Assembly: GCA_020062745.1 (NCBI GenBank)
Contig: JAGUVT010000076.1
Span: 1-48,097 of the forward strand
Origin: Deltaproteobacteria bacterium
GTDB lineage: Bacteria > Bacillota > Desulfotomaculia > Desulfotomaculales > JAGUVT01
Length of the DNA stretch: 48,097 nucleotides
Direction of reading: 5' to 3'
Shown here: one piece after another, positions 1-48,097 of the stretch
How the letters are laid out: every line of letters begins with the position of its first letter
How positions within the stretch are numbered: the first letter of the stretch is position 1
Position numbers and translations under genes: made by a program
Notes under the pieces: model-generated
Told to the model about the DNA's origin: nothing
Database searches by the model: none
What the model saw: the letters and a program-made list of their open reading frames with translations, nothing else

Positions 1-71
1 GAAAACTTCTTTTCGTTTTGGTGTTCCTCATGGCCGTTACTATGTCATGGATTAACTTTACTCTTAATATA

Positions 72-530
72 CTACATTTCGTCCAGCTCCGCCGCCACCT
101 GGTTTACCTTCTTAAGTGCATCGGGGCTTACCTTCAAAGTATAGCCAGGTTTTCCTGAACCTCCGTAGATAAAAGGATAGCGATAAAGCCGTCGATCTAC
201 AATGCAGGGCAGGGCAAGTCCGGCCAGGGGAAGATTACCCGCTGCAAATCCGGTTACTCGTTCCACATCTTCCTTTTTTGCCAGCTTTGCTTGTCCACAA
301 CCCAAAGCTTGTGCTATCTTTTTAAAATCGACACGTCCTCTTTCTCCCGAAACGATTACTGCAAAATAGCCTTTTTCCGTTTCCAAAATTAGCACCGGCG
401 CTGTTTGGCCTATTTCAATGCCTAAGAAGGCAGACCCTTCCCTGGCTGAATAAACCGGCTGATCATGTACAATCAGTTCGAACTCAACACCTTTTTCCAG
501 CAGCATCTTTTTTAAGTTATCCAAAAACAA
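72..530 (-). CDS. YbaK/EbsC-type aminoacyl-tRNA deacylase-like protein
   Basis: The protein of about 152 residues matches the YbaK / prolyl-tRNA editing fold, whose members hydrolyse mischarged aminoacyl-tRNAs such as Ala- or Cys-tRNA(Pro). The family pattern is visible as the block FKKIAQALGCGQAKLA, the TGFAAGNLPLAGL turn and the late GGSGKPGYTLKVSP block. A GTG codon at 537-539 is also open, but GAGGTG sits on top of it. A TTG at 528-530 lies six bases after GAGGTG, so I chose the TTG start. By hand alignment, the lysine that is catalytic in E. coli YbaK (K46, in a YKTLL context) appears to be replaced within the GQTAPVLIL segment. The substrate may therefore differ, or the protein may bind without editing. 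The gene seems to stand alone. The family call is good; the function is not certain. Confidence 0.85.
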   Translation of the reverse strand: MFLDNLKKMLLEKGVEFELIVHDQPVYSAREGSAFLGIEIGQTAPVLILETEKGYFAVIVSGERGRVDFKKIAQALGCGQAKLAKKEDVERVTGFAAGNLPLAGLALPCIVDRRLYRYPFIYGGSGKPGYTLKVSPDALKKVNQVAAELDEM

Positions 531-560
531 TTCATTCACCTCTTATATATTGCTCCCCGG

Positions 561-800
561 TTATTTCAGTTCCTGCCTGCTGGCCACCGGCACGCCGCTT
601 AAATTTAACAGGAACACGGGTACAGAACGGCCGACCCACACCACTTCCCCACCGGCAAGCCGTACCCCGTCCCGGAGCGGGACCCGGAGTTGGCAGTTGC
701 TGCCGATCAGGCGGAAGGGAGTTTCGGAAAGCGCAAAATCTACCCCCTCGATGGTTCTGTTTCCTTCTCTTGCTTTGATCAAACAGACCGTATCCAACTT
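561..800 (-). pseudogene. C-terminal fragment of an unrecognised protein
   Basis: The minus strand here reads as ordinary protein for about 75 codons, ending in LSGVPVASRQELK and a stop at 561. It contains blocks such as REGNRTIEGVDFALSETPF and CQLRVPLRDGVRLAGGEVVW. The plus-strand reading over the same bases is Ser/Thr/Pro/Arg-rich and looks like a shadow. No convincing start or ribosome binding site precedes it, and upstream of about 800 the coding sense switches to the plus strand. It is therefore probably the 3' end of a truncated gene. I do not recognise the family. Confidence 0.35.
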
Positions 801-801
801 T

Positions 802-939
802 AACTCCGCCGGACACCTGATCGGCTTCACCGATCCGGCCGGAGCGGTCACCTATACTTACGACGCCAGCGGCCGTCTTATAAAAACCAGCCGCCCCAAC
901 AGCGCCGTTGAAACTTATTTTACCGCGGCGAGTGTAACT
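802..939 (+). pseudogene. RHS/YD-repeat gene fragment
   Basis: The plus strand encodes a short stretch containing TDPAGAVTYTYDASGRL. This is a textbook RHS/YD repeat (pattern GxxTxxxDPxGxxTxYxYDxxGRL), found in large secreted wall-associated or toxin-delivery proteins. Only about one and a half repeat units remain. There is no signal peptide, core domain or start nearby, and both sides run into unrelated coding sense. I read it as a relic of a large RHS gene. The bases on either side remain in the same open plus frame by chance or by fusion. Confidence 0.5.
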
Positions 940-948
940 GGCGACAGC

Positions 949-1257
949 CGCCCCGTCCTAGTATGGGCTCCGGAAACAAGCCTCGGTACGAAACTGGTCC
1001 TCTTCCTGTCCAAAGAAGTGGGGGTGAGGGCCATCCTTACGAAAGACCCCTTGCGGGCGGCGACCAATTTGCAAAAACACCGTCCGCATGCCGGCAACGC
1101 CAGCCTGGTACTGCTCAAGGATGCGTTTCTTAGAACCCAGGAGGAGTACATTACGAAAGAAGTGGCGGGTCTGGCCTTTCACCGGGGCAGGGTAGTGACT
1201 TCCTTGCAGGAAGTTCCGGCAGAGGATAATACGGTAGTGATTGTTGCGGAGAACAAT
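949..1257 (+). pseudogene. Fragment of an unidentified protein
   Basis: The plus frame shared with the RHS relic continues for about 100 codons with plausible amino acid composition and neighbour-like codon use. Blocks include APETSLGTKLVLFLSKEVGV, EEYITKEVAGLAFHRGR and EVPAEDNTVVIVAENN. The minus reading is rich in Arg, His and Phe and looks like a shadow. The sense ends where the truncated PadR gene begins on the other strand, at about 1245-1260. No start codon with a ribosome binding site serves it. The family is unknown; the opening segment loosely resembles a nucleotide-binding or response-regulator-like fold, but I would not assign it. Confidence 0.3.
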
Positions 1258-1480
1258 CCCCACCGGCCTCTTCCATCCGGCGGAGATGCCGGTAAACCGT
1301 GGCGGGTTCGATTTCCCTTTCGGCAAAACCAAACTTGCTGAGTTCCTGAATCAGTTCATACCCGTACGCCGGCTTGCGGCAGATAAAAATCAGGAGCGCC
1401 GGCTGAAACATTTCAGTGGAAAGACCTGATAAAGACGCTTCTCGAAAATTGTCGTTTTTACCGCTTTTTTCTCTTGCCAT
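1241..1480 (-). pseudogene. Truncated PadR-family transcriptional regulator
   Basis: From an ATG at 1478-1480 the minus strand encodes a PadR-type winged helix. After about 25 residues comes FQPALLIFICRKPAYGYELI, then the AREIEPATVYRHLRRMEEAG-like recognition-helix block typical of PadR (AYGYEL and TVYRxLRRxEExG). Homology stops abruptly after MEEAG. The remaining frame to the stop at 1151 is Pro/Ser-rich junk that overlaps plus-strand coding sense. PadR proteins normally add a strand pair and a dimerisation helix, which are missing here. A GAGGT lies 14 bases upstream of the ATG, rather far. It is probably a non-functional 5' remnant, although a short DNA-binding peptide could still be made. 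Confidence 0.6.
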
Positions 1481-1513
1481 TATTTCACGATAATAACCTC
1501 AATCAACCGCCTG

Positions 1514-2482
1514 CTAGCAGAAAAATTGCAAAATATAGCTCAAGGCAAGGAAGAGAACCAATGCCGCCATGATCGCCTTCACAATGCCTTCCTTGAGGTA
1601 TTTCTGGGTGTAGGCGCCGCAATAGGTTCCCGCCAGGCCGCCGATGCCGAACAACGCTCCTAAGAGCCAGTCGGGCGCCACGTTCACAGTTGCTCCGACG
1701 GCAGTCGCCGCCAGCATTTGATAAAAGCCTACCCCGGCGATGGAGGTGAGGAAAGTGCCGGCCAGCGCCGCCCCGGCCACCGTGTAAACCGGAAGGCCCA
1801 GGATCGAAACACAGAAGGGAGCGATGATGGCTCCGCCGCCGATGCCGTATATTCCTCCGACCAAACCGACAACCAGCGCCAGGACAAAGATGGTCACGGT
1901 GGGGAAGGAATAGGTCTCGCCCCAGAACTCGTATTCAATCTTTTTAAGGGAAAACGATTTTGTTTTTACGACGGCGTCCGCGGGAAGGCCGGCGGCGATT
2001 TTTTGACTGGTTTCGGCCTGCAGCCGGGCCACCTGTGCCTTGAATTTTTGATCCAGAGCTTTGTTTTGGGCTTTCTGCTTTTCAGAGCCCCCGGTAAATT
2101 CAACAATCAGCCGGATGCCCAGATATAAAAGTACGCAGCCGACAAAAAGTTTAAAGGCCCTGGGGTCCGGCAGGTAACTGATCCTGATCCATGAGCCCAA
2201 AAACACGCCCGGCAAAGTCCCTACGACGACCACCCAGGTGAGGGGCCAGGCCATGCGCCCTTCTTTAATAAAACGGTAAAGCCCGCCCGGAATGGCCACG
2301 ATATTATAGATTAAGTTTGTCGGACTGACTGACGGACTGGTGTAATGCAAAAAGCTCACCTGAAAGGGCAGCAGCAAAAACGCGCCGGAGACCCCGGCGG
2401 ACGCCGTTATGGATGAAACGATAAAAGCCACCAGCGGCGGGATAAACGGGTTGATTTCAACTCCTGAAACGGGAAAATACAT
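1514..2482 (-). CDS. TauE/SafE-family membrane exporter
   Basis: The 322-residue protein is a multi-pass membrane protein of the TauE/SafE (sulfite exporter, DUF81) family. This family moves organosulfonates, sulfite or related anions across the cytoplasmic membrane. Typical features are the N-terminal ITASAGVSGAFLLLPF segment, the SPTNLIYNIVAIPGG motif of the first half, and the second-half repeat with GLVGGIYGIGGGAIIAPF. I chose the ATG at 2480-2482 because GGAGGAAGAGGG lies just upstream; a GTG at 2522-2524 has no site. Unusually, a charged linker of about 60 residues (roughly 130-193) separates the two halves. It is Lys/Gln/Glu-rich and predicted cytoplasmic or coiled coil. The substrate cannot be told from sequence. 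Confidence 0.9.
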   Translation of the reverse strand: MYFPVSGVEINPFIPPLVAFIVSSITASAGVSGAFLLLPFQVSFLHYTSPSVSPTNLIYNIVAIPGGLYRFIKEGRMAWPLTWVVVVGTLPGVFLGSWIRISYLPDPRAFKLFVGCVLLYLGIRLIVEFTGGSEKQKAQNKALDQKFKAQVARLQAETSQKIAAGLPADAVVKTKSFSLKKIEYEFWGETYSFPTVTIFVLALVVGLVGGIYGIGGGAIIAPFCVSILGLPVYTVAGAALAGTFLTSIAGVGFYQMLAATAVGATVNVAPDWLLGALFGIGGLAGTYCGAYTQKYLKEGIVKAIMAALVLFLALSYILQFFC

Positions 2483-2570
2483 TAAGTCAGCCCTCTTCCT
2501 CCGGATAAATGAGACCCAAACCACCGGACTGAACTGCCATCATCTTTGCCTATAATAAAATTCAATAAAA

Positions 2571-2658
2571 AAAGTCCCGGATGTTTGTTAACCGGTTTTC
2601 GGGAGGACAAATGTTCTTATCCAAATTGGATGAAAAAGCAATCTCAGCCCGGGACTTT
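2571..2658 (-). terminator. Putative uvrA terminator with stop codon inside the hairpin
   Basis: Perfect 10-base inverted arms (2571-2580 and 2649-2658) enclose a 68-base loop. On the minus strand the second arm runs into a T7 tract, as in an intrinsic terminator. The upstream arm contains the last UvrA codons and the TGA at 2644-2646 lies inside the loop. Confidence 0.5.
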
Positions 2659-5544
2659 GATCACTTCGTCCGTGGCAATGCTTTCTGCCGCCGGCTGCCC
2701 GCCGAACATGCCCATGCCCTGGCGGGGGCTTTTAGCCAGCGCCTGCTGCAGGAACCGGCCGGTATAGGACTGCGGCGCCTCCGCCACTTCTTCCGGCGTG
2801 CCGGTGGCCACCACCCGGCCGCCTTTGTCCCCTCCTTCGGGGCCCAGGTCGATGATGTGGTCGGCGGTCTTGATCACGTCCAGGTTGTGTTCGATAACCG
2901 CCACCGTGTCCCCGGCCTCTACCAGCCGGTGCAGGACGCCCAGCAGCCGCTCGATGTCGGCGGTGTGCAGGCCGGTGGTGGGCTCGTCCAGAATGTAGAA
3001 GGTTTTGCCGTTGGATCGGCGGGACAGTTCGGTGGAAAGCTTCACCCGCTGGGCCTCGCCGCCGGAGAGGGTGGTGGCCGGCTGCCCCAGGCGGATGTAG
3101 CCCAGGCCCACGTCCTGCAGGGTTTTTAAGCGGCGTTGGATCTTCGGGATAGGCTTGAAGAATTCCAGCGCCTGGTCTACCGTCATGTCCAGCACGTCGG
3201 CGATGCTCTTCCCCTTGTATTTCACTTCCAGGGTCTCCCGGTTGTAGCGCCGGCTCTTGCAGACCTCGCACGGCACGTAGACATCGGGCAAAAAGTGCAT
3301 CTCGATCTTGATGATGCCATCACCCTGGCAGGCTTCACAGCGGCCGCCCTTGACGTTGAAGCTGAACCGCCCCGGCCGGTAGCCCCGCATCTTCGCCTCC
3401 GGCGTGCGGGCATAGAGATCGCGGATGTCGGTAAAAACGCCGGTATAAGTGGCCGGGTTGGAACGGGGGGTGCGGCCGATGGGAGACTGGTCGATATCGA
3501 TCACCTTGTCCAGGTGGCCGATTCCCCTGACTTCCCGGCACTGCCCCGGCTGCGTCCTGGCCCGGTGCAGTTCCTGGGCCAGCCGGCGGTATAAAATATC
3601 GTTCACCAGGGTGCTCTTGCCCGAACCGGAGACACCGGTGACGCAGATGAACAACCCCAGAGGAAATTCCACATCGATGTTCTGCAAATTATTTTCCTGC
3701 GCCCCCAGCACCGTCACTGTTTTCCCGTTGGACCGGCGGCGTAACAGCGGCGCCGGAATCTGTTTGCGCCCGCTCAAGTACTGGCCGGTGATGGAGGCCG
3801 GGTGGGCGGCGACCTCCGGCACCGTGCCGGCGGCTACCACCTGCCCGCCGTGCAGGCCGGCGCCCGGGCCGATGTCGATGATGTAGTCGGCGGCCCGCAT
3901 GGTTTCCTCGTCGTGCTCCACCACAATCAGGGTGTTCCCCAAATCCCGCAGACGTTGCAGGGTCTGCAGGAGCCGCCGGTTGTCCCGCTGGTGCAGGCCG
4001 ATGCTCGGTTCGTCCAGGATGTAAAGCACCCCCATCAGCCCCGACCCGATCTGGGTGGCCAGGCGGATGCGCTGGGCCTCACCGCCGGACAGGGTTCCCG
4101 CGGCCCGGTCCAGGGTAAGGTAATCCAGCCCCACATTGACCAGAAAGCCCAGCCGCTCGCCGATTTCCTTCAATATCTGGCGGGCAATCAGCCGCTCCCG
4201 CTCGGTCAGCTCCAGCTTCGCAAAGAACTCCCGCGCTTCCGCCACCGGCAGCCTGGTCACCTCCGTAATGGACAGGCCGCCCACTTTTACCGCCAGAGCC
4301 TCGGGCTTGAGCCTCTCCCCTTTGCAGGCCGGGCAGGGGCGGTTGCTCATAAACCGCTCGATCTCCTCCCGCTGGCGCTCCGAAGCGGTTTCCCTGTAGC
4401 GCCTGGCCAGGTTGTTGATTACCCCTTCAAAGGGGGCGTGCATCTCATGCCTGCGGCCGTAGAACTCGTTTTGCAGGACAAAGTGAAACCGCCTGCCGCC
4501 CGTGCCGTACAGGATCACGTCCAGGTGCTCCGGCGCCAGTTCGGCCACCGGGGTGTCCAGGCTGAAGCCGTAATAGCCGGCCAGTCCCTCTAAAAACTGG
4601 TAGGCATAGTTGCCCCTGCACCAGCCCTCGACGGCGCCGTCGTTAATGGATCTGGTGCGGTCGGGGATGACCAGTTCCGGGTCGATCTCCTGTTTCATCC
4701 CCAGACCGGTGCACTCCGGACAGGCGCCGAAGGGGCTGTTGAAGGAGAACAGGCGGGGGGATATTTCACTCAAGCCCACCCCGCACTCCGGGCAGGCGAA
4801 ATTCTCGCTGAAAATGATTTCCTCCCCGTCCGCTATGGAGGCTATAACCACGCCGCCTCCCGCTTTCAGGGCGGTTTCCAGGGAGTCGGCCAGCCGCTTC
4901 TCTACTCCCGGCCGGACTATAATCCGGTCCACCACCACTTCGATGGTGTGTTTCTTGTTCTTATCCAGCTTTATCTCCGCCGCCGCGTCCAGTACCTCGC
5001 CGTCCACCCGCACCCGCACAAAACCGTTCCGGCGCGCTTCCTCCAGCACCCGCGCGTGCTCCCCCTTCTTGCCGCGCACCAACTGAGCCAGCAGTTGGAG
5101 GCGGGTCCCCTCCGGCAAGGCGCACAGGTGATCCACCATCTGCTCCACCGCCTGCCGGGCGATGGGCCGTCCGCACAGGTGGCAGTGGGGGCGCCCGATC
5201 CGGGCGAAGAGCAAACGCAGGTAGTCATAAATTTCCGTCACCGTGCCCACGGTAGAGCGGGGGTTGTGGCTGGTGGCCTTCTGGTCGATGGAAATGGCCG
5301 GGGACAGCCCTTCAATGTAATCCACGTCCGGTTTGTCCATCTGCCCCAGAAACTGGCGGGCGTAAGACGAAAGGGACTCGACATAACGGCGCTGCCCTTC
5401 GGCGTAAATGGTGTCGAAAGCCAGGGAAGACTTGCCCGACCCGGACAGGCCGGTGATCACCACAAACCTGTCCCTCGGTATTTCCACATCTATGTTTTTC
5501 AAATTGTGCACCCGCGCGCCCTTTACCAGAACCCTGTCAAGCAT
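2644..5544 (-). CDS. uvrA: Excinuclease ABC subunit A
   Basis: UvrA (966 residues) is the damage-sensing ATPase of nucleotide excision repair. It dimerises, loads UvrB on lesions and leaves. Both ABC modules are intact. The first has Walker [10 protein letters not shown] near residue 32, zinc-binding CPEC pairs around 255-285 and the signature [14 protein letters not shown] followed by [15 protein letters not shown]. The second has [10 protein letters not shown], the CEACQGDG and CEVC zinc cysteines, and [15 protein letters not shown]. The ATG at 5542-5544 starts the usual [18 protein letters not shown]; an AGGAGG lies 15 bases upstream and an in-frame TTG at 5577 is less likely. Here uvrA is separated from uvrB by nearly 8 kb of accessory DNA, although the two often sit together in related bacteria. 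A small uvrA-like relic lies at about 11317-11455. Confidence 0.98.
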
Positions 5545-5597
5545 TACCGAAACGACCTTCCTCCTGTTGACATGCAAACCTTTTAAATACCAGTCTT

Positions 5598-5603
5598 ATT
5601 ATA
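5598..5603 (-). promoter_or_regulatory. Extended -10 element upstream of uvrA
   Basis: The minus strand reads TGGTATAATA here, a perfect TATAAT with an upstream TG (extended -10), 54 bases before the uvrA ATG. No good -35 is visible 16-18 bases further up. The same ten bases occur before uvrB. No Gram-positive LexA box (CGAAC-N4-GTTCG) was seen by eye. Confidence 0.5.
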
Positions 5604-5640
5604 CCATAATAGAAGGGCATTAACAGGCTGCCAGGCCGTT

Positions 5641-8600
5641 CTACGGCGGGTCCTGTTTCCGGTATTCCGACGGCCCTACGCCCACTCTCCTTTTGAACAC
5701 CGTGGCAAAATGGCTGGGGTTGCAAAAACCGCATTGAAAGCAGATTTCTGTGATGGTTTGATCGGTAGTCCGGAGCATCTCCCGGGCTTTTTCCACCCTG
5801 ATGTCCAATAAGTAATCACTTGAGGTTTTGCCGGTTTGAGCTTTAAAAACCCGGGTAAAGTGGTAAGGGCTTAAGTTGGCCACCCGGGCCACATCCGCCA
5901 GGTGATATTTCTTGGTAAAATTTTCGCGCAGGTAGGCAACAGCCCGGTTAATGTTTTCCTTTTCAACCTGGCTCAACCCCTGAAGTGACCGGTGTGCCGC
6001 CCGGGCCCGTTTCCTTACCGACTGGTGCAGGTGCTGGAGCAAAGCTGCGACGGCCGGAAGCGCTTCCTCTCCTCCGGCTTGGGCCAGCAACCGCAAAACC
6101 CGGCACAACACCTGTGGGTCGGGGTGGGCGGTTAAATCCAAAAGCAAGGGGGCGGCGGTGCGGCCCAGACGTTTTAAAATTTGATCTAGAAAGGACATTT
6201 CCAGTCCGTATTCAATCCCCAGCCTGAGCACAGGAAAAGCCAGTTCCCGGTAATCGATAAATATCTGCAGGTAATTCCCGGCGGCAGCCAGTTCCAGGCA
6301 ACGCGCGGCATACCGGCGAGCTTCCCCGGCGTCGTCCCGGGCCAGACCTGCTCCCGCCAGAAAACCATACCCGATGCACAGGGAATAACTTGCCCCGATC
6401 CGCTCCAGAATTGCCACGGCCTGGTTCATCATCCCGGCCGCCGCTTGAAGTTTTCCCGCCTGGACGTAGGCCACGGCAGCAATCTCCAGGACCGCCCCGT
6501 AGATGTAATCGGATTGCTCCCTGGCTATTTTCAAGGCATCGTTCACTAAAGCCAGTCCCTCCGCAAGCCGGCCGCCGGCCGCCAACAACCTCCCCAGGAG
6601 GCCCAGGCTTAGAGCTTCGAAAAAGCACTCTCCGCCAGCTCCCCGGGCCAGTTCGACCGACCGCCGGAAACTTTTTTCGGCCCCTGTCATATCACCAAGA
6701 CTGGATAACACAGCGCCCAACTGGCAGTAGGCCCAGGGCAGGGCCCCCAGCAAGCCCAATTGTTCTTTAACCTCGATGCTCTTTTGGGCATGGGCCAGCG
6801 CCCGGTCAAGATCACCCCAGTCCCGGTAGATAACGGCAATGCTGTCATACAGAGAATAGGCCGCCAGGCAGGGATCGGGAGCCATTTTCACCCCGCGCCG
6901 GTAAGTCTCCAGCGCTTTTGCGTATTCCCCCTTGACGTAGTAAACTTGACCAAGGTGTTCCGCCAATTTCGGAGCAATACGCTTTTCGTCTTCCCACTCG
7001 GCGGCCGCAAACACCTGTCTTAAAGAGTGCACGGCCCGGTCAAATTCACCCTGCAGGGTCAGCACGAAGGATTGTTCAAGGCTGACCTCGAACCACTCAT
7101 TGACCGGCCGGTGGGTCAACCAGGGCAGAACTGTTTCCAGCAACGCAAGGCTTTTTTGATAATCGCCACGGGAACGGAAAAGGCGCGCCTGGTAAAGAAG
7201 GGCTTGGCCGAGTCCCTCCCGGTCCCCGGCGGCGGTGAAGGCCGCCCGGGCCTGCTCCAACAAGACATCAGCCTCCGCCAGCCTCCCCGCGCAGAGGGCA
7301 ACAGCTCCTTCTAAAAACACAAGCCAGGGCCGCTCCCGGCGATCACTGGCGGGTCCGTGCCGGGGCGGCGCCGGGGACAACCAACCGGACAGGCTCCAGA
7401 GCCAGCGGCGCACGGTTTGCCAGCGACCATGACGCAACACCGGTACACCCGCCTTTTCTATAGCCGCGGCGGCCTGCTCATAAGCTCTGGCCTCCAGGAA
7501 ATACTCTACCGCGGCCTCCGGTAAACCTGCTTCCAGGCAGCACTCGCCGGCTTTTCGCAGAAAAAGGAACCGGTTATTTCCTATTTTATCGAGGAGAAAT
7601 TCGCGGAAGAGCTGGTGGTACCGATAGGCTCCTTCCTCCCCGGCCAGGGCTATCGTAAAGAAGCCGCGCATCGCCAGGAATTCCAGGATCCGCTGCGCGT
7701 CAGAACGCCCCAGAAACGTATCGCAAAAAGCTGGGGTCAGCACCTCCAGAACCGCGGTGGCCAGCAGAAAGGATTTAACGTCCTCCGGTAGGTCGTTGAA
7801 AACCTCCGCGGCCAGATAGGTATACAGGTCACGCCAGCCACGACCGGGCCGGGGTCTGCTCCGCCGGCCCGCCGGTCCGGTCGGCAAAACAGTTCCCGGC
7901 AGAACGGGCCGCTCTCCAAAGCCAAACCCCGCCAGGGAATCCGGGTCGGGAGCGAAGCCGGTCGACCCGAGCAGACGCAGGGCGACCGCCCACCCCTGGG
8001 TTTCCCGGGCTGCGGCGGCAACGTTCTGTTCCGAGACCGGCCCGCCCTTTTCCAGGGCAAGCAACGCGGCGATTTCCGCCCGATTGAATTTCAACTCCTC
8101 CAGACCGATCTCGGTTAGCAGACCGTCCGCTCTCAGGCGCGCCAGCGGTAAAGGGGGTGTAGCCCGGCCGGCGATCACCACGTGGACGCCGGGGGAAAGA
8201 TACCGCAAAAGCACCTCCAAAACCTGGTGCACCTGCGGTTCCCGGATTAGATGATAATCATCAAAGACCAGCATCAGGCCTTTCTCCAACCTCGCCGCCA
8301 GTTCGTTGACCAGGGCGGCCGAAACCTGCCGGGTCTGTTCCGGTGAACCGCCGCCCCTGGCCAGCAAAGTCAGGGCTTGGTCGCCAAAGCCGGCCAGATG
8401 CCGCCTGATCCCGGCCGTCAGGTGTTGCACAAACACCGCCGGGTCATTATCAAAGGAATCGATCTGGTACCAGACCACCGGGGAATCAACTGTGCCAAGA
8501 AACTGGGAAACCAGCACCGTCTTTCCGTAACCGGCCGGAGCCGCCACTACGGTCAGCTTCCGGTTTTCAGAACCGGCCAGGGCCTTTAACAGCCGGGGAC

Positions 8601-8670
8601 GGTCCAGCAACCGGCTCCCCAGGCGCGGGGCCAACAGTTTTGTGGTCATCATCATGGCTGAACCGGACAA
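5641..8670 (-). CDS. Giant STAND/MalT-like regulator with AraC-type HTH
   Basis: This protein of about 1009 residues begins like MalT-type STAND ATPases. KLLAPRLGSRLLDRPRLL leads into a Walker A (APAGYGKT, near residue 44), followed by WYQIDSFDNDPAVF and a Walker B block (LMLVFDDYHLI, near 135). A long helical, TPR-like middle follows (about 370-830). The end is not the LuxR-type HTH normal for MalT. It is a two-helix-turn-helix AraC/XylS domain (about 905-1005) with LADVARVANLSPYHFTRVFK and ITEICFQCGFCNPSHFATVF. A ligand-gated, ATP-dependent activator is the likely role; the inducer is unknown. GGGAGG lies six bases before a TTG at 8668-8670, which I prefer over the ATG triplet at 8647-8655. 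It diverges from the SLH gene at 9063, its most obvious target. Confidence 0.88.
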   Translation of the reverse strand: MSGSAMMMTTKLLAPRLGSRLLDRPRLLKALAGSENRKLTVVAAPAGYGKTVLVSQFLGTVDSPVVWYQIDSFDNDPAVFVQHLTAGIRRHLAGFGDQALTLLARGGGSPEQTRQVSAALVNELAARLEKGLMLVFDDYHLIREPQVHQVLEVLLRYLSPGVHVVIAGRATPPLPLARLRADGLLTEIGLEELKFNRAEIAALLALEKGGPVSEQNVAAAARETQGWAVALRLLGSTGFAPDPDSLAGFGFGERPVLPGTVLPTGPAGRRSRPRPGRGWRDLYTYLAAEVFNDLPEDVKSFLLATAVLEVLTPAFCDTFLGRSDAQRILEFLAMRGFFTIALAGEEGAYRYHQLFREFLLDKIGNNRFLFLRKAGECCLEAGLPEAAVEYFLEARAYEQAAAAIEKAGVPVLRHGRWQTVRRWLWSLSGWLSPAPPRHGPASDRRERPWLVFLEGAVALCAGRLAEADVLLEQARAAFTAAGDREGLGQALLYQARLFRSRGDYQKSLALLETVLPWLTHRPVNEWFEVSLEQSFVLTLQGEFDRAVHSLRQVFAAAEWEDEKRIAPKLAEHLGQVYYVKGEYAKALETYRRGVKMAPDPCLAAYSLYDSIAVIYRDWGDLDRALAHAQKSIEVKEQLGLLGALPWAYCQLGAVLSSLGDMTGAEKSFRRSVELARGAGGECFFEALSLGLLGRLLAAGGRLAEGLALVNDALKIAREQSDYIYGAVLEIAAVAYVQAGKLQAAAGMMNQAVAILERIGASYSLCIGYGFLAGAGLARDDAGEARRYAARCLELAAAGNYLQIFIDYRELAFPVLRLGIEYGLEMSFLDQILKRLGRTAAPLLLDLTAHPDPQVLCRVLRLLAQAGGEEALPAVAALLQHLHQSVRKRARAAHRSLQGLSQVEKENINRAVAYLRENFTKKYHLADVARVANLSPYHFTRVFKAQTGKTSSDYLLDIRVEKAREMLRTTDQTITEICFQCGFCNPSHFATVFKRRVGVGPSEYRKQDPP

Positions 8671-8700
8671 ATCAAATCCTCCCAACGCAAGAGCGCCGCC

Positions 8701-9062
8701 AACAAATCATTTTAGCCCGGCTTAAATCCGTAAAACTCAGAATTTGTCTTTTTATCTTTTCTATACAAATTTTCTATACAAAGTCTGATAATTCCTACCG
8801 CAGATGAAAAGTTTTGGGTAATCCGACAACGAACAGCAACACCAGAAGATCGCAATACCGGGAAAGAAGAACGCAATACAACAAAAGATTCTCGGTGAAA
8901 AACCTTTAAAATCATATTAAGACAAATGGAAGGCTTTGGCGGAGGCCCGGGAGAGTTTCCGAGAATCTACTGAACAAAAAGAAGGGGGGTAAAAGGGAGG
9001 TAAAATGAAGAAATCTTTCTTTTTCATACTGCTCTTGTGAATTAATGATTGGAGGGTAAAAA
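8701..9062. promoter_or_regulatory. Divergent intergenic region between regulator and SLH gene
   Basis: This AT-rich gap separates the STAND-AraC gene (minus) from the SLH gene (plus) and should hold both promoters. Two exact copies of TTTTCTATACAAA lie back to back at 8757-8769 and 8770-8782. AraC-type activators bind direct repeats, so this is a candidate operator. On the minus strand the same bases give TTTGTATAGAAAA twice, followed by GATAAAA, so the repeat could also overlap the regulator's own promoter. A strong GGGAGG site and an 11-codon mini-ORF lie at 8994-9040. Confidence 0.5.
9005..9040 (+). CDS. Eleven-codon mini-ORF, possible leader peptide
   Basis: An ATG at 9005, placed five bases after a strong GGGAGG, encodes MKKSFFFILLL and a TGA at 9038-9040. 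The SLH gene starts 22 bases later with its own GGAGGG site. The peptide looks like the start of a signal sequence. It could be a leader that couples or tunes translation of the SLH gene, or the scar of an earlier signal peptide cut by a frameshift. Nothing proves that it is translated, beyond the good ribosome binding site and the tight spacing. Confidence 0.35.
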   Translation: MKKSFFFILLL

Positions 9063-11306
9063 ATGTCAAGAAAAGTGTTTTATATTTTGTTTAGCTTGAT
9101 GCTATTGCTGGTTATCAGTATGTTTTCTTATTCTCCTCTTGCTTTAGCCCACAATGAAAGTTGGACCTGTTCGGCTGACTACGGCACAACGCCTAAAATT
9201 GACGGAAAGATAAATCCAGCCAATGAATGGGCGGACGCCAACAAGGTTATTTTTAATGCCCCTGATGAAAAAAGCCGGGTAACTGTTTATATGAAGGCCA
9301 TTCCTGGTGATTATCCCGGCGGCGGGAGGCTTTACTTGTGCTATGTCGTCCCGAATGCCTTAGCAGGAACGAGCTTCCAGTGGGATTCCAACCACGACCT
9401 GGGAAAAGCGCCCAAAGTAGATGATCGCCGCATACAAACGGAGACTGCCAGCGAGGAGTTCGGCGGCTTTATTTTTGCAGAAGGTACAGGCAGTGATTGG
9501 AAAACAGTGGATCAGCCTTCCGGTTTTTCAGGTACTATCAGTCCTTTAGGGAAAACTAACTATATTGTAGAGATGGCCATTCCCTATTCCTGGCTGGGAA
9601 TTAAAATTTGTGATTCCAGCCCGCGCGGCTGCTCCTTTTATGCTTCCGGCTTCAATTCTGATAGAAAACTTGCCTTTTACTACTGGCCGCCGGTAAATGC
9701 CACCGGCACAAAATATAATGTTCCGGCAACCTGGGGCAATATGGTTCCCTCCGATTGCTGGGGTTCCCCCCGCGGCCGCCTGGTGATACAAAAAGGGCCC
9801 GATTCTCCGCCGGATCATACCTGGATGCCGGGAGGACAAAAGAAGTATAACGAAATGATCCAGTTAATGCTGCACGAGGCGGCGAGTGAAAGCCATGAGG
9901 ACATTTTGCTCAAGAGCCTTACCATTACCGCTTCCGGCACGGGAAATGACCAGACTGATATTGCTGCGTTGGACGTTTTCCGCGATGACAACAAGAACGG
10001 CCTGGTGGATGCTGGTGAAGAACTCCTTGCCTCCGGCACCTATCCGGCGGATAACGGTTCGATTACCTTCACCTTCCCTGGAAACGGCTTACTTGTACCT
10101 GACGGGGAAACCGTCTATATTGTTATCGCTTATGTAATGAAGCAAACTGCTCCTGCCGGCGCTGATTACCAGTTTAAGGTAAGCGGCGGAAAAGCCTGGG
10201 GCGTCAAATCCAACCAGCCTGTGCCAATTACAGGTATCATAGAAAAGCCGGTATTTCTTCTCTGGAGCGCAAAAAAGAAAGTAGAAGGAGGAGGACCTTC
10301 CGGGCCGGTTCTCTCCATCCAAAAAATAGCTGCTGCCGACTCGGTAATGGCAGGCGAGAATATCACCTATAATATCCTGGTGGCCAATACCTCCTCGCAG
10401 ACTCTTTCCCAGGTAAAGGTAACAGATGAATTGCCGCCACAAGTTTCTTTTGTTTCTGCTGATAATGGCGGAGTGTACAATCCGGGTACCGGCGTCGTTA
10501 CCTGGGAACTGGGTACATTTAACCCCGGGGATTGGAAAAGTCTTACTCTAGTGGTAAAGGTGGATTCCTCTACCCCTGACGGTACCATTATCCATAATAA
10601 AGCAGTTGCTACAGCTCTCCGTCATCCGCCGGTAGAATCGGAAGATGAAGTGGTAGTGGTTGGCAGCAAAGTGCACGAAGCATTTATTAAGGGTTACCCG
10701 GATGGGACCTTTGGACCTAACCGCAATGTTACCCGGGGTGAGATCGCAGCTATTATTGCCCGTTTGCTCCATTTAGAAGGAACGGTTACCGGTACCCAAT
10801 TCTATTCTGATGTTCCAGGTACCCACTGGACATTTAAGTACGTTGAGGCGGTAACCAGGGCCAATATAATGAAAGGCTTTCCGGATGGCACTTTCCGGCC
10901 CAACCAGCCAGCCACCCGGGCTGATGTGGCTGTTGCCATGCTCCGTGCCCGTGAAATTGACCCGGTGGTCTTTTTGCCCGCCCCTCCTTTCCCCGATATT
11001 GCCGGGCACTGGGCCATAAAAGAAATTGAAACGGCCTACGTTCTGGGAATTATTGAAGGTCTGCCTGACGGCACCTTTCACCCCAACGATCCCATTATCC
11101 GCTCGGAGACAGTAACTCTTATGTGCCGGACCCTGGGCAGGGGACCGTTGCTGGAAGGCCCCGTCACCCAGCATTTCCCGGATTGCACCCCGGCCGACTG
11201 GTTCTACGGATGGGGGGAAGAATCTTTTGAAACTCATAAAGGGGTGCATATGGCTTCTGGAAATGAGAGGTTAATCGAGTACGTTCCTTCTTCACCGGTT
11301 TGGTAA
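9063..11306 (+). CDS. Secreted S-layer homology protein with DUF11-type domain
   Basis: The 747-residue protein has a clear signal peptide (cleavage near ALA-HNE, residue 29). Next comes a beta-rich domain that starts KIDGKINPANEW, like CBM9/DOMON-type sugar or haem binding modules. An EF-hand or dockerin-like loop with DDNKNGLVDAGEE lies near 305. A DUF11/CARDB-like conserved repeat follows at about 415-530 (ITYNILVANTS, VKVTDELPP). Three SLH repeats at about 535-705 (GYPDGTFGPN, GFPDGTFRPN and GLPDGTFHPN) should attach it to the wall polymer. GGAGGG stands six bases before the ATG. It is probably a surface-exposed binding or adhesion protein; I see no catalytic site. It is divergent from the giant regulator, and downstream the sequence runs straight into a uvrA relic. 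Confidence 0.9.
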   Translation: MSRKVFYILFSLMLLLVISMFSYSPLALAHNESWTCSADYGTTPKIDGKINPANEWADANKVIFNAPDEKSRVTVYMKAIPGDYPGGGRLYLCYVVPNALAGTSFQWDSNHDLGKAPKVDDRRIQTETASEEFGGFIFAEGTGSDWKTVDQPSGFSGTISPLGKTNYIVEMAIPYSWLGIKICDSSPRGCSFYASGFNSDRKLAFYYWPPVNATGTKYNVPATWGNMVPSDCWGSPRGRLVIQKGPDSPPDHTWMPGGQKKYNEMIQLMLHEAASESHEDILLKSLTITASGTGNDQTDIAALDVFRDDNKNGLVDAGEELLASGTYPADNGSITFTFPGNGLLVPDGETVYIVIAYVMKQTAPAGADYQFKVSGGKAWGVKSNQPVPITGIIEKPVFLLWSAKKKVEGGGPSGPVLSIQKIAAADSVMAGENITYNILVANTSSQTLSQVKVTDELPPQVSFVSADNGGVYNPGTGVVTWELGTFNPGDWKSLTLVVKVDSSTPDGTIIHNKAVATALRHPPVESEDEVVVVGSKVHEAFIKGYPDGTFGPNRNVTRGEIAAIIARLLHLEGTVTGTQFYSDVPGTHWTFKYVEAVTRANIMKGFPDGTFRPNQPATRADVAVAMLRAREIDPVVFLPAPPFPDIAGHWAIKEIETAYVLGIIEGLPDGTFHPNDPIIRSETVTLMCRTLGRGPLLEGPVTQHFPDCTPADWFYGWGEESFETHKGVHMASGNERLIEYVPSSPVW

Positions 11307-11316
11307 GATAAGCAAA

Positions 11317-11455
11317 GGCGTAGAGATCGCGGGTGCCGGTGAAAACGCCGGTGCAAGTGGCCGGGTTGGAGCGGGGGAAGCGGCCGATGGAGGGGCTGGT
11401 CGATATCGATCACCTTATCCAGGTTGCCGATCCCCCTGATTTCCCGGCACTGCCC
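11317..11455 (-). pseudogene. Internal uvrA fragment, frameshifted
   Basis: This stretch of about 139 bases aligns by eye with uvrA 3412-3549 in the same orientation, with roughly 14 mismatches and one extra base (near 11390). On the minus strand it reads [20 protein letters not shown], the counterpart of [20 protein letters not shown] in the intact gene, and then loses frame at the inserted base. No flanking uvrA sequence is present on either side. It starts just after the SLH stop and ends about 11 bases before a 27-bp palindromic element. It is a dead fragment, either a partial duplication or debris from a second uvrA. Confidence 0.85.
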
Positions 11456-11466
11456 GAACAAACAAG

Positions 11467-11493
11467 CAAACAAGGGGACGGTTCTATTGTTTG
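11467..11493. repeat. 27-bp palindromic repeat, copy 1
   Basis: The element has arms CAAACAA and TTGTTTG around a GGGGACGGTTCTA core. It is identical, in the same orientation, to 12477-12503. It resembles short REP-like palindromes that I associate with REP-linked tyrosine transposases in clostridia, but no such transposase is in the window. It directly follows the uvrA relic. Confidence 0.8.
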
Positions 11494-11562
11494 TATTTTG
11501 AACATAATTATGCTACAATTATGCGCAAAAGGCGACCCGACTTTTACAGTTTTAAAAAGGTG

Positions 11563-11596
11563 AAAAGCCCGTAGTCGTTGAAACTATGGGCTTTTT
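11563..11596. terminator. Bidirectional intrinsic terminator upstream of tRNA-Thr
   Basis: A 12-base stem (AAAAGCCC-GTAG with CTAT-GGGCTTTT, one wobble) and a nine-base loop carry A and T runs on the two sides. It could stop transcripts from either direction before the tRNA gene. Confidence 0.7.
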
Positions 11597-11658
11597 CGCG
11601 GTTGGATCGTATATGAATTTTGTTATGCTACAGTGATATCTTCTTGTGAAAAGATAGC

Positions 11659-11733
11659 GCTGGTGTAGCTTAGCGGTAGAGCAGCGCACTCGTAATGCAC
11701 AGGCCGTGGGTTCAAGTCCCACCATCAGCTCCA
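11659..11733 (+). tRNA. tRNA-Thr (anticodon CGT)
   Basis: A 75-base cloverleaf with encoded CCA can be drawn. The acceptor is GCTGGTG with CATCAGC (one G-T pair). The D arm is around AGCGGTAGA, the anticodon loop is CTCGTAA with CGT at 11691-11693 (reads ACG threonine codons), and the T arm is GTGGG-TTCAAGT-CCCAC. The anticodon stem (GCGCA with TGCAC) has one C-A mismatch at its second pair, and the D stem has a G-T pair. It may thus be weakened, though otherwise complete. It lies alone between two terminators. Confidence 0.93.
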
Positions 11734-11742
11734 GTAAAGCCA

Positions 11743-11775
11743 GACCCCGCAAAGAATAGCGGGGTCGTTCTGTTT
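11743..11775 (+). terminator. Terminator after tRNA-Thr
   Basis: A perfect eight-base stem (GACCCCGC / GCGGGGTC) with an eight-base loop is followed by GTTCTGTTT, ten bases after the tRNA CCA. Confidence 0.8.
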
Positions 11776-11951
11776 AGTGCAAACTCCTTAAAAATTGCTT
11801 TTTGGGGATAGTTATGTTTGGTTTTTTTCCGTGGCGGATGGGGCTAGCGGCAGTGCCGCCGGGAAAGCAAAGGAAATTTTAAAAAAAACTTCTTGAATAA
11901 TTTCACGGAGAAAAAATAATCCTAGAAAAAAATAATAATCCTAGGAGGGGG
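11776..11951. other. AT-rich leader of the DUF3231 gene with a GC-rich hairpin
   Basis: This gap precedes the DUF3231 gene. A GCGGC-AGT-GCCGC hairpin lies at 11847-11859, with a competing TGGCGG segment just upstream, in otherwise AT-rich sequence. A partly duplicated AATAATCCTAG motif lies at about 11917-11944 and runs into the ribosome binding site. I could not match it to a known riboswitch. Confidence 0.3.
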
Positions 11952-12476
11952 ATGGGTTTGAAGATATTAGCAGGAATCCAAAAAATGGTCGATATCGGTA
12001 AATCTGACGAGGAATTACAGTCACAGATTACAGTTACTGAAGTATGGCATCTCTGGCAGACCCTTGTGCAAAAGTATGATATTATTGAGCTTACTCAGAT
12101 TCTACTGAACTATGCCGAAAATGCTGATCTTAGATTGGTATTAGAACGTGGGCTGGTTGCACTTGGAGAAGAGAAAGAAATAACGGAGAAGGAGTTAAAA
12201 AACTATGGAATTACGGCGCCGAAAGGACCGCCTGCCTTTGCGAAGACAGCTCTTGATGTTGAACCAATAACAGATTCGTTTATCTTTCGCCGCGTATTTT
12301 ATGGTATACAAGGGGTTTTGCCTATTCGTATGCAAGCATTTATAGACTCCACATCACCTAAATTGAGAGAAATCTTTAGAGAGCACATGATGAAAGAAAT
12401 TGAAATATATGATTTACTTATGGAGTATGGGAAATTTAAGGGATTTTTAGATGTGCCTCCTGCATTCCGCATCTAA
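11952..12476 (+). CDS. DUF3231-family protein (spore-coat/ferritin-like)
   Basis: The 174-residue, mostly helical protein resembles the second half of DUF3231 proteins, which are linked to the CotF-like spore coat group. Supporting blocks are VTEVWHLWQTLVQKYDI at the start and FRRVFYGIQGVLPIRMQAFI followed by REIFREHMMKEIEIYDLLMEYG near the end. Full DUF3231 proteins are often about twice as long with two four-helix units, so this looks like a single-unit form. AGGAGG lies only three bases before the ATG at 11952 but nine before a TTG at 11958, which may be the real start. The gene is visibly AT-richer than its neighbours and its stop codon abuts the second 27-bp palindrome, which suggests an acquired island. 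Confidence 0.7.
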   Translation: MGLKILAGIQKMVDIGKSDEELQSQITVTEVWHLWQTLVQKYDIIELTQILLNYAENADLRLVLERGLVALGEEKEITEKELKNYGITAPKGPPAFAKTALDVEPITDSFIFRRVFYGIQGVLPIRMQAFIDSTSPKLREIFREHMMKEIEIYDLLMEYGKFKGFLDVPPAFRI

Positions 12477-12503
12477 CAAACAAGGGGACGGTTCTATTGT
12501 TTG
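12477..12503. repeat. 27-bp palindromic repeat, copy 2
   Basis: It is identical to 11467-11493 and in the same orientation. It begins at the base right after the DUF3231 TAA stop, so the element may also act as that gene's 3' hairpin. Confidence 0.8.
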
Positions 12504-12544
12504 CAAGTAATTATGTGTTGTGCCCCCGGGCCGGCAAAGATGCT

Positions 12545-13450
12545 TCACCCGGTATAGACTCTGGTCAAGCCGGCCCGTTCCGCTGTTTTGAGCGCTTCCC
12601 GGTATTCCTCCCGGGTGATCCGCCTGCTCAACTCGGGATAGCTCAACGCCCTGTATGCGGGATGGTATTGATCCATCACGTTCACAAAGGCATTCCGGGA
12701 GATTTCTTCCGCCAAAAACTCCATCACCTTTCCCGTGCGGGCCAGGTCCCCGGGCAGGAGCAGGTGCCTGACAAGCAAGCCCCGGGCGGCAATCCCCCTT
12801 TCGTCCAAAACCAGGTCGCCCACCTGCCCGTACATCTTTTTCACCGCCTGTTTCGCCACGGTAAAATAGCCGGCCGCGCCGGCATACTTGCGCCCGGCTT
12901 CGTCGTCCCCGAACTTGATGTCCGGCATGTAAACGTCAATCACACCGTCCAGCAAATCCAAAGTATCCAAAGAGTCGTAACCCCCGGTGTTGTAAACAAC
13001 GGGAATTCTCAAGTCTTTTTCCGCGGCGGCCGCCAGCGCCTCCAGGAATTGCGGCACAAAATGGCTGGGAGACACCAGGTTGACGTTGTGGCAGCCTCTT
13101 TTCTGCAGGTCCAGCATCATTCCGGCCAGTTCCTCCGCCGACACCTCATCTCCCTCGCCGTGCTGGCTGATGTCGCAGTTCTGGCAGAACCGGCAGTTTA
13201 AATTGCAGTAGGTAAAAAAGATGGTTCCCGAACCTCTCGTCCCCACCAGCGGAGCTTCCTCGCCGAAGTGGGGGCCGTAGCTGCTCACCACCGCCTGCCG
13301 GCCGCCCCGGCATACACCCAGTTCACCTTCCAGGCGGTTGACCCGGCACTGCTGCGCGCATACGGTGCAGTCCGCCAACACTGCTGTCGCCTGCTCCGCC
13401 CGCTTCGCCAGTTCCCCCGGCGTCAGCTTCAAATAGCACCCTTCGACCAT
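12545..13450 (-). CDS. PflX-like radical SAM protein (COG1313 type)
   Basis: The 301-residue protein has the radical SAM signature CNLNCRFC (CxxxCxxC, near residue 82), which binds a 4Fe-4S cluster and S-adenosylmethionine. It also has an N-terminal cysteine set CTVCAQQC...GVC (about 28-47). These are hallmarks of the PflX group, annotated as putative pyruvate formate-lyase activating enzymes although the true substrate is unknown. Other visible blocks are NLVSPSHFVPQ, VVYNTGGYDSLDTLDLL and DVYMPDIKFGDDEAGRKYA. The ATG at 13448-13450 follows AGGGGAG. It starts 12 bases after the uvrB stop on the same strand, so it is very likely co-transcribed with uvrB. No glycyl radical enzyme is nearby. 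Confidence 0.88.
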   Translation of the reverse strand: MVEGCYLKLTPGELAKRAEQATAVLADCTVCAQQCRVNRLEGELGVCRGGRQAVVSSYGPHFGEEAPLVGTRGSGTIFFTYCNLNCRFCQNCDISQHGEGDEVSAEELAGMMLDLQKRGCHNVNLVSPSHFVPQFLEALAAAAEKDLRIPVVYNTGGYDSLDTLDLLDGVIDVYMPDIKFGDDEAGRKYAGAAGYFTVAKQAVKKMYGQVGDLVLDERGIAARGLLVRHLLLPGDLARTGKVMEFLAEEISRNAFVNVMDQYHPAYRALSYPELSRRITREEYREALKTAERAGLTRVYTG

Positions 13451-13462
13451 ATGACTCCCCTT

Positions 13463-15475
<2,013 letters not shown>

Positions 15476-15491
15476 AAAAACCACCAGCTAT

Positions 15492-15497
15492 ATTATA
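15492..15497 (-). promoter_or_regulatory. Extended -10 element upstream of uvrB
   Basis: The minus strand reads TGGTATAATA, identical over ten bases to the element before uvrA. It lies 17 bases from the uvrB ATG, so the leader would be very short or near-leaderless. Confidence 0.45.
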
Positions 15498-15542
15498 CCA
15501 CAGAGGAAAAATCCCGCCGGGCAGCGAATAAGTTGCAGGGGA

Positions 15543-16223
15543 ATGATAAAGATGAAGAACTGCCGCACAGCCCTGCTGGAATTTAAAAATTTAACCTTTG
15601 CCGTCGGCACAAACGGGTCGAACTCCCGGCGGATCGAGGCTTCAGCCGCTCTTGAAGCAGGCGGCGTCCTGCTGGTGCGCGGGCCTTCCGGCTCGGGCAA
15701 GTCGACCCTGCTCCGGGTACTGGCCCGGCTCCAGGAATGCACCGGCGGAGAAGTGATGCTGCAGGGCGAGGCCTGGACAAACTTTGCGCCCAATCACTGG
15801 CGGCGCCGGGTGCATTACCTGGCTCAGAGGCCGGTGGTATTTGACGGCACCGTATCCGAAAACCTTATCCGGCCCTTTAAAATCGCCGCCCTGAAAAACC
15901 GGGACAAACCGGACAATACCCTGATTAAAAACAAAATGGAGCATCTGCTGCTGCCGGCCGGTATGCTGGAGCAGGACGCCCGCACTCTTTCGGGAGGAGA
16001 AACGGCCCGGGTGGCCCTCCTGCGGGCGCTGCTGACCGGCCCCGACGTGCTGCTCCTGGACGAGCCGGCGGCCGCCCTCGACCAGAATGCTGCCGGTGCG
16101 GTCATGAACGTGCTCAAAGAATGGCTGCGGGAAGCAGAAGGACGGGGAATGCTGCTGGTTTCCCACGACGACAGTTGTGAAATGCTTCAGCCGGCTCACG
16201 TGCTTAACCTGGGAGGAGTTTAA
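15543..16223 (+). CDS. fetA: FetA/YbbL-type ABC exporter ATP-binding protein
   Basis: The 226-residue protein is an ABC ATPase with Walker A GPSGSGKST (about 47-55), a Q-loop region near LAQRPVVFDGTV, the signature LSGGETARVALLRALL and Walker B VLLLDEPAAALD. It pairs with the UPF0014 permease that starts right after its stop codon. In E. coli the FetAB pair exports iron and protects against oxidative stress; that role is carried over by homology only. Two ATGs (15543 and 15552) are possible behind an AGGGGA site, the second better spaced. It is divergent from uvrB across a gap of about 65 bases, on the opposite strand to most genes here. Confidence 0.88.
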   Translation: MIKMKNCRTALLEFKNLTFAVGTNGSNSRRIEASAALEAGGVLLVRGPSGSGKSTLLRVLARLQECTGGEVMLQGEAWTNFAPNHWRRRVHYLAQRPVVFDGTVSENLIRPFKIAALKNRDKPDNTLIKNKMEHLLLPAGMLEQDARTLSGGETARVALLRALLTGPDVLLLDEPAAALDQNAAGAVMNVLKEWLREAEGRGMLLVSHDDSCEMLQPAHVLNLGGV

Positions 16224-16226
16224 TTG

Positions 16227-17027
16227 ATGAACGAAGGCGTAATTCCCATTTCCAACCTGCAACTGGCATTAAGCGTGATCCTGGTGTTCATCGCCGGGTC
16301 AGTCTCGGCGGCCCTGAAGCTTGGTCTCTTGAGGGCCCTGGTCTGGGGCACGATCCGCACCTTCGTCCAGCTCACCCTCATCGGTTATGTTCTTACTTAC
16401 GTTTTTGCCTTGAACAACCTCTGGCTGATCCTGGCTCTGGTCACCTTGATGTGCTTTATTGCCTCCCGCAACGCCGTCCGCCGCACTCCCAACATACCCG
16501 ATTTCCCGGTAATGCTGGCCTTTCTCTCCCTCCTGGCCAGCACCTACCTGGTCGGGAGCATCGTCACCGGCCTGATTATCGCCCCGGAGCCCTGGTATTC
16601 GGCCCGCATTGTCATCCCCATCTTCGGTATGATCCTGGGCAATTCCATGAACGGCATCGCCCTCTCTCTGGACCGTCTGTACAGCGAGGCCCGCGGCCGT
16701 TCCGCCGAAATAGAAACCCTGCTGTCTTTCGGGGCCACCCCCTGGGAAGCAATCCGCCAATGCGTACGGGAAGCAATGCGGGCGGGCATGATGCCGATTA
16801 TAAACTCGCTGATGGTGGTGGGAGTGGTCAGCCTGCCGGGGATGATGACCGGGCAGATTTTAGGCGGCGCCGATCCCAGGGAGGCGGTCCGCTACCAGAT
16901 TGTGGTAATGCTGATGATCGCCGCCGCGGTGGCCATCGGCTGCCTGCTACTGGTAGGGCTCTCCTACCGCCGGCTTTTCACCGCGGACGACGCCCTGGCC
17001 CCCCGGCTGCGGCAGAGCCGCCGCTAG
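16227..17027 (+). CDS. fetB: FetB-type (UPF0014) ABC exporter permease
   Basis: The 266-residue protein has about seven hydrophobic membrane segments and the UPF0014 core. Blocks include WGTIRTFVQLTLIGYVL, the MILGNSMNGIALSLDRL motif, LSFGATPWEA and the late SLPGMMTGQILGGADP block. It forms the membrane part of the putative iron or metal exporter with the preceding ATPase. GGGAGGAG lies inside the end of fetA and is correctly spaced for the ATG at 16227, so the genes are translationally coupled with three bases between stop and start. A TTG at 16224 is less likely. Its end faces the orphan lipoprotein gene. Confidence 0.9.
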   Translation: MNEGVIPISNLQLALSVILVFIAGSVSAALKLGLLRALVWGTIRTFVQLTLIGYVLTYVFALNNLWLILALVTLMCFIASRNAVRRTPNIPDFPVMLAFLSLLASTYLVGSIVTGLIIAPEPWYSARIVIPIFGMILGNSMNGIALSLDRLYSEARGRSAEIETLLSFGATPWEAIRQCVREAMRAGMMPIINSLMVVGVVSLPGMMTGQILGGADPREAVRYQIVVMLMIAAAVAIGCLLLVGLSYRRLFTADDALAPRLRQSRR

Positions 17028-17073
17028 ACGGGCGCGGGATTGCTACACCTGCGGCGTGCAATGACATGCATCC

Positions 17074-18387
17074 TTACCTGCCGGCGGTTCCTTCGCTCCG
17101 CCCGCCGTCTTTTTTGCCGCCCTTACCGCCTTCAGTGCTCTCGATTTTCTTCACTTCCCCGTCTATCTGCACCTCCACCGTTTTACCTTCCTTAGTGGTT
17201 ATTTTCAAAGTCGTTCTTTTTCCGGCAGCATTTTTGCCTCCCTGCTCCTTCCCGGCTTCGCTTTTATCTTCGCCTCCATTGTTGTCTTTCTTTTCATCGC
17301 TGTTCCCTTCATCACCCTGACCATTTTTCTGATCATCCTTCTCGCTCCTGCCTTTATCCCCTTTGCCATTCTGCTTTTGATCACCGCCGCCTGCCTTACC
17401 CCAGCGCTCTTCCAGCAGGTAAAGATCTTTTGCCGTAATAAGCCGCACCGGCGTTATTTTAGCCGGTACACTGAAATTACCGCTTTTCACCTGCCGGTCA
17501 TACTGCCAGTAACCGGTAGTAGCCAGGCCGACAGCAGCATCACAGGCATATTGACCTAAAAGGTCGGGCCTCAAATCCACTTCCGCATCATGATCACCGG
17601 AAGCCAGATATTTATACGCCTGCTTATCGGCGCCGGCCCCAACCGTCACCACCCGCCCGGCCAGGCCGCGCTCCTTTAAAACTTCTACGGCAGCCCCCGC
17701 CAGCCTGCTGTCGGTGGCCAGCACGGCATCAATCCGGCTACTGCTGGCTTCCAGTACCTGCTCCATGGTGGCCCTCGCCAGCACCGGGTCGCCCCGGGGA
17801 TGAGCCTTAACCACCGCCATCTGTACCTCCGGCCGGTTTTGCAGAACACCTTTAATCGAAGAGACAATATCTATAGCCGCCTGATCATTTTTGTCCCCCT
17901 GCAGGACAACTGTTTTAACCGGAGCACCTCTGCTTTGCGCCAGTTGCAAAAGGTAACGGGCCTGGAGTTCCCCGGCCGTGGCGTGATCCGACGCCACGTA
18001 GCCGTCAACCGGCACATCGGGGGGAAGTGTTTCCAGCGCCACAACCTTGATCCCGTTCCGGCTCAGCCTGCGGATCAGGCCGGAACCGTCAACTGGATCA
18101 ACTACCTGGAGAATAACCGCCTTGATTTCCTTCTTTGCCAGTTCGTCCAGATCCTTTTCCTGCCGCTGCGGGTCGTTTTTAGCATCCAGCCAGGTAATAT
18201 CCACCCCTTCCTTACAGGCGGTTAATGTTTTCTTGATCGTCTGGTTGCCGTCCCTCTCCATATCGGCCACACTGACCGCAATTTTTACGGCCTTTCCCGC
18301 CGGTTTGCGAGCCGGTTCTTTACTGCCGCAACCGTATAACAAAGGTAAAATCAGCCAGACAACAACCAGCCATTTTAAACGTCTCAT
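17074..18387 (-). CDS. Sugar-binding-like lipoprotein with charged C-terminal tail
   Basis: The 437-residue protein carries a lipobox (LLYGC, Cys about 20). It then has a periplasmic-binding-protein fold of the ribose/LacI-like type (Peripla_BP_4): VKIAVSVADMERDGNQTI, VILQVVDPVDGSGLIRRL, YVASDHATAGELQARYLL and DAVLATDSRLAGAAVEVL. The binding domain ends near 325. The last 100 or so residues are Lys/Asp/Glu/Gly/Asn-rich and include a short ordered-looking piece (LKITTKEGKTVEVQIDGEV). No ABC permease, ATPase or two-component partner is adjacent, so it may be a sensor or an orphan receptor using a shared permease. The ATG at 18385-18387 follows AAGGTGGTG. Confidence 0.85.
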   Translation of the reverse strand: MRRLKWLVVVWLILPLLYGCGSKEPARKPAGKAVKIAVSVADMERDGNQTIKKTLTACKEGVDITWLDAKNDPQRQEKDLDELAKKEIKAVILQVVDPVDGSGLIRRLSRNGIKVVALETLPPDVPVDGYVASDHATAGELQARYLLQLAQSRGAPVKTVVLQGDKNDQAAIDIVSSIKGVLQNRPEVQMAVVKAHPRGDPVLARATMEQVLEASSSRIDAVLATDSRLAGAAVEVLKERGLAGRVVTVGAGADKQAYKYLASGDHDAEVDLRPDLLGQYACDAAVGLATTGYWQYDRQVKSGNFSVPAKITPVRLITAKDLYLLEERWGKAGGGDQKQNGKGDKGRSEKDDQKNGQGDEGNSDEKKDNNGGEDKSEAGKEQGGKNAAGKRTTLKITTKEGKTVEVQIDGEVKKIESTEGGKGGKKDGGRSEGTAGR

Positions 18388-18439
18388 GGTACTAAATCAC
18401 CACCTTGCGTTCTGTCAAAGATTGCCTCCAAATTCTTTG

Positions 18440-18530
18440 CTTTATCCTGCTGAACGCTGACGGCCGACAACTGATAGCTACTCATTCTGAATTCCAGCTT
18501 CTGACTCATGAATTCTTTTCTTATTATGCT
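18440..18530. repeat. Degenerate low-complexity repeat tract
   Basis: The sequence is a string of related pieces such as GCTGACGGCCGACAACTGATAGC and CATTCTGAATTCCAGC, with two GAATTC-containing copies. It looks like the CTGATAGC/GAATTC-type filler repeats seen between genes in some clostridial genomes. It does not code. Confidence 0.3.
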
Positions 18531-18557
18531 TCACCCAACAGCACAATATATCCAAAC

Positions 18558-18589
18558 AAAAAGAACTGTTAATGGCAACAGTTCTTTTT
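18558..18589 (-). terminator. Strong intrinsic terminator after the uracil-DNA glycosylase gene
   Basis: A perfect 13-base stem (AAAAAGAACTGTT / AACAGTTCTTTTT) with a six-base loop is built so that each strand ends in T5. It lies about 40 bases past the glycosylase stop and can serve both directions. Confidence 0.85.
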
Positions 18590-18629
18590 CTTACCAGCGT
18601 ATAAACTAAATTCTTTTTACGCCCGATTT

Positions 18630-19187
18630 TTATTCATCAGCTATCTTCATATACTCATCCCGTATTTTCTGCATATCCTCCCAAACCGGCGCCTTTTTGC
18701 CGGGATCTCTCAATAATGCCGCCGGGTGATAAGTAGGCATGATCTTAATACCACTTTTGCTAACCAGCCACTGCCCCCTCATAGCAGTAATCCTGGCCTG
18801 AGGATCAACCAGGTTCTGCAGGGCGGTACTGCCCAGCAGCACTATTATCCGCGGCGAAATCAACTTCAGTTGCTCGAACAACCACGGGATGCAAGCCGCC
18901 GCTTCGGCCCGGGTAGGCACCCGGTTGCCGGGCGGGCGGCACTTAACAACGTTGGCGATGTAAACTTCCTCCCGTTTAAAACCGGCCGCCGCCAGAATGC
19001 GGTCAAGCAACTGCCCGGCCGCCCCCACAAAAGGCCGGCCCTGACGGTCTTCTTCCTCACCTGGTCCCTCCCCAATCAGCACCATCCTGGCCTGGGGATT
19101 TCCCTCTCCGAAAACAACCGTGTGGCGGCGCTCAGCCAGGTTACACTTTGTACAATTTTGCACCTCTTTCGCCAATTCCGCCAACAT
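18630..19187 (-). CDS. Family 4 uracil-DNA glycosylase
   Basis: The 185-residue enzyme removes uracil from DNA as the first step of base excision repair. Family 4 marks are the four cysteines for a 4Fe-4S cluster (CTKC near the start, KCRPPGN and ACIPW), motif A GEGPGEEEDRQGRPFVG and the late TYHPAALLRDP motif with its catalytic-site histidine. Length is typical. The ATG at 19185-19187 (or the GTG just before it) starts seven bases after the CooT-like gene's stop, so both are one unit. Residues upstream of this ATG in the same frame would overlap CooT and are unlikely. Confidence 0.93.
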   Translation of the reverse strand: MLAELAKEVQNCTKCNLAERRHTVVFGEGNPQARMVLIGEGPGEEEDRQGRPFVGAAGQLLDRILAAAGFKREEVYIANVVKCRPPGNRVPTRAEAAACIPWLFEQLKLISPRIIVLLGSTALQNLVDPQARITAMRGQWLVSKSGIKIMPTYHPAALLRDPGKKAPVWEDMQKIRDEYMKIADE

Positions 19188-19194
19188 CACAATT

Positions 19195-19386
19195 TTACTC
19201 TTTCTCCAGGATAATCTTATGGTCAACCAGGGCCATTTCTACAATCCGCGCTTTTACCAGCTTCCTCTTACCGAAAATATCTTCCAGTAAAATCCCATCT
19301 TCCTGCGGTATCACCCGGTCCACCATTTCCAACAAAAGCTCGTCTTCTCCACCCTTTTGCCGCAGATAAGCATTGGCTTCACACAT
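19195..19386 (-). CDS. CooT-family nickel-binding protein
   Basis: The 63-residue protein begins MCEANAYL and contains DGILLEDIFGKRKLVKARIVE and DHKIILE, the pattern of CooT. CooT is a small protein that binds Ni(II) through the N-terminal Met-Cys and takes part in nickel supply to carbon monoxide dehydrogenase. Cys2 is present. The start is fixed by GGAGGTG seven bases before the ATG at 19384-19386; upstream in-frame residues lack support. No CODH gene is in the window. It is followed at once by the uracil-DNA glycosylase gene, a pairing with no obvious functional logic. Confidence 0.85.
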   Translation of the reverse strand: MCEANAYLRQKGGEDELLLEMVDRVIPQEDGILLEDIFGKRKLVKARIVEMALVDHKIILEKE

Positions 19387-19514
19387 ATTTATCACCTCCA
19401 CTTGAGTAAACACCCGCAGCATCTTTGCAAATATACCGCGGGCCAGCAAAACAGCCTCATAATCCGGGACCGCCTGTCTCGATTATATCTTTTCTCTATA
19501 ACTGATGTCAACTT

Positions 19515-20672
19515 TTACCCCTTCACTTCCCCCTTCATAATCTCAAGCGCTTTTTGCATCTGGACATCTTCAGCCCGGTCCGACGGCTGCTGGACCACCA
19601 CATCGGGCAAAATCCCCTTCTCATTTATGTCGTTCTTAGAAGGAGTAAGATAACGGGCCGTAGTCAATTTTAAAGCAGCCCCATTATCAAGCGGAAATAC
19701 AGTCTGTACCACACCCTTACCAAAGGTTTTGGTACCCACCAGGGTACCCATCCTTGTATCCTTCACTGCCCCGGCCAGTATTTCCGCTGCACTGGCGCTA
19801 TTATCGTTTATCAATACTACCAATGGCAACCGTAAAGCATTGCCGTCGGAATAGAATGTCTCATCCCGTCCGACCCGGAAATCAATATAAACTATTGGAC
19901 CTTTGGGTATAAAGAATTTAGACACCTCAACCGCAGCCTTTAATTCGCCGCCGGGATTATCCCGCAAATCCAGAATCAAACCCTTTATTCCGGCTGCTTG
20001 CAAGATTTCCAGCGTCTCTCTCATCTCACCGGCAGTTTTCTCGGCAAACTGACTGACAACCACATAACCTATGCTGGTACCGGAAATAACACGGCTTTCC
20101 ACAGTCGGTACACTGATTTCTTCCCTGGTTAAAGGAATTTTTAACAGTTCAGAAGCACCCTCCCGTTTTATACCAAGCATTACTTTAGACCCGACCGGAC
20201 CACGCATCAACTGCACCGCCGTCTCCAGGTCGATCCCCCTGACATCCCGGTCATCAATACTGGTAATCACATCACCGATAATAATACCGGCTTTTGCCGC
20301 CGGCGTCCCCCGAAAAACACGAACCACTCCTATGTACTGATCTTTAAGCCCGACCAGGACACCTATGCCGCCAAAAGAACCTTTGATTACCTCCTGCAAC
20401 TGATTAAAAGTTTTCGGTTCCAGGTATACTGAATAAGGATCACCCAGTGAATCAACGATACCTTTAATGGCCCCGTCTACCATGGTAGATGTGGCCACCG
20501 GCTTCAGATAATGGTTACGTACCAGAGAAATTACTTTGACCAGGTTGCCAAAATGTTTATAGTTATTGACCAACAGAAAACTGCTTGCGAAAAAGACCAC
20601 TAAAACTAAAACCGCCAGAAACAGAAGCCACCTGTCGCCTCTGGCTCCGGCCCTAAAACTACTATATCTCAT
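19515..20672 (-). CDS. ctpA: C-terminal processing peptidase (S41 family)
   Basis: The 385-residue membrane-anchored serine protease has one N-terminal transmembrane helix (about 12-36) and a PDZ domain (about 95-165, with GGIGVLVG and GVVRVFRGTPAAKAGI). The S41 catalytic core shows LRDNPGG, NDNSASAAEILAGA with the nucleophilic serine, and GTKTFGKGVVQ with the general-base lysine. The ATG at 20670-20672 follows AGGTGG by 11 bases; an upstream GTG is possible. It is downstream of ftsE, ftsX and the M23 gene on the same strand, although a terminator between M23 and ctpA could reduce read-through. CtpA-type proteases often trim or degrade wall hydrolases, which would suit this neighbourhood. Confidence 0.95.
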   Translation of the reverse strand: MRYSSFRAGARGDRWLLFLAVLVLVVFFASSFLLVNNYKHFGNLVKVISLVRNHYLKPVATSTMVDGAIKGIVDSLGDPYSVYLEPKTFNQLQEVIKGSFGGIGVLVGLKDQYIGVVRVFRGTPAAKAGIIIGDVITSIDDRDVRGIDLETAVQLMRGPVGSKVMLGIKREGASELLKIPLTREEISVPTVESRVISGTSIGYVVVSQFAEKTAGEMRETLEILQAAGIKGLILDLRDNPGGELKAAVEVSKFFIPKGPIVYIDFRVGRDETFYSDGNALRLPLVVLINDNSASAAEILAGAVKDTRMGTLVGTKTFGKGVVQTVFPLDNGAALKLTTARYLTPSKNDINEKGILPDVVVQQPSDRAEDVQMQKALEIMKGEVKG

Positions 20673-20750
20673 CCTTCTTAAAACCACCTGCCAGTACCGT
20701 CATTGCATACGTTATTATACTACAATAAGCTGGCAAAAATTACAACCGGG

Positions 20751-20780
20751 CAAAAAACTTAAAGCCACTGAGAGTGGCTT
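20751..20780 (-). terminator. Terminator overlapping the M23 peptidase stop codon
   Basis: An eight-base stem (AAGCCACT / AGTGGCTT, three-base loop) is followed on the minus strand by a T6 run. The TAA stop at 20779-20781 sits at the hairpin edge. Confidence 0.75.
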
Positions 20781-21906
20781 AAAGGTAATTCATCGGGTTC
20801 ACCGGTGTCCCGTTGACCCGTACCGAGAAATCCAGGTGGGGCCCGGTAGAAAGGCCGGTATTGCCCACCCTGGCAATTACCTGTCCCTGCCTAACTTCTT
20901 GCCCCACGCTTACCAGTTGGGCGGACAGGTGCGAATAAAGGGTGGTTACCCCCCCTCCGTGGTCAATCATTACCACCTTGCCGTATCCGCTCATGGTGCC
21001 GGCGTCAATGACCGTGCCGCCTTGCGCAGCTACCACCGGGGTGCCGGTAGGAGCCGGGATATCAATACCATTGTGCATTCGTTTAGTATTTAAAATCGGA
21101 TGTGTACGGTAGCCGAAAGAAGACGATATGTTACTATAACCGGGTACCGGCCAGGCAAAAGCCCCAGTCCGGTGAACGGTTGTTTTCTTGGCCCGCTGCA
21201 GGGCAATCTGCCGGAAAATTTCCTGCTCCTGGGCTTCCAGACGGTCAATTTCGCCTTCCAACCGGCTTAAATCCCGTCGCGCCTCTTGCAAGACAGCCTG
21301 CCTTTCATCCTTTTGCGCTTCCAGGTCCCGGCGTACTGAATTCTGTTGCCTGAGCACGGCTTCGATCCGGTCCCGCTGGATCTCTACGTCCGCTTTGCGG
21401 GCAGCCAGGCGCTGCCGGTCGGCGTCAAGCTGTTCTACAATAGAAACATCCTGTTGCACTACCCGCCTCAAAAGCTCAAAACGGCCGACAAAATCACTGA
21501 AATCATGGGCCTCAAGCAATATCTCCAGGTAACTGACAGTGCCGATTTCATATATACTGCGCAGCCTTTTTTGAAAAATCTCTGTGCTGCGCGCCAGCTC
21601 GGTTTCCGTATAACGCAGGTCGGCCTCGGCCCGCCGCAGTTTATCCCTGGCCGCCACCACCTCCGCTTCCAGGCTTTCAACCTGAAGTGTTTTCTCGGAT
21701 ATGGCATTGTTCAGCACGGCTACTTCCCGGGAATAATTTCTGACCTCTCCCCTGGTCAGGTTGGCCTCCCGCTTTTTTTGACTGAGCTTATACCTGGTAT
21801 CGCTCAACTTCTGCTCCAGGCTTATCCCGTAAGCCGCTCCCTGAAAGGTTACCAGCAACGCTACCAGCAACCAGGAGATTAAAAACTTTTTGAAACTCAC
21901 CGGCAT
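20779..21906 (-). CDS. Coiled-coil M23 (LytM-like) peptidase, EnvC/CwlO-type partner of FtsEX
   Basis: The protein of about 375 residues has a signal peptide ([15 protein letters not shown]), a long coiled coil (about 30-245) and a LytM/M23 domain (about 260-375). The coiled coil would contact FtsX, as in EnvC and other FtsEX-controlled wall hydrolases or activators. The M23 zinc site keeps HNGID (HxxxD) and SHLS, but the final HxH reads HLD, so one expected zinc ligand is Asp. It could be a degenerate activator or an enzyme with an Asp ligand. GGGGGG lies two bases before the ATG at 21904-21906; a GTG six bases further on is better spaced. The first bases upstream belong to an interspersed repeat. 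Confidence 0.9.
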
Positions 21907-21929
21907 ATCCCCCCAAAAAGGAATACAAC

Positions 21930-21959
21930 ATTGCTTCGCTGTCGCCCGCAATGACAACC
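21930..21959. repeat. Interspersed GCAATGAC-type repeat, short copy
   Basis: The bases read as ATTGCTTCGC-TGTCGCCCGC-AATGACAACC, the form of the dispersed ATTGCTTCG...CGCAATGACA intergenic repeats known from many genomes. It lies between the M23 gene and ftsX. Translating it upstream of the M23 start gives MSLRATAKQ-type residues, which argues against the longer M23 reading. Confidence 0.55.
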
Positions 21960-21986
21960 AACCTGTAATTTTTCACCGGCTATCCC

Positions 21987-22874
21987 TCAAACCATAAGGA
22001 ACTTCCGCATCGAAATAGTACTTCCTGCCGCGCCAATGATCAAGCCCAGGGCAACCAAACCCTCCAGTACAGGCAAAATCAGTCCGGGATCGGTAACCGT
22101 CAGCATAAACAGCAGGGAAACTTTTATTGTTCCAACCAGGGAAAAGTAACCGAAGTAGATAACCATCACCGCTAACACGGAACCCAAAAACCCAAGGAGC
22201 ATTCCTTCCAGCAAAAAAGGTCCCCGCACAAACCAGTTAGTCGCCCCCAGGTACTTCATAATGCCAATCTCCCGGCGGCGGGCATATACCGACAGGCGGG
22301 TGGTAGTGGCAATCAAGAAAACAGCGGCTATTGCAAACAAAATCATCGCCACCAGGCCGGCCAGGCGTACCCAACGGCCAAAAGCTACCAGTTTCTCGAC
22401 CACATTCTGACCGTAGCGAACCTGGTCAACCTGAGGCAACCCCTCAATCTGTTGGGCCAGCGGCTGCACCATCTCGATACTGGCAGTTTTAATCCGGAAA
22501 GTATCAGGCAACGGGTTTTTCTCTTCCAGACCGGACAGGATTTCCTTTTTATCGCCAAACTTCTCCTTCATCTCCTCCAGGGCCTGTGTTTTGGATATAA
22601 AGCGCACTTCGCTGATATCCGGCATGGAACGAAGTCCCTCTTCCATTTCCTTAATCTGAGCCGGAGTAGTTTTATCTTTTATAAAAACATTTATCTCCAC
22701 CCTGGATTCCAGAGCCCCCACCATACTGTTAACATTCAACACCAGCAAAAGGGAACTGCCCAAAATAAAAAGGGAAACCGCCACCACCCCGATTGAAGCC
22801 ATGGAAAGCCAGCTATTGCGCCAGATCGACTGAACAGCTTCCCGGAAATAGTAGCCGACAATATTAAGCTTCAT
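21987..22874 (-). CDS. ftsX: Cell division ABC transporter permease FtsX
   Basis: The 295-residue membrane protein has one N-terminal helix (about 22-44), a large extracytoplasmic domain (about 45-165) and three C-terminal helices, the standard FtsX layout. Visible blocks are SWLSMASIGVVAVSLFILG, VEINVFIKD, EVRFISKTQALEEMKEKFG and RREIGIMKYLGATNWFVRGP. With FtsE it passes ATP-driven conformational change to a wall hydrolase outside; the M23 gene 80 bases downstream is the obvious partner. Its ATG overlaps the end of ftsE by 11 bases, so translation is coupled. Confidence 0.96.
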   Translation of the reverse strand: MKLNIVGYYFREAVQSIWRNSWLSMASIGVVAVSLFILGSSLLLVLNVNSMVGALESRVEINVFIKDKTTPAQIKEMEEGLRSMPDISEVRFISKTQALEEMKEKFGDKKEILSGLEEKNPLPDTFRIKTASIEMVQPLAQQIEGLPQVDQVRYGQNVVEKLVAFGRWVRLAGLVAMILFAIAAVFLIATTTRLSVYARRREIGIMKYLGATNWFVRGPFLLEGMLLGFLGSVLAVMVIYFGYFSLVGTIKVSLLFMLTVTDPGLILPVLEGLVALGLIIGAAGSTISMRKFLMV

Positions 22875-23550
22875 AGCAATACGCCCCTTGTTCTTCGTCC
22901 CGGATCAACCGGCCGCCGGTTAAAGCCAGCACCCTTTTTTTCATAGCATTAACAATATCCCAGGCATGCGTGGCCATAATCACAGTTGTGCCCCGGCGGT
23001 TGATGTCCATAAGCAACTTCATCAACTCCCAGGACGTTTCGGGATCCAGGTTGCCGGTCGGTTCATCGGCTATTATCAACACCGGATTGTTTACAATAGC
23101 CCGCGCCACGCATACCCGCTGCTGCTCGCCGCCGGAAAGCTGCGCCGGATACATGCCGGCTTTACCGGCCAGCCCGACCATATTCAGTATCACAGGCACT
23201 CTTTTCCTGATATCCCGCCGGCCGGAGCCCGCAACCTCCAACGCAAAAGCCACATTCTCGAAAACGGTCTTCTGCGGCAATAATCGAAAGTCCTGAAACA
23301 CCATCCCAATCCTGCGGCGCAAATAAGGCACTTCTACCATACGCATCCGGCCCACGTTCTTACCGTTAAAAATAACCTGACCCCTGGTAGGCAACTCCTC
23401 CCGGAAAATAAGCCTGACCAGCGTGGTCTTACCAGCCCCGCTTGGGCCGACCAAAAAGACAAACTCCCCCTTCCGAATAGACAGGGTAACATCAGAAAGG
23501 GCTTTCACTCCGTTAGGGTAGATCTTCGTGACATTATAAAGATGAATCAT
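22864..23550 (-). CDS. ftsE: Cell division ATP-binding protein FtsE
   Basis: The 228-residue ABC ATPase starts MIHLYNVTKIYPNGVKAL. It has Walker A GPSGAGKTTL (about 36-45), a Q-loop (GMVFQDFRLLP), the signature LSGGEQQRVCVARAI, Walker B LIIADEPTGNLD and an H-loop (TVIMATHAWDIV). It is the cytoplasmic motor of FtsEX, which governs peptidoglycan hydrolysis at division or sporulation. GGGGTG precedes the ATG at 23548-23550; 14 upstream in-frame codons lack a site. It heads the ftsE-ftsX-M23 unit. Confidence 0.97.
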   Translation of the reverse strand: MIHLYNVTKIYPNGVKALSDVTLSIRKGEFVFLVGPSGAGKTTLVRLIFREELPTRGQVIFNGKNVGRMRMVEVPYLRRRIGMVFQDFRLLPQKTVFENVAFALEVAGSGRRDIRKRVPVILNMVGLAGKAGMYPAQLSGGEQQRVCVARAIVNNPVLIIADEPTGNLDPETSWELMKLLMDINRRGTTVIMATHAWDIVNAMKKRVLALTGGRLIRDEEQGAYCYEA

Positions 23551-23592
23551 TACGGCACCCCACTGAAAATATCGGCACACATAAAATGACAC

Positions 23593-23875
23593 TTCACCCC
23601 AGCCGACAATTTATTTCGACACATATTTTTGATAATCCTCCCTGCAGATGCAAGAAAAAGAAAAATCGTTCGGGAATTCGGGGAAGAGGAGGGGAAAGCT
23701 TGAAAACCGGAAGGCTTTCGATTAATGGTCATTGCGATAAAAACGGAGATTGTTTCGTTGCCCGCTGCGCTGTGCTCGCGGCTTTGGCCTGCAATGGCTA
23801 ATTGCCTGCCTGAAACAATCTCCTGCTGATAGGTAGCTAATAGCTACCCTGAAAATCAATCGCTCCTGTTTTGTG
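23593..23875. repeat. Intergenic region with interspersed repeat and palindromes
   Basis: This 283-base gap between the transketolase C-half gene and ftsE holds a repeat copy at about 23727-23823. The copy starts GGTCATTGCGA and contains perfect 12-base inverted arms, GGAGATTGTTTC (23745-23756) and GAAACAATCTCC (23812-23823). A GCAATGGC lies between them. A perfect 17-base palindrome GGTAGCTAATAGCTACC lies at 23832-23848. No gene is visible. Confidence 0.55.
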
Positions 23876-24829
23876 CTAGAGAACCTTCCCTTGCTTTCTG
23901 GCAATAACTCCTTTTACCGCCGAAACCAGCGCTTCAGGTGTCAGCCCGTACTTTTTCAGCAGGTTTGACGATGGGCCGGATTCGCCGAAAGTGTCCGTCA
24001 AACCCACCCGCTTCAGCGGAACCGGGTAAGTTTCCGCCAATATTTCAGCCACCGCGCCGCCCAGGCCGCCGATGATACTGTGCTCCTCGGCGGTGACTAC
24101 CGCTCCCGTCGCTTTCGCCGCACCCGCCACGGCCTCCAGGTCCAGGGGCTTGATGGTATGGACATTCAGCACCGTTACCTCTATCCCTTCCTGCTGCAGC
24201 CGGCCGGCCGCCTCCAGGGCCATTGCCGTCATGATGCCGGTGGCAATTATGGCCGCATCGGTACCTTCCCGCATGGTGACAGCCTCGCCCGGCACGAACC
24301 GGAAGTCCGGCCCGTGCAGCACCGGCACCCCGGACCGGCCCAGGCGGATGTATACCGGCCCGTCCAGTTCCGCTGCCGCCCGCACCGCTCCGGCCGTCTC
24401 CACCGCATCGGCCGGCACGAAAACCGTCATGTTGGGCAGCACCCGCATCAGGGCAATATCTTCCACCGACTGGTGGGAAGCGCCGTCCTCGCCCACGGTA
24501 ATACCGGCATGGCTGGCGCCGATTTTTACGTTCAGCCGCGTATAAGCCACGCTATTGCGCACCTGGTCAAAAGCCCGGCCGGCCGCAAACACCGCAAAAG
24601 AACTGCAGAAAGCTATTTTTCCGGCTGCTGCAAGGCCGGCAGCCGTACCCAGCATATTTTGCTCGGCCACTCCCATATCAAAAAACCGATCGGGGAATTG
24701 CTTGCCAAAAACGAGGGTCTTGGTAGACTTGGCCAGATCGGCGTCCAGCACCACCACCCGCGGATTCTCCCGGCCGAGTTGCGCCAGGGCTTCCCCGTAG
24801 GCTTCCCTGGTCGCTATTTTCTTGCTCAT
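23876..24829 (-). CDS. Transketolase, C-terminal subunit
   Basis: The 317-residue protein carries the pyrimidine-binding and C-terminal domains of transketolase. Blocks include EAYGEALAQLGRENPRVVVLDADLAKSTKT, the catalytic-glutamate stretch GVAEQNMLGTAAGLA, SHAGITVGEDGASHQSVEDIALMR, and AEEHSIIGGLGGAVAE near the end. It pairs with the N-terminal subunit encoded 28 bases upstream to form a thiamine-diphosphate enzyme of the pentose phosphate pathway. Such split transketolases are common in clostridia and archaea, so this is not a broken gene. AAGGAGTG fixes the ATG at 24827-24829. Confidence 0.95.
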   Translation of the reverse strand: MSKKIATREAYGEALAQLGRENPRVVVLDADLAKSTKTLVFGKQFPDRFFDMGVAEQNMLGTAAGLAAAGKIAFCSSFAVFAAGRAFDQVRNSVAYTRLNVKIGASHAGITVGEDGASHQSVEDIALMRVLPNMTVFVPADAVETAGAVRAAAELDGPVYIRLGRSGVPVLHGPDFRFVPGEAVTMREGTDAAIIATGIMTAMALEAAGRLQQEGIEVTVLNVHTIKPLDLEAVAGAAKATGAVVTAEEHSIIGGLGGAVAEILAETYPVPLKRVGLTDTFGESGPSSNLLKKYGLTPEALVSAVKGVIARKQGKVL

Positions 24830-24857
24830 TAGAATACACTCCTTCAAAAACTTTTGG

Positions 24858-25676
24858 TTATACCAATTCGGCCAGGGCCTGTTCCGCCTCATCGGGCTTG
24901 GGAGCAACACCGTGCCAGCCCACCTGGTGTTCCATAAAGGAAACCCCTTTGCCCTTTACAGTTTCGGCCACGATCATCGAGGGTTTCCCTCTTACTTTCC
25001 TGGCTGCAGCAATTGCATTAAGGATCTGCTTAAAATCATGGCCGTTTATAATCTGGACATGCCACCCAAAAGCCTGCCATTTGTCGGCTACCGGCTCCGG
25101 TGACATTACTTCCCGGATCGGGCCGTCAATCTGATAACCGTTATGGTCCAAAAAAGCCGTCACGTTATCCAGGCGGTAGTGAGCGGCAGCCATTGCCGCC
25201 TCCCAGACCTGGCCCTCCTGGATTTCACCGTCTCCCAAAAGGACATAGACCCGGTAATCCCGCCCGTCCAATCTGCCCGCCAGGGCCATCCCGTTGGCAG
25301 CCGAAAGCCCCTGTCCCAGGGAACCGGTGGACATCTCCACCCCCGGCAGCTTGCGCATATCCGGGTGCCCCTGCAGGCGGCTATCCAGCCTGCGCAGGGT
25401 CAGCAGTTCATCCGCCGGGAAAAAGCCCCTTTCAGCCAGGGCGGCATAAAGCACCGGCGCCGCATGCCCTTTTGAGAGCACGAAGCGGTCCCGCTCCGGC
25501 CAGTCCGGACGCGCCGGATCCAGGCGTAGCTCATGAAAATAAAGGGCAGTTACAATATCAGCCGCCGACAGCGAACCGCCCGGGTGCCCCGAGCCGCATT
25601 CACCGGTCATCCGGATGATGTGCCGGCGAATCACCTTTGCCCTGGCCTCCAACTGTTCAATCAACTCTGTATCCAT
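24858..25676 (-). CDS. Transketolase, N-terminal subunit
   Basis: The 272-residue subunit binds the thiamine diphosphate pyrophosphate end. Seen are GECGSGHPGGSLSAADIVTALY, DRFVLSKGHAAPVLYAAL, STGSLGQGLSAANGMALA and the TPP motif GDGEIQEGQVWEAAMAAAHY...DHNGYQIDG. GGAGGAGG lies just before the ATG at 25674-25676. It is the first gene of a two-gene unit with the C-terminal subunit and follows the YitT gene on the same strand after about 70 bases. Together they interconvert pentose, triose and hexose phosphates in a likely non-oxidative pathway. Confidence 0.95.
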   Translation of the reverse strand: MDTELIEQLEARAKVIRRHIIRMTGECGSGHPGGSLSAADIVTALYFHELRLDPARPDWPERDRFVLSKGHAAPVLYAALAERGFFPADELLTLRRLDSRLQGHPDMRKLPGVEMSTGSLGQGLSAANGMALAGRLDGRDYRVYVLLGDGEIQEGQVWEAAMAAAHYRLDNVTAFLDHNGYQIDGPIREVMSPEPVADKWQAFGWHVQIINGHDFKQILNAIAAARKVRGKPSMIVAETVKGKGVSFMEHQVGWHGVAPKPDEAEQALAELV

Positions 25677-25744
25677 CCCAACCTCCTCCTTTTGGAGGTA
25701 ATTTTCGTACGATTCTTTGCTATCCGGTAATGTTCCGCCGAAAT

Positions 25745-26590
25745 TTACCTCCTGCTGCTGTATTGTTTAAAACCTTCGCCAAGCACCTCGTGTACGCTGG
25801 CCAGAATTACAAAAGCACGGGGATCCACGTTATAAATTATCTCTTTCAACTGGCCCACTTCCGACCGGTTAACCACCGACAGCAAAACCTCCCGCTCCTG
25901 GCCGGTATACACCCCTCTGGCCCTCCAGGCCGTTGCTCCCCGGTCCATCTCCTTGATGATGGCCGCTTCAATTTCGGCCGGCCGGCTGGAAATAATCAGA
26001 AAGGCACGGGCATAGCTGACACCTTCCTGCACCAGGTCAATCAACCAGGCCGTAACAAATATAGTAACCAGGGCATACATGGCCAGTTCAGCCGAATTAA
26101 AAGCAATGCCGGCGGCCAAAACCACGGAAGCGTCAACCAAAAACAGGAGCTGGCCGATATTCACCCCGGTGTAAGTGCGCAAAATAGCCGCGGCCAGGTC
26201 GGTACCGCCGGTAGTACCCCGGCAACGAAACACCAGACCCAGGCCGAGACCCATCAGCACCCCGCCGAAAAGCCCGGCCAGCAGCGGTTCCCGGGTAAGC
26301 ACCGGCAGGAAAGGGGCCAGCGCGTCAATGGCCAGGGAAAGAGCAATGGTACCGTAAAAAGAGCGAAAACCAAACCGAAGCCCCAGGCGATAAATACCCA
26401 AGATAAACAAGGGAATATTCAGGGCCAGCATGGCCGCGCCTACCGGCGTCCCCAGCAGGTGATGAAGAATGGTGGCTATGCCGCCGACCCCGCCCGCAGC
26501 AATTTTATTGGGAATCAGGAACATATCCATCCCCAGGGCGACCAGAATAACGCCGGTGCTTACCCCGATAATTTCCCAGACCATTTTCAT
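25745..26590 (-). CDS. YitT-family membrane protein (DUF161/DUF2179)
   Basis: The protein of about 281 residues has five or six hydrophobic segments with the YitT pattern: FLIPNKIAAGGVGGIATILHHL, FRCRGTTGGTDLAAAIL and ALVTIFVTAWLIDLVQEG. It ends in a DUF2179 domain (about 215-275, RGVYTGQEREVLLSVVNRSE). The function of the family is unknown; a transport or ligand-sensing role is only inferred. AAGGGG is 15 bases from the ATG at 26588-26590, while a TTG at 26602 is only about three bases from it, so the start is unsure. The gene begins about 20 bases after the prfB stop. Confidence 0.92.
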   Translation of the reverse strand: MKMVWEIIGVSTGVILVALGMDMFLIPNKIAAGGVGGIATILHHLLGTPVGAAMLALNIPLFILGIYRLGLRFGFRSFYGTIALSLAIDALAPFLPVLTREPLLAGLFGGVLMGLGLGLVFRCRGTTGGTDLAAAILRTYTGVNIGQLLFLVDASVVLAAGIAFNSAELAMYALVTIFVTAWLIDLVQEGVSYARAFLIISSRPAEIEAAIIKEMDRGATAWRARGVYTGQEREVLLSVVNRSEVGQLKEIIYNVDPRAFVILASVHEVLGEGFKQYSSRR

Positions 26591-26610
26591 GCGTTTATAC
26601 AATATCCCCT

Positions 26611-27715
26611 TTAATTTCTGCTTTTAGATCTCAGGTAAGCAGCAATGAAATCATCGATGGCGCCGTCCATTACGGCAGATACATTCCCCGCTTCCGCCCC
26701 GGTGCGGTGGTCTTTAACCAAGCTGTAAGGATGAAAAACATAAGAACGAATCTGGCTGCCCCAGGCTATTTCCGGCTGTTCGCCCCGTAACGCGGCCAGC
26801 TCGGCTTCTTTCTTCTTCAACTCCAGGTCCAAAATCTTTGCCTTTAACAACTTCATGGCTGCCAGCCGGTTGGCCAGTTGAGAGCGTTCATTCTGGCAGG
26901 ATACCACCACGCCGGTAGGCAGGTGGGTAATCCGCACCGCCGAGTCGGTCTTGTTCACATGCTGGCCGCCGGCGCCCCCGGAACGAAAAGTATCAATTTT
27001 TAAATCTTCGGGATCAATTTGAATATCTATTTCATCCTCCGCTCCGGGCAGCACATCAACCGAAGCAAAAGAAGTATGGCGACGGCCGGCAGTATCAAAG
27101 GGAGAAATACGCACCAGCCGGTGCACCCCTTTCTCGGCCTGCAGGTAGCCGAAAGCATTCGGACCATCTACCAGGACGGTGACGCTCTTGGTTCCGGCCT
27201 CATCGCCCGGCAACCGGTCCAGCACTTCCACCCGGTACTGGCGGCGCTCCGCCCAGCGGATATACATCCGCAACAGCATGTCTACCCAATCCTGCGCCTC
27301 CGTGCCCCCGGCGCCGGCATGCAGGGCCACAATGGCGCCGCCCCGGTCATAAGGGCCGGAAAAAAGCGCCGTCAACTCCAAATCAGCCACCTTTTGCGTC
27401 ACGGCAGCCAGCTCTACCCGCGCTTCGGCGGCAACACCGGCATCCTCTTCCTCTTCACCCAAATCCACCAGCACCGCCAGGTCGTCGTACACCCGGCGCA
27501 AGTCCTCGAAAAGCGCAACCTGGTTCTTCAACAAAGCCGCCTTTTGCATTATCTCTTGACTGTGGTCCCGGTCATCCCAAAACCCGGGTGCCAGCATTTT
27601 TTCCTCATTAACCGTTATTTCTTCTTTTTTCCGGTCGATGTCAAAGAGAAACCCTCAAATCATCGATCCGTCTCTCCAATAACTCCAGATCCCTTTTTAA
27701 TTCCCCGAACATCAT
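26611..27715 (-). CDS. prfB: Peptide chain release factor 2, with programmed +1 frameshift
   Basis: RF2 ends translation at UGA and UAA. The main frame (26611-27642) carries the stop-codon reading motif SPF (VRISPFDTAGRR), the GGQ peptidyl-hydrolysis motif (SGGAGGQHVNKTDSAVR) and the usual C-terminal domain. The N-terminus lies in a different frame. ATG at 27713-27715 (or ATGs at 27712 and 27721) opens MMFGELKRDLELLERRIDDL, then RVSL, and meets TGA at 27641-27643. A +1 slip on CTT at 27644-27646 restores DIDRKK and then the main frame. This is the classic autoregulation: scarce RF2 stalls at UGA and increases the shift. The gene starts about 25 bases after secA. Confidence 0.96.
27640..27657 (-). 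promoter_or_regulatory. prfB programmed frameshift site
   Basis: The minus strand reads AGGGTTTCTCTTTGAC, with an internal Shine-Dalgarno-like AGGG, the slippery CTT and an in-frame TGA followed by C. This has the same layout as E. coli prfB (AGGGGGTATCTTTGAC). The zero frame ends here; the +1 frame continues as GAC. Confidence 0.95.
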
Positions 27716-27739
27716 CCTCATACCTTTCCCAACGTTTAA

Positions 27740-30403
<2,664 letters not shown>

Positions 30404-30456
30404 TTAGAGAAACCACCTTTCCGGCAAAAGCTTATTCCTTATTAATTATACTGCAA

Positions 30457-30975
30457 TCAAAACTCCGGTTCAATCAGCCCGTAGTTGCCGTCTTTCCGGC
30501 GGTAAATCACATTCACCTGCTCGGTTTCCATATTCGAAAAAACAAAAAAACTATGGCCGAGCAAATTCATCTGCATCACCGCTTCTTCCACTGTAATCGG
30601 TTTTATGGGAAACCGTTTGGTTTTAACAATTTTGGGAGCATCGTCAGCATCTGCCGAAACGGTTTCGGGCTCACCGGCAAACCGGGTGCCCCGCCTTACA
30701 AGCTTCCCCTTATATTTTTGAATTTGCTTTTCTAACTTTTCCACTACCAGATCAATAGATGTATACATATCTCCCGTGGTTTCTTCTCCCCTCAAGATAA
30801 TGCCGCTAACCGGGATGGTCACCTCTATACGGTGGAAACCTTTCTCAACAGTCAGGATCACCTGAGCGCTGCCCATGTTGTCAAGATACCTGCTCAGTTT
30901 ACCTACCCGCTTCTCAACATAATCTTTTAAAGCCTCGGTTACAGCAACATTCCTGCCCCGTACCTGCATGTTCAT
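30457..30975 (-). CDS. hpf: Ribosome hibernation promoting factor, long form
   Basis: The protein of about 172 residues binds the 30S subunit and dimerises ribosomes in resting cells. The N-terminal RaiA/YfiA domain (about 1-100, QVRGRNVAVTEALKDYVEKR and DMYTSIDLVVEKLEKQI) and the C-terminal dimerisation domain (about 115-170, VKTKRFPIKPITVEEAVMQM and YRRKDGNYGLIEPE) are both present, so 100S dimers are expected. AAGGAG is eight bases before the ATG at 30973-30975. secA follows about 50 bases downstream. Confidence 0.96.
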   Translation of the reverse strand: MNMQVRGRNVAVTEALKDYVEKRVGKLSRYLDNMGSAQVILTVEKGFHRIEVTIPVSGIILRGEETTGDMYTSIDLVVEKLEKQIQKYKGKLVRRGTRFAGEPETVSADADDAPKIVKTKRFPIKPITVEEAVMQMNLLGHSFFVFSNMETEQVNVIYRRKDGNYGLIEPEF

Positions 30976-31054
30976 CAAATCATCTCCTTCAGCAATTGAA
31001 TACCTCTATTATTCCCCGAATCAAAAGAAAATCCTGCCATCCTGACTGATTATA

Positions 31055-31085
31055 CAAAAACCCCAGCCTGAGCTGGGGCTTTTAC
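31055..31085 (-). terminator. Terminator after the cold shock gene
   Basis: The arms CCCCAGC and GCTGGGG with a four-base loop are flanked on the minus strand by a T5 run. It lies just past the cold shock stop. Confidence 0.85.
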
Positions 31086-31088
31086 TAC

Positions 31089-31286
31089 CTATATTTTTAC
31101 CACGTTGGCCGCCTGCGGCCCCCGCGCACCTTCGACGACATCGAATTCAACCCTCTGACCTTCGGCCAAGGTCTTAAAGCCTTCCTCCTGAATCGCCGAA
31201 AAGTGGACAAAAACATCTCCACCTTCCTCTCTTTCAATAAAACCGTAACCCTTCTCCTGATTGAACCATTTGACTCTGCCTAACAT
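31089..31286 (-). CDS. Cold shock domain protein (CspA family)
   Basis: The 65-residue single OB-fold RNA chaperone has both nucleic acid binding motifs, [13 protein letters not shown] (RNP1) and DVFVHFSAI (RNP2), and ends [14 protein letters not shown] is ten bases before the ATG at 31284-31286 but only one base from an ATG at 31295, which decides the start. It has its own terminator, so it is a one-gene unit. It probably keeps mRNA unstructured in the cold or in stationary phase. Confidence 0.95.
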
Positions 31287-31452
31287 TAAATGCATTCCTC
31301 CTAAAAACTTAATCCGTGCGTCAGGCACTCACGTTACCCTATGGTAGCACACTAAAACTTGCCCGTCAAGTCTTTCCAAATACAGGACATCCGCCAGCAG
31401 CCGTCTTGGTTCGATACCATGTCGAAAAATTTTTTGCCTGTGAAAGAAAACC

Positions 31453-31514
31453 TGTGGATAATGTGGATAAGGTTGTTAATAACCCAAAAATTCAGCAGTT
31501 CAGTTTGTGGGTAA
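31453..31514 (-). promoter_or_regulatory. Cluster of DnaA-box-like sites
   Basis: Two perfect TGTGGATAA nonamers (TTATCCACA on the other strand) lie head to tail with no gap at 31453-31461 and 31462-31470. A one-mismatch copy TGTGGGTAA is at 31506-31514. All have the same orientation and lie in AT-rich DNA between comF and the cold shock gene. This could be a DnaA-binding cluster outside the origin. No dnaA, dnaN or other origin genes are nearby. Confidence 0.55.
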
Positions 31515-31548
31515 ATCCAAACCGCCGCAAAAAGGTGTAATAATTTGT

Positions 31549-31568
31549 AAAAAGCTGGCACGCTTTTT
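31549..31568 (-). terminator. Terminator after comF
   Basis: A seven-base stem AAAAAGC / GCTTTTT with a six-base loop lies just past the comF stop at 31577; T runs occur on both strands. Confidence 0.6.
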
Positions 31569-31576
31569 GTTAAAGA

Positions 31577-32317
31577 TTAGCGAATATAAGCGGTAGATAC
31601 TGTCGCAACTACCACCAAACGGGCGCCGGAACCAATCAGAGACGCTGCAGCAACCGACACGGTACTGCCGGTGGTAAAAACATCGTCAACTAAAAGGATT
31701 TTTTTACCAGAAACCATGTCAGGAAGATTTACTTTAAAAGCATCTCTTAAATTGATTTCTCGATCTTTTTTACACAGGCCGGCTTGCGGCGGCGTATCTT
31801 TCACCTTAACCAATGCCTTCCCATCCACCGGCAAACCCATAAACCGGCCTATCCACCGGGCCAGCAACTCCGACTGGTTAAATCCCCGTTGCTGCAGCCT
31901 GGCCCGGGCCAGCGGCACCGGCACTACCAAATCTGCCTGCCTGTATACCTCCTCCGGACTTATAACTGCAACCATCAACATGGCCAGGGCCCGGGCCAGA
32001 AACTTCCTGCCCCCGTATTTCAGCCGGTGAACAGCTGTCCGCAACCTCCCCTCATAAGGGCCAACAGCACGGGCAGCAAAAAAAGGGCTTTCCCCCGCCA
32101 GACAATCCGGACAGGTTACTGCAGGGTCCGGGCAACTGCCGCCTGAATGATTAAAAAAACGGCCGCAGCGGCAACAAACTCTCTGCCTGCGATAACCGGC
32201 AAGCAGTTCGCCGCACTGTTCGCAAACGGCCGCCCGGGTACCGGGCTTTTCACACAGAGGGCAGACCAGCCGGGGTGGAAAAAACAGATCTAAAAAAGCA
32301 TCCCAAACCAACCGCAA
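31577..32317 (-). CDS. comF: ComF-family phosphoribosyltransferase-like protein
   Basis: The 246-residue protein has N-terminal zinc-finger-like cysteine pairs (CPLC, CEQC, CCRC, CPDC; residues about 19-72). It has a C-terminal phosphoribosyltransferase fold with the PRPP loop ILLVDDVFTTGST and QRGFNQSELLARW. In competent bacteria ComF/GntX helps move incoming single-stranded DNA to the recombination machinery; its role in non-competent clostridia is unclear. The start appears to be TTG at 32315-32317, or the TTG two codons later, after AAAGGGG. It follows the diguanylate cyclase gene by about 20 bases and may be co-transcribed with it. Confidence 0.92.
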   Translation of the reverse strand: MRLVWDAFLDLFFPPRLVCPLCEKPGTRAAVCEQCGELLAGYRRQRVCCRCGRFFNHSGGSCPDPAVTCPDCLAGESPFFAARAVGPYEGRLRTAVHRLKYGGRKFLARALAMLMVAVISPEEVYRQADLVVPVPLARARLQQRGFNQSELLARWIGRFMGLPVDGKALVKVKDTPPQAGLCKKDREINLRDAFKVNLPDMVSGKKILLVDDVFTTGSTVSVAAASLIGSGARLVVVATVSTAYIR

Positions 32318-32338
32318 AACCCCTTTAAAAAAAGAAAT

Positions 32339-34030
32339 TTAAAATTCTCTTCCGGGGGCACTGCACCGCACGACCCGGTCCCGGCCGTTTATCTTGGCCC
32401 ACTCAAGCGCTTGCTGGGCAGCTCCAAATAACTCGTCTACCGTACCGGCATCCCGGGGGAAGGTTGCCACGCCCATGCTAATCGTAATAACGGCCCGCTT
32501 TCCCGCCTCTCCTAAAAAAAGCTGGCTCCGCACAGCCCGGCGCAGATCTTCCGCTATCTCCAAAGCCACGGCGTCATTAGCCCGGGGAAGCAGCACGGCA
32601 AACTCATCCCCTCCGTAGCGGCCTACCAGATCACGTTTGCGGGTGGTCCCTTCCAGCAACATCGCCATTTCAAACAGAACCCTCTCTCCTAAAAGACGGC
32701 CATACCGGTGGTTAAAAACTTTAAACTGGTCTATATCAATAATAATCAGACTTACCGGATATTTATCAATCGAAGCCTGCTCACACGCCGCCTTAGCCTG
32801 CTCATAAAAATGACTGCAGTTACGAAGCCCTGTATGGCTGTCCAGGGTAGAGGCAGACTGCAAACGTTTCACAAACATGGCATTGGCAATCGACATACCG
32901 GCCTGAGCAGCAAGGACAGTCAGAACATGGCGGTCTTTCTCATCAAAGACCATTGGACGCTTATCCCCCAGCACAATCACCCCCAGCGTCTCTGCTCCGG
33001 CCACCAGGGGAACAATCAGCATGGAACGGAACACCTGACAAAGACCGGGTTCATCCTTAGTACGGGGATCTACCCGGGCATCGAAAACAACTTCCGCATC
33101 CCGGTTCTCCAACACCCCGCCGATAAAACCTTCTCCCTTACACAGGGCCGTATAACGAAGCTGTTTCGCATAAGGACCCACCGCCACAACCGGTAAGTAA
33201 GCCCGGCGTTCTGCAGACCACAGATAGGCAATACCGGAATGATAAAAAATCACCCGCCTGGTATTATGCAAGATCAGGCTGAGGAGCTTCTTCGGGCCAT
33301 GCCCTTCTCCCAACCGCTTCGCCGTTTCATAAAACAATGTTAATTCTCTATTAGCCGCCTGCAAGCGGACATAAAAGCGCAGAATAAACTGACCCGCCAG
33401 CACCGCCAGAAAAAGAACCAGCGCACTAAAAAGGCCTACTCTAGCATATAATACGGCTATCAAAAGGCCTACGGGAATGGAAAAAAGGTAGGTAATTCCG
33501 TCCAGCCATAAGGCGTCCCACCAGGTCGCCTGAACAAAACGGCGCCTTATGGGAAGCAGGTAAAAATAAACCAAAACATGATTTATAATAATGTAGGCAA
33601 GAACAAAAACAGCCAGGGGGACCAGGTTCTCCACAGACAGCTTCGCGACAGGCGTTCCCCCGGCCAAATCATATAAAAGCGCTGCTATTGCCGCAGCCAG
33701 CACATACTGTCCGCTGTTAAAAAGGGTGGTTCGCACCGGGTTGCCCCGGTTAACAATACCCTGTCCGATCATAGTAGACAGACCGGCAACCCATGCCGTA
33801 GCAGGCAGCCCGTAAATTAAAAAAGTAGCCAGAATCAAGGCAAACCCGCCGGAGAGCTGCCCATGAGGCAACGAAACCACCAGCCACTCGGCCAGCACCC
33901 CCATGAGAACTATCGCCAGAAGTTCCCGCCCGTGGTCCAGGTCAAGAGCAGGAAAAAGCAAGGACAACTGCCAGGATGCCAACCCTATTATCAGCCAGGT
34001 ATAAATAATGTGGGGAATACCCCGCTTCAC
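32339..34030 (-). CDS. Membrane GAF-GGDEF diguanylate cyclase
   Basis: The 563-residue protein has about seven membrane helices in the first 225 residues (MASE-like sensor), a GAF domain (about 245-390) and a GGDEF domain. The active site reads RYGGDEFAVLLP (near 466) and is intact. The inhibitory I-site RKRD lies five residues before it, so feedback control by cyclic di-GMP is expected. It should therefore make cyclic di-GMP in response to a membrane or GAF signal. The start is GTG at 34028-34030 after GAGGAAG. In clostridia this messenger often controls surface polysaccharide and motility; an envelope polysaccharide cluster starts 3.5 kb away, but a direct link is inference. Confidence 0.93.
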   Translation of the reverse strand: MKRGIPHIIYTWLIIGLASWQLSLLFPALDLDHGRELLAIVLMGVLAEWLVVSLPHGQLSGGFALILATFLIYGLPATAWVAGLSTMIGQGIVNRGNPVRTTLFNSGQYVLAAAIAALLYDLAGGTPVAKLSVENLVPLAVFVLAYIIINHVLVYFYLLPIRRRFVQATWWDALWLDGITYLFSIPVGLLIAVLYARVGLFSALVLFLAVLAGQFILRFYVRLQAANRELTLFYETAKRLGEGHGPKKLLSLILHNTRRVIFYHSGIAYLWSAERRAYLPVVAVGPYAKQLRYTALCKGEGFIGGVLENRDAEVVFDARVDPRTKDEPGLCQVFRSMLIVPLVAGAETLGVIVLGDKRPMVFDEKDRHVLTVLAAQAGMSIANAMFVKRLQSASTLDSHTGLRNCSHFYEQAKAACEQASIDKYPVSLIIIDIDQFKVFNHRYGRLLGERVLFEMAMLLEGTTRKRDLVGRYGGDEFAVLLPRANDAVALEIAEDLRRAVRSQLFLGEAGKRAVITISMGVATFPRDAGTVDELFGAAQQALEWAKINGRDRVVRCSAPGREF

Positions 34031-34091
34031 CCGTACTTCCTCACTCTCCGAAAACTATTGCTACAGAGTTTACTTCGACAAAAAGCAGCTT

Positions 34092-34535
34092 TTACCTGCG
34101 TGAAAAAAGGGCAAATATGTTAAACAAAGGGGCGCGTAAAAGTTCATTACCCTTTAACCCCCTGGCATCAAAACATAATACTGCCGCACTCCGGCAGCCG
34201 GCCAGCCCGGCCTCAAAAGAGCCGCCCCCTTCCGACGGCAAAACAAGCTCAAAACTGCAGATTTCCCGCAATCTTTGTAGAATATCAACCGTCCCGTCTT
34301 GAGAATGATCGTCCACCACCACCATTTCCATTGCCGGCTGCCAGCGTTTCCGGCAGTCAGCCGCCTTACGCAAGAAACCTTCCACCCATTCTTCCTGGTC
34401 CTTAACCACCAGCAGAAGGGTAACCGGAAAAACGTCTTCCCCGGACGTTTTCCTCCTCCGGTTCAAACGCTCCAACAACCTCAAAAAGACATAAAAGATC
34501 AGTAATATCACCAACACCAGCAATAACTTGCCCAT
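34092..34535 (-). CDS. Small membrane-anchored GT2-like protein
   Basis: The 147-residue protein has one N-terminal membrane helix (LLLVLVILLIFYVFLRLL). The start of a family 2 glycosyltransferase fold follows: VTLLLVVKDQEEWVEGFLRK, then MVVVDDHSQDGTVDIL with the nucleotide-sugar binding DD. It ends after ELVLPSEGGGSFEAGLAGC, before the DxD acceptor half of a normal GT2 (usually over 250 residues). It may be a shortened, non-catalytic relative or a regulatory binding protein. GAGGT lies eight bases before the ATG at 34533-34535. No continuation in another frame was seen. Confidence 0.7.
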   Translation of the reverse strand: MGKLLLVLVILLIFYVFLRLLERLNRRRKTSGEDVFPVTLLLVVKDQEEWVEGFLRKAADCRKRWQPAMEMVVVDDHSQDGTVDILQRLREICSFELVLPSEGGGSFEAGLAGCRSAAVLCFDARGLKGNELLRAPLFNIFALFSRR

Positions 34536-34612
34536 TACCATTACCTCACCCTACCCCCAATTGTGCCTACTTAGCACATTATGCAGAAGCCAGGGTTTTT
34601 GCCAAATAATTA

Positions 34613-34647
34613 AACGGCCCGGCTTAAACCAGTTAAGCCGGGCCGTT
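34613..34647 (-). terminator. Strong terminator after metK
   Basis: The arms are a perfect 15-base match (AACGGCCCGGCTTAA / TTAAGCCGGGCCGTT) around a five-base loop, followed on the minus strand by TTAATTATTT. It ends the metK transcript. Confidence 0.85.
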
Positions 34648-34687
34648 AATGTCGTTAAACCTTATTTTATTGCCGAAAACATTTAGC

Positions 34688-35878
34688 CTATTCTTTAGCT
34701 TTTTTTCGCAGGGCCTCCACCTTATCAATCCGTTCCCAGGGCAGGTCCAGATCAGTCCGGCCAAAATGGCCGTAAGCAGCCGTCTGCCTGTAAATCGGGC
34801 GGCGCAAATCCAGTTCCCTGATGATCCCGGCCGGCCGCAGGTCAAAAAGCTCGCGCGCCAGTTCCACCAGTTTCTGATCACATGCTTTCCCGGTACCGAA
34901 AGTATCAACCATTACAGAAATCGGGCGGGCTACTCCGATGGCATAAGCTATCTGCACTTCACACTTCGCGGCCAATCCGGACGCAACGATATTCTTCGCC
35001 ACATAACGGGCGGCATAGCTGGCCGAGCGGTCTACTTTCGTCGGGTCCTTCCCCGAGTAAGAACCGCCCCCGTGGCGAGCCATCCCGCCGTAAGTATCTA
35101 CGATAATCTTCCGGCCGGTCAAACCGGTATCCCCATGCGGCCCGCCGATTACAAAACGGCCGGTAGGATTCACCAGAAAACGCGTGCCGGCGCTAATCAG
35201 TTCCGCCGGCACAACCGGCTTAACTACCTTTTCAATGACATCCTCCCGGATTTCCGCCAGAGACATGTCGGGGTGGTGCTGGCTTGAAACAACAACCGTA
35301 TTTACCCCCACCGGTCGCCCATCTTCATATTCAACCGTTACCTGAGTTTTTCCATCCGGTCGCAGGTAAGGCAGGATGCCGTTTTTTCGCACCTCGGCCA
35401 GGCGCCTGGCCAGGCGGTGGGCAAGGGCAATCGGCAGAGGCATCAGTTCGGGAGTTTCGTTCGTCGCATAACCGAATACCATCCCCTGGTCTCCGGCGCC
35501 GATTCTCTCCAGTTCATCTTCCACATCATCCTGCTCCCGTACTTCCAAAGCAAGGTTTACTCCCATGGCAATATCCGGAGACTGCTCATCAATAGCAGTC
35601 AGCACCGCGCAGGTATCGCAATCGAAACCATATTTTGCCCTGGTGTAACCAATATCGCGAATGGTTTCCCGCGCTACTTTGGCTATATCAACATAACAAT
35701 CAGTAGTAATTTCTCCGCCGACCAGCACCAGCCCGGTGGTAACCATTACCTCGCAGGCCACCCTGGCGTAAGGGTCGTTACAAAAGATTGCATCTAAAAC
35801 TGCATCGGCAATCTGGTCTGCAACTTTATCGGGGTGGCCCTCGGTCACCGATTCAGAAGTAAACATTTGCCTTGCCAC
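34688..35878 (-). CDS. metK: S-adenosylmethionine synthetase
   Basis: The 396-residue enzyme makes S-adenosylmethionine from methionine and ATP. Expected motifs are present: [17 protein letters not shown] near the start, the [12 protein letters not shown] hexapeptide region, [20 protein letters not shown] and the P-loop-like [23 protein letters not shown] precedes the ATG at 35876-35878. It is a single gene between terminators. I looked for a SAM riboswitch in the 170-base leader and saw none, only the terminator-like hairpin of the upstream gene. Confidence 0.98.
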
Positions 35879-35910
35879 TTTTTCACCCTCCTATAAATCA
35901 TATATACCCC

Positions 35911-35964
35911 AAAACAAAATAACCCCCCCTGGGCACGGCTTCTTACCCCGGGCAGGCGGTTATT
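35911..35964 (-). terminator. Imperfect hairpin between ylmC and metK
   Basis: AATAACC / GGTTATT arms with a further GC-rich but imperfect stem are followed on the minus strand by TTTTGTTTT. It probably ends the YlmC transcript; a metK attenuator is less likely. Confidence 0.45.
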
Positions 35965-36051
35965 CCTGATAAAAAAACAAACCCACATACTCATCTTAAC
36001 AAAACCTGAGAAATGTGTCAATAAATTTTACATTTTTACATTTTTAAAGGG

Positions 36052-36291
36052 TTACTTGTTAAGCTCGACCAGCACGGTATCCACACCGATTTTTCTCACG
36101 TTCTCCCAGGATACCATTACTTCCCGGCCGGCCCGAAAAAAACCCAGGTATTTTTTACTGGGAGAGAGCACCAGGGTCCGCACCTGCCCGGTTTCCAGGT
36201 CAATGTGCACATCCCTGACCGGTCCCAGTTTCGCTCCATCGGCCAGGTTAACGATGTCCCTCATCCCCAGTTCAGATATTTTAAATAACAC
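36052..36291 (-). CDS. YlmC/YmxH-family PRC-barrel sporulation protein
   Basis: The 79-residue protein is a single PRC-barrel with FKISELGMRDIVNLADGAKLG, VRDVHIDLETGQVRTLVL and REVMVSWENVRKIGVDTVLVE. This is the YlmC/YmxH pattern conserved in endospore formers; the exact role is unknown. The start is GTG at 36289-36291, about eight bases after GGGAGG. It lies between the DUF421 gene and metK. Its presence supports a spore-forming clostridial host. Confidence 0.88.
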   Translation of the reverse strand: MLFKISELGMRDIVNLADGAKLGPVRDVHIDLETGQVRTLVLSPSKKYLGFFRAGREVMVSWENVRKIGVDTVLVELNK

Positions 36292-36380
36292 GCTTACACC
36301 TCCCGGCCTATTATATGTTCCCGGGAGTAAAACTGTTAAACCACAAACCGATAAACCACAAGCCGGCAGGACAGAGCCTC

Positions 36381-37118
36381 CTACTGGGGCATTTTATTCG
36401 GCATTTTATCGGTTACATCCTGCACGTAATCCATCTGATCCTGCCTTTTATCCACGTAAAGGTTGCCGTCGGTATCCAGGCTGGCGTAAAGTACTTCTTT
36501 CAGCGATTGAATGCCCTGCCTCTTCAGTTCACCCAGCAGCCAGTCCTCGGTAAGATCGTTCTGTTTCAAGTTCTGCTTTATTATTGTCCCGTCTATCACC
36601 AGTTCCGAGGGAACTCCCCGGTATTTCGTAGGGACGTTAAGGTCGGCAGGAGTCAGCGGAGCTTCTTGACTTTTGAACAAAACGCTTAGTTCGCCGTTCG
36701 GCTCGGCAACGGCAAATTCCACATCGGCAATATTGAAAGCATTTTTCTGGCGCAACTGGGAGGTAAGATCGTCTACTGTATAACGCATCCGCTCCATGTT
36801 CCGCTCCAGGATTTTACCGTTGTGCACTACCACAGTGGGCTCATCATTCAGCATCTTGTGGGCCGGCCGGAACTTAAGCCCGGCCCACTGGGCTGTAATA
36901 GTCAAAACCATAAAAACAAACAGACTAAAAACGTAATAGCTGACATTGGTCTTCAGGTCGACAGCCATGGCAGCAGCAATGGAACCGATGACCACACCGT
37001 TCACCCAGTCGCTGATGGTAAGCTGCCCCACCTGCGACTTTCCCACCATCCGGGTGATAAAAACTACCCCAACGAAAGCGCCGGCAGACCGGAGTAAAAC
37101 CTCCAAAAAAGGGTTCAT
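36381..37118 (-). CDS. DUF421 membrane protein (YetF/YkjA type)
   Basis: The 245-residue protein has three N-terminal membrane helices (about 5-85) with FITRMVGKSQVGQLTISDWVNGVVIGSIAA. A cytoplasmic DUF421 domain follows with GKILERNMERMRYTVDDLTSQLR, ADVEFAVAEPNGELSVLFKS and PSELVIDGTI. The family is common in spore formers and of unknown biochemical role; some members affect spore membrane stability. The end is Asp/Met/Gln-rich. The ATG at 37116-37118 follows GGAGGAGAAAAAA. Neighbours are ylmC and, divergently, a small unknown gene. Confidence 0.9.
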   Translation of the reverse strand: MNPFLEVLLRSAGAFVGVVFITRMVGKSQVGQLTISDWVNGVVIGSIAAAMAVDLKTNVSYYVFSLFVFMVLTITAQWAGLKFRPAHKMLNDEPTVVVHNGKILERNMERMRYTVDDLTSQLRQKNAFNIADVEFAVAEPNGELSVLFKSQEAPLTPADLNVPTKYRGVPSELVIDGTIIKQNLKQNDLTEDWLLGELKRQGIQSLKEVLYASLDTDGNLYVDKRQDQMDYVQDVTDKMPNKMPQ

Positions 37119-37265
37119 TTTTTTCTCCTCCCACCGATATAATATTCTGACTTACTTAAATATAATTTAGTCTGCCAGCAGGCGCTTTGTTTATACCGGC
37201 GTTTAAGGCTTGAAATATATGGAAATAATGATGATAAACTCTTAAGGGTATGGGGGAATTATGAT
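37119..37265. promoter_or_regulatory. Divergent promoter gap between DUF421 gene and small ORF
   Basis: The gap is AT-rich. On the plus strand TTGAAA at 37211 and TAAACT about 19 bases later, followed by GGGGG, could form a weak promoter and ribosome binding site for the 50-codon ORF. Nothing else is evident. Confidence 0.3.
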
Positions 37266-37418
37266 ATGGAAAAAGCCAGTTTGCTAAAAAAGCTGGGCAG
37301 CAGGCGCAAAGCCCTGGAGGAATATCTGTTCCAGATTAAACATGCCGGGCAAAAAAGCGGCAGGGTAACGGATAAACCGTCCGGAAAAAAGTTCTTATTC
37401 AAGAAAACTTGCCGGTAA
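37266..37418 (+). CDS. Small basic protein of unknown function (50 aa)
   Basis: An ATG at 37266 preceded by GGGGGAA (about ten bases) opens 50 codons ending at TAA 37416-37418. The peptide begins MEKASLLKKLGSRRKALEEY and continues with LFQIKHAGQKSG; it ends FLFKKTCR. It is strongly basic (about 14 Lys/Arg) and probably helical in its first half, which would fit a nucleic-acid or membrane binding peptide. I do not recognise a family. Codon use resembles that of neighbours. It is one of few plus-strand genes here and diverges from the DUF421 gene. Confidence 0.5.
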   Translation: MEKASLLKKLGSRRKALEEYLFQIKHAGQKSGRVTDKPSGKKFLFKKTCR

Positions 37419-37504
37419 CGGATAATTGGATCAAGATCCACCGCAAGTGTAGCGTATCATCATGTACAGGCGGACGTTATTGCTGGAGTGGATGTAGGGC
37501 ATTT

Positions 37505-38452
37505 TCATCCTCTGCCGGCGCCGCAAGGCGGCATGGAGGACTTTTCGGCATAATGCGCCACCGTCTCCCGCAGACCTTCGGCCAGGCTATAACGCGGGCT
37601 CCAACCTACGGCTGCTCCGGCCCGTTCGGCAGACAGGTAACTGTGGGTTATATCCCCCGGCCGGGGAGGGCCGTAAACGGCCCCCAACGGGCTGCCGGTA
37701 ATTTCCTTTAAACCGGCAAACAAAGTGTTGACCGATACCGGCGCCCCGGTACTGATATTGAGCACCATCCCGTTCCCGCCGTCAATGGCTGCCAGGTTTG
37801 CGGCAGCCACGTCTTTTACATAGATAAAATCCCTGGTTTGCTCGCCGTCCCCGAAAATACAGGGTGATTCTCCGCGGAGCAATTTCCAGGTGAAAACGGC
37901 TACCACCCCGCCTTCTCCCTGGACATCCTGGCGAGGGCCGTAAACATTAGCATAACGCAAAACAGTATAATTCAGCCCGTAAAGATGCCGGTAGGTTTCC
38001 AGATAAAGTTCGGGTACATATTTGGAAATACCGTAGCAAGAAAGCGGTTCTACAGGATGTTTCTCATCCACCGGCAGGTAGGAGGGGTTACCGTAAACCG
38101 CGGCCGAAGAAGCATAGACTACCTTTTTCACCCCAAAGCGGCGGCAGACCTCCAGCAGGTTAAGGGTCCCGCTGATATTAGTCTTTACATCGGCCAGGGG
38201 CTCTCTCAGTGAACGCTGCACATCCACCTGGGCCGCCTGGTGGAAAACCACCGCCGGCCTTTCCCGCTCAATCAGCTCAACCAGTTCCGCTCCTTCAATA
38301 CTGCCCCGGTAAAAGTTCGCACCGGGGTTCAGATTTTCAAAACGGCCGGTGGAAAGATCGTCCAGAACGGCCACCTGCGCCCCGGCAGAAACCAGCACAT
38401 CAACAACATGGGAGCCGATAAAACCGGCTCCGCCCGTAACCAGCACCCGCAT
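37505..38452 (-). CDS. NAD-dependent sugar epimerase, GalE-like
   Basis: The 315-residue short-chain dehydrogenase-type protein has the Rossmann motif TGGAGFIGSHV (about 6-16), STGRFENLN, the catalytic YGISK (Tyr-x3-Lys, about 146-150), SSAAVYGNP with its active serine region, and RYANVYGPRQ. These fit UDP-glucose 4-epimerase or a close UDP-sugar epimerase; substrate preference cannot be read from sequence. It is immediately downstream of galU, so the two would supply and convert UDP-sugars for the polysaccharide cluster. The ATG is at 38450-38452. Confidence 0.92.
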   Translation of the reverse strand: MRVLVTGGAGFIGSHVVDVLVSAGAQVAVLDDLSTGRFENLNPGANFYRGSIEGAELVELIERERPAVVFHQAAQVDVQRSLREPLADVKTNISGTLNLLEVCRRFGVKKVVYASSAAVYGNPSYLPVDEKHPVEPLSCYGISKYVPELYLETYRHLYGLNYTVLRYANVYGPRQDVQGEGGVVAVFTWKLLRGESPCIFGDGEQTRDFIYVKDVAAANLAAIDGGNGMVLNISTGAPVSVNTLFAGLKEITGSPLGAVYGPPRPGDITHSYLSAERAGAAVGWSPRYSLAEGLRETVAHYAEKSSMPPCGAGRG

Positions 38453-38494
38453 TTTTTCTTCAATCCTTTCGAAAAAAGAGCCTTTAGCTATATC

Positions 38495-39361
38495 TTATCC
38501 CTTTACTACTGTTTTTAAGTATTCCCGGAAATCTTTAGCCAGGTCCGGGCGCTCCAGGGCAAACTCCACTGTGGCCCGCAGGTAACCAAGTTTGTCGCCC
38601 ACATCGTAACGGCGGCCTTCAAAAGCCAGGCCGTAAACAGGCTGCTCCCGGCAAAACACCCGCAAAGCATCGGTTAGTTGGATTTCTCCCCCTGCACCGG
38701 GCTGAGTCTTCGCCAGAATCGGGAAGATACGGGGATGAATGATGTAGCGACCCATCACCGCCAGGCGGGAAGGAGCACTCTCCGGAGACGGTTTCTCAAC
38801 CAGGTCTCTGACCCGGTAAACCCCGGGCTGCTCCTGCACGGCATCTAAAATACCATACTTTGAAACATCTTCTACCGGCACCTCCTGGACAGCTACAATG
38901 CTCGATTGCACTTCCCCGTAAAGGTCCAACAACTGCTTTAAGCAGGGCACCTGGCTGCGTACCAGATCATCTCCCAAAAGCACTGCAAACGGTTCAGCGC
39001 CGACAAATTTACGGGCGCAATAAATGGCGTGACCGAGTCCCAACTGTTCTTTCTGACGCACGTAATGAATATCGGCCAGACGGCTGATTCCGCACACCAG
39101 TTCCAGGAGTTCCATTTTCCCTTTTTCCCGTAACTGGGCCTCCAGATTCGGCGAGCAGTCAAAATGATCCTCGATGGCCCGTTTACCCCGGCCGGTAATA
39201 ATTAAAATATTCTCTATCCCGGAATCAACTGCTTCTTCGACAATGTATTGAATAGCCGGCTTATCGACAATGGGCAGCATTTCCTTGGGCTGGGCTTTAG
39301 TCGCCGGCAGAAAACGAATGCCCAGACCGGCTGCCGGGATAACCGCTTTTTTAATTCTCAT
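38495..39361 (-). CDS. galU: UTP-glucose-1-phosphate uridylyltransferase
   Basis: The 288-residue nucleotidyltransferase makes UDP-glucose. It has the N-terminal AVIPAAGLGIRFLPATKAQPKEMLPIVDKPA motif region, YIVEEAVDSGIENILIITGRGKRAIEDHFD, FAVLLGDDLV and LVEKPSPESAPS with the sugar-phosphate-binding lysine. The C-terminus with YDVGDKLGYLRATVEFAL is normal. It starts with ATG at 39359-39361 and precedes the GalE-like gene. It provides the activated sugar for the surface glycan and for glycolipids. Confidence 0.96.
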   Translation of the reverse strand: MRIKKAVIPAAGLGIRFLPATKAQPKEMLPIVDKPAIQYIVEEAVDSGIENILIITGRGKRAIEDHFDCSPNLEAQLREKGKMELLELVCGISRLADIHYVRQKEQLGLGHAIYCARKFVGAEPFAVLLGDDLVRSQVPCLKQLLDLYGEVQSSIVAVQEVPVEDVSKYGILDAVQEQPGVYRVRDLVEKPSPESAPSRLAVMGRYIIHPRIFPILAKTQPGAGGEIQLTDALRVFCREQPVYGLAFEGRRYDVGDKLGYLRATVEFALERPDLAKDFREYLKTVVKG

Positions 39362-39390
39362 AAAAACCTCCAGACATGAGCAAGCGGCCC

Positions 39391-40482
39391 TTACAAACGT
39401 GAGGACCGCTGCCGGGTGTGACGGGCAAGGTATGTTCCCCAGGGTTTAACCCCGATAACACCTGTTCTGTTTGCCAGCGCCAGAATAATAATAGAGACGA
39501 CTATAAGTAAAACCATGGCCTGATTCGGCGCCAGCAAGGTCATTATAACCGCGCTTAATCCCAACACCACGTTAACTGCATAGAGACAGAGCACCGCCTG
39601 CCTGTGTGATAAACCCAGAGCCATCAACCGGTGGTGCAGGTGCTCTTTGTCCGGTTGAAAGATCGGCTTTTGCTTACAGTACCGCCTCAATACAGCAAAA
39701 AACGTGTCCATTAAAGGCATCCCCAAGATTACAATCGGGATAATTACCGAAATGAAAGTGGAACTTTTGGCCAAACCGAACACAGCCAGGGCCGCCAGGT
39801 TAAAGCCCAGATACATGGACCCGGAATCACCCAGGAAAATCCGCGCCGGGTGAAAGTTATAACGCAAAAAGCCCAATATCGCCGCCGCCAGGGCCAGCGC
39901 CAGAAAGATCACCTGCTGCTGGGCGGGAAAGATACCGTTCTGCAGTAACTCAACCCATATCACCGCAGCCAGAGTCAAAGCCGCTATAAACGATGTCCCG
40001 CCGGCCAATCCATCCAACCCGTCAATTAGATTCACCGCATTGGTCACTGATACCAACCAGAATACAGTAACTGGAATACCAAACAGCCCCAGCGCAATCA
40101 AATTTCCACCAACAAACGGGTTGGTAAGAAAACCCACTTTCAGGCCAAAAGGAATAACAGCCACAGCAGCCAGTATCTGTCCCACCAGTTTAGCTCTTGC
40201 CGGCATACCTCTGATGTCGTCGACTATACCCACCAGGGTAATCAAAGAGCCTCCTATCAGGAGCCCTATTATAGGAGTTGTCAATTCCTGCGTCAGCAGG
40301 ACAGCCGCCGTAAAGCTGATATAGATTGCCATCCCGCCCAGCCGGGGCACAGCCCGCCTGTGCACTTTGCGCCAGTTGGGCCGGTCCAGTACACCATGTT
40401 TAAAAGCCCACCGCCGCACCAGCGGCGTAATCAGGAAAGCTATACAAAAGGCCAGCAGTATGGTAACTACTGGTAGAAACAA
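39391..40482 (-). CDS. Undecaprenyl-phosphate GlcNAc-1-phosphate transferase, TagO/WecA type
   Basis: The 363-residue protein has about ten membrane segments and the polyprenyl-phosphate sugar-1-phosphate transferase motifs: VDDIRGMPARAKLVGQ, NAVNLIDGLDGLAGGTS, RIFLGDSGSMYLGF and the basic loop EHLHHRLMALGLSHRQ. It starts a lipid-linked glycan by moving a sugar phosphate to undecaprenyl phosphate on the inner face of the membrane. In Gram-positives this begins wall teichoic acid or secondary wall polymer, the usual anchor of SLH proteins. It lies upstream of galU and downstream of fabZ on the same strand. Confidence 0.95.
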   Translation of the reverse strand: MFLPVVTILLAFCIAFLITPLVRRWAFKHGVLDRPNWRKVHRRAVPRLGGMAIYISFTAAVLLTQELTTPIIGLLIGGSLITLVGIVDDIRGMPARAKLVGQILAAVAVIPFGLKVGFLTNPFVGGNLIALGLFGIPVTVFWLVSVTNAVNLIDGLDGLAGGTSFIAALTLAAVIWVELLQNGIFPAQQQVIFLALALAAAILGFLRYNFHPARIFLGDSGSMYLGFNLAALAVFGLAKSSTFISVIIPIVILGMPLMDTFFAVLRRYCKQKPIFQPDKEHLHHRLMALGLSHRQAVLCLYAVNVVLGLSAVIMTLLAPNQAMVLLIVVSIIILALANRTGVIGVKPWGTYLARHTRQRSSRL

Positions 40483-40616
40483 GGCCTCTCCCCCCAGCTA
40501 AAAGCTAGTCCACTTTTTATTTTATCTTACTGTAATGATCATCACAATAATTAAAAAACATGTTTATCAACCAATTATCTAAAATCTCACCCTATAGCGT
40601 CTTTTTCCGCATTATT

Positions 40617-41048
40617 TCAATCACTTTCTTTTTCCAACACATACATCAACTCCGCTTCCGCCACCAGCTTGTTTTCTACATAGGCACTGGCCTTGCTTTT
40701 TCCGACAGAGCCTTTCTGCTTGAAAATTTCTACTTCGATGCGCAGTTGATCACCCGGTAACACCTGCCGCCGGAACCGGGCCTTGTCTACACCGGCAAGA
40801 AAAACTATTTTACCGGGAGCTTCCAGCATTTTTAAGACAGCCACTCCCCCCACCTGGGCCATGGCTTCGATAATTAATACCCCCGGCATCACCGGGTATC
40901 CAGGAAAATGGCCCTGAAAAAAAGGTTCGTTGGCGGTAACGTTTTTGATACCCACCACCTTCCGGCCATCTTCCAGCTCAAGTATACGGTCCACCAGCAA
41001 AAATGGGTAACGGTGCGGCAAACACTGTAAAATCTCCTTGTGTTCCAT
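40617..41048 (-). CDS. fabZ: 3-hydroxyacyl-ACP dehydratase FabZ
   Basis: The 143-residue hot-dog-fold enzyme dehydrates 3-hydroxyacyl-ACP in fatty acid synthesis. It starts [22 protein letters not shown] and carries the catalytic His in [23 protein letters not shown], with the paired Glu. GAGGTG precedes the ATG at 41046-41048. No other fatty acid gene is adjacent; its place inside a polysaccharide cluster is odd but is seen in some other bacteria. It may adjust acyl supply for lipid carriers or simply be a displaced housekeeping gene. Confidence 0.95.
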
Positions 41049-41078
41049 AGTTTAACATCGACACCTCTTTTCGAAAAC

Positions 41079-42188
41079 TTAACGGGGATAAACCACCCGG
41101 TAGTAAAGATCAGTTATTTTCTCAGCCATCAGCCCGGCGTCAAACTTTTTTTCCACCAGGGCAGCAGCGCGGACGCCCATCGCCCTTGCCTGCTCCGGGT
41201 TTGACAGCAGGAAAATTATTTTCTCCGCCAGAGCCGCCGCGTCGCCGGGTGACACCAGCAGGCCGTTTTTCTCATTCTCAATAATTTCGCTTATTCCTCC
41301 CACAGAACTGGCTATACACGGCCGGCCCAAACACATGCTTTCAATCAGGCTCAACGGGAAGGCCTCCGTCAACGAAGGCAACGCCACCACATCCATTACC
41401 GACAGCAATTCCGGGATATCTTCCCGCAGGCCGGTAAACAGCACCTTTGTCTCAATCCCAAGATCCCGCGCCATATTTTTCAGTTCGCCGGCAAGCGAAC
41501 CCGTTCCCACCACCACAAAAGTAACATTATTCCGCACCTTTAAAACCTGTGCCGCCGCCTGTAAAAAAATACTGTGACCCTTTTCCGGCTCCAGCCGGCC
41601 GATGATACCCACCACCCGGTCAGCGCCGGCACTTAACTCTTCTCTAAGGCGGCCCGGGCGGGCCCTCTCCCGGAATCCCCCAACATCAATACCGTTATAA
41701 ATAACCTCCACTCTAGCCTCAGGCATGCCCGACTTCAGCAGGCTTTCTTTCACTGCCCGGCTGACGGCAATGACCCGGTGACAGGCCGTCCGGTCAAGAT
41801 AATTCAGAAGCCGGCCCCTTATACCTTTTTGGGGCCGTTCCCAATCCAGGCGATGTTTGGTGTAAACAACACAGGGCACCCCGGCCAGCCGGGCGGCCAG
41901 ACGTCCGGTAAAACTGGCATGAGTATGCACTACCTGAATGCGGTATTTTTTAATAAGCGCGGCCAAACCAGCCAACCCACGTAAATCAAAGGACTTTTCA
42001 CCAGACAGGCAAGACCGGGTAATCACCTCCACACCCGCTGCCAGACACCGCCCGGCCAGCCGGGAACCAGGCGGGCAAAGCACCCGTACTTCCAGCCGGC
42101 TGCGGTCATAATACTGCAAAAAAGCCAGCAAGTGCCGGCCGGCCCCGCCGATATTGGTATCGCTGATCACGTGCAACACTTTTAACAT
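41079..42188 (-). CDS. Glycosyltransferase family 4 protein
   Basis: The 369-residue GT-B fold enzyme starts KVLHVISDTNIGGAGRHLL, the typical glycine-rich acceptor loop. It has VVHTHASFTGRLAARLAG, VIYNGIDVGGFR, GIIGRLEPEKGHSIFL and the E-x7-E-like donor motif EAFPLSLIESMCLGRPCIASSVGG. It should add a sugar from a nucleotide donor to the growing lipid-linked glycan. The ATG is at 42186-42188, six bases from the end of the ligase-like gene upstream, so the two are probably co-transcribed. Confidence 0.94.
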   Translation of the reverse strand: MLKVLHVISDTNIGGAGRHLLAFLQYYDRSRLEVRVLCPPGSRLAGRCLAAGVEVITRSCLSGEKSFDLRGLAGLAALIKKYRIQVVHTHASFTGRLAARLAGVPCVVYTKHRLDWERPQKGIRGRLLNYLDRTACHRVIAVSRAVKESLLKSGMPEARVEVIYNGIDVGGFRERARPGRLREELSAGADRVVGIIGRLEPEKGHSIFLQAAAQVLKVRNNVTFVVVGTGSLAGELKNMARDLGIETKVLFTGLREDIPELLSVMDVVALPSLTEAFPLSLIESMCLGRPCIASSVGGISEIIENEKNGLLVSPGDAAALAEKIIFLLSNPEQARAMGVRAAALVEKKFDAGLMAEKITDLYYRVVYPR

Positions 42189-42194
42189 AACGTT

Positions 42195-43682
42195 TTAACT
42201 CTCTGCTTTCAGCCGTGCTGCTGAAACACCCAGCGCCAGCAGCCACCAGAACAATAAAACCAGTTTAAAGCTGTACCAGGAGTTCTCCGTCAGGCCGTTA
42301 ACCAGGTACCCGGCCATGCCGGCCAGCGCCGCGGCCAGTATGGTCTTTTCAAAAACAGCCGGCATCCGGACAAGCTTTTTTAAGCCGTAACTAAAATACC
42401 CCAGCACCAGCCAGAAGAACCCGAGCAGGCCGAACAGACCGGTTTCCACCAGCAACTCGAGATAAAGGTTGTGCGCGTGAAAGGCGGTAACACCGGTCAC
42501 CATATAAAATTTATTATAAACCTCCCGGAAGGCGGCGGTACCCGGCCCCACCCCGCCGGCCCAGAAATCGCTTATCATCCGGTAAGCCGTCTGCCAGATA
42601 AAAGTACGGTAGCTGGTCGAGGTTTCCTGCAAATTTCCTACGCTGGCCAGGCGGGAGGCAATCAGGTCCTGCTGCAGCCAAAAGACGCCTGCCAGGAGCA
42701 CCGCTGCCAGCAACAAAAACCGCCGGTCCCGCAACAGACTGAATAATGCCGCCGCCAGGATCAGAGCCAGCCATCCCCCGCGGGAATAAGTAAAAACCAG
42801 GGCGGCCGCGATAAGGGCCGTCTGTCCAGCAAAAAACGTCTTCCCGGCCAAACTCCGTACCTGCCAGACCATTCCCCCGCCGAGGATAACAGCAGGCACC
42901 AGGTACTGAGCCATAATGTTGGGATTATCCAGGGTGCCGAAAACCCGCACCGCTATTTCCGGGAACAAACCAACATCCACCCAGGACGGATCAACCAGCG
43001 GCCTGGAAATAAAATTCTGATAAAGCCCGACAAGTGCCTGTAAAAAAGCCGAGAGCAAAAAAACAACCACAGCTATATAGATTTTTCTTCTGCTGCCCAG
43101 TTCCTTTACCGCCATTAAATAAAAGAGAAAAAAGACTATAAATAAAGCCGTCACCGGCAGGCTCTCCCGCGGCGTCACTGAAAAGAAACTGGAAAAGACC
43201 AGCAATAACAAAAAAGCCGTTGCCGGCCATACAAGCGGCAGGCTTAAAGCGCCTTTAAAATGCCCTCTGAGCACAAAAATAACCAGCAGCAGCAGAATCA
43301 AGCCGGCCGTTGCCGGTACCGGAATAAAAGGAAAGGCCAGGATGATCAGGCACAGACCCGCCATTTCCGGCCAATTCAACAGGGCCGGGCCGAGCATGCT
43401 GCCCCTCAACCAGGCCAGCGCCTGTGATCCTGCCGTCAGGCCGGGCGCCAGAACGACAGGAAAAAGCCGGGCGCCCGGGGAAACCACCCGTTCCTTCCAT
43501 CGTCCTGCCAGAAACCCCGCCGCCGCAGCCAGCGCATACAATAGCACACTACCTGCGGCCGCTCGCCGCCCGCCGGTCCCCTCTCGCAAAAGCAAGCCGG
43601 CTACAAAACTGCCCTGCACAGAATGGCTGCAGCAGCGACGGCTACGCTCAACAGTCTGATGAACGATACTATCCCTGTACAA
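42195..43682 (-). CDS. O-antigen ligase/polymerase-like membrane protein
   Basis: The 495-residue protein has about 11-12 hydrophobic segments and the Wzy_C/O-antigen ligase pattern. FTYSRGGWLALILAAALFSL and a large loop with SYRTFIWQTAYRMISDFWAGGVGPG are followed by TAFHAHNLYLELLVETGLFGLLGF. It would polymerise or transfer polysaccharide chains. The first 45 residues are hydrophilic with several Cys and Arg, and are unusual; a TTG at 43680-43682 after GCGGAGG is the only supported start, and a later start is possible. It lies between DUF4330 and GT4 genes. Confidence 0.9.
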   Translation of the reverse strand: MYRDSIVHQTVERSRRCCSHSVQGSFVAGLLLREGTGGRRAAAGSVLLYALAAAAGFLAGRWKERVVSPGARLFPVVLAPGLTAGSQALAWLRGSMLGPALLNWPEMAGLCLIILAFPFIPVPATAGLILLLLVIFVLRGHFKGALSLPLVWPATAFLLLLVFSSFFSVTPRESLPVTALFIVFFLFYLMAVKELGSRRKIYIAVVVFLLSAFLQALVGLYQNFISRPLVDPSWVDVGLFPEIAVRVFGTLDNPNIMAQYLVPAVILGGGMVWQVRSLAGKTFFAGQTALIAAALVFTYSRGGWLALILAAALFSLLRDRRFLLLAAVLLAGVFWLQQDLIASRLASVGNLQETSTSYRTFIWQTAYRMISDFWAGGVGPGTAAFREVYNKFYMVTGVTAFHAHNLYLELLVETGLFGLLGFFWLVLGYFSYGLKKLVRMPAVFEKTILAAALAGMAGYLVNGLTENSWYSFKLVLLFWWLLALGVSAARLKAES

Positions 43683-43718
43683 AAGTGTCCGACCTCCGCT
43701 TGTTTTAGCCGTAAGATC

Positions 43719-43751
43719 GAGATTGCCACGGGCTTTGCCCTCGCAATGACA
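43719..43751. repeat. Interspersed GAGATTGC...CGCAATGACA repeat
   Basis: The sequence GAGATTGCCACGGGC-TTTGCCCTCGCAATGACA lies between the ligase-like and DUF4330 genes. It has GGGC/GCCC inner arms and the same ends as copies at 21930, 23745 and 47754. Confidence 0.6.
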
Positions 43752-43775
43752 TTGAACGACGCCGGCGTGTATGCC

Positions 43776-44264
43776 TCAATCCTGTATTTTTAAGACAAAA
43801 GTTTCCACGTTAAACCTTTTGCCTTTCAAGGTCACCTTGCTGCCTACTTTGATATCACTCTGCCCTACTCTAAAAGCGCCGTTATATTCTTTCAGCCGGC
43901 CTTCTACCGTAATAAAGAGTTCCTTTTTGCCGGGGACCGGGGACATGTGCCAGTTGCCTTCCAGATCCGGCACCTTTTCCTTATAGTCCCGCACCTCCAC
44001 CGTTCTAATCGTACCCACCGTTTCATCCGAACGCAATTCCCTTACCACTTCACCCGGCTGAATTGCATCAACGGTATACTGACGCACATTTTCCACCAGA
44101 AACAAAATCTCCACCGGCTTCTCAGCATAACTCCGGTTAAGCCGTTCCAACACCGCCGTCCTGGTCAACAAACCCCAGACCACCCCTAAAACAATCAGAA
44201 CAACAAACAAGTCAATAATATTGATCAGTCCGAAAAGCCTGCCCCTGTCGTCGATAAGCTTCAT
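43776..44264 (-). CDS. DUF4330 membrane protein
   Basis: The 162-residue protein has one N-terminal membrane helix (IIDLFVVLIVLGVVWGLL) after LIDDRGRLFGLINI. An extracellular beta-rich domain follows with VEILFLVENVRQYTVDAIQPGEVV, ELFITVEGRLKEYNGAFRVG and GSKVTLKGKRFNVETFVL. This is the DUF4330 pattern; the function is unknown but the family often occurs in clostridial polysaccharide loci. The start codon at 44262-44264 is adjacent to the stop of the GT4 gene upstream, so coupling is likely. Confidence 0.85.
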   Translation of the reverse strand: MKLIDDRGRLFGLINIIDLFVVLIVLGVVWGLLTRTAVLERLNRSYAEKPVEILFLVENVRQYTVDAIQPGEVVRELRSDETVGTIRTVEVRDYKEKVPDLEGNWHMSPVPGKKELFITVEGRLKEYNGAFRVGQSDIKVGSKVTLKGKRFNVETFVLKIQD

Positions 44265-45395
44265 TTATCCTTTCTCCTTTGCCAGAACCTGTTGATAGAC
44301 CGTAACAGTCTCCTGTGCCATCCGCAAACTGCTGTATTCATCAACTATAAAAGCACGCAGGCGACGGCCTTCCTCTTCCATCCGGTCTTTCGGCAATATT
44401 AAAAAGTCCCGTAAAGAACGGGTCAGATTTTCAACGGTAGCTTTTTCCTTAAACCGGCGGCCGGTAAAATTATCATCCCGAAACAAACCCAGCCTATCCC
44501 GGGTAATCAGCCCCCCAAACCCCTGTGAACCTGCCAGCAGCACATTCCTGGCACAGGCCATAGCCTCCAGGGCCACGCGGCTTACGCCTACCACCAGGTC
44601 GCTGGCTGCCATGATCCGGTTTATATCAGTACGCGCTCCTACCAACCTGACCAGCTCATCCCCGGCCGCGGCATTCAACTCTTTCGCCCGTTCCGCCACT
44701 TCCTCCATGCCGTCACCGTCACCGACAATAACCAGTCTTAAGTCTGCAAAATCCTTCTGAACCTGTCTGCAGGCTTCGATCAAGTTTGTTGCCACCCTGG
44801 CCAGTTCACTATCCAACCTGCTCACCAGGGCGATAACAGCTCTCCCCTCACCTCCGCCCAGTTCAGCAGCCACACCTTCTACCGGCAGATGCGGGTTAAA
44901 ATCCTCAACGTCGATGCCGTTAGGGATAACCACGATATTCTCTTCTTTGACTCTGAAACTTTCAATTAAGTAATCTTTAATATCCTGACTTACAGCAATA
45001 GTTTTCTCGCCCCAGCGGGAAACATACTTGAGTATGCCCCGGGCAGTAAACTTACCGTGAGCAGTAGTAATAAAACGAACACAAGCCGGCCGCCCCATAA
45101 CATCAGCTACAAAAGCCGGGATGCGGGCGTGGGCGTGAATCAAATCAATCTTTTCCCGGGCCACAATCTGCCGTACCAGCCAAACCGACCGCCAAATGCA
45201 CAACAGATTCGGTCTGTGCAACGGAACCTTATAATGCCTGACGCCATAACGGACAATTTCTTCCTCATAGCGGCCGCCATTTGAGGCCACCACCACCTTA
45301 TACCCCATTTCTTTCAGGTGCCGGGCCAGTACCACCACGTGGGTCTCGGCGCCGCCTATATCCAACCCCATCAGTGCCAGAAGCACTGCAGGCAT
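44265..45395 (-). CDS. Glycosyltransferase family 4 protein
   Basis: The protein of about 376 residues begins MPAVLLALMGLDIGGAETHVV, a GT4 glycine loop. It has DLIHAHARIPAFVADVMGRPA, TTAHGKFTARGILKYVSRW, VIPNGIDVEDFNPHLP and LVIVGDGDGMEEV. In the donor region ASDLVVGVSRVALEAMAC replaces the more usual E-x7-E block (only the second Glu is plain), so catalysis or donor choice may be special. GAGGTGG stands before the ATG at 45393-45395; a GTG three codons earlier overlaps it. It is next to the SLH phosphodiester glycosidase gene and overlaps closely with DUF4330. Confidence 0.92.
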   Translation of the reverse strand: MPAVLLALMGLDIGGAETHVVVLARHLKEMGYKVVVASNGGRYEEEIVRYGVRHYKVPLHRPNLLCIWRSVWLVRQIVAREKIDLIHAHARIPAFVADVMGRPACVRFITTAHGKFTARGILKYVSRWGEKTIAVSQDIKDYLIESFRVKEENIVVIPNGIDVEDFNPHLPVEGVAAELGGGEGRAVIALVSRLDSELARVATNLIEACRQVQKDFADLRLVIVGDGDGMEEVAERAKELNAAAGDELVRLVGARTDINRIMAASDLVVGVSRVALEAMACARNVLLAGSQGFGGLITRDRLGLFRDDNFTGRRFKEKATVENLTRSLRDFLILPKDRMEEEGRRLRAFIVDEYSSLRMAQETVTVYQQVLAKEKG

Positions 45396-45414
45396 TAATT
45401 CCACCTCAATTTTT

Positions 45415-47655
45415 TCAGTGAGTTTTGGTGAACTGCCATTGCGAGGACAGTGTCAGGTAGCGGCTGATGATCACGGCCATTTCCGCCCTGGTCACACTTG
45501 TCCCCGGTCGCAGGCTGCCGTCCTCGTAGCCTCTGATAAGCCCGCTGGAAACCACCCGGCCCATAGCATCTTCGGCCCAGGAAGGAACCGCATCCATATC
45601 CGTAAAGGCCATTTCCTCCCTACCGGAAGAAACTTTTACCGCCCGGTCCAAAATGGCACACAGTTCCGCCCTGGTAATATAACGGCCCGGTAAAAACCGG
45701 CCGTCAGGGTAACCCCTTACCACACCCCGCGCTACCGCAGCAGCCACGGCATTCCCCGCCCAATCCGGCACCATATCTTTAAAGGAAAGCGATTCTTGTA
45801 CCGGCGGCCAATCTAAAAGACGGGAGAGAATAGTTACCACCTGGGCCCGGGTAACCGGTTCCGCCGGCCGGAAAGTGTCATCCTCAAAACCTTTTAAAAT
45901 ACCCGCCGCAGCTACTTCCTCAATCTGTTTAAAGGCCCAGTTCTGCCCGGTATCCCGGAAAAGGCTGCCGACCTGCACCGGTATCTCCGCCGCCAGGTTT
46001 AAAAAGCTGACTTCTAATTTGCCGCCGCCTCTCACCGTTCCGGTATAAAACTGTCCGCCGCGAAACTCTCCTAAAGTAGAACGGCCCTCAACGTACTTCG
46101 GCTCCAGCGGCAACAACTGCCCGTCATTGGTTTCCACCTTAAAGGACATCGGCACCGACTGCGCCAGGTCAGCTCTTATAACTGCCGGTTCGACACGCAA
46201 AGATCTCAGTTCGCCGGCACCCAGCACCCGCACCTTTTTTTCGCCCCGCGCCGTCCCGGCGACAGCCGCCAGCTTGAACTCCCCGCTTTGGAGAGGATAA
46301 AAGGTGTTGCCGACAAAGTCTCCGGCTCCCGCCGGCGGGTTCCACTCAACACCTTCCGGCCGCCAGGGATGGTAGTGGGAATCATAACCCTTAACTGTAT
46401 ATTCGGCATAGGTGCCGGCCAGAACGGTGCGCGGCCCGGAGATAATCAACCCGGCCGGCTGCCCGGCCGGCGCCGTATTAAAGATGCCAATCCCATCCGT
46501 AACCAGGCGCTCCCGTCCTTGTTTGGGCCGGTTGATCAGCGACAGGTCAAAATCACCCGGGCGCCTGGCAACCAGGGTGGTAGAACCGCCGCCATCCAGG
46601 TTCAGGGCCTCTTCGGCGCCCAGATCTACCAGCAATTTCGCCAGTTCGGACTGCTCCATGCCGGTACTGGCATCACTCTTCTCCACCGCCACCAGGTAGA
46701 GCCACCGGCCGTTTCCAGCCGAGGCTGCGGCGGTGCGGGCGGTTTTCCCCTTCACCTCTCCCTGAAAAGCAGTTACTTTCCCTTCTCTGACCAGAAAGCT
46801 GTTACTTCCAGCAGCCAGCTTTATTTTTTTAAAGTCCGGTTCGGTACGGTAATTTACATATACTGAAGCGCCAACCGGCAGGTTCTGGCGGATAAAATCT
46901 GCAGCCGCGCCATGGCCCCAAAGCACATAGCCGTCCGGCGGCATGACAAACTGCACTTCTCCGGCATAAACCACCTGTTTAACCGTGCCCTCCGCCACTT
47001 CGGCTGCTAACGCACCGGGATGGTTCGGGTCGGCGCCCCTGGGTTGAGGTCCCCAGTACCGGTCGTACAGGGTAAGATGATCGGTATCGGAAAGGCTGCC
47101 GTCTTCTAAGTCATAAGCCGGCTTATTTATACCGTAAAGGGGGAAAGTTTTTCCATTGGCAGCCCGCACCTCACCGCTGAAGGCAAAGAAATCAAACAAG
47201 GGCCGCCTGTCCTTCGACAGGGCAAAAACCGGCATGTCACTACGTTTAATCGGGCTGGCCACCAACTCTCCGTCCTTGATCAATGTTCCCAACGGCTTGT
47301 CCTTGCTCATGATAAAAAACCCGCCGTTTACCGCCGCCACGGCTCCGCTGCGTCCGGCAATCATCCGGCTGACGGTTTCCGTTTCGGCCAGAGTGCCGTC
47401 GGTCCCGATCAAACCATCCAGCATAACGTACGGGTTGTCTAAATCAATCTGTAAAATATATACTTTCACCGGCCGGTCACCGGCTGTCAGAGTATAAGAA
47501 AGAAGGGTGACTCCCTCTCCAATGACTTCCGCCTCCTGGTTTTGGATAGTGTAAAACGACCCTTGCTGCGGCAGGCCGGCCGCAGCCGCAGCCGGCATAA
47601 TAAACGAAAACAAAAACAGCAGAGCAAGCAATAGCGCAAAACGCTTATCAGGCAC
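45415..47655 (-). CDS. SLH-anchored phosphodiester glycosidase (NAGPA-like)
   Basis: The 746-residue secreted protein starts with a signal peptide (about 1-26, FALLLALLFLFSFIMPAAAA). It has a phosphodiester glycosidase / NAGPA-like domain (about 60-365, AVAAVNGGFFIM and ALNLDGGGSTTLV), Ig-like regions (about 375-550) and three SLH repeats (about 560-746: GFEDDTFRPAEPVTRAQ, GYPDGRFLPGRYITRAE and GYEDGSLRPGTSVTRAE). Such enzymes cleave sugar-phosphate diester bonds, for instance in wall glycopolymers or glycolipids. GGAGGAAG precedes a GTG at 47653-47655. A longer reading to 47820 runs through interspersed repeats and is unlikely. The neighbouring glycosyltransferases suggest the substrate is the surface glycan. 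Confidence 0.9.
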   Translation of the reverse strand: MPDKRFALLLALLFLFSFIMPAAAAAGLPQQGSFYTIQNQEAEVIGEGVTLLSYTLTAGDRPVKVYILQIDLDNPYVMLDGLIGTDGTLAETETVSRMIAGRSGAVAAVNGGFFIMSKDKPLGTLIKDGELVASPIKRSDMPVFALSKDRRPLFDFFAFSGEVRAANGKTFPLYGINKPAYDLEDGSLSDTDHLTLYDRYWGPQPRGADPNHPGALAAEVAEGTVKQVVYAGEVQFVMPPDGYVLWGHGAAADFIRQNLPVGASVYVNYRTEPDFKKIKLAAGSNSFLVREGKVTAFQGEVKGKTARTAAASAGNGRWLYLVAVEKSDASTGMEQSELAKLLVDLGAEEALNLDGGGSTTLVARRPGDFDLSLINRPKQGRERLVTDGIGIFNTAPAGQPAGLIISGPRTVLAGTYAEYTVKGYDSHYHPWRPEGVEWNPPAGAGDFVGNTFYPLQSGEFKLAAVAGTARGEKKVRVLGAGELRSLRVEPAVIRADLAQSVPMSFKVETNDGQLLPLEPKYVEGRSTLGEFRGGQFYTGTVRGGGKLEVSFLNLAAEIPVQVGSLFRDTGQNWAFKQIEEVAAAGILKGFEDDTFRPAEPVTRAQVVTILSRLLDWPPVQESLSFKDMVPDWAGNAVAAAVARGVVRGYPDGRFLPGRYITRAELCAILDRAVKVSSGREEMAFTDMDAVPSWAEDAMGRVVSSGLIRGYEDGSLRPGTSVTRAEMAVIISRYLTLSSQWQFTKTH

Positions 47656-47827
47656 AGGTACTTCCTCCTCCTTCAGAAAACCAGCTACAGCAAAACACCA
47701 GAAGAAATTTAGCCACCGAGGACACAGAGAACACCGATGTATTTCCTGCATGAGAGATTGCGGAGCCCGTTCCGAGCAAAGCGAGTAATCTCTGGCCTCC
47801 TCGCAACGATACTTCGGCAAAGTCCTC
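47656..47827. repeat. Intergenic region with two kinds of interspersed repeat
   Basis: A piece AGCCACCGAGGACACAGAGA (47711-47730) matches a common dispersed GACACAGAG-type repeat, and 47754-47810 is another GAGATTGC...CGCAACGAT copy. It contains an inner GAGATT / AATCTC inverted pair. The promoter for the phosphodiester glycosidase gene must lie in or near it. Confidence 0.55.
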
Positions 47828-48097
47828 CTAGCTTAAGTTCAGGTAAACGACTCCATCAACCGTGGTACCGCCGCTATCAGCGTTATCACCGGGGGTAACA
47901 GCTCCACCAGCAGGAGAAGTTCCTGTCCGGCCATCCGAACCGGCACTGCTGTCAGTGGCATTGTCCTTTCCGGATTTTGTCTGATCCGGAGGCTCGTCAC
48001 CGGTACCCGGCTCCGGTGTGCCGGGTGTAATTTTCACACTGCCGGGCGGTACAGTACTCTTATTACCGCCGGTTTTAGTTTCCTGGTCCGGCTTAAC
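47828..48097 (-). CDS. C-terminal part of a low-complexity, probably exported protein (partial)
   Basis: The frame is open from the window edge to a stop at 47828-47830. The visible 89 residues are rich in Gly, Pro, Thr, Asp and Ser (for example PGTPEPGTGDEPPDQTKSG) and end GGTTVDGVVYLNLS. Such a tail is typical of the linker end of a secreted or wall protein, but there is no LPxTG sorting motif or SLH repeat in view. The domain that defines its function lies outside the window. An internal GTG at 48035-48037 has no good ribosome binding site and is probably not a start. Confidence 0.6.
   Translation of the reverse strand, partial: VKPDQETKTGGNKSTVPPGSVKITPGTPEPGTGDEPPDQTKSGKDNATDSSAGSDGRTGTSPAGGAVTPGDNADSGGTTVDGVVYLNLS

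Follow-up and report, generated by a model that had tools for sequence, protein, structure and literature searches.

Two identical REP-like hairpins on either side of tRNA-Thr and DUF3231 genes belong to a dispersed family whose loop is constant and whose stem changes

The window analyzed here is a stretch of 48,097 nucleotides (assembly GCA_020062745.1, contig JAGUVT010000076.1) from a bacterium of the Desulfotomaculales. In this window, the 27-bp palindrome CAAACAAGGGGACGGTTCTATTGTTTG occurs exactly at positions 11467-11493 and 12477-12503, on the + strand in both cases and thus in direct orientation, as the first-pass annotation had described. The features of the locus are the following:

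11317..11455, - strand: uvrA fragment of 139 bp; its nucleotide identity to the complete gene, which lies at 2782-5532 (-) in this window, is 88%
11459..11466, + strand: 5' arm repeated in tandem (CAAACAAG), abutting copy 1 on its 5' side (from the sequence)
11467..11493, + strand: REP-like hairpin copy 1, made of arm CAAACAA, loop GGGGACGGTTCTA and arm TTGTTTG (from the sequence, copy search and folding)
11659..11733, + strand: tRNA-Thr(CGT), the only gene with a CGT anticodon in the genome; a probable bystander
11952..12476, + strand: gene for a DUF3231 protein of 174 aa (E 5e-12), single copy in the genome; a probable bystander
12477..12503, + strand: REP-like hairpin copy 2, identical to copy 1, in the gap between convergent genes

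The arms CAAACAA and TTGTTTG pair perfectly over 7 bp. Folded as single-stranded DNA, the 27-mer reached -3.9 kcal/mol (z -3.3), a value that was not equalled by any of 200 shuffles, and its minimum-energy fold contains an extra small inner stem, GGA/TCT, around CGGT. A third match was not found in the window, even when up to three mismatches were allowed, and none is expected in shuffled sequence. Both copies are intergenic and their flanks do not show any likeness outside the 27-mer. Copy 2 lies immediately 3' of the DUF3231 stop codon TAA (12474-12476). Copy 1 had been thought to abut a uvrA relic in the same manner; the relic is real, but the hairpin begins 11 bp past it, which is close and not flush. 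This fragment is located about 6 kb from the intact uvrA, after the genes for uvrB and the radical SAM protein. The segment of about 1 kb between the copies is indeed richer in AT than its surroundings, with a GC content of 0.406 (41%) compared to 0.538 before it, 0.589 after it and 54% for the whole window. A search against Rfam gave the tRNA as sole match and nothing for the palindromes, and neither copy is followed by a T run.

The loop core GGGGACGGTTCT was detected in 18 exact copies in the 2.69 Mb draft genome, against 0 for the reversed control; this is a low number for a REP family. The arms CAAACA/TGTTTG are carried by about 9 of the 18, including a third exact 27-mer at G000:C49 (L004), which was retrieved by the genome search that the first-pass annotation had proposed. 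Since this third identical 27-mer exists and about nine copies in all have these arms, the two palindromes of the window are members of a dispersed family and do not form a private pair. The remaining copies have mostly arms of the TGACA/TGTCA type, and some of them share about 70 nt more on the right. For the copies without the arms of the resident REP-associated tyrosine transposase (RAYT), mostly of this second type, no RAYT was found in the draft assembly. Both orientations are represented among the copies, many of which are joined in inverted doublets at 32-54 bp from each other, like REPINs. Arm repeats such as the one at 11459..11466 were also observed upstream of other hairpin copies.

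The genome contains a second direct pair of cores, at G000:C52:50226-51195 (L208, about 4227-5196). Its two members are 958 bp apart, have about 68 nt in common on the right, and bound a gene for a PIN-domain protein in a neighborhood of other toxin-antitoxin-like genes. By chance, 0.11 pairs of copies within 1010 bp would be expected and two such pairs are present in the genome, so that the spacing in the window is somewhat above chance expectation. As both copies are intergenic and the distance from gap to gap is about one gene (here one gene and one tRNA), a spacing of about 1 kb is nevertheless unremarkable.

The search for a RAYT, also proposed at first pass, revealed a single Y1 transposase gene in the genome (G000:C141). 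It encodes a protein of 256 aa that matches Pfam Y1_Tnp (1e-17) and the RAYT equivalog NCBIfam NF047646 with 80.8 bits, barely above the cut-off of 80. This gene is followed, 16 bp past its stop codon, by CAAACAGGAGAACCGTCCCTATGTTTG, a copy in inverted orientation that has the same arms; upstream of the gene, the contig extends for 145 bp and contains no core. With the loop repeated 18 times and a RAYT present, the description of the palindromes as REP-like is supported.

The association between RAYTs and flanking repeats was followed in relatives, that is, in genomes of the same order, for the long-form RAYTs of about 250-310 aa. Flanking inverted repeats (score of at least 26) accompanied 39 of the 49 long-form RAYTs, whereas the short IS200 transposases had none (0/25). 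In 19/49 of the former, GGGGAC or AGGGACGG was present on both sides, as judged by motif. Many of these repeats have the structure arm-GGGGACGGTTCT-arm', in which the arm is specific for the RAYT (GGAAGC, GCAAG, GAGTC, TGTCAA, ACACAA, etc.), and others carry GGGGTCAGGC or GGGGACAGG motifs. Further long RAYTs of the order (L071, L083, L085, L089, L093, L106, L109 and L110) are bordered by non-palindromic inverted repeats starting with GGGGTCAG, which are a sister type of end sequence.

Among 213 elements, 63% had arms paired at 6 or more of 7 positions, and this proportion fell to 6.5% when the 3' arm was taken from another genome. Furthermore, 57% of 51 elements shared six perfectly matching arm bases with the RAYT of their own genome, while the genome-permuted control gave 7.7% on average and at most 33% of 373; in this test, the RAYT arms were read by hand and the figures are uncorrected for the relatedness of the genomes. 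The core GGGGACGGTTCT was found in 31/40 relatives and in 134 of the 299 genomes sampled in the phylum, with up to 130 copies (reversed control, 0-3 per strand), and a lone match in a genome may be due to chance. In five genomes (L022, L028, L043, L044 and L290), GGGGACGGTTCT is followed by about 80 common nt (TTGAAGGGTTCAATTGGAAGTTTTGC...AAAAGGGCTCAA) while the left arms differ, and this is a longer repeat ending in the core. A scan of the named genomes for the 27-mer, with a pattern admitting a 5' arm ending in A or G and any base after the core, returned only two other contigs, from a Syntrophomonadaceae MAG and from Clostridiales DTU086. Inspected by eye, the ORF lists of these contigs did not contain any DUF3231-like protein.

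Two congeneric genomes, G119 and G243, could be compared site by site. One copy has an apparent empty site in which both arms are absent (L334 against L360), and at another site the two genomes carry unrelated REPs. In a shared doublet (L340 in G119, L373 in G243), the arms of the second half differ between the species, as if the stems had been exchanged at a common loop. In G119:C14 (L337:9970-10350), a RAYT gene from which a large internal part is deleted lies between inverted REPs, and the matching site in L367 (G243:C9) is devoid of it; this remnant is a miniature derivative of a REP-RAYT unit. These cases are single instances, in alignments of about 85-95% identity, and they show presence or absence and not direction.

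The extent of the mobile unit may be considered in the light of these data. One idea is that the 5' arm belongs to the target and that the element consists of the loop and the 3' arm only. Five copies of this genome, with about 70 nt common on the right and differing left arms, are consistent with it, but both arms are missing from the empty site just mentioned. A tandem duplication of the 5' arm was found in 21/213 copies, as opposed to 10 for the 3' arm, and this preference is suggestive only.

The two genes enclosed by the palindromes were also followed in other genomes. Inspection of all 42 tRNA matches of the genome showed that tRNA-Thr is represented by three anticodons, with one gene each. 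The tRNA-Thr(CGT) of the window was matched in 39/40 genomes, own genome counted, and all 29 inspected loci of relatives were tRNA-Thr(CGT). As the only tRNA-Thr(CGT) gene of the genome, conserved in the relatives, this tRNA is not dispensable cargo. None of these 29 loci had a recognizable DUF3231 gene within about 1.5 kb. DUF3231 itself is patchy (24/60 genomes) and the relatives' proteins are at most 47% identical; their loci lie neither beside a tRNA-Thr nor near this hairpin element. The 10 relatives in which the neighboring radical SAM gene was located have it in different gene orders, with uvrB, uvrA, tRNA-Thr and DUF3231 all missing from its side. Thus, the locus has undergone rearrangement in this lineage, a history to which the uvrA fragment also points.

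These observations bear on the proposal, made in the first-pass annotation, that the segment between the palindromes could be a mobile cassette. Two outcomes had been named there as contrary to it, namely absence of the element from the rest of the genome and conservation of the tRNA-DUF3231 pair in all relatives. Neither was encountered, as the genome contains further copies of the element and the pair is not conserved; the latter reflects a gene order specific to the lineage rather than a moving unit. A segment moving as a unit between direct REP copies, with tRNA-Thr and DUF3231 on board, would have in its favor the identical ends, the AT-rich content, the patchy distribution of DUF3231 and the second direct pair around the PIN-domain gene. 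However, the sole tRNA-Thr(CGT) of the genome could not be given away as dispensable cargo, the tRNA is never beside DUF3231 in the relatives, and their DUF3231 genes are not bounded by the hairpin element. Moreover, REP-bounded transposase units have inverted ends, whereas those observed here are direct. On these comparisons, in which all relatives are from other genera, the cassette is considered very improbable.

Had a single REP been duplicated locally or copied by gene conversion, two identical and close 27-mers would be accounted for, and the direct repeats could delete the segment by recombination without any transposition of it; stems do appear exchanged between the doublets of G119 and G243. 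But the flanks of the copies have nothing in common outside the 27-mer, the third identical copy is on another contig, and a deletion would cost the only tRNA-Thr(CGT), all of which makes this origin improbable. It is scarcely credible that the palindromes are RNA signals, either terminators or stabilizers of mRNA 3' ends, which are selected in place and are not the product of a mobile element. Copy 2, which immediately follows a stop codon and separates convergent genes, would fit such a function by its location, but the copies are not followed by T runs, the family includes both orientations and inverted doublets, and RAYT genes are bordered by members whose arms are specific for the RAYT. 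The palindromes may nonetheless have a secondary function as hairpins in RNA.

The palindromes are very probably two independent and solitary copies of a REP-type element, presumably spread by a RAYT, and the tRNA and DUF3231 genes are bystanders. The family is defined by a hairpin in which arms of 6-7 bp surround the constant core GGGGACGGTTCT, and it presumably spreads as single-stranded DNA through the action of the RAYT (HUH/Y1 transposase). Cleavage and movement of the hairpins by this enzyme are suggested by their association and by the known behavior of TnpA-REP (PMC8266576). The core may be what all these RAYTs recognize or cleave, with the stem as the address of each RAYT lineage. At the locus, two REPs would have inserted independently, flanking the genes by coincidence at a site whose gene order is not conserved in relatives.

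Beyond the locus, we tentatively propose a reversed code, which we consider somewhat more doubtful than probable. The 12-base loop GGGGACGGTTCT would be constant across many families of the phylum, and the exchangeable stem would be the address of the RAYT lineage, possibly acting as a long guide that pairs with the cleavage site; stems could then be swapped at the shared loop.

For the window, these results speak against the suspected mobile island, and tRNA-Thr and DUF3231 are most probably ordinary genes there. The transposases and their matching stems also form a natural series in which the choice of REPs by RAYTs can be studied. In well-studied REPs, the foot (GTAG) is kept and the hairpin varies, whereas the present hairpin family has an unchanging loop and a stem that differs from one transposase to another. 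This constant loop with a changing stem is unusual. No description of these repeats was found for this bacterial group; in openly accessible full texts the 12-mer matched only a single, unrelated fungal paper, and descriptions elsewhere are possible.

When compared to known systems, the family has the general traits of REPs, since a 27-bp intergenic palindrome is repeated in the genome, although in low copy number, and RAYTs are flanked by the same repeat, on the downstream side only for the resident RAYT and on both sides, by motif, for 19/49 of the relatives' long RAYTs. GTAG REPs and REPINs with their RAYTs are known from E. coli, Pseudomonas and Stenotrophomonas (PMC2817692, PMC8266576). 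The hairpins described here are likewise short dispersed palindromes that form inverted doublets, and RAYT genes are flanked by inverted copies matching the dispersed ones. In contrast to GTAG REPs, they have no GTAG at the hairpin foot, and it is the 12-nt loop that is constant while the stem varies with the RAYT. No unpaired GTAG or GTGG was present at the 5' foot of the window copies or of the other copies of this genome, which places them outside the GTAG superfamily.

In CGTC REPs (PMC3733652), the tag is an unpaired end, the loop measures 4-5 bp and there is no associated transposase. The reverse complement of the present core does contain CGTC, but as part of the loop and in a RAYT-linked family, so that the hairpins do not belong to the CGTC superfamily. 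The ends of IS200/IS605 elements (IS608) are also hairpins recognized by Y1 transposases, and a pairing of the arm with sequence 5' of the core would resemble the guide-to-cleavage-site pairing of the IS608 type. The difference is that no such repeats accompany the short IS200 transposases found in these genomes (0/25).

The closest resemblance is to the terminal inverted repeats (TIRs) flanking RAYTs, those of the "TIRtrons" or TIRYTs described by Di Nocera et al. (2013; PMC3733652), which share the GGGGWSAS motif; the text of that paper makes no mention of Firmicutes, Clostridia or Desulfotomaculum. There too, inverted repeats flank Y1 transposase genes, several TIRs share GGGGWS, and the repeats constitute small spreading families that may form dimers. 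GGGGACGG departs from the published GGGGWSAS at a single position, and within the order there are also RAYTs that carry GGGGACAG or GGGGTCAG. Unlike in the GGGGWSAS TIRs, the core GGGGACGGTTCT is located here in the loop of a short palindrome, and the trait that sets the hairpin family apart from them is the combination of a constant loop with an exchangeable stem.
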